Part shown: positions 1 through 64,000 of the stretch, one piece after another
Layout: each line of letters begins with the position of its first letter
Position numbering within the stretch: position 1 is the stretch's first letter
Assembly (NCBI GenBank): GCA_003282145.1
Contig: QBZZ01000003.1
Span: 87,995 to 151,994 of the forward strand
Source of the DNA: SAR116 cluster bacterium AG-337-N21
GTDB lineage: Bacteria > Pseudomonadota > Alphaproteobacteria > Puniceispirillales > Marisalimonadaceae
DNA length: 64,000 nt
Reading direction: 5' to 3'
Notes under the pieces: model-generated
The model's input: the letters and a program-made list of their open reading frames with translations, nothing else
What the model was told of the DNA's origin: nothing
Database searches by the model: none
Translations under genes and position numbers: made by a program

Positions 1-385
1 TTTCATCTTTCAGCCTATATTTTAAAAATTTTAGAGATTCAAATGTTTGGTCTACTGAAATTACAGTTTTACAACGTTTAGCTAAAGGAACACTTAGGGC
101 ACCCCACATACAGCCATAATCAATACACAACTCATTACCACTTAATTCCAATAATTCAAGGCCACCTTCTCTTTTGGGACTAAATATAACATCGTATAAT
201 TTAGGGTGAAGACGTTGTATAGCTTTTTTAGTGCCACTCTTCTTTGCATTTAATAGCAAATCTTTATTTTCATCTACATTTAAATTAGACCAATATCCAT
301 TTTGATCATTTTTATCACAAAAAACATCTTCTTTCTTTTCAAAAATTTTTGAAAAGTAATTTGAAATTTTCGTTTCTGAAGACAA
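1..385 (-). CDS. SAM-dependent methyltransferase, N-terminal part (runs off the left edge)
   Basis: The first 128 codons of a gene whose 3' end lies outside the window. I place the start at the TTG at 385, because AAGGA sits 7 bases upstream of it and the ATG at 401 is followed at once by a stop. The class I methyltransferase glycine motif is visible as IDYGCMWGAL at residues 88-97, followed by an acidic loop VDQT at 111-114 where the SAM ribose usually binds. The motif is degenerate (second Gly replaced by Met). It lies 10 bases after the CDP-alcohol transferase-like gene and is the last gene of the glycan operon seen here. The substrate cannot be read from this fragment. Confidence 0.75.
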   Translation of the reverse strand, partial: MSSETKISNYFSKIFEKKEDVFCDKNDQNGYWSNLNVDENKDLLLNAKKSGTKKAIQRLHPKLYDVIFSPKREGGLELLELSGNELCIDYGCMWGALSVPLAKRCKTVISVDQTFESLKFLKYRLKDE

Positions 386-395
386 TAAACTATCC

Positions 396-1247
396 TTACA
401 TTTTCTTAAATTTTTTAACCCAATTGCCTGTGAAAAAAATATAAAAGTCCACAATATAAATTAAAAAACTTTTAACTGAAACTAGTATGAAGATATATGG
501 AGTAATAAAAATATCAAGATATAATTGCTCTATAAATATAATTAGCAAAATAAGGTCTACGTTTCTAGCCCTATCGTCAAAAATGTAATATAAAAATTTA
601 AAACGATTGATTAAATTACCAAAATTTGTTTTGGAAAGATTGCTTAACGCTTCCTGAGCTTTAGATTTTGTTTTTGTTTTAATTACATTTATTTCATTAT
701 TTGTAATTTCTCTTAACAATAAATCTGAAGAATATACACTAATTAGTATTGAATTAAATAAACAATATAAAATAACAAAATACAAAAAAACAACATCGGA
801 ATTTTGATTATATGAATACAAGCCCAATCCACAATAAAAAAAAATAGAGTTAACTCGAGCGCCATAAGCATCCAATAAATGTCCAACTAAAGTTTGCTGA
901 TTTTTAAACCTCGCAACTTGGCCATCAGCCCAATCAAATACTCCTTTATTAAATATAAAAAAAGCGCCTAAAAAAATTAAAGGTAAATAATCAGTAGCAA
1001 TACAAATTGAACCTAGAAGACCGAAAGCTATATATAAAAAAGTAGTGGTATTAGCGTTAATTCCCAGATGTAAAAAAATATAAGTAATAAAAATGCTACA
1101 TTCCGCGTAATATTTTGCTTTGAGATAAGTGTATGGTGAAGATCTCCAATTGTTCAAATCAAGTTCAAACTTATCACTTATATAGTCAGACCAATTATAT
1201 TTATAATTTTCTTCTCTAATCTCTGCGTAGGTAGGAATTTTTTTCAT
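396..1247 (-). CDS. CDP-alcohol phosphatidyltransferase-like membrane protein lacking the last motif Asp
   Basis: Integral membrane protein of 283 residues with several hydrophobic segments (about 50-100, 132-175, 228-275). It carries the CDP-alcohol phosphotransferase signature D-xx-DG-xx-AR-x8-G-xxx-D: D105, D108-G109, A112-R113, G122 and D126 are all present. The fourth Asp, expected at position 130, is Ala. In the family the first three Asp bind metal and CDP and the fourth is proposed as the general base, so catalysis is doubtful or differs. In this locus it could move a CMP-activated alcohol or phosphonate, such as an aminoethylphosphonate head group, onto a glycan or lipid; this is inference from context. 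GAGG lies 7 bases before the ATG. Confidence 0.8.
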   Translation of the reverse strand: MKKIPTYAEIREENYKYNWSDYISDKFELDLNNWRSSPYTYLKAKYYAECSIFITYIFLHLGINANTTTFLYIAFGLLGSICIATDYLPLIFLGAFFIFNKGVFDWADGQVARFKNQQTLVGHLLDAYGARVNSIFFYCGLGLYSYNQNSDVVFLYFVILYCLFNSILISVYSSDLLLREITNNEINVIKTKTKSKAQEALSNLSKTNFGNLINRFKFLYYIFDDRARNVDLILLIIFIEQLYLDIFITPYIFILVSVKSFLIYIVDFYIFFTGNWVKKFKKM

Positions 1248-1256
1248 TAATAAACC

Positions 1257-2990
1257 TCATTGTTTCAAAATGTTAGATAGTTTAATAGTATGGTTTTGTG
1301 GATAGTGACAGAAAGTATCACAAAAATTTTTAACTGAATTCTGTACATCTTTGCTAAACCACCAAGTGTCAACTTTATCCCATACATCTATTAATTTTTT
1401 AGCAGCGGATTCTGGTGAATTATGAAATACACCAACATTTTTAAGCTGTTTAAAATTTGCTTCTACTTCTGGCTTTAATTCCCAATAGTTTGGGTTCCAA
1501 AACATTATTGTTGGAAAATTCATTGAAAGCGTTTCTAGGTATGTAGTTGCATTGTAAGATGCTACAAAAATTCTTGAATGAGATAGAGTGGTAAAAAAGT
1601 TTGTTTTTCCCTCATCTAACTTCATTTTTGGAAACATTTGTCTCCATCTGTGTTTTTGGTTTAGCCCTCCATCGTTAGGATATAATCTTATAACAAATTT
1701 TTTTTTAATTTTCTGGGGTAATTTATCAACAAATTTATATTGATCATTGAAGTATTCAAGCCATTGACCAAATCCCATTGGAACACTATATAAATTCTGA
1801 CTAAAAATAGGTAACCCCATTTGGGCAATCAAGCCTTTACCATCCTTAGAAGGTTTAACTGATTTTAGTCCAAATAACTTATGTATACCTAGTGGAATAG
1901 TCTTACTATTACTTTTCCATCCCCATGTGAGAAATTTATCACAGATCAAAAATTGATGATCTTCTGAGAAATTCCATTTAGACTGTCCATAATTTCCCCC
2001 GTGCTGTCCTATTAAAAATTTTGTTCCATTTTCTGTTTGTGTACCTATCCAATTTTTAGTTAAATCGTCTGTGTTCCAAGAATTACAGTCAAAAATAGCG
2101 CTGGCTCTTTGAGGATAATACTTAAAAGTTAGTCGTTTTGTCTCTTTATAACCTTCTAAATAAGACTTAGGCATATGTTTTGGAAGAATTTTAAAAATGA
2201 ATTTATGAAAAAGATTTTGAAAATTATCATCTATTATTTTCCAATTTCTAAATTTACTGTCAACTTCAAAATTAGGGAGTGGTGTTCTGAACCAAAAACT
2301 TGGAAATTGTCCTAATTTAAGTTGAATTTTGATTAGCTCTTTTAGGGGTAAGTAGCTTGAAATGATAAATACATCATTTTCTCCAAAAACAAAATTACTT
2401 ATTTTATTACAAATTATTTTAAATCTTGTACGATTTTTAGCTGTCTTTATTGGTTTTACCAACAAATTTTTATTTATAATTTTAGGAGAAACTTTTTTTT
2501 GTCTTTCTTGTAAAATTAATTGAAATATATATTGGTTCCATTCTTCAGTATCAGAAACTTGATCAAATTCTTTCATATCATTAGCGATAAAATGTTTAAT
2601 TTTAACTTTGAAAAACAAACCTGATTCCGTTGAATCAAGTTTGTTTATTGCACTTCGAACAATCTCCCATCGATCAAAAACAATTTGAATAAAGTTTCCC
2701 AACCAAGGTCCAACAATTATTCTCCAATAACGCGTTGAAAAGTTAACTTTATGAACTTCATTTAAAATTTCTGTTAATTTAATAAGCATTATTTCGTAAA
2801 AAGTAGTTAGTTCTTTAAAATCCAAAAAAAGTTTGTCTCTATCATTCCAATGATATTCTAGACTTTGAAAATTATTGATATTGTCAAATTTTTTGTTTTT
2901 TAAACACCATTGTCCAAAATTGATATAATTAAAATCTTTTTGAATTTCATTTGGTTTACCTAAGTTAGTAAGAATAAAGAGCTTACGCAT
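1257..2990 (-). CDS. LIC12162-family putative transferase
   Basis: Soluble 577-residue protein resembling the family described as putative transferase, LIC12162 family, found in O-antigen and surface-polysaccharide loci. Recognised from the N-terminus (RKLFILTNLGKPNE), the RYWRIIVGPWL segment near residue 87 and the C-terminal half, which has glycosyltransferase-like features: QHGGNYGQ near residue 330 and a segment with SRIFVASYNATTYLE near 475, as in CDP-glycerol or capsule transferases. It probably adds a sugar or phospho-group to the surface glycan, but the reaction is not known. The start is ATG, 4 bases after the stop of the upstream methyltransferase gene and 9 bases before the CDP-alcohol transferase-like gene. 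Confidence 0.75.
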   Translation of the reverse strand: MRKLFILTNLGKPNEIQKDFNYINFGQWCLKNKKFDNINNFQSLEYHWNDRDKLFLDFKELTTFYEIMLIKLTEILNEVHKVNFSTRYWRIIVGPWLGNFIQIVFDRWEIVRSAINKLDSTESGLFFKVKIKHFIANDMKEFDQVSDTEEWNQYIFQLILQERQKKVSPKIINKNLLVKPIKTAKNRTRFKIICNKISNFVFGENDVFIISSYLPLKELIKIQLKLGQFPSFWFRTPLPNFEVDSKFRNWKIIDDNFQNLFHKFIFKILPKHMPKSYLEGYKETKRLTFKYYPQRASAIFDCNSWNTDDLTKNWIGTQTENGTKFLIGQHGGNYGQSKWNFSEDHQFLICDKFLTWGWKSNSKTIPLGIHKLFGLKSVKPSKDGKGLIAQMGLPIFSQNLYSVPMGFGQWLEYFNDQYKFVDKLPQKIKKKFVIRLYPNDGGLNQKHRWRQMFPKMKLDEGKTNFFTTLSHSRIFVASYNATTYLETLSMNFPTIMFWNPNYWELKPEVEANFKQLKNVGVFHNSPESAAKKLIDVWDKVDTWWFSKDVQNSVKNFCDTFCHYPQNHTIKLSNILKQ

Positions 2991-2994
2991 TTTC

Positions 2995-3964
2995 TTAACC
3001 CTTACTTATTTTAGCTTTGGCAACAATTCTTATCGACGTATTATTTAAAATAGTAACCCTGTGTTTAAATATGTTTTCAATTTTTTTTAATAAAAATGAA
3101 TTAAATATTCGATCAATTAAAAAATGACTAAAGAGTTTAATACTTTTTCTATTATTTGCTCCTTTAAGAAAATAATCTGATGTTAATTCAGTATGTAATA
3201 GTTCCCAACCACATTGGTTAAGAATTTTTTCTAAACTCATTTTACTAAAAAAAATTAAATGTGGTGCATTATTTTCAGTTAATTCATCCACATTTCGAAA
3301 ATCATCATTTGGAACCTCAACAATTAAAATACCGTCCCTAGAGATAACACTGGTCAAATCTTCAAGTAAAATTTTAGCTTCATTAGAGGTGAAATGCTCT
3401 AATGCATGTGACATTAATATTAATTTAGCTTTCAAGTTTTCAGTTTTAAAATGTTTTATAGATTTAAATCTTTTGGATAACTCCATAAAAAAAAACTTTT
3501 TTACAAAATCTTGTGTCAAATCAACAATATATCTTTTCTTAGCTTTTAATAAGGCTATGGACGTAATTGCCGATTTGCCAGCACCACCACCAATATCCAA
3601 AAATATGTCTTTTTTTTTAAAATTAATAAATTTTTTTGCCAACATTATTTGACTAAAACTTCTAACATCTAGTCTATAAAAACCAATAAAATACAATAAT
3701 ATTTTTGAAAAATTGAACAATTTTGGGATAAAATTTTTAATGGATCTTAGTTTCCAATATTGTTTTTCATAAAAACTATTTATAACTTCATTATTAGGAA
3801 TATTTAAAGCTTCGGAAAAACCACAATTTATACAAGTTTTGATGGTAATATTATTAAAAATTGTTTCTTTTGAGTATATAAAATCATTATAATTAAATAT
3901 TTTATTTTTTGAGCTACTACAGATGAGGCAATTTTTTTTTCTTTAATTTTTGAGTCATGATCAT
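2995..3964 (-). CDS. Zinc-ribbon class I methyltransferase, reading frame broken by an A9 run
   Basis: The uninterrupted frame covers only 2995-3720 or slightly more, with the SAM motif FLDIGGGAGKS and a later acidic loop IVDLTQDF. The same frame stays open and protein-like upstream to about 3942, giving two CxxC pairs (CLIC and CINC), the zinc-binding N-terminus of C-methyltransferases of modified sugars, but it has no start codon. An ATG at 3964, overlapping the upstream stop as ATGA with GGAGG 12 bases before it, reads M-I-M-T-Q-K-L-K-K-K and then hits a nine-A run (3932-3940). Removing one A joins both parts into 322 residues with Cys at about 12, 15, 44 and 47. It is either a sequence error, a slippage-dependent gene or a recent lesion. 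Confidence 0.75.
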
Positions 3965-4797
3965 AGGATTGAGCGTCCTCCGTCAATTATCAAATTTTGA
4001 CCAGTCATATAAGAAGAAGCATCTGAACATAAGAACTGTATGGCAGATCTATACTCATTTTTTCTTGCCATCCGTTCTAAAGGTATTGTTCTATTAATTT
4101 TTTTTACAAATTCTATACCTTGTTCATGTGCAATTCCACCTGGAGACAAGGCGTTACATCTAATATTTTTTTCAGCCCAATATGACGCTGTATATTTTGT
4201 AAGTCCAATTAAACCATGTTTTATTACAGAATAAGTTACTGGCTTAACTGACTGTAGATGATCTGGAATAGATTTTTTTTTATATAATCTCTGGTCTGGA
4301 GCTATAACTGAGAGATCAGATGCAATATTTACAATAACACCACCACTTTTTTTTTGTGACATTTCTGTACCAAAAATCTGAGTGCATAAAAAAGCACCTG
4401 TTAAACCAACATTTAATTCTTTATTCCACGCACTTAAATTAAAATTTTCTATTCTTGTTGAATTTGTGAGCTTTGAATAATTATCAACTTTAGAATCAAT
4501 GGCTGCATTGTTGATCAAGATATCTAAATTCAAATTAAAATCAGTAATTAATTTGTTAACATGTATAATGCTACTTGTTTCGGTGACATCCATTTCTAAA
4601 TAAATACATTTGTCCTCAGGGAACCTTTTTTTAATGTCTTCCTTACTCTTATTAAGTGATTCTAAACAATTATCGGTAAGTATAACAGTTGAACCACATT
4701 CTAAAAGAGCAAATGCATGTTCTAAACCCAATAAACCTGCACCACCAGTAATAAGAGCAGTTTTACCAGTTAAATCAAACGACTTTAATCCTGACAT
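3961..4797 (-). CDS. Short-chain dehydrogenase/reductase of the glycan locus
   Basis: Classical SDR of about 278 residues. The N-terminal Rossmann motif TGGAGLLG is near residue 17, NNAAID follows beta-4, a catalytic Ser lies near 157 and YSVIK near 187, and the C-terminus reads LIIDGG. The Ser-to-Tyr spacing is longer than usual by about 15 residues, an insert that may shape the sugar pocket. It probably oxidises or reduces a sugar or sugar-nucleotide intermediate with NAD(P). I chose the ATG at 4797, which begins just before the Rossmann fold; an in-frame TTG at 4869 would overlap the ABC gene and add 24 residues without a recognisable match. It ends in an ATGA overlap with the zinc-ribbon methyltransferase. 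Confidence 0.85.
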   Translation of the reverse strand: MSGLKSFDLTGKTALITGGAGLLGLEHAFALLECGSTVILTDNCLESLNKSKEDIKKRFPEDKCIYLEMDVTETSSIIHVNKLITDFNLNLDILINNAAIDSKVDNYSKLTNSTRIENFNLSAWNKELNVGLTGAFLCTQIFGTEMSQKKSGGVIVNIASDLSVIAPDQRLYKKKSIPDHLQSVKPVTYSVIKHGLIGLTKYTASYWAEKNIRCNALSPGGIAHEQGIEFVKKINRTIPLERMARKNEYRSAIQFLCSDASSYMTGQNLIIDGGRSIL

Positions 4798-4855
4798 ATT
4801 ACAACTTTCTTTTGCTAAGCACCTTTTTAAAAAATACTTTGCTTTTAATTTAAAA

Positions 4856-6655
4856 TCATTTTTGATCAACTAAACTTTGAAATGATTTTGAGTTTTTAGA
4901 TAAATATTCAAATGAACCTCTCATAGAAATCTTACCTTCTTCAATAAAGTTGATTTCATCACAATATTTTAAGTTTGATAAATTATGAGTTATTACAATT
5001 ATTGTTTTTTTATCCTTTATTTTTTCAATAGCTCTCATTATTTCTTTTTCTGTGTTTCGATCTAAAGAGCTTGTTGCCTCGTCAAAAACAAGTATATCTG
5101 GATCTTTATACAAAGCTCTAGCTATGCTAAGCCTTTGCCTTTGTCCACCTGAAAGTTGTGATCCATTTTCACCGATAACAGTTTCATAACCCTTATTCAA
5201 ATTATTTTTAATAAAACCGTGTAAATTTGCTATTTTAGCAGCCCTTTGCACGGATGCCATGTTAATTTCATCTTTGTTTATACAAAAAGCAATATTAGAA
5301 GCTATCGTATCATCTAGGAGATGAACTTCTTGTGGAACATAACCAATTTTTTTCCACCAGTTTTTAATATTTTTACTTTCAAGTCTTATATCATCAATTT
5401 CAATATAACCTTTTTGAGGCACTAAAAGCCCGAAAAGGAGATCTATTATTGTTGATTTTCCGCTACCGCTTACGCCAGCCAATCCTGTAACTTTATTAAA
5501 ATCAAATTTTAATGACAAGTTAGAAATTGCAATCATTTTTGAATTTTTATAGGAATATGTAACATCTTTAAATTTAATGGATTTTCTAAAATTAAAATCT
5601 TCTATATCAAACTTTGACAACGTCCTTTTATTTTGTTTACTATTTAATTCAGATATTACTTTCTCTGCAGAAAATCCAGAAAAACTTAATTGAGTTATGC
5701 TTCTGTAAACTTGTTGTAAGGCTGGCAAAATCTTATAACCTGCAAATGCGTAAAGGGATATAATTGGAATAACTTCGTTGAGATTCTTTTCCAGAGACAT
5801 AAAAAATAAGGTTATAGCCACTACACCTCCAAAAGCAATAGCCTCAATTAAGTACCGTGGAAGCCAAGAAATTGAGTCAGCGAGAGCTTGTGTTGTTGCA
5901 TATATTTTTGCTGGAATAACAAAATTTTCTAATGTTTTATCCTCTAATCCTCTTAGTCTTATTTCTTTTAAGACACTGAAAGTAGTATTTACAATTTTAA
6001 ATCTTTTCTGATTAGCTTCGTATCTTTCTTTTCCTATTTTATAGAGAATATGTTTAAAAATCTTAAATATTGTTAGGTATGATCCAAATAAAACAAATAA
6101 AATAATAAAAGTTAAAATTGGTTCAAAAATTAGTAAAAGTGTCACTAAGGAAAAAATTACTAAAACTTGAGATAATCCTAACAATATAGGTATTAACGCT
6201 CTATTAACTAATTGACTAATTTCAGATAAAATGTCTGCTTTAAGATCAGCACTATTTTGTAAAAAAAACCATTCATAATTTTTAGCCAAATAATATTTGA
6301 GTAAATTGGTACTCAGACTAAATTCAGTCATCAAAGAAAATTTTAAAACTAAATATGTGGTTAAAGCTTTGAAGCTCAGTGATAATATAAGAAAAATAAA
6401 CACTACTGTCCCTAGAAAAAAAATAAAATTTGTTTCGTTTTCAAATTCGAAAAAATTGTAGGTGTATTTCAAAAAAATTTGAGTGTGTATGGTGTTAGGG
6501 TCACTTGCAACTGTCATAAAAGGGATGACTGTAGCAACTCCAGTTGCATCAATTAAACCATTAAGAATCATAAGAAACAAAATGAAATATGATTTTTTAT
6601 TATGAACTTCAAAAAATAGAATAAATACAGAAACATAGAATTTCAAGTTTTTCAT
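4856..6655 (-). CDS. ABC exporter, fused membrane and ATPase domains (MsbA/PglK type)
   Basis: A 599-residue half-transporter: six membrane segments in the first 330 residues, then an ATPase domain with Walker A GVSGSGKST near 392, signature LSGGQRQRLSIARAL near 502, Walker B ILVFDEATSSLD near 523 and the switch His in ITHN near 557. This architecture, working as a homodimer, fits lipid-linked oligosaccharide or lipid A flippases (MsbA, PglK). Sitting inside the glycan locus, it most likely flips a lipid-linked glycan across the inner membrane. All ATPase motifs are intact. Substrate specificity cannot be read from sequence. A 64-base gap separates it from the upstream SDR. Confidence 0.88.
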   Translation of the reverse strand: MKNLKFYVSVFILFFEVHNKKSYFILFLMILNGLIDATGVATVIPFMTVASDPNTIHTQIFLKYTYNFFEFENETNFIFFLGTVVFIFLILSLSFKALTTYLVLKFSLMTEFSLSTNLLKYYLAKNYEWFFLQNSADLKADILSEISQLVNRALIPILLGLSQVLVIFSLVTLLLIFEPILTFIILFVLFGSYLTIFKIFKHILYKIGKERYEANQKRFKIVNTTFSVLKEIRLRGLEDKTLENFVIPAKIYATTQALADSISWLPRYLIEAIAFGGVVAITLFFMSLEKNLNEVIPIISLYAFAGYKILPALQQVYRSITQLSFSGFSAEKVISELNSKQNKRTLSKFDIEDFNFRKSIKFKDVTYSYKNSKMIAISNLSLKFDFNKVTGLAGVSGSGKSTIIDLLFGLLVPQKGYIEIDDIRLESKNIKNWWKKIGYVPQEVHLLDDTIASNIAFCINKDEINMASVQRAAKIANLHGFIKNNLNKGYETVIGENGSQLSGGQRQRLSIARALYKDPDILVFDEATSSLDRNTEKEIMRAIEKIKDKKTIIVITHNLSNLKYCDEINFIEEGKISMRGSFEYLSKNSKSFQSLVDQK

Positions 6656-6719
6656 AAATATTCGTCCTGTAGATTAATATTAAGTGATGACGTTGTAAAT
6701 TAAACCAGATATATAAATC

Positions 6720-7484
6720 TTAATTAAATTTACGGACTTGTCCTCCATCAATTTTCCACAAACTACCTGTTGTAAACATAGAATGTTCACTGACTAAAAA
6801 GCCAATCGTTTTTGCAATTTCTTCACCACTTCCAAATATTTTTAACGGTACTTCTTTATTAAGCATATCTTTAACTTCATCTCTGTTGTTTTTTAGTTTT
6901 TCTTTCCATGAAGAATCTTGAAACATTAGATTTCCTGGTATTATTGCATTAATCCTTATTCCACGCTTACCTAATACTGGGGCATAGGAATTTACAAAAG
7001 AATTAATTGCAGATTTTGCCACACTGTAAGTTATTGGAGCGCCCTTAATTCTCTCTAAACCACAGATTGAAGATATACAAATTATGCTAGAATTATTATT
7101 AGTGTCCAATATCTTTGAAAAATAATAAATAGTATTCAAAGTAGACCAAAAATTTAATTCGAAAACTCTCCTCCACTCATTAATATTTTCTTCACCAGGT
7201 GGAACTGATTTACCACTACCTACATTGCATATGAGGACATTAATTTTTTTGTAATTTTTTTTTATAGCATTATATAACTTTTCAGTTGTTTTTTCGCACG
7301 AAATATCACCATGAAAGTAACCTGCATCATTCAATTGTTTGCTACTCTCTTTGAGTTTGTCTATGTTAGTACCGTTTAAAATAACGTTTGCATTTTCATT
7401 ATGAAAAAATTTAGCTATTTCAAATCCTAGTCCAGAAGAAGATCCTGTTATAAATATGTTTTTATTTTTAAAATTATAGTTCAT
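6720..7484 (-). CDS. Short-chain dehydrogenase/reductase
   Basis: Classical SDR of 254 residues using the ATG at 7484, which overlaps the end of the TIM-barrel gene by 11 bases, suggesting translational coupling. An earlier in-frame start at 7538 would only add a tail inside that gene. Visible motifs are TGSSSGLG near the N-terminus, NVGSG in place of the NNAG loop, a Ser in ICISSICGLE, the catalytic pair in ITYSVAKSA, INAIIPGN, and WKIDGG at the end. It is presumably NAD(P)-dependent, acting on a sugar intermediate together with the neighbouring TIM-barrel epimerase. The exact substrate is not deducible. Confidence 0.85.
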   Translation of the reverse strand: MNYNFKNKNIFITGSSSGLGFEIAKFFHNENANVILNGTNIDKLKESSKQLNDAGYFHGDISCEKTTEKLYNAIKKNYKKINVLICNVGSGKSVPPGEENINEWRRVFELNFWSTLNTIYYFSKILDTNNNSSIICISSICGLERIKGAPITYSVAKSAINSFVNSYAPVLGKRGIRINAIIPGNLMFQDSSWKEKLKNNRDEVKDMLNKEVPLKIFGSGEEIAKTIGFLVSEHSMFTTGSLWKIDGGQVRKFN

Positions 7485-8310
7485 TGTAACATTCCAAAAA
7501 GAATTTTCTGTTTTTGATGAGTTCAACAACGTGGTCATTATTTTTTGCCCTAGCTGTTTGTAGAATATAATTTCCAGAATATTTACTTTTTTTCAATTCA
7601 CTTAAAACTTTCTTTAATTGTAAAGAACCCTCGGATAAAGGTACTGTAGAACCACCAAGAGGTCTATCCTTTACATGAACATTAACTATGCGTGAACCAT
7701 ATGATTCAATCTCCTCTGTCGGATCGTACCCTTCACATGCACTATTTCCCATATCGTAATTTATTCCAAAATATTTTCTATCAAACTCTTTAATGAATAT
7801 AAGATTTTCTTGTGGATTTAAATCTGTTTCAAAGGCAACCATGATTCTTGTGGACTTAATGATTGGCAGTAAAGTCTTTAGACCATTTTCAAATTTTTTT
7901 TCTTGAGAAACATTTTCTATATTTCCATTGTCAACTAGTGGAACTACTATTAGATCAATTCCAATTTCTCTAGAAGAAGAAATTATTTTTTTAAACTTTG
8001 ATAATAATTCTTCATAATTCTCTTCAGATTTAGATTTCCAAAAGGGATTTTGCATAATACAGTCACAAGTAATAGACGGTATATTTAACCCGAATTTATT
8101 TTTTAATTTTTTTACTTTATTTTTGCCTGATGAATTGATAATGGGGTTGCCATAAAAACCATCATCATCAATTGTCCATTCCATCTTTGTGAAATTGTAC
8201 TGTTTTGCGATTTGAAATTCTTTTTCCCATTCAAGAATAGGAAAAGCTTGTATTCTTTTTTTTATCATGTTTACTAAACGACCTTGCATAAAGCCAAGAT
8301 TTTCAGTCAT
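7474..8310 (-). CDS. Sugar phosphate isomerase/epimerase-type TIM barrel protein
   Basis: About 278 residues of the AP endonuclease 2 / xylose-isomerase-like TIM barrel superfamily. Likely metal-ligand segments are AFETDLNP, NYDMGNSACEG, VNVHVKDRP and VPLSEG, in the order expected for hydroxypyruvate isomerase or IolE-like enzymes. I use the ATG at 8310, which overlaps the upstream methyltransferase stop by 8 bases and begins TENLGFMQGRL, a typical family N-terminus; the frame extends 11 codons further only inside the upstream gene. It probably epimerises or isomerises a sugar or sugar phosphate for the glycan. A related TIM domain is fused to the NeuB-like synthase at 12142-14029. Confidence 0.8.
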   Translation of the reverse strand: MTENLGFMQGRLVNMIKKRIQAFPILEWEKEFQIAKQYNFTKMEWTIDDDGFYGNPIINSSGKNKVKKLKNKFGLNIPSITCDCIMQNPFWKSKSEENYEELLSKFKKIISSSREIGIDLIVVPLVDNGNIENVSQEKKFENGLKTLLPIIKSTRIMVAFETDLNPQENLIFIKEFDRKYFGINYDMGNSACEGYDPTEEIESYGSRIVNVHVKDRPLGGSTVPLSEGSLQLKKVLSELKKSKYSGNYILQTARAKNNDHVVELIKNRKFFLECYNEL

Positions 8311-8974
8311 TTTTTGTACCAGTTGCAAGTAACATCGTTTCATGAGAAAATTTTATAACTTTTGAAAATTTTCTTAGAAATCTTGGCGTAGTCAGACGTA
8401 TAAGCTCAGACAATATATAATATATTCTACTTTTCCATACGAAAGGTAGTTGTTTAAAATATTCAACTTTAACATTTTGAAAATCAGCCAATATATGTAA
8501 ATCAGATAAAGATGATTTCATGAATGGTGTTCTATGAGTATAATCGTCAAAGTAATCACGATAATAGTGCTCCCAAGCAGGACACATCGTTATAACTCTC
8601 CCACCCGGCTTCAAAACTCTCTTAATTTCAATTGCTAAATTTTCAGGATAATATAAATGTTCTATTACAGATTTTGAAAAAATTGTATCAAATGTATTAT
8701 CATTAAAAGGTAACTTTTCGTTTACTAAGTCACATTTTTTAAATTTAAAAGATTTATAATGTTCTAAACAGTGGTCAGAAATATCTATTCCATAAATATA
8801 CGTTACATTTTTTGAAAAAGCATTTGTAAAATCACCTCTACCACAACCTATATCTAAAAAATTTGATTTTTTTTTAACATTATATTTTTTACATAAAAAA
8901 TCACACAATTGTTGCGGATATTTAGTCTTTGGCCGATCTTTTTCATTGTAAATTAACTTAACGTAATCCGTCAT
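8303..8974 (-). CDS. Class I SAM-dependent methyltransferase
   Basis: Soluble 223-residue protein with the full class I methyltransferase core. Motif I FLDIGCGRGDF is near residue 39, the acidic ribose-binding loop IYGIDISD near 60, a post-II segment FDTIFSKSVIEHL near 110 and RVLKPGGRVI near 130 (the Methyltransf_11 fold). It lies in the glycan operon between the VOC gene and the TIM-barrel gene, so methylation of a sugar or a glycan terminus is the natural guess; small-molecule methylation cannot be excluded. The start ATG at 8974 is separated by 49 bases from the VOC stop. Confidence 0.85.
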   Translation of the reverse strand: MTDYVKLIYNEKDRPKTKYPQQLCDFLCKKYNVKKKSNFLDIGCGRGDFTNAFSKNVTYIYGIDISDHCLEHYKSFKFKKCDLVNEKLPFNDNTFDTIFSKSVIEHLYYPENLAIEIKRVLKPGGRVITMCPAWEHYYRDYFDDYTHRTPFMKSSLSDLHILADFQNVKVEYFKQLPFVWKSRIYYILSELIRLTTPRFLRKFSKVIKFSHETMLLATGTKND

Positions 8975-9023
8975 TTTTTTTCCATATTATTTATTATTAG
9001 TATAAGCAAATGATTAATATCCT

Positions 9024-9458
9024 TTATTTCACTATTTCTACTAACTCTATAATAATGCCCTCAGGACCTTCAGCATAAGTCATTTTAGCTGTACCATCAG
9101 GAGAAATTTGAGGAGGGGCTTTGAAAGTTAATTTTTTATCTTTTTGTTCCTCATAAACTTTATCAAGATCTTCAACAGTAAAGGCCAAATGAGTTAGCCC
9201 TGTGGAATTTGTATAACCGTTCCATTTCAATTTGTCTGGGTGAGATTTAAATTTTAATAATTCTAATAAGCTTCCGTCAGGCGCAATTAGCTTAATTGTT
9301 TTTAATCTTACATCCTTTAATCCCATAATATTATCAATATGATTCCCATTTTCGTTCATCTCACGATGTATTTTAAAACCCATAGTATCACACCAAAATT
9401 TAATTGCGTCGTCTAGTTGATTTACAACTAAACCGACATGTCGAAATGAAATAATCAA
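9024..9458 (-). CDS. VOC-family (glyoxalase/bleomycin resistance fold) protein
   Basis: A 144-residue vicinal oxygen chelate protein made of two beta-alpha-beta-beta-beta units. Candidate metal ligands are His7 in FRHVGLV, a Glu in SLLELLKF, a His in GLTHLAF and a Glu in IIIELVEI, the H-E-H-E pattern of glyoxalase I and methylmalonyl-CoA epimerase. This suggests an epimerase, isomerase or lyase acting on a carbonyl intermediate. The start is TTG at 9458, overlapping the stop of the aminotransferase gene as TTGA, so the two are probably translationally coupled. Its presence inside a sugar operon is unusual, and the function is unassigned. Confidence 0.8.
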   Translation of the reverse strand: MIISFRHVGLVVNQLDDAIKFWCDTMGFKIHREMNENGNHIDNIMGLKDVRLKTIKLIAPDGSLLELLKFKSHPDKLKWNGYTNSTGLTHLAFTVEDLDKVYEEQKDKKLTFKAPPQISPDGTAKMTYAEGPEGIIIELVEIVK

Positions 9459-10831
9459 ATTTGAATCACCTCTGTAATAGCCTCTTTGAGTGTATCAGTT
9501 CCTTCTAAAAGTGCTTCTTCTGTTATTGTTAAAGGCGGTCCAAATTTAATGGATTCACGACCAGTATGAACAACTAACAAACCTTTTTGCATGCATTTTT
9601 CTGCAACTTTGCTGGCAGTTTCACAATCAGGATTACCTGTTTTAGCGTCTTTAAATAACATTGCCATTATCATACCTTCACCAAGGATCCAAGATATATG
9701 TTGTGGGAAAAGTAATTTTATTTTTTCTAACTCATTTTTAAATATTTGACCTAAAAACCTAGATTTGTTAATTAAATCTTTATTTTCTAATTCTTCTAAG
9801 ACTGCATTTCCAGCAGCACAGACTAATGGATTAGCAGAATGTGTGCTACTCATATTGCCTATTTCAGGTAAATCCATAATTTCAGCTTTACCAATTACCC
9901 CAGACAATGGTACTCCGCCTCCCATTCCTTTTCCTACACAAATTAAATCAGGTGTAACGTCATAATGTTGATAACCAAATTTATAACCAGTTCTTCCAAA
10001 ACCTGCCTGCATTTCGTCAAAAGTTAAAAGAATTTCGTTGTTACGACATATTTTTTCAATTTGCTTAACAAAATGTCTAGGATAAAACACTGCTCCCCAA
10101 CCTTGAAAGGTTTCAAGCATAAAACCACATATATCTTTTTTCAGATCTAAACCTTTTTTAGCGAGATTTGACAAACCTTCTTTAAAAATTTCTGAACCGT
10201 TTTTATCGTTATTAGCCCAGGGGTAAGGAAATGGTATATAATGAATGTTTTCGTCTTTAAAGCCAATCCATGAACTTTGAGAGATATTACTGCTCATCAT
10301 TTGCGCACCTAACGTTCTACCGTGCCAATTATTTTCAATACAAATTATACCAAGTCTTCTTTTTTGCTTCTTTTGGCCGTACATTCTCATTAACTTCAAG
10401 GATGCTTCAGTTGCTTCGGTACCCGCAGACATCAAAAAAACTTTTTCAAAAGGCTTCCCAGCAAACTTTAAAAGTCTTTTTATATAATTTATTCGCGTAC
10501 TATTTGCATAAGAATAACAGCTATATAGGGGATTTGATAATGTTTCCTCAATAGCATTTGTTACTTTTTGATTAGAGTGTCCAACATTTGCAACAAATAT
10601 CGTCGATGTAAAATCAATCCATTTATTACCCGCAATATCATAGATATTAAAGTTTTTTGCCTTACTCCAAATTAAGGGTAATTGGCCATGCATAGATCTT
10701 GATTCAATATTATGTAAATCTTTTATTGCTTTGGATGTTCCTGGAGCAGGTATTTTAGTTAGAATTTTCCTATGTTTTGTTTTAATTTTTTTTACCGCTT
10801 TGGGATCTGTTGAAATTAAATATTTGCTCAT
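9455..10831 (-). CDS. Class III PLP-dependent aminotransferase
   Basis: A 458-residue fold-type I enzyme of the ornithine/4-aminobutyrate aminotransferase class. Seen are MSAGTEATEASLKLMR (PLP phosphate-binding region), a NWHGRT aromatic segment, LTFDEMQAGFGRTG with the Asp that contacts the pyridine nitrogen, and ICVGKGMGGGVPLSG with the Schiff-base Lys. It would move an amino group onto an aldehyde or keto group, here presumably of a sugar or side-group precursor, coupled to the VOC protein that overlaps its stop. Class III enzymes are unusual for nucleotide-sugar amination, where DegT/class I-like enzymes dominate, so the substrate may be an acyl or amino-alcohol substituent. Confidence 0.87.
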   Translation of the reverse strand: MSKYLISTDPKAVKKIKTKHRKILTKIPAPGTSKAIKDLHNIESRSMHGQLPLIWSKAKNFNIYDIAGNKWIDFTSTIFVANVGHSNQKVTNAIEETLSNPLYSCYSYANSTRINYIKRLLKFAGKPFEKVFLMSAGTEATEASLKLMRMYGQKKQKRRLGIICIENNWHGRTLGAQMMSSNISQSSWIGFKDENIHYIPFPYPWANNDKNGSEIFKEGLSNLAKKGLDLKKDICGFMLETFQGWGAVFYPRHFVKQIEKICRNNEILLTFDEMQAGFGRTGYKFGYQHYDVTPDLICVGKGMGGGVPLSGVIGKAEIMDLPEIGNMSSTHSANPLVCAAGNAVLEELENKDLINKSRFLGQIFKNELEKIKLLFPQHISWILGEGMIMAMLFKDAKTGNPDCETASKVAEKCMQKGLLVVHTGRESIKFGPPLTITEEALLEGTDTLKEAITEVIQI

Positions 10832-10838
10832 TTATATC

Positions 10839-11561
10839 TCACTCTAAGATTTTTTTCAAAATTTTGTTATTCATTTCAACTTCTCTTTCAATTAACTCAA
10901 AATCTTTTTTGGTATCAATTTCTTGTGTAATAGGTGTAATAAAGGGTATTACATTATTTCCATGCAACAAACCTGATGTTTTAATATAATCAACGGAAAG
11001 TACATCAACATATCCGTTTGCACAATAAGTTTTAGGAAATTCTTGCCTCGCATTATTTGCTCCGTCTAAATTTGTATCACTAAAGGCTATTGGCTTAAGT
11101 TGTCCAGTAGGCGCAATTTCAAAAACCTTATAAGCAGATTCTGGCATCTCATGAACTGATCTCAATGCAGTAGCGTCTTTACTATTAATAAATGTTGAAA
11201 TAGCTCTGTCTATAAGTTTAGGTGATCTCAATGGAGTAGTGGGTCTAATATGAGCAATGTAAAGAGGCTCTTCGTTTTTGTTAGCAAGAAAATCTAACAA
11301 ATGTTTAATGAATTCATAGTCAGTAGAAAAATCTTTTGATATTTTAGAAGGACGTATAAAAGGGACTTCTGCTCCAATTTCCCTAGCAATTTTAGCATAC
11401 TTATGTGAGTCTGTTGATACTATAATTCTATCTATGAACTTTGCCTTTTTACAAGCATTTATAGACCATTGAATAAGTGGATATCCACCAAGTTTTTTTA
11501 TATTTTTGTGTGGTATGCCTTTTGAGCCAGATCGAGCGGGAATTATTGCTAAAACTTTCAT
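10839..11561 (-). CDS. CMP-N-acylneuraminate-type cytidylyltransferase
   Basis: A 240-residue protein of the NeuA/PseF/LegF family. The nucleotide-binding loop IIPARSGSKGIPHKN is at the N-terminus, followed by VSTDSHKYAKIA and IRPTTPLRSP, the regions that bind CTP and the ulosonic acid. It activates a nonulosonic or related ulosonic acid as a CMP-sugar for a glycosyltransferase. It sits beside the NeuB-like synthase, as in sialic, legionaminic and pseudaminic acid loci. The classic hydrolysing UDP-GlcNAc epimerase is not seen in the window, so the exact sugar is open. It overlaps no neighbour; the aminotransferase starts 7 bases downstream. Confidence 0.9.
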   Translation of the reverse strand: MKVLAIIPARSGSKGIPHKNIKKLGGYPLIQWSINACKKAKFIDRIIVSTDSHKYAKIAREIGAEVPFIRPSKISKDFSTDYEFIKHLLDFLANKNEEPLYIAHIRPTTPLRSPKLIDRAISTFINSKDATALRSVHEMPESAYKVFEIAPTGQLKPIAFSDTNLDGANNARQEFPKTYCANGYVDVLSVDYIKTSGLLHGNNVIPFITPITQEIDTKKDFELIEREVEMNNKILKKILE

Positions 11562-11569
11562 TTTGCTAA

Positions 11570-12145
11570 CTAATCATGAAAAAACTTTTTTTCAACAATT
11601 TCACAAACAATATGACCAATTAAGATGTGACATTCTTGTATTCTTGCTGTTTGTGTGGATGGTACACAAATACATTCACAATGTTGTATTAAGTTACCAC
11701 CAGTAGATCCTGAAAATGCTAAAGTCTTTATTTTAATTTTATTTGCTTCAATCACTGCGTTGATAATATTTTTACTGTTCCCACTTGTTGTTATTGGGAT
11801 GAATATATCCCCTTGATTTGCAATTGCTTTCAATTCTCTTGAGAATACTTGTTCAAAACCGTAATCATTCCCAATAGCGCTTATTGAAGAATTATTTGCC
11901 CCTAAATTAATAGAAGCTAGTGGATCACGGTCTAATAAAAACCTAGAAGTAAACTCTGCTGATAGATGTTGTGCATCTGCAAAGCTACCACCATTCCCAG
12001 CAAAAATAATTTTATTATTATTTTTTAGTGCTTCTATGCACAATAATGAAAGTGTTAGAATTTGACCAATTAACTTTGTGTCATTAATTATAGCTTCCTT
12101 TACATAAATAGATTTTTTAATTACATCTATGATATCTAACTTCAT
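11570..12145 (-). CDS. gmhA: SIS-domain phosphoheptose isomerase (GmhA-like)
   Basis: A 191-residue single SIS-domain protein closely following sedoheptulose 7-phosphate isomerase: FAGNGGSFADAQHLSAEF, then NNSSISAIGNDYGFEQVF, PITTSGNSKN and TQECHILIGH-like residues (here RIQECHILIGH) near the C-terminus. It converts sedoheptulose 7-phosphate to D-glycero-D-manno-heptose 7-phosphate, the first step towards GDP-heptose, whose later enzymes are encoded just upstream. I use the ATG at 12145, which overlaps the repaired stop of the NeuB-like fusion gene as ATGA. A frame start at 12178 lies inside that gene and adds nothing conserved. Confidence 0.87.
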   Translation of the reverse strand: MKLDIIDVIKKSIYVKEAIINDTKLIGQILTLSLLCIEALKNNNKIIFAGNGGSFADAQHLSAEFTSRFLLDRDPLASINLGANNSSISAIGNDYGFEQVFSRELKAIANQGDIFIPITTSGNSKNIINAVIEANKIKIKTLAFSGSTGGNLIQHCECICVPSTQTARIQECHILIGHIVCEIVEKKFFHD

Positions 12146-14029
12146 CTTATTTTTTCCAGTTGATTTAAAGCAATCCAAAAACCTTCGCCATTGTTCTTAT
12201 GACCTTGCCAAATTTCAGGTATGAAAGAAGCGTTTGGGCACTTTTTATCTAAAATTTGAAATAGTCTTTCAAAATCAACTTCACCCTGATTTATTTGTAA
12301 TCCCTCTCCATTTAGCCCTTTTGCGTCTCCAATATGAAGGTGAGCAGTTATAGGTGCAATGGTTTCAGTAAATTCAAAAAAATCTTTTTTTGAAGTAATT
12401 ACACATTAGCTTTGAATGGGAAATATCAAAGCATAATCGTAAATTTAGTTTTTTGCACCAGTATTTACTTTCTTCTGCATATACAAAGAGATTTTGAAAA
12501 CGTTGACCGCCGAAGTGCCACGGAAAAGGTGCCATAGTCTGGGGGATTAATTCCACCCCATCTAAATCTAATTCTATTAAACTTTTACTAAACATCTTAT
12601 AACATTTATTTTTATCTTTTTGTGAAAGGATCTCATCCATAGTAAATCCACCAATATTTGCTACTATCATTGGTTTTTCACAGTTGACAAAAAATTTCTT
12701 CATTTTTTTTGTCAAATCAATAACCCTTTGAGTTTCTTCTATTGAGTAAACTCTGTATTTCTCGTCTAAAGAGGCTAAATCCATGAGTCGACCTTTTGAA
12801 AACAACTCCGGAGCATGAACTACAAATTGATTTGGGTAAGGGCCCTTAAAAAAATCATTAATATTTAAATTCATATCAGTGTAGGAAAGATGAAACTCAA
12901 AAATATCAGGTTTAATAATTGAATTGTAATATTCAAAGTCATGAAATCTAACTGGAATACCCCAAGGACGATTAAAGCTATAAGCCTTTGGTTTAAACGT
13001 AACCCCATTTATATCGGATTTATAAAAAAAATCTTCTTCTTTAATGTCTCTATTAATTTTTTTACCAAGAAGTTGATGGTAATACTGTGCAGATAAACCT
13101 TGGCCAGGGCTTCTAATTTTTAAATGTTCTTTTTTAATTATTGTACCTTCATTTAAGTGACAATTTGCGACAATGCTTTTTGATAAGTTTTCCCTATTAA
13201 TCATCTCTCCTTGAGACAAGTGTCTTTCATTGGTTGTACCCAGAGCTGCCTCCAATTCTCTTATCCCTTCTAATAAGTGCGTTAATTCTTTTTTTTCAAG
13301 GCTGGCCGCATGATCAGGGCCTTCCATTCTTCTATCTAGTGTGATGTGTCTTTCGATTATTTTAGCGCCTAATGCTACTGCTGCTAGAGATACTGAAGTA
13401 CCTCTTTCATGCCCTGAGTAGCCTACCATTGGATGAATTATTTTTAATCTAGAGAGCCAATTGAGATTTATGTCATGAAAAGGTGCTGGATAAGTGCTGT
13501 TACAGTGTAATAGTGCAAATTCAGAATTAGAACTTTTCAAGTGATTAGTAGTCATTATAATTTCATTTTCTGTGCTCATGCCAGTGGAAATTATTAGTGG
13601 TTTTTTTGTAAGTAAAAGTCTGTCTAGAAGAGGAATATTAGTTAGATCTGCAGAAGCTACTTTAAAGGCTGGTAAATTAAGGCTCTCTAAAATGTCAACA
13701 CTTTTAATATCCCATGGAGTACATAAATATGTAATATCTTTACTTTGACAATATTGAACAATCTTCTTGTGTTGTGAATTTGAAAGCTCAAAGCGTTCTA
13801 AAAGATCTAAAATATATTCAGTACCTAAATCTTGACCATCTTTTTTTAAAGATCTATTCGTGTAAACCTCTTGCATGTTTCTCATTTGAAATTTAACACA
13901 ATCAACACCAGCATCCTTAGCAATATCAATAAGTTCTATGGCAGCATTAACATCACCATTATGGTTGTTACCTATTTCAGCAATTACAAAAATATGATTG
14001 TTACCAATTATTTTATTATCAATTTTCAT
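12142..14029 (-). CDS. NeuB-like ulosonic acid synthase fused to a TIM-barrel epimerase domain, frameshifted
   Basis: The N-terminal 270 residues are a sialic acid synthase-type TIM barrel: FVIAEIGNNHNGD, VKFQMRN, STGMSTENE, VGYSGHERG and HITLDRRMEGPDHAASL. An SAF (antifreeze-like) domain follows at about 275-335. From about 345 a second, xylose-isomerase-like TIM barrel begins. The frame stops at 12374, but one base away it continues with LHIGDAKGLNGEG and FIPEIWQGHKN, the expected end of that barrel, to a TGA at 12142 that overlaps the next start. Dropping one A from the seven-A run at 12376-12382 or its partner at 12385-12391 restores about 628 residues. The synthase condenses PEP with an aldose; the second domain may epimerise or dehydrate the precursor. 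Confidence 0.82.
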
Positions 14030-14043
14030 GTTTTTAATTTAAA

Positions 14044-15411
14044 TTATTTCAATCTAGAAGTCCATGTCTTGAGACCGTCTGGTTCAAATCTAAAGGGCTT
14101 AATTGTAAGGTTAGCTTTTTTTAAGTAATCTAATAAATTATGTTTTTGAAATGGTGGAACATAAAAAATAAAAAAACCACCACCTCCAGCACCTAAAAGT
14201 TTTCCACCTATTGCGCCATTTCTTAGAGAATTTTCATAAATTTGATCAAGTTTAGAATTTGATATTAATTTACTAAATTGTTTTTTTATTATCCAAGTTT
14301 GATTTAAAAGCTTACCAAACTCGTCAAATTCACCCCTTAAAATTTTTTCCTTAATCACATAACTAAGTTCAACGTTTTTTTTAATCATTGTTTTGACTTT
14401 ATTTAACTCAGCATTTTTCTTTTGATCTTTATGTATATTTCCTGAATTATGAGTAATACCCGTATCACAGAGAACTAAACTTTCCTCTAGCTCTAATAAA
14501 TAATCAGGTTGTATTTTCATAGAATTGATTACATTTTGGCTTGAGTTGAACTCAATGAAATTGAAACCACCAAAAATAGTTGCGTATTGATCTTGCCAAC
14601 CACCAGCTATCTTTAAATGTAATCTTTCGGCTTGGAAAGATATTTCGGCCATTTCGTGATTTGTCCACTTATCTTTTCGAATTGCATTAAAACAACCAAG
14701 AACCGCGGCACAGACCGCTGCTGAACCTCCCAACCCTGATTTTATTGGAAAATCAGAGTTAACGTAGAGTTCAAAACCATATGTAGGTCTAACAATATGA
14801 AGTAAAGCTTGAAACAAACCAAAGTTTCCTTTTTTAGATAAAGCTTCATGAAGAGAACTTGATTCAAAAGTCTCTTGTAAATCACGTGAAATGATTAATA
14901 TTCTCTTATCGAACCTAATCTTCATGATAGCATTTGTATATAAAGAAATAGCTGAATTAATTACCGCTCCTATATCATGCTTAAAATAGTGTGTTACATC
15001 TGAGCCCCCACCGCTAAAACTTATTCTAACAGGTGATCTGGACCTTATATAGATTTCTTCTTCTCTATTTAATGGTATGTTTTCTTTTGTAAAAATTGAA
15101 ACTAACTTATTATTTTTGTCTAAGACTGGTACAAAATGAGTGTTTGAGTCTAATAATTTAATTATATTTTCCCTTGAACTAGTTTTGTATACGAATTTAA
15201 AATTAACGTTGTGACAATTTTTAATTTTATCATTTAAGGTATGACCTCTCAAAAGGGCCCTTCTAATGTCACCGTCAGTTGCAAGCCCAACAGCTTCATT
15301 ATTGTAATTAGTGGTAATGATAAATCCTAATTGGTTTTTATCAACATTTTGAAGAGCATTATGTATGGATTTATTTTGATTTATTACGACATCTTTTAAA
15401 TTAATATTCAT
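14044..15411 (-). CDS. hddA: D-glycero-D-manno-heptose 7-phosphate kinase (HddA-like) with N-terminal CBS pair
   Basis: Two-part protein of about 455 residues. The first 120 residues form a CBS-domain pair (GLATDGDIRRALL and FVPVLDKNNKLVSIFTKEN), as found on sugar nucleotidyltransferases of glycan loci. The rest is a GHMP kinase with SPVRISFSGGGSDVTHYF near 125, the ATP loop GLGGSAAVCAA near 225 and GAGGGGFFIFYV near 412, the hallmark order of HddA heptose kinases. It phosphorylates the heptose at C1 using ATP. The CBS fusion suggests control by adenine nucleotides or a CMP/GDP product. I prefer the ATG at 15411 (MNINLKDVVINQ); another lies 5 codons upstream. Its start overlaps the nucleotidyltransferase end. 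Confidence 0.85.
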   Translation of the reverse strand: MNINLKDVVINQNKSIHNALQNVDKNQLGFIITTNYNNEAVGLATDGDIRRALLRGHTLNDKIKNCHNVNFKFVYKTSSRENIIKLLDSNTHFVPVLDKNNKLVSIFTKENIPLNREEEIYIRSRSPVRISFSGGGSDVTHYFKHDIGAVINSAISLYTNAIMKIRFDKRILIISRDLQETFESSSLHEALSKKGNFGLFQALLHIVRPTYGFELYVNSDFPIKSGLGGSAAVCAAVLGCFNAIRKDKWTNHEMAEISFQAERLHLKIAGGWQDQYATIFGGFNFIEFNSSQNVINSMKIQPDYLLELEESLVLCDTGITHNSGNIHKDQKKNAELNKVKTMIKKNVELSYVIKEKILRGEFDEFGKLLNQTWIIKKQFSKLISNSKLDQIYENSLRNGAIGGKLLGAGGGGFFIFYVPPFQKHNLLDYLKKANLTIKPFRFEPDGLKTWTSRLK

Positions 15412-16114
15412 CTGTTTTGCGATCATTCATTAACTTAACAAAATATTCATAGTCACTTGGAATACCTATGTCAATGAATTCAGCATTTAGCTTTATAGCA
15501 TTTAGTTGACTTTTTTCTGCTAGATCTTTTAATATCGTTTTTTCAAGTGAAAAAGAACTTAGTTCAAAGTAATTTTCAAAAATGTTTGGATGTAAATGAT
15601 ATAGACCTGCATTAATCCAACTTCCCTTTGAAGTATCATCTTTTTCTATAAATTCTACAACTATACCATTATTAATTAATAATTTTCCATATCTTTGACT
15701 GTTATCGACTTTAACAGCAGCTAAGGAACAAGCTTTAGAGTTTTGAATTTCTCTAATACCAGTACTTATCCATGTATCAGCATTTATTACTAAAAAGCAT
15801 TTTTTTAAATTTAACTTTTTTATTGCATTTGATATTGATCCTCCAGTACCCATAGGATATTCTTCAATAATAGTTGTAAAGCTGGCTTCTTTATATTTTT
15901 CATTTTTAGACATTTTAAATAAAACTTCTTGTATCATTTCAGACTTGTAGTGAAGAAGAAATACAAAATCTCTTGCTCCTTGGAAAAAACAATTATCTAC
16001 AAAATGCCTAAGGAAAGGCTTTCCAGAAACTGGAGCAAGCGGCTTAGGTAAATTCGGGATAATACTTCGTAATCTTGTTCCAAACCCACCAGCTAAAATT
16101 AAAAGAGTTTTCAT
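15401..16114 (-). CDS. hddC: Sugar-phosphate nucleotidyltransferase, HddC-like (heptose 1-phosphate guanylyltransferase)
   Basis: A 237-residue nucleotidyltransferase with the loop LAGGFGTRLRSIIPNLPKPLAPVSGKPF at its N-terminus (shown in part), NADTW for metal binding near 115 and WINAGLYHLHP near 175. This short form without a C-terminal hexapeptide domain matches D-glycero-alpha-D-manno-heptose 1-phosphate guanylyltransferase. Its neighbours HddA, GmhB and GmhA complete the same pathway, which makes GDP-heptose the most economical product; thymidylyl- or UTP-specific relatives share the motifs. The end overlaps the kinase start, supporting coupled translation. Confidence 0.85.
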   Translation of the reverse strand: MKTLLILAGGFGTRLRSIIPNLPKPLAPVSGKPFLRHFVDNCFFQGARDFVFLLHYKSEMIQEVLFKMSKNEKYKEASFTTIIEEYPMGTGGSISNAIKKLNLKKCFLVINADTWISTGIREIQNSKACSLAAVKVDNSQRYGKLLINNGIVVEFIEKDDTSKGSWINAGLYHLHPNIFENYFELSSFSLEKTILKDLAEKSQLNAIKLNAEFIDIGIPSDYEYFVKLMNDRKTDEY

Positions 16115-16128
16115 TTAATGACCATAGG

Positions 16129-16680
16129 TTATAAATAAAGTTTTGCTTCAGTCAAAGAAGTTATTTTTTTAAATAAATTATTATTTTTATTTGAAATGAT
16201 TTCTTTTCTTGTTGAAAATAGTAATCTTGTTCCGATACCTGCATTTATTCCAGCCTTCATGTCTGACATTTTGTCTCCAATCAAAATAGATTGATTTAAA
16301 TTGATATTTAGATCTTTTTGAGCATCAAAAAACATACCAGGTTTGGGTTTTCTTCTATAATCATCTACTTTGTATTTTCCGATACCAAAAGTCGGATGTG
16401 AAGAACAAAAATATACTTTATCTATTTTTACATTTTCTATCTCAAAACGACTACACATCCAGACATTTAACTTTTTAAATTGACTTTCAGTATAAAACCC
16501 TCTTCCTATTCCAGATTGATTTGTAACTACAATAATTTTGTATCTATTGTTAATAGCCTCTCTAGTTAAATCAAAAATACCATCTATAAAATCAAAAGAC
16601 TGAATTTGATAAACATATCCATGGTCTTTATTAATAACACCATCGCGATCCAAAAAAAGAGCTTTTACGAAACTTTTCAT
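16129..16680 (-). CDS. gmhB: D,D-heptose 1,7-bisphosphate 7-phosphatase (GmhB-like), zinc cysteines reduced
   Basis: HAD-superfamily phosphatase of 183 residues. Motif I is FLDRDGVIN (nucleophile Asp11, acid Asp13), motif II VVTNQSGIGRG near 52-61, motif III Lys in RKPKPGM near 110, motif IV ILIGDKMSDM near 132. It removes the C7 phosphate of heptose 1,7-bisphosphate, the step between HddA and HddC. GmhB and HisB phosphatases usually bind zinc through a C-x-H and a later C-x-C; here Cys92 and His95 remain but the C-x-C position reads Asp-Asp-Tyr (106-108), so the zinc loop seems lost. Some GmhB relatives lack it naturally. Confidence 0.85.
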   Translation of the reverse strand: MKSFVKALFLDRDGVINKDHGYVYQIQSFDFIDGIFDLTREAINNRYKIIVVTNQSGIGRGFYTESQFKKLNVWMCSRFEIENVKIDKVYFCSSHPTFGIGKYKVDDYRRKPKPGMFFDAQKDLNINLNQSILIGDKMSDMKAGINAGIGTRLLFSTRKEIISNKNNNLFKKITSLTEAKLYL

Positions 16681-16771
16681 ATTAAATTATACTGTTATTT
16701 AAATTACTAAAGGTTTTTTTCAAATATATTGTCCTTTTTATGTTTATTAAATAAGATGTGGGAGTAATATC

Positions 16772-17188
16772 CTATTGTTTAATAGAAAAATTTTTTTTGA
16801 TTTTTTGCGAAAGAGTTTTTAAAACTCTTAATCTTAATTCACTACTAGATATTCCCTTTGTGCGGTCAAAAATTTTCAATCTAGCTTTTCTAACATTATT
16901 TGAATTATCAGTTCCATGTACTAAAAAATCAATATTATGAGTATCAAGAAAATTATCATCAATTAGCCAAGGACTTTCTATCACATCTGAAACATATATA
17001 ATTGAATTTAATATCTTACATCTTTCTTTATAATTTAATTCTGGGGTATAACCCTTAGTTTTTTTTATGTCTTTATCAGAAGTTAAAGCAACAATAACTT
17101 CCCCAAACTTTGATGCTTTCTTAAGAATATTTATATGACCATGATGTATTAATGTAGCTGACATATCTACGAGAATTCTTTTTTTCAT
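16772..17188 (-). CDS. Small cytidylyltransferase-like nucleotidyltransferase (GCT/TagD type)
   Basis: A 138-residue single-domain nucleotidyltransferase of the glycerol-3-phosphate cytidylyltransferase class. The HxGH signature is intact as His15-His16-Gly17-His18 (in TLIHHGHINIL), and the C-terminal ISSSELRLR corresponds to the STTxxxR motif. It would use CTP (or another NTP) to activate a phospho- or phosphono-alcohol. Directly following the aminoethylphosphonate transaminase, it is the best candidate for making CMP-aminoethylphosphonate, as PntC does; the fused PEP-mutase domain in the same operon has lost one His of this motif. Substrate assignment is inference. Confidence 0.83.
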   Translation of the reverse strand: MKKRILVDMSATLIHHGHINILKKASKFGEVIVALTSDKDIKKTKGYTPELNYKERCKILNSIIYVSDVIESPWLIDDNFLDTHNIDFLVHGTDNSNNVRKARLKIFDRTKGISSSELRLRVLKTLSQKIKKNFSIKQ

Positions 17189-17213
17189 TTTTATCCAGTT
17201 GTTATTTTTATAT

Positions 17214-18203
17214 TTAAGATATTCGTAAATTATTATTTATTTCCCCTTTATTACTTTTTAAGTAGACATCTCCTAAATGACATACGACACTATATCCTGG
17301 TTCCAAAGTTCTAGGAATATAAAGAATAGATTTTGAATCAATCGTTGAAATTGTTCCTTTGACTAATGTGCATAAAGTTGGTTGATTTTCTGAAGAATAA
17401 ACGAGCCTATCATTAAATTTATTTAAAAAATCTAATTTTGTAGACTTAACAGCACTTAAAAAATCATTGTAAGAATTAAGGATTAAATCAAGAGAACAAA
17501 TTGAATGATAAGGTCCTGTCATCATTTTATTCAAGTGATTTTTTAAGGAAAGATTAAATGATTTTATTTCGTTATCAGGTTCTGTATTAAAGGACACAAA
17601 TGCTCCTCCAGTTAATCCAAATAAACCTTTACATGAACTAAAGCTAATTGTGTCTGCATATTCGTGATATTTCTCAATGCCTATGGATGCTGTTGCATCT
17701 AACATTAATTTTCCACCAATTTTTTTACAAATATCTTTTAACCTTCGAATATCTATCTTTAAACCTAAACTAGTTTCTGTGTAACAGGCTATGATCCAGT
17801 CAAAATTTTGGTTTATATCTTCAATATTCTCCCAATGGACACTTTTAATTGAATTTATTTTATTAAAAGATTGTTTAGCAATATTAGCCATTGATTTTAC
17901 TCTTTCCGAGTAATAGCCAGTATCAACAACAAGAACTTTTCCATAAGCAAAATTAGAAATCATAACTTCTAACGCCATGCTTCCACTTCCTTGCATACGC
18001 GCTATTTGTTTATGACCAGTTAATTTTTTTAGATTACTCATTACTCTATCTTCAATCTCTGAATAAGATTTATCTCCCCGTCCAAAACACGACTCTAAAC
18101 CTATAATATTCTCTTCACAAAGAGCTGCTGGGCCAGCGGTGAAAATGTGTTTTTGTGAATTTCTTAATTTTATAAATTCTTTAATAGTTATATCATTGTT
18201 CAT
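17214..18203 (-). CDS. Class V aminotransferase, 2-aminoethylphosphonate-pyruvate transaminase type
   Basis: A 329-residue PLP enzyme of the class V group. The N-terminus FTAGPAALCEENI, then SCFGRGD, QGSGSMALEVMI (phosphate-binding region), LMLDATASIG with the Asp under the pyridine ring, and SSCKGLFG with the Schiff-base Lys near residue 189, resemble the transaminase part of phosphonate loci. It should convert phosphonoacetaldehyde and an amino donor to 2-aminoethylphosphonate. I use the ATG at 18203, with GAGAG 9 bases upstream and an 11-base overlap with the decarboxylase gene; an upstream TTG at 18218 is the alternative. It is slightly shorter than the usual 360 or so residues at the C-terminal end. 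Confidence 0.82.
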   Translation of the reverse strand: MNNDITIKEFIKLRNSQKHIFTAGPAALCEENIIGLESCFGRGDKSYSEIEDRVMSNLKKLTGHKQIARMQGSGSMALEVMISNFAYGKVLVVDTGYYSERVKSMANIAKQSFNKINSIKSVHWENIEDINQNFDWIIACYTETSLGLKIDIRRLKDICKKIGGKLMLDATASIGIEKYHEYADTISFSSCKGLFGLTGGAFVSFNTEPDNEIKSFNLSLKNHLNKMMTGPYHSICSLDLILNSYNDFLSAVKSTKLDFLNKFNDRLVYSSENQPTLCTLVKGTISTIDSKSILYIPRTLEPGYSVVCHLGDVYLKSNKGEINNNLRIS

Positions 18204-19341
18204 ATTTAATACTCTCAATAAATTTGTTTAAATTTAAAGCATTTTCTGATGGTTTTAAACTAGGTCTACCTAGATTATCTCTATTGCCGCGCATACACTT
18301 AATTTCTAAAAAATAACTACCTATATACTTGTTAGCTAAACGAATTTCATCAGTGACTGACAATTCATCTTTTACACATATAAATTTCTTATAGCCAAAT
18401 CCATCGGCTATCTTTGATAAATCAATGTCAAATCCTCTTGTTGGCTGTCCTCCTACGGAATCATGGGCTCCATTATTTAAAATAACATGTATCATGTTTG
18501 GAACTCTTGAGCACTCAGCTAATCCTCCCATGTGCATCAAGATAGCACCATCTCCATCTAAACAAAATACTTTATGGTTAGGGAGTTCGTTGGCAATACC
18601 AAGTGCAATTTGTGATGCATGTCCCATTCCACCAACAGTTAAAAAGTCTGTATCGTGGCTCATGTCTAGTTGTTCCCTAATTTCATAAAGCTCTCTTGAA
18701 ATCATGCCTGTAGTTGATACAAAAATACTATTCTTATTTGAATTTCTTACAATCAATTCAATGGCTTTTTCCCTTCTTATAAGGTTTTTTGGAGAAGATA
18801 AATTAATTTTAGCTTTATTATTGAAGGTGTTTTTCTTGAATACTATTGCTACAGGCCTTTTTTCTGTTAAAGCCAGTTCTAAAATATCACTTATTTTTTT
18901 ATCTAAATTATTTGAATTTTGATCTAATACTATATGTGGAATATCCATAATATTTAATGTCTTTAAGGTTATTTGTCCTTGTTTAATGTGTTGAGGCTCA
19001 TCTGAAACTTGCTTATTATTAACAACTTCCCCACGCCATCCTATCAATAACAAGATAGGAATGCTTGCAACTTCTATATCTGCTAGTGAAATAAGAGGAT
19101 TATAAGCATTCCCTAAACCAGAATTTTGCATGTAAACCGCAGGTATTTTTTTAGTTGCAAGATAATAACCTATTCCTAATCCAACAGCAGCCCCTTCATT
19201 ACTAGTAATAATATGCTTGTTTGAGTTCACTTTTTCATTAATTGAGATGTTTAATGATTTTAAAAGTGAATCTGGCACACCACAAAAAAAAGAGACATTA
19301 TTTTTGAATAGCAATTCAATAAATTCATCAGTTGAAATCAT
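18193..19341 (-). CDS. Phosphonopyruvate decarboxylase (ThDP enzyme)
   Basis: A 382-residue thiamine-diphosphate enzyme, the usual length for phosphonopyruvate decarboxylase (sulfopyruvate decarboxylase is the near relative). The N-terminal Pyr domain has the conserved Glu in ITSNEGAAVGLGIGY. The C-terminal PP domain has the GDG...N motif from CLDGDGAILMHMGG (near 258) to ILNNGAHDSVGGQ (near 288). It turns phosphonopyruvate into phosphonoacetaldehyde, pulling the unfavourable PEP mutase reaction forward. The start overlaps the PEP mutase stop by one base (TAATG), and the stop overlaps the transaminase, so the three genes form a tight unit. Confidence 0.9.
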   Translation of the reverse strand: MISTDEFIELLFKNNVSFFCGVPDSLLKSLNISINEKVNSNKHIITSNEGAAVGLGIGYYLATKKIPAVYMQNSGLGNAYNPLISLADIEVASIPILLLIGWRGEVVNNKQVSDEPQHIKQGQITLKTLNIMDIPHIVLDQNSNNLDKKISDILELALTEKRPVAIVFKKNTFNNKAKINLSSPKNLIRREKAIELIVRNSNKNSIFVSTTGMISRELYEIREQLDMSHDTDFLTVGGMGHASQIALGIANELPNHKVFCLDGDGAILMHMGGLAECSRVPNMIHVILNNGAHDSVGGQPTRGFDIDLSKIADGFGYKKFICVKDELSVTDEIRLANKYIGSYFLEIKCMRGNRDNLGRPSLKPSENALNLNKFIESIKYEQ

Positions 19342-20648
19342 TATTCTGTACCGGGAATTAACTTCAGTATTTCTTTTATGCTAATAAGTTTATTTTCAAT
19401 TTCTTTTGATCTATTATGTTTTAAAATACTATATGCTGTGTCGTACATGGCTTTGTACGAAGCTCTCATTAATTGATTGGCATATATTATTATATTAAAC
19501 CCAGCATTTGAGAGATCATCTGAGTAAATCTCGTTAAAACTACTCGGAACACAAATTAGCGGAACATCAGGAAAATTAACGCGGAATTTTTTACCAAATT
19601 CAAGGATTTCGTCAGGGTTCTTTTGACGACTATGTATCATTATACCATCAGCCCCACATTTTACATATTTATTAGCTCTTTTTAAAGCATCATTCATACC
19701 CTTTTCAAGAATTAAGCTCTCAATACGTGCAATGATCATAAAATCCTGGCTAATCTGAGAATTTTTCCCGATTTTAATTTTGTTAGCAAATTCATTCATA
19801 TCTGCCTGAGTTTGTTCAACCTCGTTACCGAATAAGGAATTTTTTTTCAAGCCTGTTTTATCCTCAATTATTACTGCGGATACACCTAGTCTGTCCAAAC
19901 GATTTACTGAATGAATAAAGTGTTCGGGCAAACCACCTGTGTCTAGATCAACTATCATAGGCTTGGAAGTTACCTCAAAAATATCACTAATATTTTTTGC
20001 TCTATGGGACAAATCTAATAACTCAATATCAGGCTTGCCCATCTCTGTAGAATCTGTTAATGAGCTAGACCAAAAACCATCAAACTGACGATTGACTTTA
20101 TCAGAAATATAATGCATTTTTTCTGAAATTAGTGCAGAAATTGGACTGTGTGCTTCTATAATTCGGATTGTTTTTTTACTTTTAATTAGTCTTCTGAGCA
20201 TCCCTTTTCTAATCTCGGGTGCTCCTCTGTTTTTATAATAATCTTCAGAAAGACTAGATGTAGATACATCTTTTGTATATTGTATTTCAATTAATTGACC
20301 ACCATATTCTTCAAGAGCTTTCTTCGAGTTTTCTCTAACCAAGGCTTGAGGACCTGATTTCCAATCATCTCCATGGATTAGATAATCTGGTTTTAATTTT
20401 TTAATGTTAACCGAATAATCCCAGTCTGATTGTTCAATTACCGTATCTACGCCTTTAATGTTTTCAAGTATTTTTTTTCGTTTTTCATAAGTTAAGTAAG
20501 GAAGTCTTTTGTGTTCAGCTAACGCTTTATCATTTAAACATCCAATTATTAGTGTACCGTATTTTTGCGCTTCATTAATAATATTAATTATCCCGTGATG
20601 TATAAAATCACCAGAAACACCAAGATAAACAGTTTTTTTATTTTGCAT
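19341..20648 (-). CDS. pepM: Phosphoenolpyruvate phosphomutase with N-terminal nucleotidyltransferase-like domain
   Basis: Fusion of 435 residues. Residues 1-135 are a cytidylyltransferase-like Rossmann domain (YLGVSGDFIHHGIINII, LIHGDDWKSG, VSTSSLSE) in which the HxGH motif is degraded to His17-His18-Gly19-Ile20. Residues 155-435 are a PEP mutase of the isocitrate lyase superfamily with the diagnostic EDK-x5-NS at 262-271, MIVDLDTGG near 231 and a C-terminal IIIYANQLMR. The enzyme rearranges PEP to phosphonopyruvate, creating the C-P bond that commits carbon to phosphonates. It is the first gene of the operon, with AGAGG 7 bases before ATG and an 80-base AT-rich gap behind pyrC that may hold the promoter. 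Confidence 0.92.
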   Translation of the reverse strand: MQNKKTVYLGVSGDFIHHGIINIINEAQKYGTLIIGCLNDKALAEHKRLPYLTYEKRKKILENIKGVDTVIEQSDWDYSVNIKKLKPDYLIHGDDWKSGPQALVRENSKKALEEYGGQLIEIQYTKDVSTSSLSEDYYKNRGAPEIRKGMLRRLIKSKKTIRIIEAHSPISALISEKMHYISDKVNRQFDGFWSSSLTDSTEMGKPDIELLDLSHRAKNISDIFEVTSKPMIVDLDTGGLPEHFIHSVNRLDRLGVSAVIIEDKTGLKKNSLFGNEVEQTQADMNEFANKIKIGKNSQISQDFMIIARIESLILEKGMNDALKRANKYVKCGADGIMIHSRQKNPDEILEFGKKFRVNFPDVPLICVPSSFNEIYSDDLSNAGFNIIIYANQLMRASYKAMYDTAYSILKHNRSKEIENKLISIKEILKLIPGTE

Positions 20649-20728
20649 TTTTTAACCTCTATATAATTTTGTACACCTAATTAAATTTAACTTAATAAAT
20701 GCAAAATAAAAAACATTTAATGCGGAAT

Positions 20729-21766
20729 TCAAAAAATATCCCAAAATACAGGAAAATCGGGCTCAAATATTTTAACTTTCTCTTTTCTAATATCTAAATA
20801 TTTTTTGAAAGTTAACTTATTGCTTAATTTAGTTAGTTTGATTTTTTGTTTATTAAATTTTAAGTTATAATGTTTAGCTCCATTTTTGCTAACAAAATTC
20901 TCTAATTTATTTTTTGATCTTTCATTATCAAAGATTTGAGCCAATATAGGTAAGCAATATGTTGCATTAAAAACACCAGCACATCCGCAATCACTTTCTT
21001 TATCGTGTATTAAATGAGGTGCAGTATCTGTACCTAAAAAAAATTTAGGATTTCCGCTAATTGCTGCTTTAACAAGAGATTTTCTATGAATCTCACTTTT
21101 CAAAATTGGCAGACAATAGTTATGAGGTCTTATACCACCAACAAACAGTGCGTTTCTATTTAAAGCTAAGTGATGTGGTGTAATTGAAGCAGCAAGATTC
21201 TCATTACTCTCCCATACATATTCTGTTGCTTCCTTTGTAGTTATATGTTCTAGAGTAATTTTAAGTTCTGGTAATTCTTTACAAATAAAATCAAGGTTTT
21301 GATCAACAAATACTTTTTCTCTGTCAAAAATGTCAACTTCTTTATGTGTTACTTCACCGTGAATTAGTAGTGGCATGCCAACTTTTGACATCGTCTCCAG
21401 TATAGGCATAATTTTTTTAATATCTTTCACACCTGACTCAGAGTTTGTCGTTGCTCCAGCGGGATATAATTTTGCCGCAAAAACAAGCCCTTCTTGGTAT
21501 GATTCACTTAGTTCGAATTTATTGGTATTTTCAGTCAAATATATTGTCATTAAGGGTTCAAAATTATGAGATTTTGGAATATTTTTTATTATTCTTTTTT
21601 TATATTTTATAGCCTGCTTTCCATTTAATATAGGGGGCGTCAAATTGGGCATGACTATTGCTCTTGCAAAATGTCTTGTTGTTTCGGGAACTACAGCTTT
21701 TAAGATATTATTGTCTCTAAAATGAACATGCCAATCATCTGGTTTTATAATTTCTATTTCTTCCAT
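20729..21766 (-). CDS. pyrC: Dihydroorotase, PyrC type
   Basis: A 345-residue class II (E. coli-type, homodimeric) dihydroorotase of pyrimidine biosynthesis. Zinc ligands His13 and His15 lie in DWHVHFRD, the carbamylated Lys99 in AAKLYPAGATTN, a His in LIHGEVT, another in LEHITT, and the catalytic Asp in GTDTAPH. Length is normal for the family. It closes carbamoyl-aspartate to dihydroorotate. It stands alone here, read on the minus strand ahead of the phosphonate operon with an 80-base gap, and diverges from the FMN reductase gene. The pathway partner pyrF is 5 kb away in another operon. Confidence 0.93.
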   Translation of the reverse strand: MEEIEIIKPDDWHVHFRDNNILKAVVPETTRHFARAIVMPNLTPPILNGKQAIKYKKRIIKNIPKSHNFEPLMTIYLTENTNKFELSESYQEGLVFAAKLYPAGATTNSESGVKDIKKIMPILETMSKVGMPLLIHGEVTHKEVDIFDREKVFVDQNLDFICKELPELKITLEHITTKEATEYVWESNENLAASITPHHLALNRNALFVGGIRPHNYCLPILKSEIHRKSLVKAAISGNPKFFLGTDTAPHLIHDKESDCGCAGVFNATYCLPILAQIFDNERSKNKLENFVSKNGAKHYNLKFNKQKIKLTKLSNKLTFKKYLDIRKEKVKIFEPDFPVFWDIF

Positions 21767-21856
21767 AGTTTTTGGTCTAATCTTTTAAAATACAATTTAA
21801 TGTGTTAATAATTACATGAATTCTTAATAGATTAATTAACTTTTTGGAAGTTTACT

Positions 21857-22456
21857 ATGAAAATTTCAATTATTTCTGCTAGTCATAGAACTAATTCCCA
21901 GTCAAAAAAAATTTCAGATTTTCTCCATAATCATTTATTAAATATTAAGTCAGGTTTGGACATATATGATATAGATTTAGCGGATAAATCATTGCCTCTT
22001 TGGTCACCTGATAAAAAAAAGGGAGAGGGTATTTGGGGGGGTACTTGGAATTCAATTTCAGATAATTTAATCAAATCAGATGGGTTTATTTTAGTCGTGC
22101 CTGAATATGGTGGAATGGCAACACCTGCTGCTAAAAACATTTTTTTATTGTGTGGCAGTGGTGAATTTGCACATAAACCTGGTTTAATAGTATCTGTTAG
22201 CAGTGGAAATGGTGGTGCTTATCCAATATCAGAGCTAAGAATGTCTTCTTACAAGAATACACACATAATGTGGATACCAGAGAACATTATTATTAGAAAT
22301 GTAGAAGAATTTAATCCTGGAGCCCATGGAGATAATATTCCTAAATGGTTAGATGATAGAATAGACTATGTTTTAAAATTATTTTTAGCTTATGCTTCAA
22401 ATATGCAACCATTAAGAGAGATAATTAATAGGAAGGATTTTGGAAATGGAATGTAA
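21857..22456 (+). CDS. NAD(P)H-dependent FMN reductase family protein
   Basis: A 199-residue flavodoxin-like protein. The FMN phosphate loop is [14 protein letters not shown] at the N-terminus, and the isoalloxazine-contacting segment [14 protein letters not shown] is near residue 80, both typical of the NADPH-dependent FMN reductase (chromate reductase/SsuE-like) family. It probably reduces FMN or quinones using NAD(P)H. GGAAG lies 7 bases before the ATG. Its stop overlaps the start of the pterin dehydratase gene by 11 bases. The physiological partner is not evident from the neighbours. Confidence 0.83.
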
Positions 22457-22736
22457 TGATTTAATAAAAAGGTTTAAAGAAATTGAGGGTTGGGAAAAAA
22501 CGTCTGATGGAAGAGAGGCATTTGTCAAACTTTTTAAATTCTCTGATTTTAAACAAGCTTTTTCCTTTATGACGTCTATTGCCATGAAGGCAGAACAAAT
22601 AAATCATCATCCAGAATGGGAAAATGTATATAATAAAGTTACAATTACTCTTACAACTCACGATGTTGGAGGTGTTTCTAAGTTAGATTACCAAATGGCA
22701 ATTTTTGCTGAAAAGTGTTTTAAAAATTATACTTGA
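22446..22736 (+). CDS. 4a-hydroxytetrahydrobiopterin dehydratase (pterin carbinolamine dehydratase)
   Basis: A 96-residue single-domain protein matching the pterin-4a-carbinolamine dehydratase family in length and motif: [16 protein letters not shown] carries the two active-site His and the HPE-W core, followed by [13 protein letters not shown]. It recycles the pterin cofactor after phenylalanine hydroxylase, or serves in molybdopterin-related protection; no hydroxylase gene is nearby. I take ATG 22446, 9 bases after AAGGA, rather than TTG 22440, which is too close to that site. The 11-base overlap with the FMN reductase gene suggests a small operon running into the acetoacetyl-CoA synthetase. 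Confidence 0.9.
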
Positions 22737-22754
22737 TTTTTGATTTAATAGGTT

Positions 22755-24722
22755 ATGGAAAAAGATATGTTTTCAAATCCAGTAATGTGGATACCATCTG
22801 ATGAAAAAATAAAATCTTCTCAGATGTATAAATTTATGAAAAAAATCAATGCTCAATATAATTTACATTTAATCAAATTCGCTGATTTACATAGTTGGTC
22901 AGTGAAAAATAAAAGTGATTTTTGGTCATCTGTTTGGGAATTTTTTGAAGTTAAAGGTTCTAAAGGAGATATCCCATATATCGACCCTGAAAACTCAATG
23001 CCAGGTAGTAAATTTTTTCCTAATGGGAGTGTGAATTATGCTGAAAATATGCTCTCAGGTGATGTTTCTGGTGCTGCGATTGTTTTTAAATCTGAGGATA
23101 AAATTAGAACTGAGATTTCTTGGAAAGAGCTCAGGGGGCAAGTTACTATTCTAGCACATTTTTTACGAAAACAAGGTGTTAAAAAAGGAGATAGGGTTGC
23201 TGCATATATGCCTAACATGCCAGAAACTGTAATAATGATGTTAGCAACTTCATCTGTAGGTGCAATATTTTCTTCGGCGTCTCCAGATTTTGGTGTGGAT
23301 GGTGTACTTGATAGGTTTGGTCAAATTGAACCAAAAATTTTACTTACTACTGATGGTTATTGGTACAATGGTAAAGAAGTAAACATAACTGATAAAGTTT
23401 CAGACGTTGTTAAATCCTTACCTTCTTTACAAAAAGTTGTCATTGCACCACTTTTAGGAAATAAAATAGAGTTTAATGATGATAAATTTATGAATTATAA
23501 CACTGTCCAAGAAAAATACTTTACACAAGACATATTTTTTGAACCTCTTTGTATAGATGACCCTTTGTATATTATGTTCTCTAGTGGTACTACAGGTAAG
23601 CCCAAATGTATTGTTCATTCAAATGGCGGCATTTTATTAAAACATTTAGTTGAAATGGGTTTGCATTCTAATGCACGAAAAAAGAGTAGAGTTTTTTACT
23701 TTACAACTTGTGGATGGATGATGTGGAATTGGTTGGTGTCAGGACTTTTACTTAAATCTACAATTTATTTATATGATGGCTCCCCCTTTTTTCCAAATGC
23801 GGAAATTTTATGGGATTATGTTGATGGTGAAAAAATAAATTTCATGGGGGTTTCAGCAAAATATATTGATGCTTTAAGTAAAGAAAATATAAACATTATT
23901 GAGAAGTATAAATTAAGTTACTTAGATATAATTGGATCAACAGGATCTCCATTGGTGCATGAAAGCTTTGATTACATATATGATAGTGTAAAAAAAGATG
24001 TTTTGGTCGCAAGCTTATCAGGTGGAACAGATATAGTGGGTTGTTTTATAGGCGGTAATCCAATGTCAGTAGTTCGACGGGGAGAAATACAGGGCCCAAT
24101 TTTAGGTATGGATATTCATGTTTATAATGAAAATGGGGAATCCATAAAAAATGAGAAAGGAGAACTAGTTTGCTCTCAGAGCTTTCCTACTATGCCATTA
24201 TATTTTTGGAATGATGAAAAGAACGAAAAATATCATGACGCTTATTTTAGTAAATATCGAAATGTGTGGTGTCATGGAGATTATATTGCAAAAACTGAAA
24301 ATGATGGTTACATAATTTTTGGGAGATCCGACGCAACTTTAAACCCCGGAGGAGTTCGTATTGGTACAGCCGAAATTTATAGACAAGTTGAACAAATAGA
24401 AGAAATTCTTGAAGGCCTAGTTGTAGGACAAATTTGGAAGGGTGATACAAGGGTAGTTTTATTTGTAAGATTGAAGCCAAAATATGATTTAACACAAGAC
24501 CTAATTAGAAAAATAAAAACTAAAATTAAAACAGGAGCCTCTCCTAGGCATGTTCCTACAAAAATTATTGTTGTTAATGATATACCTAGAACAAAATCGG
24601 GCAAAATAGCAGAATTAGCCGTGCGGGATTTAATTCATAATAAAAAGATTAATAATAAAACGGCCTTATCTAATCCTGAGTGTTTAGAAGAATATAAAAA
24701 TATCGAAGAATTAAGCGTCTAA
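22755..24722 (+). CDS. Acetoacetate-CoA ligase (acetoacetyl-CoA synthetase)
   Basis: ANL-superfamily ligase of 655 residues, the normal length for acetoacetyl-CoA synthetase. The N-terminal ACAS-type segment (residues 30-95) is followed by the AMP-binding motif MFSSGTTGKPKCIVHS near 275, the A5 region near 440, and the C-terminal catalytic Lys in PRTKSGKIAEL near 615. It makes acetoacetyl-CoA from acetoacetate, ATP and CoA, linking ketone bodies, leucine catabolism or polyhydroxybutyrate to central metabolism. It is third in a plus-strand group after the pterin dehydratase. Its stop overlaps that of the converging MFS gene by 4 bases. Confidence 0.92.
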   Translation: MEKDMFSNPVMWIPSDEKIKSSQMYKFMKKINAQYNLHLIKFADLHSWSVKNKSDFWSSVWEFFEVKGSKGDIPYIDPENSMPGSKFFPNGSVNYAENMLSGDVSGAAIVFKSEDKIRTEISWKELRGQVTILAHFLRKQGVKKGDRVAAYMPNMPETVIMMLATSSVGAIFSSASPDFGVDGVLDRFGQIEPKILLTTDGYWYNGKEVNITDKVSDVVKSLPSLQKVVIAPLLGNKIEFNDDKFMNYNTVQEKYFTQDIFFEPLCIDDPLYIMFSSGTTGKPKCIVHSNGGILLKHLVEMGLHSNARKKSRVFYFTTCGWMMWNWLVSGLLLKSTIYLYDGSPFFPNAEILWDYVDGEKINFMGVSAKYIDALSKENINIIEKYKLSYLDIIGSTGSPLVHESFDYIYDSVKKDVLVASLSGGTDIVGCFIGGNPMSVVRRGEIQGPILGMDIHVYNENGESIKNEKGELVCSQSFPTMPLYFWNDEKNEKYHDAYFSKYRNVWCHGDYIAKTENDGYIIFGRSDATLNPGGVRIGTAEIYRQVEQIEEILEGLVVGQIWKGDTRVVLFVRLKPKYDLTQDLIRKIKTKIKTGASPRHVPTKIIVVNDIPRTKSGKIAELAVRDLIHNKKINNKTALSNPECLEEYKNIEELSV

Positions 24723-25933
24723 CCCACTTCTTTTATTTCTGAATTTATAGAAAATGGCTCTTCTTTTACTGTTATCGTTAGAATAAATGCTATAATACCT
24801 AGAGCAACGCTTAACCACCACATATTTTCATAATTACCATAAATATCAAAAAATTTACCACCAAGCCAAGCTCCTAACACAGCCCCTAATTGATGACAAA
24901 TAAAACATATACCTGATAAAGTTGCTAGATATTTAGGGCCTATAAACGAAAGTATAATAGCATTTGTCATTGGAACTGTTGCTAGCCAAAATATTCCAAT
25001 TAGAGCCCCAAATAAAATAGCTATTGTTGGTGAGGGTGGTGACAAAACAAATATGGTAATCGCTAATGATCTAAATAAATATATTATTGATAAGGGCATA
25101 GGTTTTTTAATTTTTCCTCCTAACCACCCAAAGCCTATTGTTCCTAAAATATTAGTTACACCTATGATTGCTAAGGACCAGCCGGCAACTTCCACAGAAA
25201 TACCTTTTGATACTAAGTCAGTTGGAAGGTGTAACGCTATAAAAGTTACATGAAAACCGCAAACAAAAAAACCAAGAATTAATAGTAAATAATTTTTTTC
25301 TTTTAAAGAAAATTTAACAGTATTTTTTAAATCTTCCTTAAAAGCTTGATTTTGTGCAGTAACATTAATTGGATCATTTAGAAGCGGTAAAAGAAATAAT
25401 AGACAAGTAGATATTGAAGCTAAAACAAGTAAGCTTGTTTGCCATCCAAATTCTTTATTCATCCACATGGTTGGCAATACTACAGCAAATTGACCGAATG
25501 AGCCTGCAGCGGCAACTAATCCCATAGCAATCGAACGTTTATTTACTGGAGCTACCTTACCTGCTACACTAACAATAGTAGCCATTCCAGCTCCACCAAG
25601 ACCAAACCCCATTAAAGTTGTAGCTGTAAATAGTTTAATTTCTGAGGTAGGGTTGCTCATGAAAAAGATTCCAGAAGCAAAACAAATTATTCCGAATGCT
25701 AATACTTTTTGAGGGCCAAATTTATCAATTAAAATACCAAGAACAAACGTTACTAAACCCCAGACAATCGCTTGAACACCAATAGCGAATGAAAAAAACT
25801 CTTTTCCGTCATTCATGAAAGTGGAGATTGGCTCTAAAAACAATCCAAGAGCTTGTCTTACACCCATAATCATTGCAATAATAATAGAACATACGAGTAT
25901 GACAACTTGCCAATCTACTTTTTTTATTTCCAT
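24719..25933 (-). CDS. MFS transporter (monocarboxylate/OFA-like)
   Basis: A 404-residue protein with 12 predicted membrane segments in two halves separated by a polar loop near residue 195 (NDPINVTAQNQAFKEDLKN). The loop 2-3 motif reads GILIDKFGPQKVL, the MFS signature, and the second half has the matching GWLGGKIKKP. The general pattern resembles oxalate/formate or monocarboxylate transporters. It is the last gene of the operon that includes a MarR-type regulator 23 bases upstream, which may control it. Substrate is unknown; an organic anion or drug-like compound is plausible. Confidence 0.85.
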   Translation of the reverse strand: MEIKKVDWQVVILVCSIIIAMIMGVRQALGLFLEPISTFMNDGKEFFSFAIGVQAIVWGLVTFVLGILIDKFGPQKVLAFGIICFASGIFFMSNPTSEIKLFTATTLMGFGLGGAGMATIVSVAGKVAPVNKRSIAMGLVAAAGSFGQFAVVLPTMWMNKEFGWQTSLLVLASISTCLLFLLPLLNDPINVTAQNQAFKEDLKNTVKFSLKEKNYLLLILGFFVCGFHVTFIALHLPTDLVSKGISVEVAGWSLAIIGVTNILGTIGFGWLGGKIKKPMPLSIIYLFRSLAITIFVLSPPSPTIAILFGALIGIFWLATVPMTNAIILSFIGPKYLATLSGICFICHQLGAVLGAWLGGKFFDIYGNYENMWWLSVALGIIAFILTITVKEEPFSINSEIKEVG

Positions 25934-25955
25934 CGTTATTCCTACAATTTAAAAA

Positions 25956-26396
25956 TTAAATATGAATTTTACTTATTTTAGTTATTAAAGTATCAATCTC
26001 TTTATAATTTTTTATACCTAATGCTTTTATATATTTGTGTTGAGTTTCTTCCCAAATAATAACTGCTTCTCTAAGTTTGTTTTTGCCAACAGACGTTAAT
26101 TGAATTATTTTATTTTTATTATCTTGTTCGTATTTATAAGAAATAAGGTTCATTTTTACTAATTTTTTAATATTGCGCAAAACAGTAGTTCTATCTAGCT
26201 CTAGCAGATATGATAAATCAGAAATATTTGTTTTACCCAATTTTTGAACATTTCTTAAAGTACTAAACTGAGTGATTTTAAGATCAACTGTAGCTAGAGC
26301 TGAATCATATAGTTTAGTTAGATTATTACTCGCTTTTCGAAGACTTATACAATTACAAAAAGTATTATTTACCATCATATGTGTGTATATACACAT
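25956..26396 (-). CDS. MarR-family transcriptional regulator
   Basis: About 146 residues with a winged helix: helix 2-3 region KTNISDLSYLLELDRTTVLRNIKKLVKMNLI and the wing QDNKNKIIQLTSVGKNKL (both shown in part by positions 75-125), flanked by the dimer helices typical of MarR. The frame extends upstream into the queF gene, so I take ATG 26396 (next candidates 26378 and 26375). N-terminal Cys residues (Cys2, Cys14 and Cys16 from this start) might sense oxidants, as in OhrR/DUF24-type regulators; that is speculation. A perfect 14-base palindrome lies over its first codons. It probably regulates the MFS gene just downstream. Confidence 0.82.
   Translation of the reverse strand: MCIYTHMMVNNTFCNCISLRKASNNLTKLYDSALATVDLKITQFSTLRNVQKLGKTNISDLSYLLELDRTTVLRNIKKLVKMNLISYKYEQDNKNKIIQLTSVGKNKLREAVIIWEETQHKYIKALGIKNYKEIDTLITKISKIHI
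26382..26395. promoter_or_regulatory. Perfect 14-base palindrome, possible MarR operator
   Basis: TGTGTATATACACA is a perfect inverted repeat that overlaps the first codons of the MarR-type gene, or sits just before it if ATG 26378 or 26375 is used. MarR proteins commonly bind such palindromes at their own promoter. Because it also lies in an alternating purine-pyrimidine tract, it could be fortuitous. Confidence 0.35.
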
Positions 26397-26424
26397 TTCT
26401 TGATTGAGTCTATTTAATAATAAA

Positions 26425-26886
26425 TCAACCCCTTCCTCTATAGTTTTCCACGGAATGATCTGGGATAAATAAATTTTTAGGCTGCTCACATGTTTGCCAA
26501 AATATATCAATTGGAATTCCACCTCTTGGGTACCAGTAACCACCAATTCTTAACCATTTAGGAGACAGTAAATGAACAATATCTTGAGCAATTGAAATTG
26601 TGCAATCCTCATGAAAAGCACCGTGATTTCTATACCCTAGTAGGTATAATTTAAAAGACTTACTCTCAACTATAAATTTATTAGGAACGTAGTCTATTAG
26701 TATATGCGCAAAATCAGGTTGAGATGTAACTGGACATATTGAAGTGAATTCAGGACATGTTAATCTTATATTATAATCTAAACCAATTTTAGGGTTATTT
26801 ACTTTTTCAAGAATATTTTTGTCAGGAAACTTTGGAACTTTACTTTTATAGCCAAGAGCATTTAGGTCTTTATCTGATTTACTCAT
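26425..26886 (-). CDS. queF: NADPH-dependent 7-cyano-7-deazaguanine reductase QueF
   Basis: A 153-residue T-fold enzyme, the length of the short unimodular QueF. The catalytic Cys51 is in [12 protein letters not shown] with Asp58, the NADPH-binding ESKSFKLY begins at residue 74, and GAFHED holds His92 and Glu93 for substrate binding. It reduces preQ0 to preQ1 in queuosine tRNA modification. The start overlaps the pyrF stop by 8 bases, so it is cotranscribed with pyrF. No other queuosine genes are in the window. Confidence 0.95.
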
Positions 26887-27808
26887 GTAAATATCTCACG
26901 TAATTAATAGATGTTAGTTCATTATTGATAGAATTTATTTTTGACAATATTATTTTTTGCCATTCTTCAATATTTCCAGCTAAATAAGCTTCTTCTGGAA
27001 ATAAAATACTTCTAGAGGCGTTAATCAAACCAAAGTTTAAAAGGTTAGAGTGCTTGGTATCTTGAATTAATGGTGCACATGCATCTTTTGCGGATGCACC
27101 TTGAGCACCATAACCAGGAATTAAAAATGGAGCGTTAGGTAATAGCTTTCTTAATTCCAAAGCATCTTCTCTAAACGTAGCTCCAGATACAACTCCTATT
27201 GAAGATAACCCTAAGGTGCCTTTATACTTTTCTACAATAGGTTTTAAAATTTTAGCAAGATGCTTATAGCATTTAATGCCTGTTGAAAGCGGCATTTCTT
27301 GAATATCTTTAGAGCCTTTATTACTTGTATGCGCCAAAATGAATAATCCACTACCTGTTATGGAAGCTTTTCTAAAGAAAGGTTCTAAACTATCAATTCC
27401 CAACCATGGGTTTACAGTAAGAGCGTCGCTTGGGAATGGAGCTTTTTTTCCTAAATAAGCATTTGCATAGGCTTGACTAGTGCTTCCTATGTCCCCTCTT
27501 TTTGCATCCATAATCACTAAAATTTTTTTAGACTGGGCATGTTTACATAGGGATGAAAGTAGCTTCATACCATCTGGACCAAGTTGTTCAAATAATGCAA
27601 TTTGGGGTTTTATTGCGGGTACTAATCCAGTAGCGACGTCTAAAAGTGAAAAACAAAATTTTTCAACTTGCCCAACAATATTCGAAGAGTTAGTTTTTAT
27701 ATCAAAAATTTTAGGCATTAAGTCTAGATGTGGATCAACACCTAAACACAAGAAAGACTTTGAGTTTCTAATTTTTGTAACAAGCCTGTCTCCAAAGTGG
27801 TTAATCAT
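26879..27808 (-). CDS. pyrF: Orotidine 5'-phosphate decarboxylase, long (type 2) form
   Basis: A 309-residue OMP decarboxylase of the longer subfamily (about 270-310 residues) rather than the 230-residue E. coli form. The catalytic charged network [10 protein letters not shown] is at residues 101-110, with [11 protein letters not shown] near 19, NPWLG near 130 and [10 protein letters not shown] near 240 for phosphate binding. It makes UMP from OMP. It lies 3 bases after the gapR-like gene and overlaps queF. With pyrC 5 kb away this gives two pyrimidine steps in the window, in different operons. Confidence 0.94.
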
Positions 27809-27811
27809 ATA

Positions 27812-28078
27812 TTAAAATATACCCAAAGCACTTCTATAAGTGTCTAATAAGGCCTCTTGATCTAATCTTTCGTCGATGTCCATTTTTCGAATTAATAGAA
27901 CTTTTGGCATAATTTTTGTTTCATAATCTGAACTTTTAGCTTCAGAATAAACTTCCTTAATATCTTCAAGAATATTATTCTTCTCTTCTTCTAACCTTTC
28001 AACATTTTCAATAAAACTTTTAAGTCGATCATCTTTAGATTTAGCATCAACGATACCGCTATTTAATATATCACTCAT
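27812..28078 (-). CDS. gapR: GapR-like nucleoid-associated protein (DUF2312)
   Basis: An 88-residue mostly alpha-helical protein with the DUF2312 pattern: FIENVERLEEEKNNILEDI followed by KEVYSEAKSSDYETK and LLIRKMDIDERLDQEALLDTY (positions 18-80), matching Caulobacter GapR, a DNA-clamp that tracks overtwisted DNA and chromosome replication. The family is nearly confined to Alphaproteobacteria, which supports the assignment of the organism. I use ATG 28078, one base after the DUF1244 stop; the frame extends to 28177 only inside that gene. The segment LEEEKNNILED is the expected coiled-coil core. Confidence 0.9.
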   Translation of the reverse strand: MSDILNSGIVDAKSKDDRLKSFIENVERLEEEKNNILEDIKEVYSEAKSSDYETKIMPKVLLIRKMDIDERLDQEALLDTYRSALGIF

Positions 28079-28079
28079 T

Positions 28080-28379
28080 TTAATGTGTTTTTGATTTGTT
28101 GTTTTTAAATTTATTTTTTTTGTTTTCACTAGCATCTGTTTGGTATTTTTCTTTCCAAACTGAATGAGGCATTCCATACACTATTTCTCTGGCATCGTCT
28201 TTATTAAGTTCAAGTCCATTTTCCTGAGCAGCTTCAGTATACCATCTTGAAAGACAGTTTCTACAAAATCCACTAAGGTTCATTAAGTCAATATTTTGAA
28301 CATCAGTTCTATTCTGAAGGTGGTTTAAAAGTTTTTTTAAAACTTCTGACTCTATTTTCAATTTATTTTTATCATCCAT
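28080..28379 (-). CDS. DUF1244 family protein
   Basis: A 99-residue conserved protein. The DUF1244 core is plain: LLNHLQNRTDVQNIDLMNL, then GFCRNCLSRWYTEAA with a conserved CxxC, and DAREIVYGMPHSVWKEKYQ (residues 17-78), followed by a Lys/Asn-rich tail unique to this protein. The fold is a small helical dimer of unknown function, common in Alpha- and Gammaproteobacteria. It is the first gene of the gapR-pyrF-queF operon and diverges from mntR, so the 130-base gap between them holds promoters in both directions. Confidence 0.9.
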   Translation of the reverse strand: MDDKNKLKIESEVLKKLLNHLQNRTDVQNIDLMNLSGFCRNCLSRWYTEAAQENGLELNKDDAREIVYGMPHSVWKEKYQTDASENKKNKFKNNKSKTH

Positions 28380-28475
28380 GATAACACCTCATCATTCTAT
28401 AGATTTTAGCACAACTATCTCATCAAAACAATTTAGAAAGAGGAACAACAAAAGAATTTGTAAAAATGTAAAATA

Positions 28476-28497
28476 AATATTAGCATAAGCTAACTTT
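28476..28497 (+). promoter_or_regulatory. Predicted MntR box in the mntR promoter
   Basis: The 22 bases from AATATTAGC to GCTAACTTT contain the inverted repeat TTAGC-ATAA-GCTAA. They match the E. coli MntR box (AAACATAGC, four bases, GCTATGTTT) at 15 of 22 positions with an identical TAGC-N4-GCTA core. A possible -35 (TTGTAA at 28458) and -10 (TAGCAT at 28481), 17 bases apart, place the box over the -10, suggesting manganese-dependent autorepression of mntR. Confidence 0.6.
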
Positions 28498-28509
28498 GGA
28501 ATTTAAGTT

Positions 28510-28923
28510 ATGAATAATGAAATAGAAATTAATTCTGACAGGTTTGCCCAAGTAAGAAGCGCCAGGAACACCGAAATAGCAGAAGATTATACAGAAATGA
28601 TAGCAGACTTAATTAAAGAAACCGGTGAAGCTAGGGCAGTTGATTTAGCAAAGCATTTTGGAGTAACTGGACCAACCGTAAACAGTGTAATAAGACGATT
28701 AGTTAGAGAGGGGTTAGTTGTAAGTAAACCCTATAGATCTATATTTCTAACAGAGAAAGGTCAATTATTAGCTGACTACTGTAAAAAAAGACATGAAATA
28801 GTTTATAACTTTCTATTAAAAATAGGAGTCAATGAAGATGTTGCAAAAAATGACGCTGAAGGTCTTGAGCATCATGTAAGCACAGAGACATTGAGTGTTT
28901 TTCAAAAATTTAACAGAAGATAA
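28510..28923 (+). CDS. mntR: Manganese-responsive regulator MntR (DtxR family)
   Basis: A 137-residue DtxR/MntR protein of the short proteobacterial type. The winged helix spans about 33-80 (ARAVDLAKHFGVTGPTVNS with VIRRLVREGLVV), then IFLTEKGQLLADYCKKRHEIV and the dimer/metal region DAEGLEHHVS, with candidate Mn ligands Cys94-area, His98, Glu, and His115-His116. It represses Mn uptake when Mn is replete. No mntH or sitABCD lies in the window, so its targets are elsewhere, apart from its own promoter, which holds a MntR-box-like site. GGA is 9 bases before the ATG. Confidence 0.9.
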   Translation: MNNEIEINSDRFAQVRSARNTEIAEDYTEMIADLIKETGEARAVDLAKHFGVTGPTVNSVIRRLVREGLVVSKPYRSIFLTEKGQLLADYCKKRHEIVYNFLLKIGVNEDVAKNDAEGLEHHVSTETLSVFQKFNRR

Positions 28924-28926
28924 TTT

Positions 28927-30414
28927 TTATTTTACTTTACCCTCAAAGAGATAATAAGTTCTTTTATGGTCTTTTATTGTATCTGTAGATATTTTACGAA
29001 TAAATTTAATTTCAGTAAGGTTGGTAAAGTCATTTCCAATATTTAAATTACGATTTAAGATCATGATCTTTTCGTCTCTTTTATGATTTATTTTGTCATA
29101 ATTATATTTTTGTTCGTAGAAGTTTCCTGGAGATATACTTTTTGTCTTAAGAAATATTTTATTTTTAAATTTATTATCAATTTTATTTAGATAGTAATTA
29201 AATCTTGTTATTTCACCCCTGTTAATAAAAACTAATTTAGATATTTCATTGTTATCAAAAGTTTTTTTAATTTCTGTTGAAAGTATTTTAAAGCCTAAGT
29301 TTTTTCTTAATGGATCTGATTGTAAGTTTATAGGATAAAAATTTCCAGTTAATGTAATTTTTAAAATTAACAAAGAGAGTGCAAAATTTACAATTAACCC
29401 AAATTTAGTTAATAGCCTTAATACCTTATGTTTTTGAATGATTGCGTAAGCACTAATCATTAATGTTGCGCTAATATATGCGGTTACTGCCCAGTTAGGG
29501 TTAGCTATCTTTAAAAAGCTTTGGACTAATATTAGACCAATAATTGGTAAAGAGAGCATACCTAAAAGAGAGAGCCTTTGGTCTTTAAAAAAACTATTTA
29601 AAATTATAAATAAATATAATAAAAAAATTATTGGTCCGAACACTAATAACTGTGATGATAAAAAATCAATTACATTTTTGTAGTTAATAATAATTTCTGA
29701 AAGATTAGCATTTGAAATAGTGTGGCTTGCAGTTACAAAGTCATTGGAGTAATTCCAATATAAATTTGGAGTAGCTACAAAGAAACTTGAAATTAAACAA
29801 ACTAGTAATTTTTTTAAGGTTAGTTCTTTGCCTTTGTCATAAATTAGCCACCATAAAATTAGCAAAACAAAGAAGTATAAAGCAGCATACTTAGATAAGA
29901 ATGCTAGTCCAAGGCTAGCTCCTGCAAACGAAGCCGAGATATATGTATCGTCTTTAAATGTCTTAAATATGAGTAATAAAGCTAACGACCAAAATAATAA
30001 TAAAGGCGTGTCTGTTGAAATAATAAAACTTCCTAGTGATGCCGCAGGGGTAAATATCCATAATAAAGCTGCAATACGTCCTGCTTTTAATCCAAAAGCA
30101 AATTGTGTTGTAATCCACAAAATTAGTGAGATCAAGAAATGAATTATTGGAGAAAAAAGTCTTACCGCCCATTCATCATTTCCAAATATATTTGTTGACA
30201 ATCCTATAATCCAAGCTATTAACGGTGGTTTTGTAAAATAGCCATAATCAAGATTTTGAGACCAATGCCAGTATTGAGCTTCATCAACAGATAACTCTAT
30301 GGGTGAAGCAAATAAAGTATATACTCTAATTAAGGTAATAAAAATTAATGTAAGAAGAACTACTGGGGTACTTAGTTTTAAAGAATTTTCATTCGTATTA
30401 CTGAGTGATAGCAT
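28927..30414 (-). CDS. GT39-family (ArnT-like) membrane glycosyltransferase
   Basis: A 495-residue membrane protein with 10 or more hydrophobic segments in the first 370 residues and a periplasmic tail. Near residue 45 the first external loop has SVDEAQYWHWS, the Asp-Glu motif of the dolichyl/undecaprenyl-phosphate-mannose transferase family that includes ArnT and PMTs, followed by YFTKPPLIAW. It would transfer a sugar from a polyprenyl-phosphate donor to lipid A or protein in the periplasm. It stands apart from the main glycan locus, converging on mntR with only 3 bases between the stops. Confidence 0.85.
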   Translation of the reverse strand: MLSLSNTNENSLKLSTPVVLLTLIFITLIRVYTLFASPIELSVDEAQYWHWSQNLDYGYFTKPPLIAWIIGLSTNIFGNDEWAVRLFSPIIHFLISLILWITTQFAFGLKAGRIAALLWIFTPAASLGSFIISTDTPLLLFWSLALLLIFKTFKDDTYISASFAGASLGLAFLSKYAALYFFVLLILWWLIYDKGKELTLKKLLVCLISSFFVATPNLYWNYSNDFVTASHTISNANLSEIIINYKNVIDFLSSQLLVFGPIIFLLYLFIILNSFFKDQRLSLLGMLSLPIIGLILVQSFLKIANPNWAVTAYISATLMISAYAIIQKHKVLRLLTKFGLIVNFALSLLILKITLTGNFYPINLQSDPLRKNLGFKILSTEIKKTFDNNEISKLVFINRGEITRFNYYLNKIDNKFKNKIFLKTKSISPGNFYEQKYNYDKINHKRDEKIMILNRNLNIGNDFTNLTEIKFIRKISTDTIKDHKRTYYLFEGKVK

Positions 30415-30562
30415 TTTAATATCCCCAGATTAAAAATTATTCTAGATTGTATAAATTTATAATATCACAATTTCTTTTAAATTGTCTCATTTATATGTAA
30501 ACCTTCTTGATTTCTTAATAATATAAGTTTAATTAAATTAAAAAAACTATAGTGAGTTTTGA

Positions 30563-30979
30563 ATGAGCTTTAATAAAGATGTTAATGAATTAATAGAAGA
30601 TTTTTCTTATTTTGAATCTTGGGAGGACAAATATCAGTATTTGATTGATTTAGGTAGAAATGTTCCCAAAATGGATGAAAATTTGAAAATTGATCAGAAT
30701 AAACTTAAGGGTTGCCAGTCTGTTGTTTATTTTAGTAATTTTTTTAATAGCAATGGCACAATTACATTTATTGCCAATAGTGATGCAGCCATTGTTCAGG
30801 GATTAATAGCATTAATGCTTAGAGTTTTTTCAGAAAAAAAACCACAGGAAATAATAGATACAGATATAAATTTTCTTGAAAAAATTGGTTTAGACGAGCA
30901 TTTATCCCCAACAAGAAAAAATGGTTTATCTTCTCTCATCACATCCATAAAAAGTGCAGCCAAGTCAAAATTAGTATAA
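30563..30979 (+). CDS. sufE: SufE-family Fe-S cluster assembly protein
   Basis: A 138-residue SufE/CsdE protein. The sulfur-accepting Cys51 sits in KLKGCQSVVYF, preceded by the usual SWEDKYQYLIDLGR segment and followed by DAAIVQGLIALMLR and EKIGLDEHLSPTRKNGL. It receives persulfide from a SufS-type cysteine desulfurase and stimulates its activity. The suf operon itself is not in the window. The adjacent TrmH-type methyltransferase begins right after, so the two may be cotranscribed. Confidence 0.92.
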   Translation: MSFNKDVNELIEDFSYFESWEDKYQYLIDLGRNVPKMDENLKIDQNKLKGCQSVVYFSNFFNSNGTITFIANSDAAIVQGLIALMLRVFSEKKPQEIIDTDINFLEKIGLDEHLSPTRKNGLSSLITSIKSAAKSKLV

Positions 30980-31056
30980 GGATTAAATTAATAGATATTG
31001 GTAATAGATATGAAATTTCTAGTCTAACAAATGATAAAGTAAAATTAATCAATAGT

Positions 31057-31797
31057 TTGCATCATCGTAAATATAGAAGAGAGCATAACTTATTTGTTGC
31101 TGAAGGTATTAGAATTTGTAGAGAAGCAGTAGAGAATGGTTGGGAAATAAGATACCTCTTATATGACAACCTTAATGCAGACGCTCAAAAAATTGAAAAC
31201 CTAATTAATGATGTATTATTTTTAGGCGCAGATGTTATAGAAGTAACTTCTGAAATACTTTCCAAAATATCTCATAAAGAAAACTCTCAAAATGTTTTAT
31301 GTGTTATTTGTCAAAAATGGAATGATTTACCCGGCATAATAAAAGATAAAACCTTTGTAGCTTTAGAAACTGTAAGAGATCCAGGGAATTTAGGGACTAT
31401 TCTAAGAACAATGGATGGAGTTGGCGCGACTGACTGTATTTTATTAGATCATTGTACAGACCCATTCTCTTATGAGTCCGTTAGGGCAAGTATGGGGGCA
31501 ATTTTTAATGTCAATATAATAGCATCTAGTAGCAAAAATTTTCTTAAATGGAAATTAAAACATAAAATTAGTCTTATTGGAACGTCTTTAATTAATGCGA
31601 CTGATTATACTAAAACAAATTGGAAATTACCATTTGTTTTAGTTATGGGCAACGAACAAAAAGGTTTATCACGCAATATTTTAAATGCATGTGATCAATT
31701 AATAAAGTTACCAATGTTAGGTCGTTCAGATAGCTTGAATTTAGCTGTTTCAACGGGGGTAGTATTATATGAATCAATTAGGAAAAATCCTAATTAA
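31057..31797 (+). CDS. TrmH/SpoU-family RNA 2'-O-methyltransferase, true start uncertain
   Basis: At least 246 residues. The N-terminal substrate-binding part is HHRKYRREHNLFVAEGIRI, and the SpoU knot follows with LETVRDPGNLGTILRT near 107, VMGNEQKGLSR near 205 and LPMLGRSDSLNLAVSTGV near 222, all diagnostic motifs. It methylates a ribose in rRNA or tRNA. The TTG at 31057 is not convincing: the frame upstream keeps encoding family-like sequence (EISSLTNDKVKLINS) but has no ATG, GTG or TTG. An ATG at 31010 would give MKISSLTNDK if one A were added, or an ATT/ATA start near AAGGA (30978) could be used. Confidence 0.85.
   Translation: MHHRKYRREHNLFVAEGIRICREAVENGWEIRYLLYDNLNADAQKIENLINDVLFLGADVIEVTSEILSKISHKENSQNVLCVICQKWNDLPGIIKDKTFVALETVRDPGNLGTILRTMDGVGATDCILLDHCTDPFSYESVRASMGAIFNVNIIASSSKNFLKWKLKHKISLIGTSLINATDYTKTNWKLPFVLVMGNEQKGLSRNILNACDQLIKLPMLGRSDSLNLAVSTGVVLYESIRKNPN
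31777..31794. terminator. Hairpin at the converging gene ends
   Basis: ATTAGGA-AAAA-TCCTAAT is a perfect 7-base stem with a 4-base loop at the end of the TrmH-type gene, and a six-T run follows at about 31802. It may serve as a bidirectional terminator between the converging genes, though the T run is 7 or more bases past the stem. A near copy (ATTAGGA-AAAG-TCCTATT) lies at the start of the opposite gene near 32710. Confidence 0.4.
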
Positions 31798-31798
31798 T

Positions 31799-32710
31799 CT
31801 ATCTTTTTTCCCATCTTGCAAAAATAGCTGTGCTAATTTGACGGGGATTCACTTGATCTTCAACTATAGATATTTCGCCTGACTCTACATTGCCAGAATA
31901 GTTCTTCATTACCTCACTTAAGCCATAATGCAAAGAAATATGGCTAGACCTTATTGCGTAACTATTTAGAATTATAAATATTGGATTGTTAGACAAAATT
32001 TGTGGAAGGGATTTTAATAATAGAGGAAGATCATTGAACAAGTCCCATTTTTCTCCATTTGGCCCTCTTCCATATTTAGGGGGATCTAAAATAATACCAT
32101 CGTATGTGTTGCCTCTTCTGATTTCTCTATTAACAAATTTTACAGCATCTTCAGTAATGAATTTAATGGGTAATTCTTGGAAAGAAGATAGATTTCTATT
32201 TTCAAAAGCATAGTTAATGGCTTTTTTACTTGCATCAACATGTGTAACAGAAGCGCCACATGAGGCCGCATGTAAGGATGCCAGGCCAGAATAACCAAAT
32301 AAATTTAGAATTTTAGGATGATTTTTATGATTCAAAACAGATATATATTGATTAATTTTTTTAGCTGCCCAAACCCAATGAGGTGACTGATCTGGGAAAA
32401 AACCTAGATGCCTAAATGGTGTAGGGGTAGCAAAAAATTTTAGACTATCAAAGGACATTTCCCATTTATCTGGAATGTTATTCTTTATAACCCACTTGCC
32501 TTTGGGATCTTCATTTTCTAATGATGATGAGCTTAGAAATGATCCTGATGAATTTTCCCACGCTATAGTTTTTAATCTTGGCGCCCATATGGCTTGTGGC
32601 TCAGGTCTAGAAAAAATATATGGGCCAAATTTTTCAAGTTTTTTGCCATTGCCGCTATCGATAAGTGAATAATCAGTCCAATTATTAGGATGAATTAGTA
32701 AAGGTTTCAT
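31799..32710 (-). CDS. Class I SAM-dependent methyltransferase, RlmI/RlmK-like
   Basis: A 303-residue methyltransferase of the PF10672-type group (rRNA m5C/RlmI-like without the PUA domain). Motif I is LNLFGYSGLASLHAASCGA near 147, the acidic loop THVDASKKAINYAFENR near 172, and the motif IV catalytic segment YDGIILDPPKYGRG near 215. The N-terminal 130 residues (KPLLIHPNNWTDYSLIDSG) are typical of the alphaproteobacterial family. The target base is unknown, probably rRNA. It converges on the TrmH-type gene with a hairpin at the junction. Confidence 0.85.
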   Translation of the reverse strand: MKPLLIHPNNWTDYSLIDSGNGKKLEKFGPYIFSRPEPQAIWAPRLKTIAWENSSGSFLSSSSLENEDPKGKWVIKNNIPDKWEMSFDSLKFFATPTPFRHLGFFPDQSPHWVWAAKKINQYISVLNHKNHPKILNLFGYSGLASLHAASCGASVTHVDASKKAINYAFENRNLSSFQELPIKFITEDAVKFVNREIRRGNTYDGIILDPPKYGRGPNGEKWDLFNDLPLLLKSLPQILSNNPIFIILNSYAIRSSHISLHYGLSEVMKNYSGNVESGEISIVEDQVNPRQISTAIFARWEKR

Positions 32711-32786
32711 TAGGAAAAGTCCTATTAAAAAAGTTTTGCACTATTAAAAATTAAAGTTAATAATAACAAAAACTGTATGAAATCAA

Positions 32787-33596
32787 ATGAAAATAAAGCT
32801 ATCAGTAATTATTCCAGTTTATAAAGCAAAAAACACTCTTCCAAGAGCCATAAATTCTATAAATAACCAAAACATAAAAATTAATACTTTCAAAGTAGAA
32901 GTATTAATAATAGTTGATGATGGAAAAAATTATAAAGAAATAATCCCAAAAATAAAAAAAGGAATAACAATTAAAATAATAAAAACGAATGGTATTAAGA
33001 CTGGACCAGGTAATGCAAGAAATTTTGGTATAGAAAAAGCAAAAGGTGATTTTGTTGGTTACTTAGATGCTGATGATGAATGGTCTGAAAATTACTTAAG
33101 TAAGATGTTAGAATTAGTTAAAAAAAATGGTATCGCGTTTGCGCCTACCAGGGTATATGATGAAAATAATATTTTAATAAAACATTTTGAAGGTAAAAGG
33201 CAAGGATATCTCGATTTAAAAGATATTGGGGATATACCGTGTAGCTTTCATCCATTTATAATTAGAAATAAACAGAAAAAATTTGAGGAAATACGAAGCC
33301 AAGATGTTTATAATAATGCTTGCATTTTAAATGAACATAATACAAAGATCAGTATGATAAATGGAGCATATTATAAGTTAAATTTACAAAAAAAATCAGT
33401 GACAAAAGAGGATGGTTTTGCCCACAAAATTAATTTAGCCTATATCAAATACCAAATAAAATCACTAAAGAATAAAAACTTAAAAATAGCAAGAGTATTT
33501 GCAATAAGGCGAATTAATAATATTAAATACATACAATGGAAAATAAATAATAATAATAAAAGCTTTTATGAATATTTAAATGAGAAAGAAAATTAA
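32787..33596 (+). CDS. Glycosyltransferase family 2 protein
   Basis: A 269-residue GT-A fold enzyme: SVIIPVYKAKNTLPRAINS at the N-terminus, VDDGKNY in place of the usual DDGS loop, GNARNFGIEKAKGDFVGYLDADDEW with the metal-binding Asp-x-Asp near 94, then a lysine-rich C-terminal half without membrane segments. It transfers a sugar from a nucleotide donor to an unidentified acceptor. It ends directly at the ATG of the HAD gene, so the two are coupled. The base composition is even more A-rich than in its neighbours, hinting at horizontal origin. Confidence 0.83.
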   Translation: MKIKLSVIIPVYKAKNTLPRAINSINNQNIKINTFKVEVLIIVDDGKNYKEIIPKIKKGITIKIIKTNGIKTGPGNARNFGIEKAKGDFVGYLDADDEWSENYLSKMLELVKKNGIAFAPTRVYDENNILIKHFEGKRQGYLDLKDIGDIPCSFHPFIIRNKQKKFEEIRSQDVYNNACILNEHNTKISMINGAYYKLNLQKKSVTKEDGFAHKINLAYIKYQIKSLKNKNLKIARVFAIRRINNIKYIQWKINNNNKSFYEYLNEKEN

Positions 33597-34262
33597 ATGA
33601 ATAATAAAAAAGCATGCATATTTGACGCATATGGGACACTTTTTGATGTTAATGCTGCATGTCGAGAACTGTCTTTGGATGTAGGTGATAAATGGCAAGA
33701 CTTAGCAAATTTGTGGAGATTAAGACAACTAGAATATACTTGGTTAAGAAATTCTATGAAAGAGTATGTTGATTTTTGGGAAATAACGTCGAGTGCATTA
33801 GATTATGCAATGGAGGTATTAAATATTGAAAATAAAAAATTAAAAAAACAATTATTGGAATTGTATCTAAAGTTAGAAGCATATCCAGAAGTAAAAGAAG
33901 TATTAAAGAAACTAAAAGATAAAGAATATAAAACTGGTATACTATCAAATGGAAGCATAAAAATGCTCGATAGTGCTGTTAAAAATGCCAAAATAGAAAA
34001 TTTACTAGACGAAGTTATATCTGTAGAAGAATGTAAAATTTATAAACCGTCAAGCGATGTATACGATCTAGTAGAAAAAAAAACTGATATAAAAAAAGAT
34101 AACGTAACTTTTTTTTCTAGTAATGCATGGGATATGCATGCCGCAGCAAATTACGGTTTTAAAACAATATGGGTCAATAGATTTGATGGTACATTAGAAA
34201 GATTGCCAGGTAAACCAAGCGCAATTGTAAAGTCATTAAACAACATAGACGAATTAATATAA
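33597..34262 (+). CDS. HAD-superfamily hydrolase, type II haloacid dehalogenase-like
   Basis: A 221-residue protein with the haloacid dehalogenase type II pattern: nucleophile Asp10 in IFDAYGTLFDV, RQLEYTWLRNSM near residue 44, GILSNGSIKML near 118, KPSSDVYDLV near 150 and FFSSNAWDMHAA near 170. It could hydrolyse 2-haloacids or, equally, phosphorylated or epoxide-type acyl intermediates, since ACAD10 carries a HAD domain and the next two converging genes are ACAD10/11-like. The ATG directly follows the GT2 stop. It ends 2 bases from the acyl-CoA dehydrogenase stop. Confidence 0.85.
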   Translation: MNNKKACIFDAYGTLFDVNAACRELSLDVGDKWQDLANLWRLRQLEYTWLRNSMKEYVDFWEITSSALDYAMEVLNIENKKLKKQLLELYLKLEAYPEVKEVLKKLKDKEYKTGILSNGSIKMLDSAVKNAKIENLLDEVISVEECKIYKPSSDVYDLVEKKTDIKKDNVTFFSSNAWDMHAAANYGFKTIWVNRFDGTLERLPGKPSAIVKSLNNIDELI

Positions 34263-34264
34263 TA

Positions 34265-35464
34265 TTAAACGTCGTGTCCAATACCCCAATGCCAAAAATT
34301 TGATTTTTCATTATTAAAAAATCTATTTATAATCATTTGATGAACCTCCGATGCACCATCTACTAACTTAGCCTGCCTAGCATATCTATATATCCATTCT
34401 AAAATGATATCTTTGCTGTATCCTTTAGCACCATTAAGTTGGATAGCAGTATCTGAAACATTATTCAGTGTTTCAGCTACATGAATTTTAGCCATAGAAA
34501 CATCCTGTCTAGATTTACTACCATTTTCAATTTTCCATGCTGCTCTCATTACAAGTAACCGAGCAATATCAATATCCATAGCAGCTTTACCAAGTTTAAT
34601 TTGAACAGACTCTCTATTCGAAAGTTTTAAACCAAATCCTTCTCTATGAGACACATAATCTAAGGCAATCTCCAAACTTCGCCTGGAAAGACCAATCCAT
34701 CTCATACAATGCGTTAAACGAGCCAGGCCTAATCTAATTTGGACAATTTTAAGTCCTTTACCAACTTCTCCTAACCTATTTTTGTCAGAAATTTGAAGGC
34801 CATTAAACTCTATTTCACAATGACCACCATGTTCTTCAGGGCCCATTATAGGTATACGTCTTTTAATATTCCAACCAGGTTGATCTTTATGATATAAAAA
34901 GGCTGTTAATCCATCCTTAGTTTTAGCTAACAAAATAAAATGAGACGCAACACCGGCACCTGTAATATACCATTTGAGTCCATTAACTATCCACTTACCA
35001 TTTTGATAAGTGGCTTCAGTTCTGATCATTGACGGATCGGACCCTCCACCAGGAGCTGGCTCAGTCATCGCCAGAGAAGATCTTACATCACCGTTTATTA
35101 TTGGGTCAAGCCACTCTACTTTCTGCTCTTCAGTTGCAATCTTATTCAATATATACATATTACCATCATCTGGGGCAGCGCAATTAAAGCATACTGGTCC
35201 AAAAATAGATCTATTCATTTCTTCATAGAGTGCTGCCATTCCAATAGGACCTAAACCTAACCCAGATCTAGACTTGGGCATTTGTGGAGACCATAGACCT
35301 TCTAACTTAACTTTATCTCTTATTTCATTTAATAAAGTTTCATTAATATTCTCATGGTTATCATATGAAGAAGGAACAGACTCAAGCGGAATAATATGCT
35401 TATCTACAAAATTACGTGTTTTAATTCTTAGTTTATCAATATTATCTGGTAGATAAAAATCCAT
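34265..35464 (-). CDS. Acyl-CoA dehydrogenase of the ACAD10/11 type
   Basis: A 399-residue flavoprotein. Unlike ordinary dehydrogenases it has the ACAD10/11 marks APDDGNMYILNKIATEEQK near 114, MTEPAPGGGSD near 157, WYITGAG near 190 and LVDGASEVHQ near the C-terminus where the usual EGTNE stretch would be. In ACAD11 and LvaC-type pathways this enzyme removes phosphate from a 4-phospho-acyl-CoA to give an enoyl-CoA. Here the SDR overlaps upstream, and an APH-type kinase diverges from it. I use ATG 35464 (MDFYLPDNIDKL); 35506 lies in the SDR gene. Confidence 0.87.
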   Translation of the reverse strand: MDFYLPDNIDKLRIKTRNFVDKHIIPLESVPSSYDNHENINETLLNEIRDKVKLEGLWSPQMPKSRSGLGLGPIGMAALYEEMNRSIFGPVCFNCAAPDDGNMYILNKIATEEQKVEWLDPIINGDVRSSLAMTEPAPGGGSDPSMIRTEATYQNGKWIVNGLKWYITGAGVASHFILLAKTKDGLTAFLYHKDQPGWNIKRRIPIMGPEEHGGHCEIEFNGLQISDKNRLGEVGKGLKIVQIRLGLARLTHCMRWIGLSRRSLEIALDYVSHREGFGLKLSNRESVQIKLGKAAMDIDIARLLVMRAAWKIENGSKSRQDVSMAKIHVAETLNNVSDTAIQLNGAKGYSKDIILEWIYRYARQAKLVDGASEVHQMIINRFFNNEKSNFWHWGIGHDV

Positions 35465-35480
35465 AGAAATTACCCAAAAG

Positions 35481-36215
35481 TTAGAGACCTGTGCTAAGAC
35501 CACCATCTACTGCCACTATGGCGCCGGTCATGTAAGTATTATTCGTATTTAATAACATAGAAATAATTGTATCTAATTCATCAACAGTGGCAAACCTTTT
35601 GAGAGGAATTTTCTTTTTTAATAAGTCACCAGTTTCACCTTCAAGTTGATCTCTATTGATATCAGTCAAAATATATCCAGGTGCAAGCGCATTAACACAA
35701 ATATTATATCTAGCTAATTCAATTGACTGAGATTTAGTAACTTGAATCAATGCTGCTTTGGTAGTAGAATAAGCCCCAACATGTGACAACGGTCTGTAGC
35801 CAAGCGTAGAAGCTATATTAATAATTTTACCTCTTTTATTAATAATCATTTTTGGAATTATAGCATTTGAGACGTTTAATGATCCAAGTAAATTTGTATC
35901 AATAATGTTAGATAATTCTGAATACGTTTCTTTATGCAATAATTTGGTATTAGCAATGCCTGCATTATTAATTAAACCATATAGATTTAAATCAGATAAT
36001 TGTTTATTAACGTAATTCTCGTCTGTAATATCAAGTTCAAAGAAATGATGATTCAATTGTTGATTGGGTAGATTAGAAATTACTTTTTCAAGATTAATTC
36101 TATTTCTTCCAATTCCTATAATTCTAAATCCATCATTCGCAAGAACTTTAGCAAAATTAGCACCAAGTCCTCTACTTGCTCCAGTTATTAGAATAGTATC
36201 AAGTGAATCATTCAT
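35481..36215 (-). CDS. Short-chain dehydrogenase/reductase, possible 4-hydroxyacyl partner
   Basis: A 244-residue classical SDR: TGASRGLGANFA near 10, NNAGIAN near 86, catalytic Ser in IINIASTLGYRP and Tyr-Lys in AYSTTKAALIQ, then VNALAPGYILTD and VAVDGGLSTGL. It lies 16 bases ahead of the ACAD10/11-like gene and diverges from the kinase-like gene. In the levulinate pathway an SDR (LvaD) makes the 4-hydroxyacyl-CoA that the kinase then phosphorylates, so this gene may have the same job. General 3-oxoacyl reduction is the alternative. Confidence 0.85.
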   Translation of the reverse strand: MNDSLDTILITGASRGLGANFAKVLANDGFRIIGIGRNRINLEKVISNLPNQQLNHHFFELDITDENYVNKQLSDLNLYGLINNAGIANTKLLHKETYSELSNIIDTNLLGSLNVSNAIIPKMIINKRGKIINIASTLGYRPLSHVGAYSTTKAALIQVTKSQSIELARYNICVNALAPGYILTDINRDQLEGETGDLLKKKIPLKRFATVDELDTIISMLLNTNNTYMTGAIVAVDGGLSTGL

Positions 36216-36285
36216 TAATAAAATTACAATATAAATAAAATTAAGTTATACTTTTAAAAATTTATATGAGAATAAATATTTTAAA

Positions 36286-37326
36286 ATGTTGGTTAAAAAA
36301 AATATTGATATATTAAACCATTGGATCAAAAAAAATACAACAATAGAAGCAGATATTTTGTCCATAAAAAAATTTGAAGCAGGTCAATCTAATCCTACTT
36401 ATTTGTTAAAATCGGAACATAAAAATTTTGTACTAAGGTCTAAACCAACGGGTAAATTATTACCTGGAGCACATCGTATTGATCGTGAATTTAAAGTCAT
36501 GTCTTCTTTAGAAGCTTCAACTATACCAGTTCCTAACATGTTTGGTTATTGTCAAGACGAAGATTTAATAGGTAGTGAATTTTATATAATGGAGTATTTA
36601 GAAGGTAACAATGAAAATGACCCACTCCTGACGAATTACGATGTGGACCAACGAGATAAAATTTATAGAAATAAGATAAAAATTTTAGCAGATTTAGCAT
36701 CACTAAATTTAAAAGAAGTTGGCCTTGAAAAATTTGGTAGATCTGAAGGTTATCTAGAAAGACAAATTAACTTATGGATAAAACAATATAGAGCTTCACA
36801 AACTAAAAATATTGAAAGCATGGAATATATGATAGAAAATATTCCTAAAAATATTCCAAAAGAAATAGGTATGCTCCCACCATGTTTATTACACGGTGAC
36901 TTTCGCTTAGATAATATGATATTAAAAATAAATAATGAATTTGGAAAAGTCATAGGATTATTAGATTGGGAGTTGTCCACATTATCAATACCTTTCATTG
37001 ATTTATCTTATTGGACACTAATGTTAAGATTTGAAAAAGACTGGCCTATTGCAGGTATAGGTCGTTATGACAAATTATTAGCAAAATCGGGAATACCAGC
37101 TGAAGAAAATATTTTAGATACTTATTTAAATATTACTGGCTTAGATAAGCCGAAATATTGGAAATATTTATTAGCATTTAATAGTTTTAGATTCACTGGA
37201 ATTTTACAAGGTATAGCTAAGAGAGTAATAGACGGTAACAATGCAGGTAATAATGGTTATGAGGTTGGAGAACAAGCTGAACCTGTCGCTAAATTGGGCG
37301 CTCAAATACTTAAGGAATATTTGTGA
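36286..37326 (+). CDS. APH-fold phosphotransferase, ACAD10/11 kinase-like
   Basis: A 346-residue aminoglycoside-phosphotransferase-fold kinase. Its N-terminus FEAGQSNPTYLLKSEHKNFVLRSKP-type (residues 30-55), LLPGAHRIDREFKVM near 58-72 and GSEFYIMEYLEGN near 95 match the N-terminal kinase domain of human ACAD10/11 and of LvaA. The catalytic loop HGDFRLDN is near 203 and the metal-binding DWE near 227. It should phosphorylate the 4-hydroxy group of an acyl-CoA, feeding the ACAD10/11-like enzyme encoded divergently. The start has weak upstream signals in an AT-rich 70-base gap. Confidence 0.86.
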   Translation: MLVKKNIDILNHWIKKNTTIEADILSIKKFEAGQSNPTYLLKSEHKNFVLRSKPTGKLLPGAHRIDREFKVMSSLEASTIPVPNMFGYCQDEDLIGSEFYIMEYLEGNNENDPLLTNYDVDQRDKIYRNKIKILADLASLNLKEVGLEKFGRSEGYLERQINLWIKQYRASQTKNIESMEYMIENIPKNIPKEIGMLPPCLLHGDFRLDNMILKINNEFGKVIGLLDWELSTLSIPFIDLSYWTLMLRFEKDWPIAGIGRYDKLLAKSGIPAEENILDTYLNITGLDKPKYWKYLLAFNSFRFTGILQGIAKRVIDGNNAGNNGYEVGEQAEPVAKLGAQILKEYL

Positions 37327-38491
37327 ACTTACTTGGTAAATATCTTACGGGGTTAATCATCAAAAATGATGCAATAAATAGTGAAACAGATGATATCGAC
37401 AGAGCTATTTTATAAGAAAAAAACAAATCTATAACTACGCCCCCAAAATAAGGTCCAATCATTTGACCCACTCCAAAAGATGATGTGAGTATAGCTGTTG
37501 AAACTCTGATTGATCCATTATATCTAGTTTGTCCCTCCAACAAGGCTAAAGCAGTTATTGGAATAAAAGTAGAACCCAATAGAATAGATGCTAAAATAAT
37601 TCCAAACTTATCCTCTATTATTACAGGCATTAATATACCAAAACCCATAATCGCACAGGCTAAGAAAAGGGCTATGTCGTTTCCAATTTTTTTACCAAAC
37701 CAAGGCCACAATATTACCATTGGAATACCAGCTAGACCTACTAAAAGCCAAACATATGTTTCAGTAGTTTCTAACCCTACAGTTTCTCTTGCCATAGTAG
37801 ATATAAAAGTACCTAAAATCACATATCCAAAACCGTAAAGCCCGTAGGATAAAGTAATTAAACTAAAACTTACATTATTACTTGTTTCAGATTTGATTAT
37901 TGTTGTTTCCACAACAGTTTCATCAGGGGTATAACGAAAAATGGGTATTGCTAATATCATTGACAAAATAGTAACTCCAATCCATAAATCACTCCAAGCA
38001 AATCCAAAATTTCCTAAAAGAGATACTAAAATTGAAGATACGACAATTCCAAAACCAACACCCATAAAATGGGAAGTACTTAGCGATTTTTTCCCAAGTA
38101 ATTGCATAGAAGGAAGAATTAAAGCTGTGGCAAAAATTAAAACAAATGCACTAGATACGCCAGCAAAAAATCGAATAACAATAAAAATTATTATATCATT
38201 ACTTAAACTCATTAATAATGTGGTCAGTAAGGAAATAACAATAGATGTAAAAAAAACAAATTTAATTTTTTTCTTAAATATTGGTAAAATAGATAGTAAT
38301 GATCCGCATAAATAACCAAAAAAATTCCAAGAGGCTATTAAACCTCCATTAGTCTTACTTATATTCAATTCTTCCAACATATAAGGCAAGATTGGTGTAT
38401 AACTAAACCTTCCAATACCAACGGCTAATGCAAGAGCAGCTGTACCAGTCAAAATTAATATTAAAACTTCAAGGTTAAGTTTATTTTCCAA
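37310..38491 (-). CDS. MFS transporter, YbfB/YjiJ-like
   Basis: A 393-residue protein with about 12 hydrophobic segments. The N-terminus ALAVGIGRFSYTPILPYM and LIASWNFFGYLCGSLL (residues 18-55) is the mark of the YbfB/YjiJ MFS family, and GLETTETYVWLLVGLAG lies in the second half. Its substrate is unknown; position between the 4-hydroxyacyl locus and acyl-CoA genes suggests a carboxylate. Its 3' end overlaps the kinase gene by 17 bases in the converging sense. It diverges from the enoyl-CoA hydratase gene over a 139-base gap. Confidence 0.85.
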   Translation of the reverse strand: MENKLNLEVLILILTGTAALALAVGIGRFSYTPILPYMLEELNISKTNGGLIASWNFFGYLCGSLLSILPIFKKKIKFVFFTSIVISLLTTLLMSLSNDIIIFIVIRFFAGVSSAFVLIFATALILPSMQLLGKKSLSTSHFMGVGFGIVVSSILVSLLGNFGFAWSDLWIGVTILSMILAIPIFRYTPDETVVETTIIKSETSNNVSFSLITLSYGLYGFGYVILGTFISTMARETVGLETTETYVWLLVGLAGIPMVILWPWFGKKIGNDIALFLACAIMGFGILMPVIIEDKFGIILASILLGSTFIPITALALLEGQTRYNGSIRVSTAILTSSFGVGQMIGPYFGGVVIDLFFSYKIALSISSVSLFIASFLMINPVRYLPSKFTNIP

Positions 38492-38630
38492 AATATAATT
38501 CTTATGTAATTTCTTTCGTAGTATTTAGATATTAAGTAAAACAATCAACATAAATAAGATTATTAATTGACCAGAAATATAAATTTGTTTCATATATACA
38601 TAAAGAATTATATTAAGATGGAAAAAGTAA

Positions 38631-39410
38631 ATGCAGAAACTTTTCAATATAACTAATGAGACTGACCACATCGTCAAAATTGAGTTGGTTAATGGAAAAA
38701 AACACAATCCATTATCTTTAGAATTAATCAAAGAACTAACAAACTCTCTAATACAAATTTCATCACAAAAGAAAGTAAAAGTTTTAATCATATCTTCTGA
38801 AGGACCAGGATTTTCTGCTGGTCATGATCTAGATGAATTAAGAAAAAATCGAAACAATAAGAAATTTTTCAACGAATTATTCAATGAATGTTCAAATTTA
38901 ATGCAAACAATCATGAACTTGCCCCAACCAGTTATAGCTGAAGTTTGTGGTATTGCAGCTGCAGCAGGATGCCAATTAGTGGCGAGCTGTGATTTAGCAG
39001 TTGCATCTGAACAGGCTAGTTTTATGACGCCAGGAGTAAATATTGGCTTATTTTGTTCAACACCGATGGTAGCAGTTTCCAGAAATCTTAGCAGAAAAAA
39101 AATTATGGAAATGCTTCTGACTGGAGAAAAACTTAGTGCAAAAGACGCAGTTGATTTTGGTTTAATAAATCATTGTGTTCCCCTTGATCAACTTCATCAG
39201 AAAACACTAACTATTGCAAATATAATAGCTTCAAAACCTTTATCTACTGTGAAAATTGGTAAAGAGGCTTTTTACAAGCAGGTGGAGATGCCAATTGATG
39301 AGGCTTATAAATATACTTCTGAGGTTATGGCTATGAATATGATGGAAAAAGACGCTTATGAAGGCATTAGTGCTTTTTTAGATAAAAGATCACCTTCATG
39401 GAATGAGTAA
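38631..39410 (+). CDS. Enoyl-CoA hydratase/isomerase family protein
   Basis: A 259-residue crotonase-fold protein. The CoA oxyanion segments are SSEGPGFSAGHDLDEL near 55 and IAEVCGIAAAAGCQLVASCDLAV near 105 (shown in part), followed by MTPGVNIGLFCSTP. The Glu pair of true hydratases is not plain: the first position reads Ala-Ala-Ala-Gly-Cys, as in the ECHDC3-like subfamily, so hydratase activity is uncertain. It heads the plus-strand group of acyl-CoA genes. The ATG at 38631 follows a GGAAAAAG stretch. Confidence 0.87.
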   Translation: MQKLFNITNETDHIVKIELVNGKKHNPLSLELIKELTNSLIQISSQKKVKVLIISSEGPGFSAGHDLDELRKNRNNKKFFNELFNECSNLMQTIMNLPQPVIAEVCGIAAAAGCQLVASCDLAVASEQASFMTPGVNIGLFCSTPMVAVSRNLSRKKIMEMLLTGEKLSAKDAVDFGLINHCVPLDQLHQKTLTIANIIASKPLSTVKIGKEAFYKQVEMPIDEAYKYTSEVMAMNMMEKDAYEGISAFLDKRSPSWNE

Positions 39411-39454
39411 AAAATTGATAATGTATATATTTTGAATTTCAAAAAGGTAAATTT

Positions 39455-41050
39455 ATGTCTAAAGTATTCGATTTTATCGTAGTAGGTGCAGGCACAGCTG
39501 GATGCCTTCTTGCTAATCGATTGTCTGCTAATGGTAGATTTTCTGTAGCCTTACTGGAAGCAGGAGGAAGTGACAATTACCATTGGGTTCATATTCCTGT
39601 GGGGTATTTATATTGTATGGGAAACAAAAGAACAGATTGGTTATACAAAACAACTTCACAAAAAGGTTTAAATGGTAGAGCTTTAAATTATCCAAGAGGT
39701 AAGGTAATGGGCGGTTGTTCATCAATAAATGGTATGATTTATATGAGAGGACAGGCAAATGATTATGATCAGTGGAGGCAAATGGGTAATGATGGTTGGA
39801 GTTGGGATGATGTTCTCCCTTATTTCAAAAATATGGAAGATAGCTATGAAGGAGAAAATAAATTTCACGGTACAGGTGGAGAATGGAAGGTAAATCAACA
39901 AAGACTATCTTGGAATATTTTAGATAGTTTTCAAGAAGCTACTGTGGAGGCTGGAATACCTAAAGTAGACGATTTCAATGAAGGCAACAATTTTGGAGTT
40001 TCATATTTTAAAGTTAATCAAAATTCTGGGTTTAGATGGAATACAGTTAAGGCATTTATAAAACCAATAAAAAATAGAAAAAATTTGCATGTAATTAGTC
40101 AATGTGAAGTGAATAAATTAATTTTAGAAAATAATAAAATTAAAGGGGTAGAAGTTACACTAAATGGGAAAATTGAAGATATTTTTGTAAATAAAGAAAT
40201 AATTTTATCTGCTGGCTCAATTGGTTCACCTAAAATTTTAGAGTTGTCTGGTATAGGAAATCCTAACTTGCTTTCTGATTTAGGTATTGAAACAAAGGTA
40301 AAAAGCCCAAATGTTGGTGAAAATCTTCAAGATCATCTTCAATTAAGAGTAATATATCAATTAGAAAATGCACAAACTCTAAATCAAAAAGCTAATTCTT
40401 TATTAGGTAAAATTGCTATAGGTTTAGAATATGCTATTAAAAGAACTGGTCCTATGTCTATGGCTCCTAGTCAATTAGGTATATTCGCAATGTCAGACAA
40501 ATCTTATGAAACGCCTAATCTTCAATTTCACGTGCAACCATTATCTTTAGACAAATTTGGAGACCCACTTCATGACTTTCCAGGTCTTACAGCAAGTGTA
40601 TGTAATCTAAATCCGCAGAGTAGAGGAAGTGTCCATATTACATCAAAAGATCCTAAAATTGCACCGTCCATTGATCCAAATTACTTGTCTGAAGAACAAG
40701 ATAAACTTGTGGCGGCCCAATCTATAGAATTAGCAAGAAAAATTATCACTCAACCAGCAATGAAAAAATATAATCCAAAAGAATATGCGCCAGGAATTCA
40801 GTTTCAGTCGGAAGATGAATTAAAAAAAGTTGCTGGTGATATTGGTACTACTATTTTTCATCCAGTAGGAACATGTGGTATGGGCCCAGGCACTTCTTCA
40901 GTAACAGATAGCAATTTAAAAGTTAGGGGTGTAGAGGGGTTAAGAATTGCAGATGCGTCTATTATGCCTACTATTACTTCTGGCAACACGAATGCTCCAA
41001 CACTGATGATTGCTGAAAAAGCATCAGAAATAATCTTGAACTCAAATTAA
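39455..41050 (+). CDS. GMC-family FAD oxidoreductase (alcohol/choline dehydrogenase-like)
   Basis: A 531-residue GMC flavoprotein: FAD-binding DFIVVGAGTAGCLLANRLS at the N-terminus, PRGKVMGGCSSINGMIYMRG near 80, ILSAGSIGSPKILELSGIG near 250, the catalytic His in HPVGTCGMG near 468 and the Asn in GNTNAPTLMIAE near 510. It oxidises an alcohol to the aldehyde and passes electrons to a quinone or oxygen. Relatives act on choline, polyethylene glycol and alkyl alcohols; the specific substrate is not shown. Within the acyl-CoA cluster it may feed alcohols into oxidation. AAAGG is 7 bases before ATG. Confidence 0.9.
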   Translation: MSKVFDFIVVGAGTAGCLLANRLSANGRFSVALLEAGGSDNYHWVHIPVGYLYCMGNKRTDWLYKTTSQKGLNGRALNYPRGKVMGGCSSINGMIYMRGQANDYDQWRQMGNDGWSWDDVLPYFKNMEDSYEGENKFHGTGGEWKVNQQRLSWNILDSFQEATVEAGIPKVDDFNEGNNFGVSYFKVNQNSGFRWNTVKAFIKPIKNRKNLHVISQCEVNKLILENNKIKGVEVTLNGKIEDIFVNKEIILSAGSIGSPKILELSGIGNPNLLSDLGIETKVKSPNVGENLQDHLQLRVIYQLENAQTLNQKANSLLGKIAIGLEYAIKRTGPMSMAPSQLGIFAMSDKSYETPNLQFHVQPLSLDKFGDPLHDFPGLTASVCNLNPQSRGSVHITSKDPKIAPSIDPNYLSEEQDKLVAAQSIELARKIITQPAMKKYNPKEYAPGIQFQSEDELKKVAGDIGTTIFHPVGTCGMGPGTSSVTDSNLKVRGVEGLRIADASIMPTITSGNTNAPTLMIAEKASEIILNSN

Positions 41051-41090
41051 ATTTAATATCTATTTGATATGATAGTTAAGAGGTAGAAAA

Positions 41091-42233
41091 ATGAATTTTG
41101 AATATAACGAAGATCAATTAGCTATAAAAGATATGGCAAAGGGTTTTTCTGAAACTGAGCTAATGCCTTATGCTGCTGATTGGGATCAAAACGAGATATT
41201 TCCAGTAGAGACATTAAAAAAAGCTGCTGAACTAGGTTTGGCAGCAATATACGTGAATGAATCACATGGAGGTTCGGGTCTAAGTAGATTAGATGCTGCG
41301 ATTATATTTGAAGAATTATCAAGAGGATGCGTCTCCACGGCTGCTTATATATCGATACACAATATGGTAACATGGATGATAGATGCGCACGGATCAGACG
41401 CTATAAAGGAAAGATTTATTAATAAATTATCTACAATGGAAATTATGTCTAGTTACTGTTTAACTGAACCAGGTTCTGGATCAGACGCTGTGGCTTTAAA
41501 AACTAGTGCCTCTAAAAAAGGGAACAGTCATTATATATTAAATGGGTCTAAAAGTTTTATATCGGGCGGTCCTACTAGTGATGTTTTTGCTGTCATGTGC
41601 CGTACAGGTGAAGAAGGAGCAAATGGGGTTTCTTGTCTGCTAGTAGAAAAAGGAACAAAAGGTTTATCATTTGGAAAACAAGAAAAAAAAATGGGATGGA
41701 ATAGTCAGCATACATCCATGGTTAATTTTGATAATTGTGAAATTTCAATTGATAACTTAGTTGGGAATGAGGGAGATGGCTTTAAAATAGCAATGAAAGG
41801 TCTTGATGGAGGTAGAGTGAATATTGCAGCTTGTTCATTGGGTGGAGCAAGAGCAGCTTTAGAAGCATCAATTAGCTACTCGGCAGAAAGGAAGCAATTT
41901 GGAAAATCTATCGATCAATTTCAAGTTACTCAATTCAAGCTAGCAGATATGGCAACCGAATTAGAAGCAGCTAGATTAATGGTTTTAAGAGCTGCGCGTA
42001 GTCTTGATACTCATGATATTAAAGCTACTAAACTTTGTGCTATGGCCAAAAGATATGCAACTGATATTTGTTCTGAAATATGTGATATGGCACTCCAAAT
42101 TCATGGTGGTTATGGATATTTAAAAGACTTTCCTTTAGAGAGACTAGTAAGAGATTTAAGGGTGCATCAGATATTAGAAGGAACAAATGAAATAATGAGA
42201 GTAATTATTTCAAGAGACTTAAAAAGTAATTAA
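41091..42233 (+). CDS. Acyl-CoA dehydrogenase, isobutyryl/short branched-chain type
   Basis: A 380-residue acyl-CoA dehydrogenase with normal domain order. It has YCLTEPGSGSDA near 123, KSFISGGPTSDVF near 157, ERKQFGKSIDQFQ near 265, QIHGGYGYLKDFP near 338 and the catalytic Glu in LEGTNEIMRV near 364. It makes an enoyl-CoA from an acyl-CoA using FAD and passes electrons to ETF. The next gene, a 3-hydroxyisobutyryl-CoA hydrolase-type protein, points to valine degradation (isobutyryl-CoA dehydrogenase). Isovaleryl or 2-methylbutyryl substrates remain possible. Confidence 0.9.
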   Translation: MNFEYNEDQLAIKDMAKGFSETELMPYAADWDQNEIFPVETLKKAAELGLAAIYVNESHGGSGLSRLDAAIIFEELSRGCVSTAAYISIHNMVTWMIDAHGSDAIKERFINKLSTMEIMSSYCLTEPGSGSDAVALKTSASKKGNSHYILNGSKSFISGGPTSDVFAVMCRTGEEGANGVSCLLVEKGTKGLSFGKQEKKMGWNSQHTSMVNFDNCEISIDNLVGNEGDGFKIAMKGLDGGRVNIAACSLGGARAALEASISYSAERKQFGKSIDQFQVTQFKLADMATELEAARLMVLRAARSLDTHDIKATKLCAMAKRYATDICSEICDMALQIHGGYGYLKDFPLERLVRDLRVHQILEGTNEIMRVIISRDLKSN

Positions 42234-42255
42234 ATTAATAAAGGATAAATTAACA

Positions 42256-43335
42256 ATGTCAGAAGAAGTTATATTTACTGAAAAAAATGGGATTGGAATA
42301 ATAACTTTAAACAGGCCAGATAGATTGAACGCCCTAACTTATCCAATGGTTCAAAAAATAAATAAATATCTAAACTCTTGGGAAATAAGTGAACACATAA
42401 ATTGTGTAATTATTGAGGGAGCGGGTGATAAATCATTTTGTGCAGGTGGTGATGTTATTAAATTAAGAAAAGAAGTCTTAGAAGATGGAGGCCCACCCAC
42501 TAACTTATCCCAGTCATTTTTTTATGATGAATATACATTAAATTTTAAAATTAGTAATTTTAAAAAACCATTTATATCATTAATCAATGGATACACCATG
42601 GGTGGTGGAGTAGGAGTATCAATGCACGGAAGTCACGTTGTAGCATCTGAAAAGACTATGTTTGCAATGCCTGAAACAGCTATTGGTTTGTTTCCTGATG
42701 TAGGAGGTGGATGGTTGTTAGGTCAGTTGGATAAAGGAATAGGAGCTTGGCTGTCTCTAGTTGGGGCAAGAATTAAAGCATATGACCTTATGAAACTTAA
42801 ACTCATAACTCACTATGTTTCTTCAAGTGAAATAGGAAATTTAAAAAAAATGTTAATTTCTTCTTCACCAAGTACAAATGACAAAGTTGATAGTATAATT
42901 AATAGCCTCTCTTCAGATCCAAATTCAGAAGACAGTGTCTTAATAACAAATGAAAATATTATTAAGGATGCATTTTCATTTGATACAATTGAACAAATTT
43001 TTGAAAAATGTGAATCTCTCTCAATAACTGGAAATGAATTCTTAAATGCTCAATTCGAAGAATTAAAACATAAATCACCTACATCATTAAAAATTTCTTT
43101 AAAGCAAATTAGAGATGCTAGCAAAATGTCTCTAAAGGATGAATTGATAATGGAATATAGAATGGTTCAGCGTTGTCTGGAGATTGGTGATTTTTTTGAG
43201 GGTGTTAGAGCAATGCTCGTTGATAAAGACAGAAAACCAAACTGGGAACCGTCTAATATTAAGGATGTTGATGAAGGTAGAGTTAATAAATTTTTTGAAG
43301 TATTAGGAAATTTAGATTTAGTTTTAAAAAATTAG
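42256..43335 (+). CDS. 3-hydroxyisobutyryl-CoA hydrolase-type crotonase
   Basis: A 359-residue crotonase superfamily protein, longer than hydratases and of normal HIBCH length. Seen are IITLNRPDRLNAL at the N-terminus, EGAGDKSFCAGGDV near 55, NGYTMGGGVGVSMHGS near 112 and AMPETAIGLFPDVGGGW near 135, the motif set of 3-hydroxyisobutyryl-CoA hydrolase. It releases 3-hydroxyisobutyrate from its CoA ester in valine catabolism, one step after the enoyl hydratase. It lies 22 bases after the acyl-CoA dehydrogenase gene, probably in the same operon, and 28 bases before the thiolase. Confidence 0.9.
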   Translation: MSEEVIFTEKNGIGIITLNRPDRLNALTYPMVQKINKYLNSWEISEHINCVIIEGAGDKSFCAGGDVIKLRKEVLEDGGPPTNLSQSFFYDEYTLNFKISNFKKPFISLINGYTMGGGVGVSMHGSHVVASEKTMFAMPETAIGLFPDVGGGWLLGQLDKGIGAWLSLVGARIKAYDLMKLKLITHYVSSSEIGNLKKMLISSSPSTNDKVDSIINSLSSDPNSEDSVLITNENIIKDAFSFDTIEQIFEKCESLSITGNEFLNAQFEELKHKSPTSLKISLKQIRDASKMSLKDELIMEYRMVQRCLEIGDFFEGVRAMLVDKDRKPNWEPSNIKDVDEGRVNKFFEVLGNLDLVLKN

Positions 43336-43363
43336 AATAGAGATTATCTTGGAGGAAAGTATT

Positions 43364-44536
43364 ATGAATGATGTGTATATAATGTCTGCAAACAGATCTG
43401 CAATTGGTGGATTTGGGGGTACACTGAAGAGTTTTTGCCCGGTAGATCTAGGTACTTTGGTCGCTAAAGATGCAATTGCAAGATCTGGGTATGATGCTGA
43501 CGAGGTTGAACACGCTGTTTTTGGGAATGTAATTCATACTGAGCCGAGAGATATGTACGTAAGTAGAGTTATAGCTCTTCAAGCTGGTATGAGTAAAGAA
43601 TCTGCTGCGTTAACAGTAAATAGACTTTGTGGCTCAGGACTTCAGGCTATTGTAAGTGCTATTCAATTATTAATATTAGGAGATGCGAAAATATCAATAG
43701 CTGGGGGGGTAGAAGTTATGTCTAATGGGGCACATATCGTAGAAGGGTTTCGTTGGGGATCAAGAATGGGAGACGGAAAAGTTCATGATATGATGCTCGG
43801 TGCATTACATGATCCATTTGGTCATGGTCATATGGGTATTACGGCTGAAAATATATCAAGCAGATATCAAATTAGTAGAGACATGCAAGATCAATTTGCT
43901 TTAAGTAGTCAACAAAGAGCAAGCAAGGCAATTGATAATGGATCTTTTAAAGAGCAAATATTACCAATTGAAATAAAAACTAGAAAAGGAATTGAAATTT
44001 TTGAAACAGATGAACATCCAAAGCCAGATACTAGCATAGATACTTTATCTAGTCTGAGAACGGCTTTTAAAAAAGATGGAGTGGTTACAGCTGGTAATGC
44101 TTCTGGAATTAATGATGGCGCATCAGCCATGATCCTTGCTAATGAAGATAAGGCTAAAAAAGGTATGCCATTAGCCAGGATTGTTTCGTACGGATTTGGT
44201 GGTGTTGACCCTGATGAAATGGGTATGGGACCAGTTCCAGCTTCAAAAATGGCATTAAACAAAGCAGGGTTAAATGTATCAGATTTAGATTTAATTGAAT
44301 CAAATGAAGCATTTGCAGCTCAAGCATGTGCTGTTAATAAACAATTAGGCCTAGACCCTGAAATTGTAAATGTTAATGGCGGTGCAATTGCCCTAGGTCA
44401 TCCAGTAGGCGCAACGGGAGCAATAATTATGACAAAACTTGTTTATGAATTAAGAAAGCGTAAAGGTAAATATGGTCTTGCAACTATGTGTATTGGTGGA
44501 GGTCAAGGAATAGCGTTAATTATAGAGGCTTTGTAA
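43364..44536 (+). CDS. Acetyl-CoA acetyltransferase (thiolase)
   Basis: A 390-residue thiolase. The nucleophilic Cys is in NRLCGSGLQAIVS near 89, the GNASGINDGAS stretch near 247, the His in ALGHPVGATGA near 347 and the second Cys in ATMCIGGGQGIA near 377. It condenses two acetyl-CoA or cleaves 3-ketoacyl-CoA. I use ATG 43364, 9 bases after GGAGG, rather than TTG 43349, which overlaps that site. The short substrate loop fits acetoacetyl-CoA thiolase (AtoB/PhaA); longer 3-ketoacyl substrates are possible. The rhodanese starts 4 bases later. Confidence 0.93.
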   Translation: MNDVYIMSANRSAIGGFGGTLKSFCPVDLGTLVAKDAIARSGYDADEVEHAVFGNVIHTEPRDMYVSRVIALQAGMSKESAALTVNRLCGSGLQAIVSAIQLLILGDAKISIAGGVEVMSNGAHIVEGFRWGSRMGDGKVHDMMLGALHDPFGHGHMGITAENISSRYQISRDMQDQFALSSQQRASKAIDNGSFKEQILPIEIKTRKGIEIFETDEHPKPDTSIDTLSSLRTAFKKDGVVTAGNASGINDGASAMILANEDKAKKGMPLARIVSYGFGGVDPDEMGMGPVPASKMALNKAGLNVSDLDLIESNEAFAAQACAVNKQLGLDPEIVNVNGGAIALGHPVGATGAIIMTKLVYELRKRKGKYGLATMCIGGGQGIALIIEAL

Positions 44537-44540
44537 ACAA

Positions 44541-44843
44541 GTGTCTTTCAAGTGCATTTCAATAAAAGAAGCAAAAAATCTTATTAAAAATGATGATTTA
44601 ATCTTAATTGATATAAGAGATCACAACTCATTTTCAAAAGGTCATATTGAAAAGGCTGTTCATGTTGAAGATTTAAATATCGATAAATTTCTCCAAGATA
44701 AAGATAAAAATGAAACAATTTTGATTTACTGTTATCATGGCCATTCAAGTCAATCTGCTGCAAATTTTTTTAGTCATCATGGATTTAAAAATGTTTTTAG
44801 TATGGATGAGGGTTATTCGGGATGGATAACCCATAACACTTAA
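44541..44843 (+). CDS. Single-domain rhodanese (GlpE-like)
   Basis: A 100-residue rhodanese domain. The active-site Cys64 is in LIYCYHGHSSQSA, preceded by LIDIRDHNSFSKGHIEKAVH. The six-residue CxxxxxS loop (Cys-Tyr-His-Gly-His-Ser) is of the GlpE kind. It transfers a sulfane sulfur to cyanide or thiol acceptors. GTG is used as start, 4 bases after the thiolase stop and without a separate ribosome-binding site, so translational coupling is likely. The role beside acyl-CoA enzymes is unclear. Confidence 0.88.
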   Translation: MSFKCISIKEAKNLIKNDDLILIDIRDHNSFSKGHIEKAVHVEDLNIDKFLQDKDKNETILIYCYHGHSSQSAANFFSHHGFKNVFSMDEGYSGWITHNT

Positions 44844-44937
44844 AATTTTTATATAAAGTAATATTTCTTTAACTTGTCTATATTATTATAAGTATTATAT
44901 TGAGATAAAAATCCGAATAAAATATAAGAGGTAAAAA

Positions 44938-45471
44938 TTGGAAACTCGCAGAGGTGGTCGTCTAGTAGATAGACCAGAATTTAAAACTAAACCAAAACCA
45001 GTTACTTTTTTAGGTAAAGAAAAAGTATCCAAAGCAATTGCTGTTATGGCTGATAAAAATTATGGTTCAGTTGTAGTTGTAGATAGTAAAGATAAAGTTG
45101 TCGGAATTGTGACTGAACGAGATATTGTAAAGAAATTGGTAAATTACAATATGTCTCCAAAAACAACTAAATTAGAGGATATAATGACCCTCAATCCAAG
45201 GGTTGCCAATGAGAATGATGATGTGGTTGATTGGTTAAGGATAATGTCAAATGATAGGTTTAGAAGATTACCTGTAGTGGACGCCGATGGAAAAATTAAA
45301 GTTATTTTTACCCAAGGTGACTTTGTGTCCTATACCTGGCCAGATTTAATATTTCAAGCTTCACAATTAGCTAAAGCCTCATTTATGAAGGGGTTCTCAA
45401 TCAATACATTATTAATATTTATGGTAATTTATGGAGTTGCTTTAATAGCTGCTATGAAAGCTTTTTTATAA
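44938..45471 (+). CDS. CBS-pair protein with a C-terminal membrane segment
   Basis: A 177-residue protein. Two CBS motifs are at about 30-75 (VVVDSKDKVVGIVTERDIV) and 95-135 (PVVDADGKIKVIFTQGDFV), followed by a single hydrophobic segment at 152-176 (INTLLIFMVIYGVALIAAM). CBS pairs bind adenosine nucleotides or Mg; anchoring one in the membrane suggests regulation of a membrane partner, unknown here. The start is TTG, 9 bases after AGAGG, in a 94-base AT-rich gap that probably contains its promoter. A weak hairpin with a T run at 45457-45480 may end it. Confidence 0.85.
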   Translation: METRRGGRLVDRPEFKTKPKPVTFLGKEKVSKAIAVMADKNYGSVVVVDSKDKVVGIVTERDIVKKLVNYNMSPKTTKLEDIMTLNPRVANENDDVVDWLRIMSNDRFRRLPVVDADGKIKVIFTQGDFVSYTWPDLIFQASQLAKASFMKGFSINTLLIFMVIYGVALIAAMKAFL

Positions 45472-45483
45472 AAGGCTTTTAAT

Positions 45484-45936
45484 TTATCTTTTAGTTCTTA
45501 GCATTTGATTAGATATCCAAGTCATAACAATTTCATTATTTTGATTAGTAACAGTATGTTTTAACCTAGCAGTGCCACGTTTTGGATTTTTAGTTGATTT
45601 TTTCGCTTCCAGGACTTCTATTTTTGTTTTCAAATAGTCACCTGGATATACTGGTTTTGTCCATCTTAATTCGTCAATACCCCAAGCTCCCATACTTGTT
45701 CCGTCATAAACTCCCATTTCAAATATTTGTGTAAAAGATTTACCTAAAGTCATGAAGCCACTTGAAGTAAGTTGACCAAATGGACCATTATTTGCTGCTT
45801 TTTCATCTAAATGAAAAGATTGAGGATCGTATTTTGAAGCAAAATCAATAATTTCTTCTTTAGAAATGAAAGAGGGTTCAGACTCAAAGGTTAAACCGAC
45901 TTCAAAATCTTCAAAATATTTTGGCTTCAATATCAT
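45484..45936 (-). CDS. MaoC-family (R)-specific enoyl-CoA hydratase
   Basis: A 150-residue hotdog-fold protein: IIDFASKYDPQSFHLDEKAA contains the catalytic Asp and His of the MaoC hydratase motif (residues 28-47), followed by GPFGQLTSSGFMTLGKS. It adds water across a 2-enoyl-CoA. It is the last gene of the operon that carries the liv-type transporter, 24 bases after the 3-hydroxyacyl-CoA dehydrogenase, so the pair could process an acyl-CoA made from the transported compound. Confidence 0.9.
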   Translation of the reverse strand: MILKPKYFEDFEVGLTFESEPSFISKEEIIDFASKYDPQSFHLDEKAANNGPFGQLTSSGFMTLGKSFTQIFEMGVYDGTSMGAWGIDELRWTKPVYPGDYLKTKIEVLEAKKSTKNPKRGTARLKHTVTNQNNEIVMTWISNQMLRTKR

Positions 45937-45960
45937 TAATGAAATTTACTTAAAATGCTT

Positions 45961-46710
45961 TTATCTAGGAGCTAAACGAACCGACCCATCAAGTCTGATT
46001 GTTTCGCCATTTAATAATACATTAGTTAAAATACTTTCGACCAACATCGCATATTCTAGAGGTGTACCTAGACGTTTTGGGAAAACAGTAGTTGCGATTA
46101 AGCTTTTTTGTACTTCATCACTCATGCCTGACAACATAGCAGTGGCAAATAAACCAGGAGCAATTGTATTAACTCTTATACCATTTGAGGCCAACTCTCT
46201 TGCAATAGGTAAAGTCATTCCAACAATACCACCTTTTGAAGCTGAGTATGCTGCTTGCCCCACTTGTCCATCGTAAGCTGCAACTGAAGCTGTATTTATA
46301 ACGACACCTTTTTCACTTTCGTGGTCAGCTTGATTAGCCTGCATTTTGTCAGCGCACAACCTAAGCATATTAAAGCTACCAATTAAATTTACTTTGAGAA
46401 CTTTTTCAAACAAACTTAAATCATGCATCCCTCTACTGGATACAACTTTAGCACCAACAGCTATTCCAGCACAATTAACTAAGCAATTAATGCCATCAAA
46501 ATCTTCAATTGCTTTTTTCATTTCTTCTTCGTTTGAAACATCTCCAACGAAATATTTAGCATCTGTTTCTTTAGCTACTTTTTTTAGACCGTCGGCATTT
46601 AAGTCTATTAATAGAAGTTTTGCTCCTCTATCCTTTAAGTATCTTGCCGTGCCTTCTCCAAGACCACTTCCAGCACCAGTTATAACTGCTTTAACATTTT
46701 CAATTTTCAT
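45961..46710 (-). CDS. 3-hydroxyacyl-CoA dehydrogenase type 2 (SDR, HSD17B10-like)
   Basis: A 249-residue SDR: TGAGSGLGEGTARYL near 11, LVNCAGIAVGAK near 80, catalytic Ser in INTASVAAYDGQ, Tyr-Lys in QAAYSASKGGIVG and IAPGLFATAML. The order of segments and the insert near residue 90 resemble human HSD17B10 (2-methyl-3-hydroxybutyryl-CoA dehydrogenase), which acts in isoleucine and branched fatty acid oxidation. It probably oxidises the 3-hydroxyacyl-CoA formed by the neighbouring MaoC hydratase. It is 2 bases downstream of the PaaK-like ligase gene. Confidence 0.92.
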   Translation of the reverse strand: MKIENVKAVITGAGSGLGEGTARYLKDRGAKLLLIDLNADGLKKVAKETDAKYFVGDVSNEEEMKKAIEDFDGINCLVNCAGIAVGAKVVSSRGMHDLSLFEKVLKVNLIGSFNMLRLCADKMQANQADHESEKGVVINTASVAAYDGQVGQAAYSASKGGIVGMTLPIARELASNGIRVNTIAPGLFATAMLSGMSDEVQKSLIATTVFPKRLGTPLEYAMLVESILTNVLLNGETIRLDGSVRLAPR

Positions 46711-46712
46711 TT

Positions 46713-47957
46713 TTATTCTCCAAAATTACGAGTATCGTCTATCACTTTTCCATCATTAGGTAAACTATTTACGGGAACTATTTCTAAAGTTCCTCTTAAA
46801 TTAATTACATTTTTAATTTCATCTGAAATTTTTTGTTTCATTGTTTCAATTTCTGAGCTGTTTGTTATGTTGGACTCTACTTTAAGTAGTAGTTCGTCTT
46901 TATCATTAGACCTGCTTATTATCATCCTAGCTTCATTATCAATTTTCAGATTTTCAAGAATTTTATTGACTTGAGATGGTTGTACAAACATACCTCTCAC
47001 TTTTGTGGTTTGATCGGCTCTTCCCATCCAACCTTTAATTCTTTTATTAGTTCTACCAGTAATACTTTCACCGTCCATTATTGCCGATAGATCACCTGTA
47101 GCAAATCTAATAATTGGTAATTCATAATTATTAAGAACAGTTACAACAACTTCTCCTACCTCACCATCTTTTACAGGTTTTCCAGTACCAGGCTTAACTA
47201 TTTCTAATATTACATCTTCATCAATTACCATTCCTTCACTTTCAGCAGCTTCATAAGCAACAAGGCCTAAATCAGCAGTTCCGTAACATTGTCTTGCTTG
47301 AATGTTACGGTCTTTGAAATTTTGTGCCACAGCTGGAAATAATGGTCCGCCAGTTACCATTGCTTTTGTGAGTTTTGAAAGTGATATTTTTTTTTCATCA
47401 GCCTTTTCTAAAATTATTTTTAGAAAGTCTGGTACACCGACATAGGCTGAAGTTCCGATATCGTGCATAACCTCTAGCTGCATATCTGTATTCTCTCCAC
47501 CAGCTGGAATAATTGTACATTTTAAAATTTTTGCAGCTTCTTCAAACATCGCTCCTGCTGGAGTGAAATGGTAAGAAAAACAATTTTGAACTATATCACC
47601 ATATCTAAAGTCAGCAGCATGTAATGCCCTGGCAAATCTCCACCAATTTTTTGAATGGCCATCCAAATCATATATTGGCCCAGGAGATCGGTAGATATGG
47701 GCAAAATCTTTAATTTCACTTACATTTAATTCAGCAAAAGGGGGTTGCTTAGATTGTTTGTCAATTAAATCGGATTTTCTTAATAAAGGAATTTGACTAA
47801 GATCATCTAGATCTTCGATTTCAACATTAAATCTCAGTAATTGATTTTTATTTTGTTTTGCTTTTTCAATTAATTTATTTAATTTTTTTAAATGATCTGA
47901 AATTCTTTCATCTTTAGAACGTACTTCTAAATCATCAAAAAATTTATTTTTTATCAT
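46713..47957 (-). CDS. Phenylacetate-CoA ligase-like AMP-forming ligase
   Basis: A 414-residue ANL ligase of the PaaK family, recognised by the short length, the YRSPGPIYDLDG region near 88, FSYHFTPAGAMFEEAA near 127, QCYGTADLGLVAYEA near 225 and the C-terminal MGRADQTTKVRGMFVQPSQV near 325. PaaK-type enzymes activate arylacetates, benzoates and some other acids to CoA esters. Here it lies directly after livF in the transporter operon, suggesting activation of the imported acid. The canonical phosphate loop of other ANL enzymes is less plain, as usual in this subgroup. Confidence 0.88.
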   Translation of the reverse strand: MIKNKFFDDLEVRSKDERISDHLKKLNKLIEKAKQNKNQLLRFNVEIEDLDDLSQIPLLRKSDLIDKQSKQPPFAELNVSEIKDFAHIYRSPGPIYDLDGHSKNWWRFARALHAADFRYGDIVQNCFSYHFTPAGAMFEEAAKILKCTIIPAGGENTDMQLEVMHDIGTSAYVGVPDFLKIILEKADEKKISLSKLTKAMVTGGPLFPAVAQNFKDRNIQARQCYGTADLGLVAYEAAESEGMVIDEDVILEIVKPGTGKPVKDGEVGEVVVTVLNNYELPIIRFATGDLSAIMDGESITGRTNKRIKGWMGRADQTTKVRGMFVQPSQVNKILENLKIDNEARMIISRSNDKDELLLKVESNITNSSEIETMKQKISDEIKNVINLRGTLEIVPVNSLPNDGKVIDDTRNFGE

Positions 47958-47963
47958 TTTTTC

Positions 47964-48803
47964 TTACAACCATCTTTTACGTCTTCGATATTGTTTAACA
48001 TCTTTAAATGATTGTCGGCCTTCTCCAGAAATACCCAGATAAAATTCTTTTACGTCTTCATTATCTCTCATTGACTCTGCAGAACCTTCCATAACAACTC
48101 GACCATTTTCTAAAATATAGGCATATTCTGCGTATTGAAGTGCTACATTAGTATTTTGTTCTGCTAATAAAATAGTTACACCTTCTTTTCTATTTATTTC
48201 AGCAACTATTTCAAATATTTGTTTAACAAGTTGAGGAGCAAGTCCCATCGAAGGTTCGTCTAGTAATATCATTGTCGGATGGGCCATCAAAGCTCTTCCA
48301 ATAGCTATCATTTGTTGTTCACCACCAGAAGTGTAGCCTGCCAAAGAAGTTCTTCTATCTCGAAGTCTAGGAAAGTAGTTGTATACTCTTTCTAAGTCAT
48401 CTTTAACTTCCTTATTATTACTTCTAGTGTAAGCGCCGGTAAGTAAATTTTCTTCAACTGTTAAATGCTCAAAGCAATGTCTTCCTTCCATAACCTGAAT
48501 GACGCCCCTTTTAACTAATTGGGCCGGATCAAGATCATGTATATATTGATTACTAAATGTTACAGAACCTTTCGTAACTTCTCCTCTTTCTGAAGCTAAT
48601 AAATTTGATATGGATTTAAGAGTTGTACTTTTCCCAGCACCATTACCGCCAAGTAAAGCTGTTATTCCTCCCTTTTTGACTTTTAAACTTACACCTTTCA
48701 AAACAAGAATTACGTGGCTGTAAACAACCTCTATATTATTAACTATTAAAATATCTTCTATAGCACTAGATTTTTTATTTTTAGTTACTTTAATGTCATC
48801 CAT
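47964..48803 (-). CDS. livF: Branched-chain amino acid-type ABC transporter ATPase LivF
   Basis: A 279-residue ATPase: Walker A LGGNGAGKST near 53, signature YTSGGEQQMIAIGRAL near 155, Walker B MILLDEPSMGLAPQ near 180 and the His switch replaced by Gln in LLAEQNT near 218, as is typical of LivF. The length exceeds the usual 235 residues by N- and C-terminal extensions (KDVKQYRRRKRWL at the end). It works with LivG, LivH and LivM. A stem-loop between livK and this gene may lower its level relative to the binding protein. Confidence 0.93.
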   Translation of the reverse strand: MDDIKVTKNKKSSAIEDILIVNNIEVVYSHVILVLKGVSLKVKKGGITALLGGNGAGKSTTLKSISNLLASERGEVTKGSVTFSNQYIHDLDPAQLVKRGVIQVMEGRHCFEHLTVEENLLTGAYTRSNNKEVKDDLERVYNYFPRLRDRRTSLAGYTSGGEQQMIAIGRALMAHPTMILLDEPSMGLAPQLVKQIFEIVAEINRKEGVTILLAEQNTNVALQYAEYAYILENGRVVMEGSAESMRDNEDVKEFYLGISGEGRQSFKDVKQYRRRKRWL

Positions 48804-48824
48804 CTCATTTTCCTATATGTAAAA

Positions 48825-48849
48825 GAGAGCCTAATATGATTAGGCTCTC
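48825..48849. terminator. Strong hairpin between the binding-protein gene and livF
   Basis: GAGAGCCTAAT and ATTAGGCTCTC pair perfectly over 11 bases around a 3-base loop (ATG). On the minus strand it is followed by TTTTAC only, too few T for a strong terminator. Located 7 bases after the livK-type stop, it looks like a partial terminator or mRNA-stabilising stem that keeps the binding protein more abundant than the ATPase. Confidence 0.65.
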
Positions 48850-48856
48850 GATTATT

Positions 48857-50152
48857 TTAGTTACAACGCTCAGCAATTTTTTGCTCAGCAGCATATTTAG
48901 AAGAGTCTTCCGCTATTAACTTTTGAACTACGTCAGAGTCACCATACATATACTCAGTAATCATATTCCACTTTTTAGCTTTGGCATCCCACTGCTGAAC
49001 TGCAGCAAGTCCACTACCACCATGGTTTGCGCAAGTGTTTTTAAATGGAGGAGCGAAGTCTTTAAAACCTAATTCTTCCATTCTCTTAGCACTTAAGTTA
49101 ACTGCTTCCATACCATCTCTATACATAGCAGGTGTAATCTTTGATGTGCCATGAATTTTTTGTGCAACTACAGCAGCTTCAACCTGAACCATTGCTTGGA
49201 ATAACCCTCTGTTATATAAGACTGTTCCAAAGTGAGATCCGTCACCAGAAGCTTCTCCCTTATCATGAACATATTTCTTGATATCTTTATGTACTTGATA
49301 AGAATCTCCAGGAGCATTAAAAGTTAGAGACTTATAACCATGTGCACCTTGTCCAGCTGGTAAAACATCATTTTCAGAACCAGACCACCAAATTCCAATA
49401 AATTTATCCATTGGAAACTTAATAGATGCAGCAGACTTAACCGCAACTTGGTTCATCACACCCCATCCCCACATAAGGACGTTATCAGGTCGAGCTTTAC
49501 GTATTTTTAACCAAGTAGCCTTTTGCTCTTGTCCAGGATGGTCAACAGGTAATAACATTAGCTTAAAGCCATGTTTTTTACTTAGAGTTTGTAGAGTTCT
49601 GATAGGCTCTTTACCATATGCAGAGTTATGGTAAACAAGTGCAATTTTCTTACCTTTAATATTACCAAAATTATTTTTCAGTATATGTCTTACAGCAATT
49701 GAAGCTCCATCCCAGTAAGTAACAGGTGCGTTAAATATCCATTTAAAAACTTTACCATTAGCAGCAGATGTTCTTCCGTATCCTGTAGAATAAACAGTAA
49801 CACCATCAGCTGTTGCTTTAGGAATTAATTGGTATGTAATACCTGTAGACATTGGTTGGAAAACCATAGCGTCTTTTTTATTCTTTTCGTAACACTCTAC
49901 GCCTACCTGGGTTTTATAACCAGTTTCACACTCAGGGTGAAAGATTTTCTCACCACCGATACCACCATCTCTGGCATTAATCATTTTGTAGTAGTCTACA
50001 AAACCATCAGCGTTTGGAATACCATTAGGTGCGTAAGCGCCTGTTCTGTATACCAACATAGGAAATTTTAGATCAGCAATTGCAATTTCTACATAACTAG
50101 AAATAGCAATAACAGAAGCTGTTATTCCAATCAAAAGTTGTTTTATTCTCAT
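48857..50152 (-). CDS. livK: ABC transporter periplasmic binding protein (LivK-like)
   Basis: A 431-residue periplasmic binding protein. A signal peptide occupies residues 1-26 (basic MRIKQ, hydrophobic core, cut after AIADL or nearby). The following type 1 fold starts PMLVYRTGAYAPNG with GFVDYYKMINARDGGIGGEK. It captures the ligand for LivHM. This version is longer than classical leucine-binding proteins (about 350 mature residues), and the operon carries two acyl-CoA ligases, so an aromatic or aliphatic acid is as likely as a branched-chain amino acid. Its translation start is followed by the hairpin described at 48825-48849. Confidence 0.9.
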   Translation of the reverse strand: MRIKQLLIGITASVIAISSYVEIAIADLKFPMLVYRTGAYAPNGIPNADGFVDYYKMINARDGGIGGEKIFHPECETGYKTQVGVECYEKNKKDAMVFQPMSTGITYQLIPKATADGVTVYSTGYGRTSAANGKVFKWIFNAPVTYWDGASIAVRHILKNNFGNIKGKKIALVYHNSAYGKEPIRTLQTLSKKHGFKLMLLPVDHPGQEQKATWLKIRKARPDNVLMWGWGVMNQVAVKSAASIKFPMDKFIGIWWSGSENDVLPAGQGAHGYKSLTFNAPGDSYQVHKDIKKYVHDKGEASGDGSHFGTVLYNRGLFQAMVQVEAAVVAQKIHGTSKITPAMYRDGMEAVNLSAKRMEELGFKDFAPPFKNTCANHGGSGLAAVQQWDAKAKKWNMITEYMYGDSDVVQKLIAEDSSKYAAEQKIAERCN

Positions 50153-50199
50153 TAGATCCTCCCTTAGAGAAAAAATTAATATAATCTACTAAATACCAT

Positions 50200-51279
50200 T
50201 TAGTAGGGAAAAGGCCATCGTCTTAGCTTTTCTTTTGCGATGGACCAAAGTCTTGCAAGGCCGTGAGGCTCCACAATTAGAAAAATAATCATTAACAATC
50301 CCCAGATTGTTATTTCAAAATGTTTAGCTGTAACTGCTGATAGGCCAACTAAGTCAACCATAATAAATTTCAAACCAATTGGGAGTGTAACAATAAAAGC
50401 TGCACCTAAGAATGAACCTAACATAGACCCAAGTCCCCCAATAATTATCATAAATAATACTGGAAATGAAATTGTCATAATGTCAAATGACTCTGTTACT
50501 TCTATTGCTCCTAGAAAAACAGCAAAATATAATGCACCAGCCACACCAATATAAAAAGAACTTATTGCAAATGCAGATAATTTAGTTTTAAGCGGGGGGA
50601 CCCCAATAATTTCTGCGGCAATATCCATGTCTCTTATGGCCATCCAAGATCTTCCCATTTTGCTTCTAATTAAGTTTTTGGCAGCAAACCCAAGTAAAAC
50701 TACTAAAATAAGACAAAATAAGTATGTGGCATACGGAGGAGCAGTAGCCCCAGTAACTGGAATACCAAACATCAACCTTTCTGATACAGTTATTTGACCA
50801 GTATCAGAGTAATTATAAAACCATGGAACTTTATTAAAAAGCCAAACTAGAAAAAATTGAGATGCGAGTGTAGCAACAGCTAAGTAAAAACCTTTTATCC
50901 GTAATGAAGGTAATCCAAATAGAATTCCAACAGCGGCCGTTATAAGTCCTGAAATTAGGACAATGATCATTATATTTAGATCAGGAAAATAAGTCATTAT
51001 TTTGTAGGTCGAAAAAGCTCCTACTGCCATAAACCCACCAGTTCCCAGAGAAACTTGACCACAATATCCCGTCAAAATATTCAGACCTATTGCTGCAAGA
51101 GAAAAAATTAGGAATGGAACCAGAATAGCTTTTTCCCAATAACTATTAATAACAAATGGAATTATTAAAAAAGCAATGAACATTAAAGTGCTAAAAGCAA
51201 TTTTGTCCTGTATGAGAGGAAATATGGCATGGTCTGATTTATATGTAGACTTATACTGACCAGTTTCTTTGTAAAGCAT
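50200..51279 (-). CDS. livM: Branched-chain amino acid-type ABC permease LivM
   Basis: A 359-residue permease with about nine membrane segments. LSLAAIGLNILTGYCGQVSLG near 57, the LFGLPSLRIKGFYLAVATL segment near 120, the EAA-like loop GRSWMAIRDMDIAAEIIGV near 212 and FLGAIEVTESFDI are the usual LivM marks. It pairs with LivH to form the channel. The long cytosolic N-terminus (30 residues) and C-terminal basic tail are ordinary. It lies 5 bases after livH and 47 bases before the binding-protein gene, in one operon. Confidence 0.93.
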   Translation of the reverse strand: MLYKETGQYKSTYKSDHAIFPLIQDKIAFSTLMFIAFLIIPFVINSYWEKAILVPFLIFSLAAIGLNILTGYCGQVSLGTGGFMAVGAFSTYKIMTYFPDLNIMIIVLISGLITAAVGILFGLPSLRIKGFYLAVATLASQFFLVWLFNKVPWFYNYSDTGQITVSERLMFGIPVTGATAPPYATYLFCLILVVLLGFAAKNLIRSKMGRSWMAIRDMDIAAEIIGVPPLKTKLSAFAISSFYIGVAGALYFAVFLGAIEVTESFDIMTISFPVLFMIIIGGLGSMLGSFLGAAFIVTLPIGLKFIMVDLVGLSAVTAKHFEITIWGLLMIIFLIVEPHGLARLWSIAKEKLRRWPFPY

Positions 51280-51284
51280 AGAAC

Positions 51285-52289
51285 TTAAACCCTCTCGATA
51301 ATTTTATCGCCAAACAAACCTTGTGGACGAAATAATAAAAATACTAATGCCATAACATAGGCAAACCAATTTTCTAATGCTCCTGTTTCGAAGTATCCAC
51401 CAATATAAATTTCGGCTAGTTTTTCACCAACACCTATTAATAGTCCTCCAATAATTGCACCTGGAATGGAAGTAAAACCACCTAATATAAGAACTGGTAA
51501 AGCTTTTAATGCAATAAGAGATAGAGAAAATTGTACACCAGACTCAGTTCCCCACATAATACCAGCTACCATAGCAATGAACCCTGAAATTGCCCAAACA
51601 AGTATCCAAATTGTTCTAAGAGAAATACCAACCGATAAAGCAGCTTGATGGTCATCAGCTACTGCTCTTAAAGCTCTTCCAGTTTTGGTATATTGAGAAA
51701 AAAGAGCTAATGTAATAACCAAGATCACAGCAATTACAGTTGCCCAAACATTCAGAACGTCAATATACATTCCATAATAATCACTACCTTCAGCTGCAAG
51801 TCCTATTGTAGCCTCTTCCAACCATACTGATCCGCCACTTGGTATTCCAACATCTAAAACCTTTACGTCGGAACCCCACATTAAATCTCCAACACCTTCT
51901 AAGGCAAAAGCCAAGCCAATTGTAGCCATAAACAAAATTATAGGATCTTGGTTTACAAGATGCTTGAGAACGAGCCGTTCTATAATCCATGCTAGAGCAA
52001 TCATTGTAATCATAGTCAAGATGATAGCTAAAAAATTTGGCATTGATGCATACCAGTTATGATAATTTGTTCCAAAAAGCTCATTTATTAAATGAGCAAA
52101 CGGGACTTGACCTGTTTGATAGCCAACAAGAGTAAGCGCAGCAAAAAGAGCAAAGACACCCTGCGCAAAATTAAAAACACCCGATGCTTTAAAAATCAAA
52201 ACAAAACCGAGAGCAACTAATGAATACATTACCCCAGACATTAACCCGTTAAGTACAGTCTCAATAAAATTTAATAATTCCACGCTCAT
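51285..52289 (-). CDS. livH: Branched-chain amino acid-type ABC permease LivH
   Basis: A 334-residue permease, longer than the usual 300 because of an insert near 65-85 (GTNYHNWYASMPNF) and near 150-180. Marks are NGLMSGVMYSLVALGFVLIF at the start, KASGVFNFAQG near 33, the EAA-like loop TKTGRALRAVADDHQAA near 208 and GFTSIPGAIIGGLLIGVGE near 275. It forms the membrane channel with LivM. It follows livG by 12 bases and precedes livM by 5. Confidence 0.93.
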   Translation of the reverse strand: MSVELLNFIETVLNGLMSGVMYSLVALGFVLIFKASGVFNFAQGVFALFAALTLVGYQTGQVPFAHLINELFGTNYHNWYASMPNFLAIILTMITMIALAWIIERLVLKHLVNQDPIILFMATIGLAFALEGVGDLMWGSDVKVLDVGIPSGGSVWLEEATIGLAAEGSDYYGMYIDVLNVWATVIAVILVITLALFSQYTKTGRALRAVADDHQAALSVGISLRTIWILVWAISGFIAMVAGIMWGTESGVQFSLSLIALKALPVLILGGFTSIPGAIIGGLLIGVGEKLAEIYIGGYFETGALENWFAYVMALVFLLFRPQGLFGDKIIERV

Positions 52290-52301
52290 AAATCAAATTC
52301 C

Positions 52302-53108
52302 TTACTCATCGTCAGCTACTCCTAGATAGGCATCGATTACTGCTTTATTGTTTCTAATTTCGTCAGGTAAACCAGATCCAATTTTTTTTCCATAGTCTAA
52401 GACTACAATTCTGTCAGAGATATCCATCACAACACCCATATCATGTTCAATTAGAACTATAGTCGTTTTCAATTCATTGTTGACAGTTAATACAAACCTA
52501 CTCATATCCTGCTTTTCTTCGACATTCATTCCAGCCATAGGCTCATCAAGTAGAAGTATTTCAGGCTCCATAGCCAAAGCTCTGCCAAGTTCAACTCTTT
52601 TTTGTAAACCATATGGAAGTGAGCCAACAGGAGTACGTCTGATTGATTGTAAATCAAGGAAATCTATCACTCGTTCAACTTTTTCACGATGTTCTTCTTC
52701 TTCTTTTTCTGCGGGGCCAAAATAAAGCGCTTGCATTAAAAAATTTTGCTTTTGTTTTAATAATCTGCCAGTCATTAAATTGTCTAGTGTACTCATCCCC
52801 TTAAAAAGAGCAATATTTTGAAAAGTCCTTGCAATACCGCTTTTGGCTGCAAATTCTGGTTCCATTTCACCTCTATGCGTACCTGCAAAATTTATAGTAC
52901 CGCTGGTAGGCTTATAAAAGCCATTAATAACATTTAACATTGAAGATTTACCAGCCCCATTTGGGCCTATAATTGCAAATACTTCTCCTTTTTTAATGTC
53001 AAATGAAACATCTGTTAATGCTTTAACACCGCCAAAGGCTAGAAAAATATTTTTGAGTTCGATCGCAGTCTTACCATAAGGTATATCTTTTAAATCTTTT
53101 AAGCTCAT
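52302..53108 (-). CDS. livG: Branched-chain amino acid-type ABC transporter ATPase LivG
   Basis: A 268-residue ATPase: Walker A GPNGAGKSS near 48, FAAKSGIARTFQN near 90, signature LPYGLQKRVELGRAL near 174, Walker B ILLLDEPMAGMN near 195 and the switch His in IEHDMGVVMDISDRI near 232. The length and the sequence AYLGVADDE at the C-terminus are characteristic of LivG. The ATG at 53108 follows directly on the acyl-CoA ligase stop, giving strict translational coupling. Confidence 0.94.
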   Translation of the reverse strand: MSLKDLKDIPYGKTAIELKNIFLAFGGVKALTDVSFDIKKGEVFAIIGPNGAGKSSMLNVINGFYKPTSGTINFAGTHRGEMEPEFAAKSGIARTFQNIALFKGMSTLDNLMTGRLLKQKQNFLMQALYFGPAEKEEEEHREKVERVIDFLDLQSIRRTPVGSLPYGLQKRVELGRALAMEPEILLLDEPMAGMNVEEKQDMSRFVLTVNNELKTTIVLIEHDMGVVMDISDRIVVLDYGKKIGSGLPDEIRNNKAVIDAYLGVADDE

Positions 53109-55076
53109 TTATTTTTTGCCCTTACTAGATTTTTTAACTTTAGGTGGGGATTTTTTAATATTTAAATCTTTTGTTTTAATTAAATGCCTAATTTCCATAG
53201 TTGCGCTGATTTTACTTTTTCTTCCATCCTCTAGGGTAAACTCAGTATTAATAGAAGCTGTATCTTTATCTAAATACAAATCTTTTATAATATCTTTGTA
53301 TCTAGTATTAATAACACTTCTTCGTACTTTTCTAGTCCTTGTTAACTCGCCATCATCAGCTTCTAATTCTTTAAACAACAACAAGAATTTTGCAATTTTA
53401 GTATTATCTGGTAGTTGCTCATTTACTTTTGAAATTTCTTCTTCAATAAGAGCATATATTTTTTTGTCTGCAGCTAATCCAGTATAAGACGTAAATGCTA
53501 ATTGCCATTTCTCTGCCAATTTTGAAACAATTGAAAATCTTATGCATATAATTGCAGTTAAGTAAGGTTTTTCAGATCCAATAATGACTGCTTCACCAAC
53601 ATAAGGTGAAAACTTAAGCTTGTTTTCTATGTTTTGTGGAGAAAATTTAACACCGTCTGATTTGATAGCAATATCATTTACTCTATCAAGTACATTTAAC
53701 CTTCCTTTGTCATCAAAGTAACCAGCATCACCAGTATACATCCAACCTTTTTTGATCGTGTCTTTATATGCTTTTTGATTATTATAATATCCAGAAAACA
53801 TACTCGGATGTTTGGTAATAATTTCTCCTAAGCCATTAGGGTCTGGATCCATAATTTTAATTTCACAATCAGGAAAAGGAACACCTACAGTTTCACAATC
53901 CATTGTGCCTCTAGGAATATCTTGAAGTGTGTATGCTCCCATTAGTTCTGTTTGTCCATAAAGCTGTCTTAGTGGAATGCCCATAGCTAAAAAAAACTTA
54001 AAGGTTTCAGGACCGATTGCAGATCCGCCAGTTGCAGCAGAAGTAATTTTACTAAAGCCAAGTCTATCTTTCAAAGATGAGAATAGCAGTTTGTCAGCAA
54101 GAAAATCTCTTTTTCCTTGATCAACTGCCTTTAAGCCCCTTTCTACCATGACATTAAACAGCCATTGTGTAATCTTAGGAGCGTCTAATATTCTAGAACG
54201 CATATCAGCAGCTATTTGTTCCCATAATCTAGGTGCTCCAAGCATAAATGTAGGGCCGACTTCACGCATGTCCTCCATGGCAGTTTCAGGGCGCTCAGGA
54301 AAGTTAACTTTCATACCGGCAACAATATTGAAACCAACCCCATATGTTTGTTCCATTATCCAAGGAAATGGAAGCACAGACACATATTCATCGTTTATCG
54401 TTTTAGGATCAACATTTAAATATCTTATTACATGTTTAACAAACTTACCCCCAGGTAGCATTGCTAATTTAGGGTTGGATGTTGTTCCAGATGTTGTGCA
54501 TAAAATTGCATTTTGTTCACCTGAAATTTTATCTATCATTTTATTATATTTTTCAGGATCTTTAGCTGCTATTGCTGCACCTTCATTTATTAATACAAGC
54601 ATGTCAGAAATATTTGTATCACTTAATTCTTTAAGGCCACGACTATCGTCATAAAATATTTTAATTTGATTATTTTTAGGTCTTTTGATGGTGAGTATTT
54701 TATCTACTTGTTCTTGATCTTCTGCATAAACAAAATTTACTTTTGCAGCATTTATTAAATAACCAACTTCTTCATCAAGAGTGTCTCTATAAATACCTAA
54801 GCTCATTCCCCCAACAGCTTGTGCAGCAATTTCAAAGAATAACCAAGAAGGCTTGTTATCTCCAATTAGACCAATAACATCACCTGCTTTAAAGCCTTTT
54901 TTTGCAAGGCCTAGTGCCAGATAAGATACTTTATCATTATATTGCTTCCAAGTTATCTCATTCCATATCCCTAAATCTTTATCTCTTAATGCAACAGTAT
55001 CTGGGATAGTATCAGCTTTATGCTTAAGAATTTTAGGAAGAGTGTTGTAAATTTTAGTATCTGGATAGTTTGACAT
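53109..55076 (-). CDS. Long-chain-type acyl-CoA synthetase of the liv operon
   Basis: A 655-residue ANL ligase: AMP-binding LCTTSGTTSNPKLAMLPGG near 180, GQTELMGAY near 372, YTGDAGYFDDKGRLN near 442 and the C-terminal domain RTRKVRR near 605 in the position of the catalytic Lys region, ending in a Lys-rich tail (KSPPKVKKSSKGKK). This type of long AMP ligase is commonly found as first gene of liv-like operons in Alphaproteobacteria. It would activate the imported acid. I take ATG 55076, 6 bases after AAAGG, rather than the GTG two codons earlier, which overlaps that site. Confidence 0.88.
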   Translation of the reverse strand: MSNYPDTKIYNTLPKILKHKADTIPDTVALRDKDLGIWNEITWKQYNDKVSYLALGLAKKGFKAGDVIGLIGDNKPSWLFFEIAAQAVGGMSLGIYRDTLDEEVGYLINAAKVNFVYAEDQEQVDKILTIKRPKNNQIKIFYDDSRGLKELSDTNISDMLVLINEGAAIAAKDPEKYNKMIDKISGEQNAILCTTSGTTSNPKLAMLPGGKFVKHVIRYLNVDPKTINDEYVSVLPFPWIMEQTYGVGFNIVAGMKVNFPERPETAMEDMREVGPTFMLGAPRLWEQIAADMRSRILDAPKITQWLFNVMVERGLKAVDQGKRDFLADKLLFSSLKDRLGFSKITSAATGGSAIGPETFKFFLAMGIPLRQLYGQTELMGAYTLQDIPRGTMDCETVGVPFPDCEIKIMDPDPNGLGEIITKHPSMFSGYYNNQKAYKDTIKKGWMYTGDAGYFDDKGRLNVLDRVNDIAIKSDGVKFSPQNIENKLKFSPYVGEAVIIGSEKPYLTAIICIRFSIVSKLAEKWQLAFTSYTGLAADKKIYALIEEEISKVNEQLPDNTKIAKFLLLFKELEADDGELTRTRKVRRSVINTRYKDIIKDLYLDKDTASINTEFTLEDGRKSKISATMEIRHLIKTKDLNIKKSPPKVKKSSKGKK

Positions 55077-55121
55077 TTTCACCTTTAAATTTAAAACCCA
55101 TTATAAATATTACAATTCATG

Positions 55122-55143
55122 TTTACTTTTAAGTAAATTACTT
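55122..55143. promoter_or_regulatory. Overlapping AAGTAA palindromes upstream of the liv operon
   Basis: TTTACTT-TT-AAGTAAA is a perfect 16-base palindrome and shares half-sites with AAGTAA-A-TTACTT just downstream, giving three interlocked half-sites in 22 bases. It lies 46 bases ahead of the first gene of the liv operon within the 250-base gap 55083-55332, where no gene is seen, so it is a candidate operator for that operon. The low-complexity AT background makes chance possible. Confidence 0.35.
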
Positions 55144-55332
55144 AAATCAAAATTTTAATGATGAGATCAAACTTAGAAAAAAGTAGCCCCCACTACATTA
55201 TTTATAGGCTATCCAAAAAACTATTTAAATCAACCTAAAGTTGAATAAAAATTTAAAAAAAATAAAATAAACATTTTCAGACACTTATCTAACTAAATAT
55301 CATTTATTTATAATTTTTTTATAATGCACTTG

Positions 55333-57042
55333 TTAAATAAAAGAATCATTTGCCTTCTGAACAACTTTTGCACCTTTCATTACAACCTTAAGGTGATAAT
55401 CTATTCTGGGTAGTATGTGAAAATCATAAAATTCTGCTGAGACAATTTTACTTTTTAAAAATATTTCATTTATAGATGTTTCGGACAATTGCTCTTTTGC
55501 GCTTCTTTTTGCTTTATCCATTAACCAACCTCCAACCAAATAACCAAATCCCATCAAATAATCAAAACTAATACATGAAAGCATTTCTTGATCATCCCTA
55601 TTTTCTAGTATGTAATCTAAAGATTTTGAAGTTAAAGTAACCATTTGAGACATTTCAAAATTATCGTCACAATCAATTTTAATTTCATCTAATAGTTGTT
55701 TGGCTGCTTTCCCATTATCTCTTATTGTTTTTCTGAACATAAAGTCATTAGCTTGTATGGCATTTGTACCTTCATATATAGGTAAAATCCTTGCATCTCT
55801 CATATATTGAGCAGCGCCCGTCTCTTCAATAAACCCCATGCCTCCATGAATTTGAACCCCATTACTTGTAACTTCTTGGGCTAACTCTGTTGACCATCCT
55901 TTTATTATAGGTATCAAGAAGCCTTCTCTCATTATGGATTTATTATCTCCATTGTGGGCTCTTTCCATGATTTCAGCAGAAACTAAAATTAGAGCTCTCA
56001 TTGCTTCAGTTAAGCTTCTCATTGATAAAAGTAGTCTTTTCACATCCCCATGACCAATAATAGGAGTACCTTTTTCTCGATTAATTGGGGTACCTTGTAT
56101 TCTGGTATTGGCATACTCTAGAGCCTTTTGTCTTGCCGCTTCTGAAATTGCCATCCCTTGAAGTCCAACGTCAAACCTTGCTCTATTCATCATAATGAAC
56201 ATATATTCAACACCTCTACCTTCTTCTCCTAACATATATCCAACAGCACCCTCGTTCTCACCATATGCCATAACAGCAGTTGGACTCGCTTTGATACCCA
56301 TTTTATGTTCAATAGAAATACATTTCAGGTCGTTTCTTATGGTATAATTACCACTGTCATCTTTAAGAAATTTTGGAATTATAAATGTAGATATACCTTT
56401 AATACCATGAGGTGCCCCCTCAGTTCTTGCAAGAACTAAATGGATGATATTTTTAGACATATCATGTTCACCATACGTTATATAAATTTTTTGACCTTTA
56501 ATTCTCCAGTTCTCACCATCATGCTCTGCTTTAGTTTTAATTGTAGCTAAATCTGTACCAGATTGTGGCTCTGTTAAATTCATAGTCCCAGTCCATTCAC
56601 CAGAGTTAAACTTTGGTAAATACGTACTCTTCTCTTCTTCTGTTCCAACAAGTGTAAATGCATCTATCAACCCTTGAGTTAGAAGACTACATAAAGCAAA
56701 TGACATATTCGCCCCATGCCAATATTCATTTATAGCTGCGCTCATTCTAGAAGGTAGTCCCATTCCGTCATAATTTGCATCACTTGCAACGCCAATCCAC
56801 CCACCTTTCGCAATTTGCGAAAAAGCATTGCTAAATCCTTTGGGTGTTTCAACTTCGTGGTCTTGTCTTAAAGTAGGGTTATTTTTATCTCCAAAATGGT
56901 TTAGTGGTGCTAAGTAATTATCTGCTAGTTTACCTGCTTCAGAAAGTACGGCATCTATAGTATTTTCATCTAGGTCATCATGAGCAGGTAAAAGATTCTC
57001 TAAAACAAATTTTGTATCCTCTAGGGGAGACGTATATGGCAT
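55333..57042 (-). CDS. DmdC-like long acyl-CoA dehydrogenase
   Basis: A 569-residue flavoprotein, longer than the 380-residue type by an extended N-terminus (MPYTSPLEDTKFVLENLL), an insert and a C-terminal domain, as in DmdC and FadE-like dehydrogenases of marine bacteria. Motifs are TMNLTEPQSGTDLA near 152, KIYITYGEHDMSKN near 182, VGYMLGEEGRGVEYMF near 255, QIHGGMGFIEETGAAQ near 398 and the catalytic Glu in IYEGTNAIQANDF near 425. It could oxidise 3-methylmercaptopropionyl-CoA or a medium-chain acyl-CoA. It faces an acyl-CoA ligase gene that diverges 79 bases away. Confidence 0.85.
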   Translation of the reverse strand: MPYTSPLEDTKFVLENLLPAHDDLDENTIDAVLSEAGKLADNYLAPLNHFGDKNNPTLRQDHEVETPKGFSNAFSQIAKGGWIGVASDANYDGMGLPSRMSAAINEYWHGANMSFALCSLLTQGLIDAFTLVGTEEEKSTYLPKFNSGEWTGTMNLTEPQSGTDLATIKTKAEHDGENWRIKGQKIYITYGEHDMSKNIIHLVLARTEGAPHGIKGISTFIIPKFLKDDSGNYTIRNDLKCISIEHKMGIKASPTAVMAYGENEGAVGYMLGEEGRGVEYMFIMMNRARFDVGLQGMAISEAARQKALEYANTRIQGTPINREKGTPIIGHGDVKRLLLSMRSLTEAMRALILVSAEIMERAHNGDNKSIMREGFLIPIIKGWSTELAQEVTSNGVQIHGGMGFIEETGAAQYMRDARILPIYEGTNAIQANDFMFRKTIRDNGKAAKQLLDEIKIDCDDNFEMSQMVTLTSKSLDYILENRDDQEMLSCISFDYLMGFGYLVGGWLMDKAKRSAKEQLSETSINEIFLKSKIVSAEFYDFHILPRIDYHLKVVMKGAKVVQKANDSFI

Positions 57043-57121
57043 TTTTTAACTCCAGATTAATTTTTCATAGTTGATAAAACTTAGCCTAACTATTATGAAT
57101 AATATTAGGAGGAAATCAACT

Positions 57122-58759
57122 ATGTCTATATCTGAAGATGGTTTAAGAAAAAATCAAGCAAATTTTGCTTCTTTAAGCCCTTTATCATTTCTTGAAAGAA
57201 CTAGAAAGACGTTTCCAAATCAAACAGCCATTGAATATAAAGACTATAAGTTGAGTTATAAGCAAGCTGGCCAAAGGTGTGACGCACTTGCAAATCTAAT
57301 TAAAAATCAGAATTTTAATTCTGGAAGCACTATTGCAGTTATGCTTCCTAATATACCAGTAATGTGGGAATGTCATTTCGGTGTCCCAATGGCGACAGGT
57401 GTTCTCAATGCAATAAATACTAGACTTGATAGTCATACTGTTCAATTTATACTTGAGCATGGCGAAGCTAAATTATTTATATATGATTCTGAGTATAGTC
57501 CTATTGTAGAAAAGGCTCTAGTAAATCTTAAAAATCCTCCTACCGTTATAGAATTTGTTGATGAAGTTGCTGGTAATAAAAGATCAAATTTTGCGAATAA
57601 AGTTAATTGCCTTGATTATGAAACAGAATTAAAAAATCTTATTGGTACTACTTTTGAGCATGTACTTCCAAATGATGAATGGGATTCAATTGCATTAAAT
57701 TACACTTCCGGCACCACTGGAAATCCAAAAGGAGTTGTCTATCACCATCGCGGTGCTTATTTAAATGCAATTGGTAATTCACTTACTTGGGATTTACCAA
57801 TGCATCCAAAATATTTGTGGACTTTGCCTATGTTCCATTGCAATGGTTGGTGCTTCCCGTGGACAATTACCGAAAGAGCGGGTACTCACGTATGCCTGAG
57901 ACAACCTGCAGGAGAGCTTATTGTTGAAGCTTTTCAAAAACACAATGTATCTCACTTATGTGGTGCACCTATAGTAATGCAAATGGTAGCAGATCATTTA
58001 TTACAAAATAATATTTCTCTTAAAAAAAATATTAGAATGATGACAGCTGGCGCACCTCCCCCAGAGGCTGTATTAAGTAAAATGTCTTCGTGTGGAATTG
58101 AAGTTATTCATGTATATGGCTTAACGGAAATTTATGGACCAGCAGTGGTATGCGCGTGGCATCCTGAATGGAATGAATTAGACGCATCTGAACAAGCAAG
58201 ATTAAAAGCAAGGCAAGGTGTAGTGTATTCAGTTCAGGAAAATATGAAAATCATAGACCAGGAAACTAACAAAGACGTCCCAAAGGATGGTACGTCTCTG
58301 GGAGAAGTTCTTATTAAAGGTAATATCACAATGAAAGGTTATTATAAAAATAAAAAAGCTACTGATGAAGCATTTGAAGGTGGTTGGTTCCACACAGGAG
58401 ATCTTGGAGTTTGGTATGAAGATGGATATATTCAACTTAAGGATAGATCAAAAGATATAATTATTTCTGGGGGAGAAAATATTTCATCAATTGAAGTTGA
58501 GGACGCCATATACAAACACCCAGAGGTAGTTGCGGTTGCTGTAGTTGCAAAAGAAGATGAAAAATGGGGTGAGACACCATGTGCTTTTATAGAGTTAAGT
58601 GAAGGATCTACAGTTAGTGAAATAGATTTAAAAAATCATTGTAAATCTTTACTGGCGGGCTTTAAAGTTCCTAGATACTTTAATTTCACAGAGCTTCCAA
58701 AAACAAGCACAGGAAAAATACAAAAATTCAAACTCAGAGAACAAACAAAATTAATATAA
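57122..58759 (+). CDS. AMP-forming acyl-CoA synthetase (medium/short-chain type)
   Basis: A 545-residue ANL ligase. The phosphate loop LNYTSGTTGNPKGVVYHHRG near 190, LPMFHCNGWCFPW near 235, VYGLTEIYGPA near 330, GGWFHTGDLGVW near 420, DRSKDIIISGGENISS near 440 and the catalytic Lys in PKTSTGKIQKFKLR near 528 are all present. It makes acyl-CoA from a medium- or branched-chain acid. I choose ATG 57122 because AGGAGG sits 11 bases upstream; ATG 57071 would add a 17-residue unrelated tail. It diverges from the DmdC-like gene, so it could supply its substrate (a DmdB-like role is possible, not shown). Confidence 0.9.
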   Translation: MSISEDGLRKNQANFASLSPLSFLERTRKTFPNQTAIEYKDYKLSYKQAGQRCDALANLIKNQNFNSGSTIAVMLPNIPVMWECHFGVPMATGVLNAINTRLDSHTVQFILEHGEAKLFIYDSEYSPIVEKALVNLKNPPTVIEFVDEVAGNKRSNFANKVNCLDYETELKNLIGTTFEHVLPNDEWDSIALNYTSGTTGNPKGVVYHHRGAYLNAIGNSLTWDLPMHPKYLWTLPMFHCNGWCFPWTITERAGTHVCLRQPAGELIVEAFQKHNVSHLCGAPIVMQMVADHLLQNNISLKKNIRMMTAGAPPPEAVLSKMSSCGIEVIHVYGLTEIYGPAVVCAWHPEWNELDASEQARLKARQGVVYSVQENMKIIDQETNKDVPKDGTSLGEVLIKGNITMKGYYKNKKATDEAFEGGWFHTGDLGVWYEDGYIQLKDRSKDIIISGGENISSIEVEDAIYKHPEVVAVAVVAKEDEKWGETPCAFIELSEGSTVSEIDLKNHCKSLLAGFKVPRYFNFTELPKTSTGKIQKFKLREQTKLI

Positions 58760-58760
58760 T

Positions 58761-61700
58761 TTAACTTACTTTTTTTAAATCTTTTTCAACAAGAATTTTA
58801 TCTAGGGTTTTATCCCATTTATTTTCAGCATTGATCATATTTTTTTCCTTGACGTGACCATATCCTTTTATCGATAAAGGAATATCCAAAAAATTTATAA
58901 ATTTTTCATAATTATTTTCATTAAGATTCTTAGAGATTTGATTAATGGTATGTAATATTTTCTTAACTAGAGCACGTTCTTTTTTTCTCTCTGTTGTGTA
59001 ACCAAAAATATCGAATTTAGTATTTCTGAGAAATTTTAAGGAAGATAAAATTTTGAAAGCTTGAAAAACCCAAGGTCCAAATCTTTGTTTAATTAGATGA
59101 CCAGTTTCAGGGTCCCTTTTTGAAAATAATGGCGGTGCTAAGTAATACTCCAATTTTACATTTTTATTTTTTTCTAGAAAGCCTTTTGCAAATTCACCAG
59201 ATGTATGTAGCCTGCCAACTTCATATTCATCTTTGTACCTCATTATTCTAAAAAGAGTTAATGCAACTTTTCTAGAAAGAGGTAGTTCATTTTTTGTTTT
59301 AGATATTTTAGTTTCTTTAGAAATAACTTTATTTACGTTAGACAAAAAAAGATTTGAGTATTTTTTATCTTGAAATTGTTCAAGTATATCAGAAAATTTC
59401 TCCAAATAATTGCTTAAAGGCTTTTCTTCTGAAATTACCTGATCCATATGGGCAGCCTTAAAAACTATTTCTGGATATTCAGATAATAGTCTTCCCCAGT
59501 TAAAGGCTCTAAGGTTCTGCTCTATTGCTACACCATTTAACTCTATAGCTCTTTCTAAAGAACTTATTTCGATCGGTAAAAGGCTTTTTTGAGCTGCCAT
59601 ACCTAGCATCATTATATTTGCTGATACGGTATCGCCAACTAAAGATTCTGCTAAGTTAGATATATCGATAAATTTTATATTTTCTTCTTCCAAGTGATTT
59701 TCTAAATGTTTTTTTAATAAACTATCATCAACAACAGTACCTATATGAACCCCTGCCACACCAACTGGTTCAACTCTTCCATTTATTATGGCTATTGTTT
59801 TATTAGGATTTAAAGTTCTGGTAATTGAAGGTGAGACTGAAACAACAGCATCGCATCCAAGGAGTAAATCGGCAGTTTCATTTGGTAGTCTTGCAGATCG
59901 AGTATAAAGAGATTTTTCTTTACTTATTCTAATTTGGCTAGTTACAGCACCATTCTTTTGGGCCAAGCCTGTAAAATTCATTGACTGTGCATATAATTTA
60001 TCAATTCGGGCAGCCATAACTACTATTGCTGCTACAGTTGAAATTCCTGTACCCCCGATGCCTGCCATAATAAGATTTTGAATTTTATTCAATTTCTGTT
60101 TGGGTTTACTTAAGGAATTAAAAATATCAGGAATATCTGGAAAAGATTTTTTTAAAGGCTCAGATAAACTACCTGATGAAACACCAATAAAACTTGGACA
60201 AAAACCTTTTTTGCAAGAATAATCTTTGTTACAGACACTTTGATCAATTTGTCTTTTAGTTCCTTCAAAATGATCAAAAGGTTTAACAGCAACGCAGTTG
60301 GATTTTTCTGCGCAATCACCACATCCTTCACAAACATCTGGGTTTATATACATTTTTATATCTCTATCTTGTATATATCCTCTTTTACGTCTTCTTCTAA
60401 GTTCTGTAGCACATGTTTGAACATATATAATTGCTGTTACACCTGGTATATTTCTAACTTCTTTTTGAACATTTATAAGTTCATCACGATGAAATATTCC
60501 TACCTTATCAGCAAATAATCTTGTTTCTTTAAATTGCTCTGGCTCATCTGAAACCACATAAATTTTTCTTACGCCTTCTGCGGATAATTGTTTAGAGATT
60601 GCCCAGGGGGTAGCTCCTCCAACGGCCTTTTGACCACCTGTCATAGCAACAGCATCATTATAAAGAATTTTAAAAGTTATATTTACATTAGCTGAAACTG
60701 CTGCCCTTATTGCAAGAGATCCAGAATGGGCATAGGTTCCATCACCTATATTTTGAAATGTATGATTATGATTTGAAAAAGGCGCTCTTCCAATCCAATG
60801 ACCACCTTCTCCACCCATTTGACTAAAATTAGTTAATTTTTCTGGATGTAGAAAATAACCTATAGAATGACAACCAATTCCAATACCAACAACTTCCTCT
60901 TCAGGTGTTTTAGTTCCAGAATTATGAGGGCATCCTGCACAATACCATGGTGTTCTTGAGGCGACTGGAGGTAAGTTACTTCCTAATGATTCAGATTTAA
61001 CTTTAGGAATGTCAAAATCGACAGAAGATTGCTTAACTTTTTTTAAAAGGCAGTCTGCAATAATATCGCTAGATAATTCAGAAACATTTGGAATTAACTC
61101 TTCTTTTGTTGTTGCATCAAATTTTCCAGATAATAAAGGTCGAAATTTAGAATTAAAAAGGATATGGGCAACTTGTTCTTCGACAATACCTCCCTTTTCT
61201 TCGACAACAAGTATTTCTTCAAATTGGTCACAAAAATCAATTATCTCTTCATCTATTAAAGGCCAAGGGATTTTACAGGCAAAAAAACCAATTCCAATAT
61301 TTTCAGGGTTTTTTATACCAATACAATCAAAAGCATCTATTGTTTCAGTAGCCGCTTTTCCAACTGCAATAATACCAAGAGTCTTTTTTTCAGGATTGAA
61401 AATTACTTTATTTATTTTGTTTTGTTTAATAAAATTTTTAGTTGCAGGTATTCGTCTTTTTATAAGAGCAGCTTCTCTATCTAATGCTGGATCGTGTCTG
61501 TTCACATGAACATTTATTGGCGGGTCCAATTTTTGAGAGTTTGGCCTTAATTTGCCGAGATCAATTACTGCATTTGAATCGGCGGTATCACTGGTAATTT
61601 TAAGAGCTACACATATACCTGCATGACGAGATAAAGCAAAGGCTTGTAAACCTAAAGTTATAACTTCATCTACGTTTGCAGGATAAAAAACAGGAATACC

Positions 61701-62219
61701 TGCAGAAATTAGCGATTGTTCAGACTGGTAAGCTAATGTTGAGCTTTTACCGATAGGATCATCAGCTACTGCTAGGACCATTCCACCTTTTAAGGCCACG
61801 CCACCCATATTTGCATGTCTCAATGCGTCCATTGCTCTATCTAAGCCGGGACCCTTTCCATACCACATAGAAAAAACACCATCAATTACTGGTTTATCAT
61901 ATAAGCCAAGCATTTGGGTGCCCCAAGCCGCAGTTGCGGCTAATTCTTCATTAACTGCAGGTTGAAAAACAATATTATACTTATCTAAATGTTTTTTGGC
62001 TCTCCCGAGTTCTAAATCAAGTGTTCCAAGAGGAGAGCCAGGATAACCACTTACATAACCATTAGTTAATAATCCGTTATCTTTATCTAGTTTTGCTTGC
62101 TCTATTAAGAGACGAACTAAGGCTTGGACACCGTTCATTAATGCTAAATCATTGTCCTTTGTAAAACAATCGTCTAATCTTATAGGATTTAATTGGTTCA
62201 AGTTTATCTCATAATACAA
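58761..62219 (-). CDS. Indolepyruvate ferredoxin oxidoreductase, fused single-chain form
   Basis: A 1152-residue fusion of the alpha (ThDP) and beta (gamma-like) subunits. The N-terminal ThDP core has GYVSGYPGSPLGTLD near 50 and NEELAATAAWGTQ near 100. The PP domain has WYCAGCPHNSGTK near 430, GIGCHSIGYFLHP and NIGDGTYAHSG near 490. Two 4Fe-4S motifs lie near 630 (CEGCGDCAEKSNC) and after it (CNKDYSCKKGFCP). A NAD-like GIGGTGISTVAA begins the third part near 720. It decarboxylates arylpyruvates to aryl-CoA with ferredoxin as acceptor. Such fused forms are common in marine Alphaproteobacteria. Confidence 0.93.
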   Translation of the reverse strand: MYYEINLNQLNPIRLDDCFTKDNDLALMNGVQALVRLLIEQAKLDKDNGLLTNGYVSGYPGSPLGTLDLELGRAKKHLDKYNIVFQPAVNEELAATAAWGTQMLGLYDKPVIDGVFSMWYGKGPGLDRAMDALRHANMGGVALKGGMVLAVADDPIGKSSTLAYQSEQSLISAGIPVFYPANVDEVITLGLQAFALSRHAGICVALKITSDTADSNAVIDLGKLRPNSQKLDPPINVHVNRHDPALDREAALIKRRIPATKNFIKQNKINKVIFNPEKKTLGIIAVGKAATETIDAFDCIGIKNPENIGIGFFACKIPWPLIDEEIIDFCDQFEEILVVEEKGGIVEEQVAHILFNSKFRPLLSGKFDATTKEELIPNVSELSSDIIADCLLKKVKQSSVDFDIPKVKSESLGSNLPPVASRTPWYCAGCPHNSGTKTPEEEVVGIGIGCHSIGYFLHPEKLTNFSQMGGEGGHWIGRAPFSNHNHTFQNIGDGTYAHSGSLAIRAAVSANVNITFKILYNDAVAMTGGQKAVGGATPWAISKQLSAEGVRKIYVVSDEPEQFKETRLFADKVGIFHRDELINVQKEVRNIPGVTAIIYVQTCATELRRRRKRGYIQDRDIKMYINPDVCEGCGDCAEKSNCVAVKPFDHFEGTKRQIDQSVCNKDYSCKKGFCPSFIGVSSGSLSEPLKKSFPDIPDIFNSLSKPKQKLNKIQNLIMAGIGGTGISTVAAIVVMAARIDKLYAQSMNFTGLAQKNGAVTSQIRISKEKSLYTRSARLPNETADLLLGCDAVVSVSPSITRTLNPNKTIAIINGRVEPVGVAGVHIGTVVDDSLLKKHLENHLEEENIKFIDISNLAESLVGDTVSANIMMLGMAAQKSLLPIEISSLERAIELNGVAIEQNLRAFNWGRLLSEYPEIVFKAAHMDQVISEEKPLSNYLEKFSDILEQFQDKKYSNLFLSNVNKVISKETKISKTKNELPLSRKVALTLFRIMRYKDEYEVGRLHTSGEFAKGFLEKNKNVKLEYYLAPPLFSKRDPETGHLIKQRFGPWVFQAFKILSSLKFLRNTKFDIFGYTTERKKERALVKKILHTINQISKNLNENNYEKFINFLDIPLSIKGYGHVKEKNMINAENKWDKTLDKILVEKDLKKVS

Positions 62220-62299
62220 TTAACATGTTTATAATTTAATAAACTTAGTAAGTTTTAACAAGTGGTAAGATTTATTTATAAAAAGGTAAAGAAAACTTA

Positions 62300-63937
62300 A
62301 TGCTACTAAAATTAAATAATTACGATGATTTATATTCAACATTTAAGTGGAATATACCTGAATATTATAATATTGCGTCTGATACTGTTGATAAAGTGGT
62401 ATATAAAAATAGGACGGCATTATTTAATATTTTGAATAATGGTAAAATTGAAAAATGGTCTTTTTTAGATATTAAAAGAGCTGCAAACAAGCTTGCTAAC
62501 GCATTCGATTATCTTAATCTAGAACACAACGCTAGAGTTGGTATAATATTAGGCCAGTGTCCGGAAACAGCCATTTCTCATATCGCATGTTTCAAATCTG
62601 GAAAAATATCAATACCACTTTTTAATTTATTTGGAAAAGATGCATTATTTTATCGTTTAAAAAACTCAAGAGCTTCTTTGGTAATTTGTGACAGAATAGG
62701 ACTTTTAAAAATTAAAGAAGTTTTTCATAAATTGCCTAATTTGAAATCAATAATTTGCGTGGATGAAATTGATGATCGAGTTAACACTCTAAGTTTTAAA
62801 AAAATATTAGAAGAATCATCTGATAATTATACTAATAAAAGTACAAAATCATTTGACCCAGCTACAATAATTTATACTTCAGGTACAACTGGTGGACCTA
62901 AAGGTGCATTACTACCCCATAGAACATTACTAGGACATATACCAGGAGTTGAAATGCCACATGAATTTTTATCCTCATCAGAACCAGTAACCGACTTATT
63001 TTGGACGCCAGCTGATTGGGCATGGATAGGAGGCTTGTTTGATGTTCTTCTTCCTGCATGGCATTTTGGAATTCCTGTTGTAAGTCATAGATCACAAAAA
63101 TTTGATCCTGAATTTACGTTTGACTTAATTTCTAAGCTTAATATTCAAAATACTTTTTTACCACCCACAGCACTAAAAATGATGAAGTCATTCAATCCTT
63201 CAAGTACAAAATATAAATTAAATTTAAGAACAATCGGGTCTGGAGGCGAAGCATTAGGAGAAGATTTGCTGGAGTGGGGAAAAAGAATTTTAGGTGTAAA
63301 TATTAATGAATTTTATGGTCAAACAGAATGTAATCTAACCATTTCAAATAGCAGTGCGATAATGCCGACCAAGCAAGGTTCTATAGGTAAACCTGTACCC
63401 GGCCAAGAGGTTAGGATTATGAATAAAAGAGGAGAATTTATAAAAGAGCCAGGTGTAGATGGTGAAATTGTTGTTAACTATAATACACCGGTTGCTTTTT
63501 TGAAATATTGGGAGAATGACAAGGAGACCCAAAATAAAGTAATTAATGGTTGGCTTCATACAGGTGACTTTGCCTTTAGAGATGATGAGGGATATTTTTA
63601 TTTCAAGGGACGTGAGGATGATATTATAAACACTTCAGGTTATCGGGTAGGTCCAAGTGAAGTGGAAGACTGTATATTATCTCATCCACATGTTGATATG
63701 GTTGCAGTCATAGGTGTGCCGGATAAAGTCAGAGGTAATATAATCAAAGCTTTTATTATTCCGAGAAATAAAAAAGATATTTTAACACAAAATAAAGATC
63801 TTAAACTTAGTATCCAAAATGATGTTAAAGTAAAATTAGCAGCACACGAATATCCGCGTATTATAGAATTTGTAGAAGAATTACCTATGACAACAACAGG
63901 TAAAATTATTCGTAAAGATTTAAGGAAAACCATTTAA
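62300..63937 (+). CDS. AMP-forming acyl-CoA synthetase (acetyl-CoA synthetase/MACS-like)
   Basis: A 545-residue ANL ligase: IYTSGTTGGPKGALLPHRTL near 195, FWTPADWAWIGGLFDVLLP near 234, FYGQTECNLTISN near 337, GWLHTGDFAFRDDEGYFY near 417, GREDDIINTSGYRVGPSEVED near 438 (positions only, in part) and the catalytic Lys in TTTGKIIRKDLR near 533. The PADWAW segment is the acyl-pocket signature of the acetyl/propionyl and medium-chain group. It lies divergent to the indolepyruvate oxidoreductase over an 80-base gap with AAAAGG ahead of the ATG. The exact acid is not known. After it, 63938-64000 holds no feature I can name. Confidence 0.9.
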   Translation: MLLKLNNYDDLYSTFKWNIPEYYNIASDTVDKVVYKNRTALFNILNNGKIEKWSFLDIKRAANKLANAFDYLNLEHNARVGIILGQCPETAISHIACFKSGKISIPLFNLFGKDALFYRLKNSRASLVICDRIGLLKIKEVFHKLPNLKSIICVDEIDDRVNTLSFKKILEESSDNYTNKSTKSFDPATIIYTSGTTGGPKGALLPHRTLLGHIPGVEMPHEFLSSSEPVTDLFWTPADWAWIGGLFDVLLPAWHFGIPVVSHRSQKFDPEFTFDLISKLNIQNTFLPPTALKMMKSFNPSSTKYKLNLRTIGSGGEALGEDLLEWGKRILGVNINEFYGQTECNLTISNSSAIMPTKQGSIGKPVPGQEVRIMNKRGEFIKEPGVDGEIVVNYNTPVAFLKYWENDKETQNKVINGWLHTGDFAFRDDEGYFYFKGREDDIINTSGYRVGPSEVEDCILSHPHVDMVAVIGVPDKVRGNIIKAFIIPRNKKDILTQNKDLKLSIQNDVKVKLAAHEYPRIIEFVEELPMTTTGKIIRKDLRKTI

Positions 63938-64000
63938 TTTCTTAAATTTAAATTATAGCTGAAATGAAAATTATCTACTTAAATAAAATAGATTTCTTGG

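Follow-up and report, generated by a model that had tools for sequence, protein, structure and literature searches.

Gene content of the locus

The window analyzed here is a 64,000-nucleotide stretch of DNA from a SAR116 cluster bacterium, whose source genome assembly is MAG-like with a size of 2.04 Mb and 82% completeness. On its minus strand, genes for a PEP mutase, a decarboxylase, an aminotransferase, and a 138-residue nucleotidyltransferase follow each other in this order with overlaps or a 25-base gap, and surface-glycan genes of the heptose/nonulosonate type extend from this four-gene module to a gene of the CDP-alcohol phosphatidyltransferase family. The relevant features are as follows (AEP, aminoethylphosphonate):

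19341-20648, minus strand: PEP mutase of 435 residues with an N-terminal PF01467 cytidylyltransferase-like domain (about residues 4-135)
20589-20600, minus strand: HxGH site of the fused domain, reading HHGI (residues 17-20)
20256-20276, minus strand: TxGISST site of the fused domain, reading TKDVSTS (residues 125-131)
19836-19865, minus strand: EDKTGLKKNS, an intact PEP mutase signature EDKxxxxxNS (residues 262-271)
18193-19341, minus strand: phosphonopyruvate decarboxylase (TIGR03297, 445.3 bits, cut-off 312.5)
17214-18218, minus strand: class-V aminotransferase, probable AEP transaminase of a divergent subfamily
16772-17188, minus strand: 138-residue nucleotidyltransferase, proposed CTP:AEP cytidylyltransferase (PF01467, 58.7 bits)
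17135-17146, minus strand: HHGH of the small enzyme, intact (residues 15-18)
16841-16864, minus strand: RTKGISSS of the small enzyme, intact and preceded by D (residues 109-116)
396-1247, minus strand: CDP-alcohol phosphatidyltransferase-family protein (PF01066, 32.5 bits, cut-off 22)

The open reading frames, strands, and lengths described in a first-pass annotation of this DNA were all recovered, as were its HHGI in the PEP mutase and HHGH in the small enzyme. The mutase scores 394.7 bits against TIGR02320 (cut-off 319.55) and 49.5 bits against PF01467 in its N-terminal part (cut-off 21), and its EDKxxxxxNS is the PEP mutase motif (PMC6697681). The aminotransferase reaches 72.4 bits against TIGR03301, far under the cut-off of 360.8, and its orthologues occupy the equivalent position in related clusters. 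The small protein is thus encoded beside a PEP mutase, a decarboxylase, and a probable AEP transaminase that matches known ones weakly. Elsewhere in the window, a xylose isomerase-like (AP_endonuc_2) domain is fused to a NeuB-like synthase (12374-14029, minus strand).

Eroded motifs in the fused domain

The same two-domain architecture is found in Fom1 of Streptomyces wedmorensis (5x3d), with which the window domain aligns over residues 4-134 (E 1.1e-37). Fom1 carries HPGH and YTPGISST and acts on hydroxyethylphosphonate (HEP), whereas the window protein has HHGI and TKDVSTS and is encoded with a transaminase beside the decarboxylase. Neither Fom1-type motif, HxGH with its two histidines or TxGISST, is therefore intact in the window fusion, with GIS replaced by DVS in addition to the exchange of the second His for Ile. 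The two histidines of HxGH are held in a parallel arrangement that is critical for catalysis (PMC6060094), and HxGH and RTxGISTT belong to the CTP site (PMC2784872). Judged by these motifs, the fused domain is probably inactive. In a predicted model of the whole protein (pLDDT 86.9) it is nevertheless well folded; a fold search with this model had only PEP mutases and their relatives among the matches listed and so adds nothing on the fused domain.

A sequencing or assembly error at the HHGI site, for which one could point to a single MAG-like assembly of limited completeness, has a negligible probability in our view. The four codons read cat cac ggg ata (bases 20600-20589, minus strand), and ATA is three base changes away from either His codon (CAT or CAC), which argues against a sequencing slip, as do the open frame and the altered second motif. 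It is also very improbable that the domain is still an active nucleotidyltransferase despite its Ile. One His, K47, R57, and GDDW are still present in an alignment of 84 fusions, but both histidines of HxGH are critical for catalysis (PMC6060094), GIS has changed as well, and both histidines are kept in Fom1 and in 117 of the 148 fusions surveyed below. The first-pass annotation had asked whether active fusions might carry Ile at this site; this was followed in part, and Fom1, the only fusion known to be active, has His.

His loss and separate nucleotidyltransferases

A scan of one genome per species across 84,980 species yielded 80 fusions, and further searches of Spirochaetota, Pelagibacterales, and the class of locus L111 with wider flanks added 63 more; since the loci were selected for their resemblance to the window protein or for their lineage, the proportions given here do not represent PEP mutases as a whole. 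To call partner and branch genes, profiles and thresholds were built for this analysis after the first pattern had been seen, and the flanks to which they were applied are sometimes cut by contig ends. A catalytic His is lost in 31 of 148 PF01467-PEP mutase fusions. In line with the first-pass proposal that catalysis had moved to the free-standing enzyme, a second nucleotidyltransferase lies in the flanks of 30/31 His-less fusions vs 42/117 that keep both histidines, leaving 1 and 75 without one (Fisher 1.9e-10, kinship ignored). The tree of PEP mutases shows four independent losses, all on partner backgrounds, for which chance would give f^4 = 0.038 given that the partner state makes up 44% of tree length, and independent pair tests on the tree all point in the same direction with none opposed, though they are too few for significance. 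The link between erosion and a separate enzyme extends to the whole domain, whose conservation in such clusters is also weaker when PEP mutase identity is matched. At a mutase identity of 0.55-0.60, fused-domain identity is 0.633 for intact fusions without a partner, 0.528 with a cytidylyltransferase (CyTase) partner, and 0.469 for those with lost GIS and LicC; at 0.70-0.75 the corresponding values are 73% for intact partnerless fusions, 68% for fusions of the PntC clade, and 51% for the LicC group.

Fifteen fusions of the first set, two of them from Spirochaetes and the others from Bacteroidales, carry HPGL or HPGI, mostly together with GI(N/E/D)S, and PntC is encoded in the flank of 14, the exception (L098) beginning at a contig end. 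The 614-residue protein at L059 is a PntC-AEPT like 6pd1 (E 7e-257). No PntC was found in the flanks of sister Bacteroidales fusions with HPGH (L084, L090, L100, L110, and L121). Among held-out Spirochaetota, 13/13 His-less fusions come with PntC, and the flanks of two intact GISST fusions have none. The first-pass annotation had set the window against PntC, where the active cytidylyltransferase is fused to the transaminase. This contrast does not stand, because fusions in PntC clusters share the His loss and PntC is rather a parallel: like the window, systems with PntC or PntC-AEPT (Tde1415, 6pd1/6pd2) have a separate AEP cytidylyltransferase next to the transaminase and a fused PF01467 domain without its second His. 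Nor is PntC a comparable HxGH domain, as it belongs to a different family without this motif, PF12804 (MobA/LicC-like) (PMC6697681), whereas the window enzyme is a PF01467 protein unfused to the transaminase.

Pelagibacterales account for two further losses. L248 has SKSN in a fused domain that is eroded throughout, together with a window-type enzyme in the same four-gene order, and the loss at L247 (NDAH) accompanies a tandem duplicate of the same type of domain and not a branch switch. An extra Fom1-type cytidylyltransferase copy lies directly before the PEP mutase at L231, L232, L233, and L247. At L223:7129-8984 (Spirochaetota), the PF01467 part and the mutase are in separate open frames. 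Five fusions (L257, L258, L259, L261, and L262) keep HxGH with GIS replaced (e.g., YTYNEKVK), and no second nucleotidyltransferase was found in their flanks. A G-to-D change in GIS was discarded as a sign of erosion by itself, being present in partnerless and otherwise intact fusions (L057, L064, and L072).

Close relatives of the window fusion

The closest relatives of the window fusion come from Rhodospirillaceae (L044), Methylophilus (L045, L047, and L048), Balneolaceae (L046), and Pelagibacteraceae (L051 and L055), and they form one group in trees built from the mutase part alone (support 89 in a first and 99 in a larger tree). Each of these loci also contains a gene orthologous to that of the small enzyme (broken by stops at L051), the PepM-Ppd-AEPT-NTase order is common to L045-L048, L227, and L248, and the fused domains of L044-L048, L051, and L055 keep HHGH. 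The pairing of the two proteins thus predates the Ile of the window, which is a derived loss, and on this comparison of sequences the loss is recent and local. In the alignment of the second His that the first-pass annotation had suggested, His is usual across fusions, and the window Ile arose late, next to close relatives that have the small enzyme and mostly HHGH. We rejected the idea that a partner always causes the loss, as L044, L046-L048, L051, L055, and L224-L226 keep HHGH beside the same partner; with most relatives doing so, the partner is insufficient for it. At L045:7941-9293 (Methylophilus rhizosphaerae), an in-frame stop separates the cytidylyltransferase domain and the mutase into two open frames. 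A small kinase gene, adenylylsulfate kinase-like by eye, directly follows the small nucleotidyltransferase at L227:6429-6941 and L248:5002-5535.

Hydroxyethylphosphonate and aminoethylphosphonate clusters

Phosphonoacetaldehyde can be reduced to HEP or transaminated to AEP. The comparison of these two branches was conceived last and made on the same set of loci, with companion genes sought within 6 kb. An iron alcohol dehydrogenase accompanies 63/67 intact fusions without a partner, and a transaminase accompanies 0/67 (contig ends truncate three of the remaining four loci, and L236 is unexplained); His-less fusions have a transaminase in 27/31 and a dehydrogenase in 0/31 (L061, L093, and L247 are cut downstream by contig ends and L098 begins at one). 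Across all loci, the dehydrogenase gene lies no more than 100 bp from the decarboxylase gene in 78/87, and a transaminase is present, usually adjoining, in 13/13 readable loci with a window-type enzyme. The tree needs six changes between branches, and wherever erosion differs within a pair it tracks the transaminase (mean 3.1 of 6, none opposed). Three fusions in transaminase clusters have no detected partner. Fusions that lost GIS and kept HxGH are mostly of the Clostridia type, with LicC-like domains in dehydrogenase clusters, and their cause would be redundancy and not a branch switch.

The fused domain of Fom1 uses HEP (PMC6697681). The simplest account of these patterns is that the fused domain is an HEP enzyme with no purpose left in AEP clusters, its place there having been taken by PntC or the window-type enzyme. 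The proposed relocation of catalysis would then be right in that erosion tracks a separate nucleotidyltransferase, but it was probably no simple move, as the intact domain belongs to the HEP branch and the separate enzymes mostly to the AEP branch.

The small nucleotidyltransferase

The first and last residues of HxGH, R109, T110, and S114 are invariant in 14 orthologues of the small enzyme. It matches PF01467 only and is no member of the PF12804/LicC-like group, and it has the HxGH, the RTxG(I/V)S(S/T), and the fold of CCT/ECT/GCT-type cytidylyltransferases; its model (pLDDT 92) has CCT, Fom1, and ECT as closest structures. The nearest solved sequences are human Pcyt2 (5e-19), the Fom1 domain, and CCT, followed by TagD (1coz). 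TagD resembles the small enzyme in size, fold, and its HxGH and RTxGIS motifs but is a weaker match (E 1.1e-9), and with 51.2 bits the window protein stays far under the cut-off of 165.4 for TIGR01518 (glycerol-3-phosphate cytidylyltransferase). AEP is the phosphonate analogue of phosphoethanolamine, and Pcyt2/ECT (3elb), as the closest solved sequence, uses this phosphate analogue of AEP.

Relatives of the small enzyme with 51-55% identity were found in two genomes without PEP mutase (G106 and G041), which means that the substrate of the family need not be a phosphonate. In G106, the orthologue (L126:9858-10331) is closest to TagD among solved structures and lies near a protein that starts with an AYLDPGTGS stretch and is PF04464-like, an assignment resting on resemblance to the L097 protein. 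In G041 (P0001), the relative (L127:8983-10437) is fused C-terminally to a CDP-alcohol phosphatidyltransferase, forming a one-chain Kennedy-like pair. With such neighbors in genomes lacking PEP mutase, phosphate-ester metabolism is the probable source from which the family was recruited. On plasmids, the only relatives of the small enzyme were two distant ones (29-32% identity), and almost all PEP mutases lacked a matching N-terminal domain; the search of viral contigs found no such relatives.

Discussion

We suggest that AEP, probably destined for a surface glycan, is both made and activated by the products of the four genes. PEP mutase, phosphonopyruvate decarboxylase, and the transaminase would act in turn before the small HxGH cytidylyltransferase forms CMP-AEP. 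The fused domain would descend from a Fom1-type HEP cytidylyltransferase, in an ancestral cluster whose iron alcohol dehydrogenase (HEP) had given way to a transaminase (AEP). A separate AEP cytidylyltransferase may then have been recruited, namely PntC in Bacteroidales and Spirochaetes and, in the clade of the window, a small Pcyt2/CCT-like enzyme from the phosphoethanolamine/phosphocholine-type family; the fused domain would thereupon have lost its constraint and, in the window lineage, its second catalytic His. Within this scheme, which substrates are used and in what order the events took place are inferred. As a whole, the explanation that an old HEP cytidylyltransferase domain became redundant with the switch to AEP, activated by a separate enzyme, is the one we favor and consider reasonably probable. 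Given that its predicted fold is kept, the fused domain may still serve the folding or oligomerization of the mutase.

Two other explanations concern what either nucleotidyltransferase does. The small enzyme might activate another phosphate for the same glycan (phosphoethanolamine, glycerol 3-phosphate, or a sugar-linked one), with AEP left unactivated or activated elsewhere. The relatives from genomes that lack PEP mutase, of which one is joined to a CDP-alcohol phosphatidyltransferase and the TagD-like one lies near a PF04464 glycerophosphotransferase, fit this idea, but the AEP-type transaminase that accompanies the enzyme in every readable phosphonate locus, usually as the next gene, and the window enzyme's own proximity to Pcyt2 and distance from TagD make it unlikely. 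We give still less credence to the eroded domain being kept as a pseudoenzyme, either paired with the free cytidylyltransferase or holding its substrate, close to the structural or substrate-holding role suggested in the first-pass annotation. The PEP mutase would then carry a scaffold or regulator for activation of the end product, in an ECT-like active/inactive pair spread over two proteins. The domain has indeed been retained and not deleted and folds well in the model, and the family is dimeric, with ECT pairing two cytidylyltransferase repeats (PMC2784872, PMC3588000). However, ECT has both repeats in one chain whereas the window has one free and an eroded one on another enzyme, and the weaker domain conservation in clusters with a partner and the near-complete erosion at L248 look like decay.

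If the favored explanation of a redundant HEP domain is correct, it bears on how phosphonate clusters are read. According to the parts of Rice et al. 2019 drawn on here, PF01467 is fused to 23.6% of PEP mutases and both families to 2.9%, fused and separate nucleotidyltransferases can occur in one cluster, and such a fusion is taken to indicate activation of the product by the fused domain (PMC6697681). The terms "HxGH" and "inactive" are absent from that text, and in these parts of it we found no mention of active-site loss or a tie to the branch (PMC6697681); no discussion of fused nucleotidyltransferases was found in the marine phosphonate papers examined. Our survey suggests that the rule of fusion meaning activation is valid for HEP-type clusters and often breaks down for AEP-type ones, in which the fused domain resembles a relic and the separate enzyme does the work. 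An intact fused domain with a dehydrogenase would then predict HEP, and an eroded domain with a transaminase and a second nucleotidyltransferase would predict AEP. The proposed AEP cytidylyltransferase would be unrelated to PntC and present in marine bacteria including Pelagibacterales.

It is possible that the CDP-alcohol phosphatidyltransferase-family protein at 396-1247 is the acceptor-side transferase for CMP-AEP and thus a candidate phosphonate transferase. As a general companion this family was rejected, being present in 2/18 loci with a CyTase partner and 4/76 without a partner. Its subfamily occurs in four PEP mutase loci (the window at 396-1247 on the minus strand, L235:6975-7847, L068:10395-11192, and L228:5980-6786), and in the three where the motif was read (the window, L235, and L068) the fourth Asp is replaced by Ala (GHxLDxYGA).
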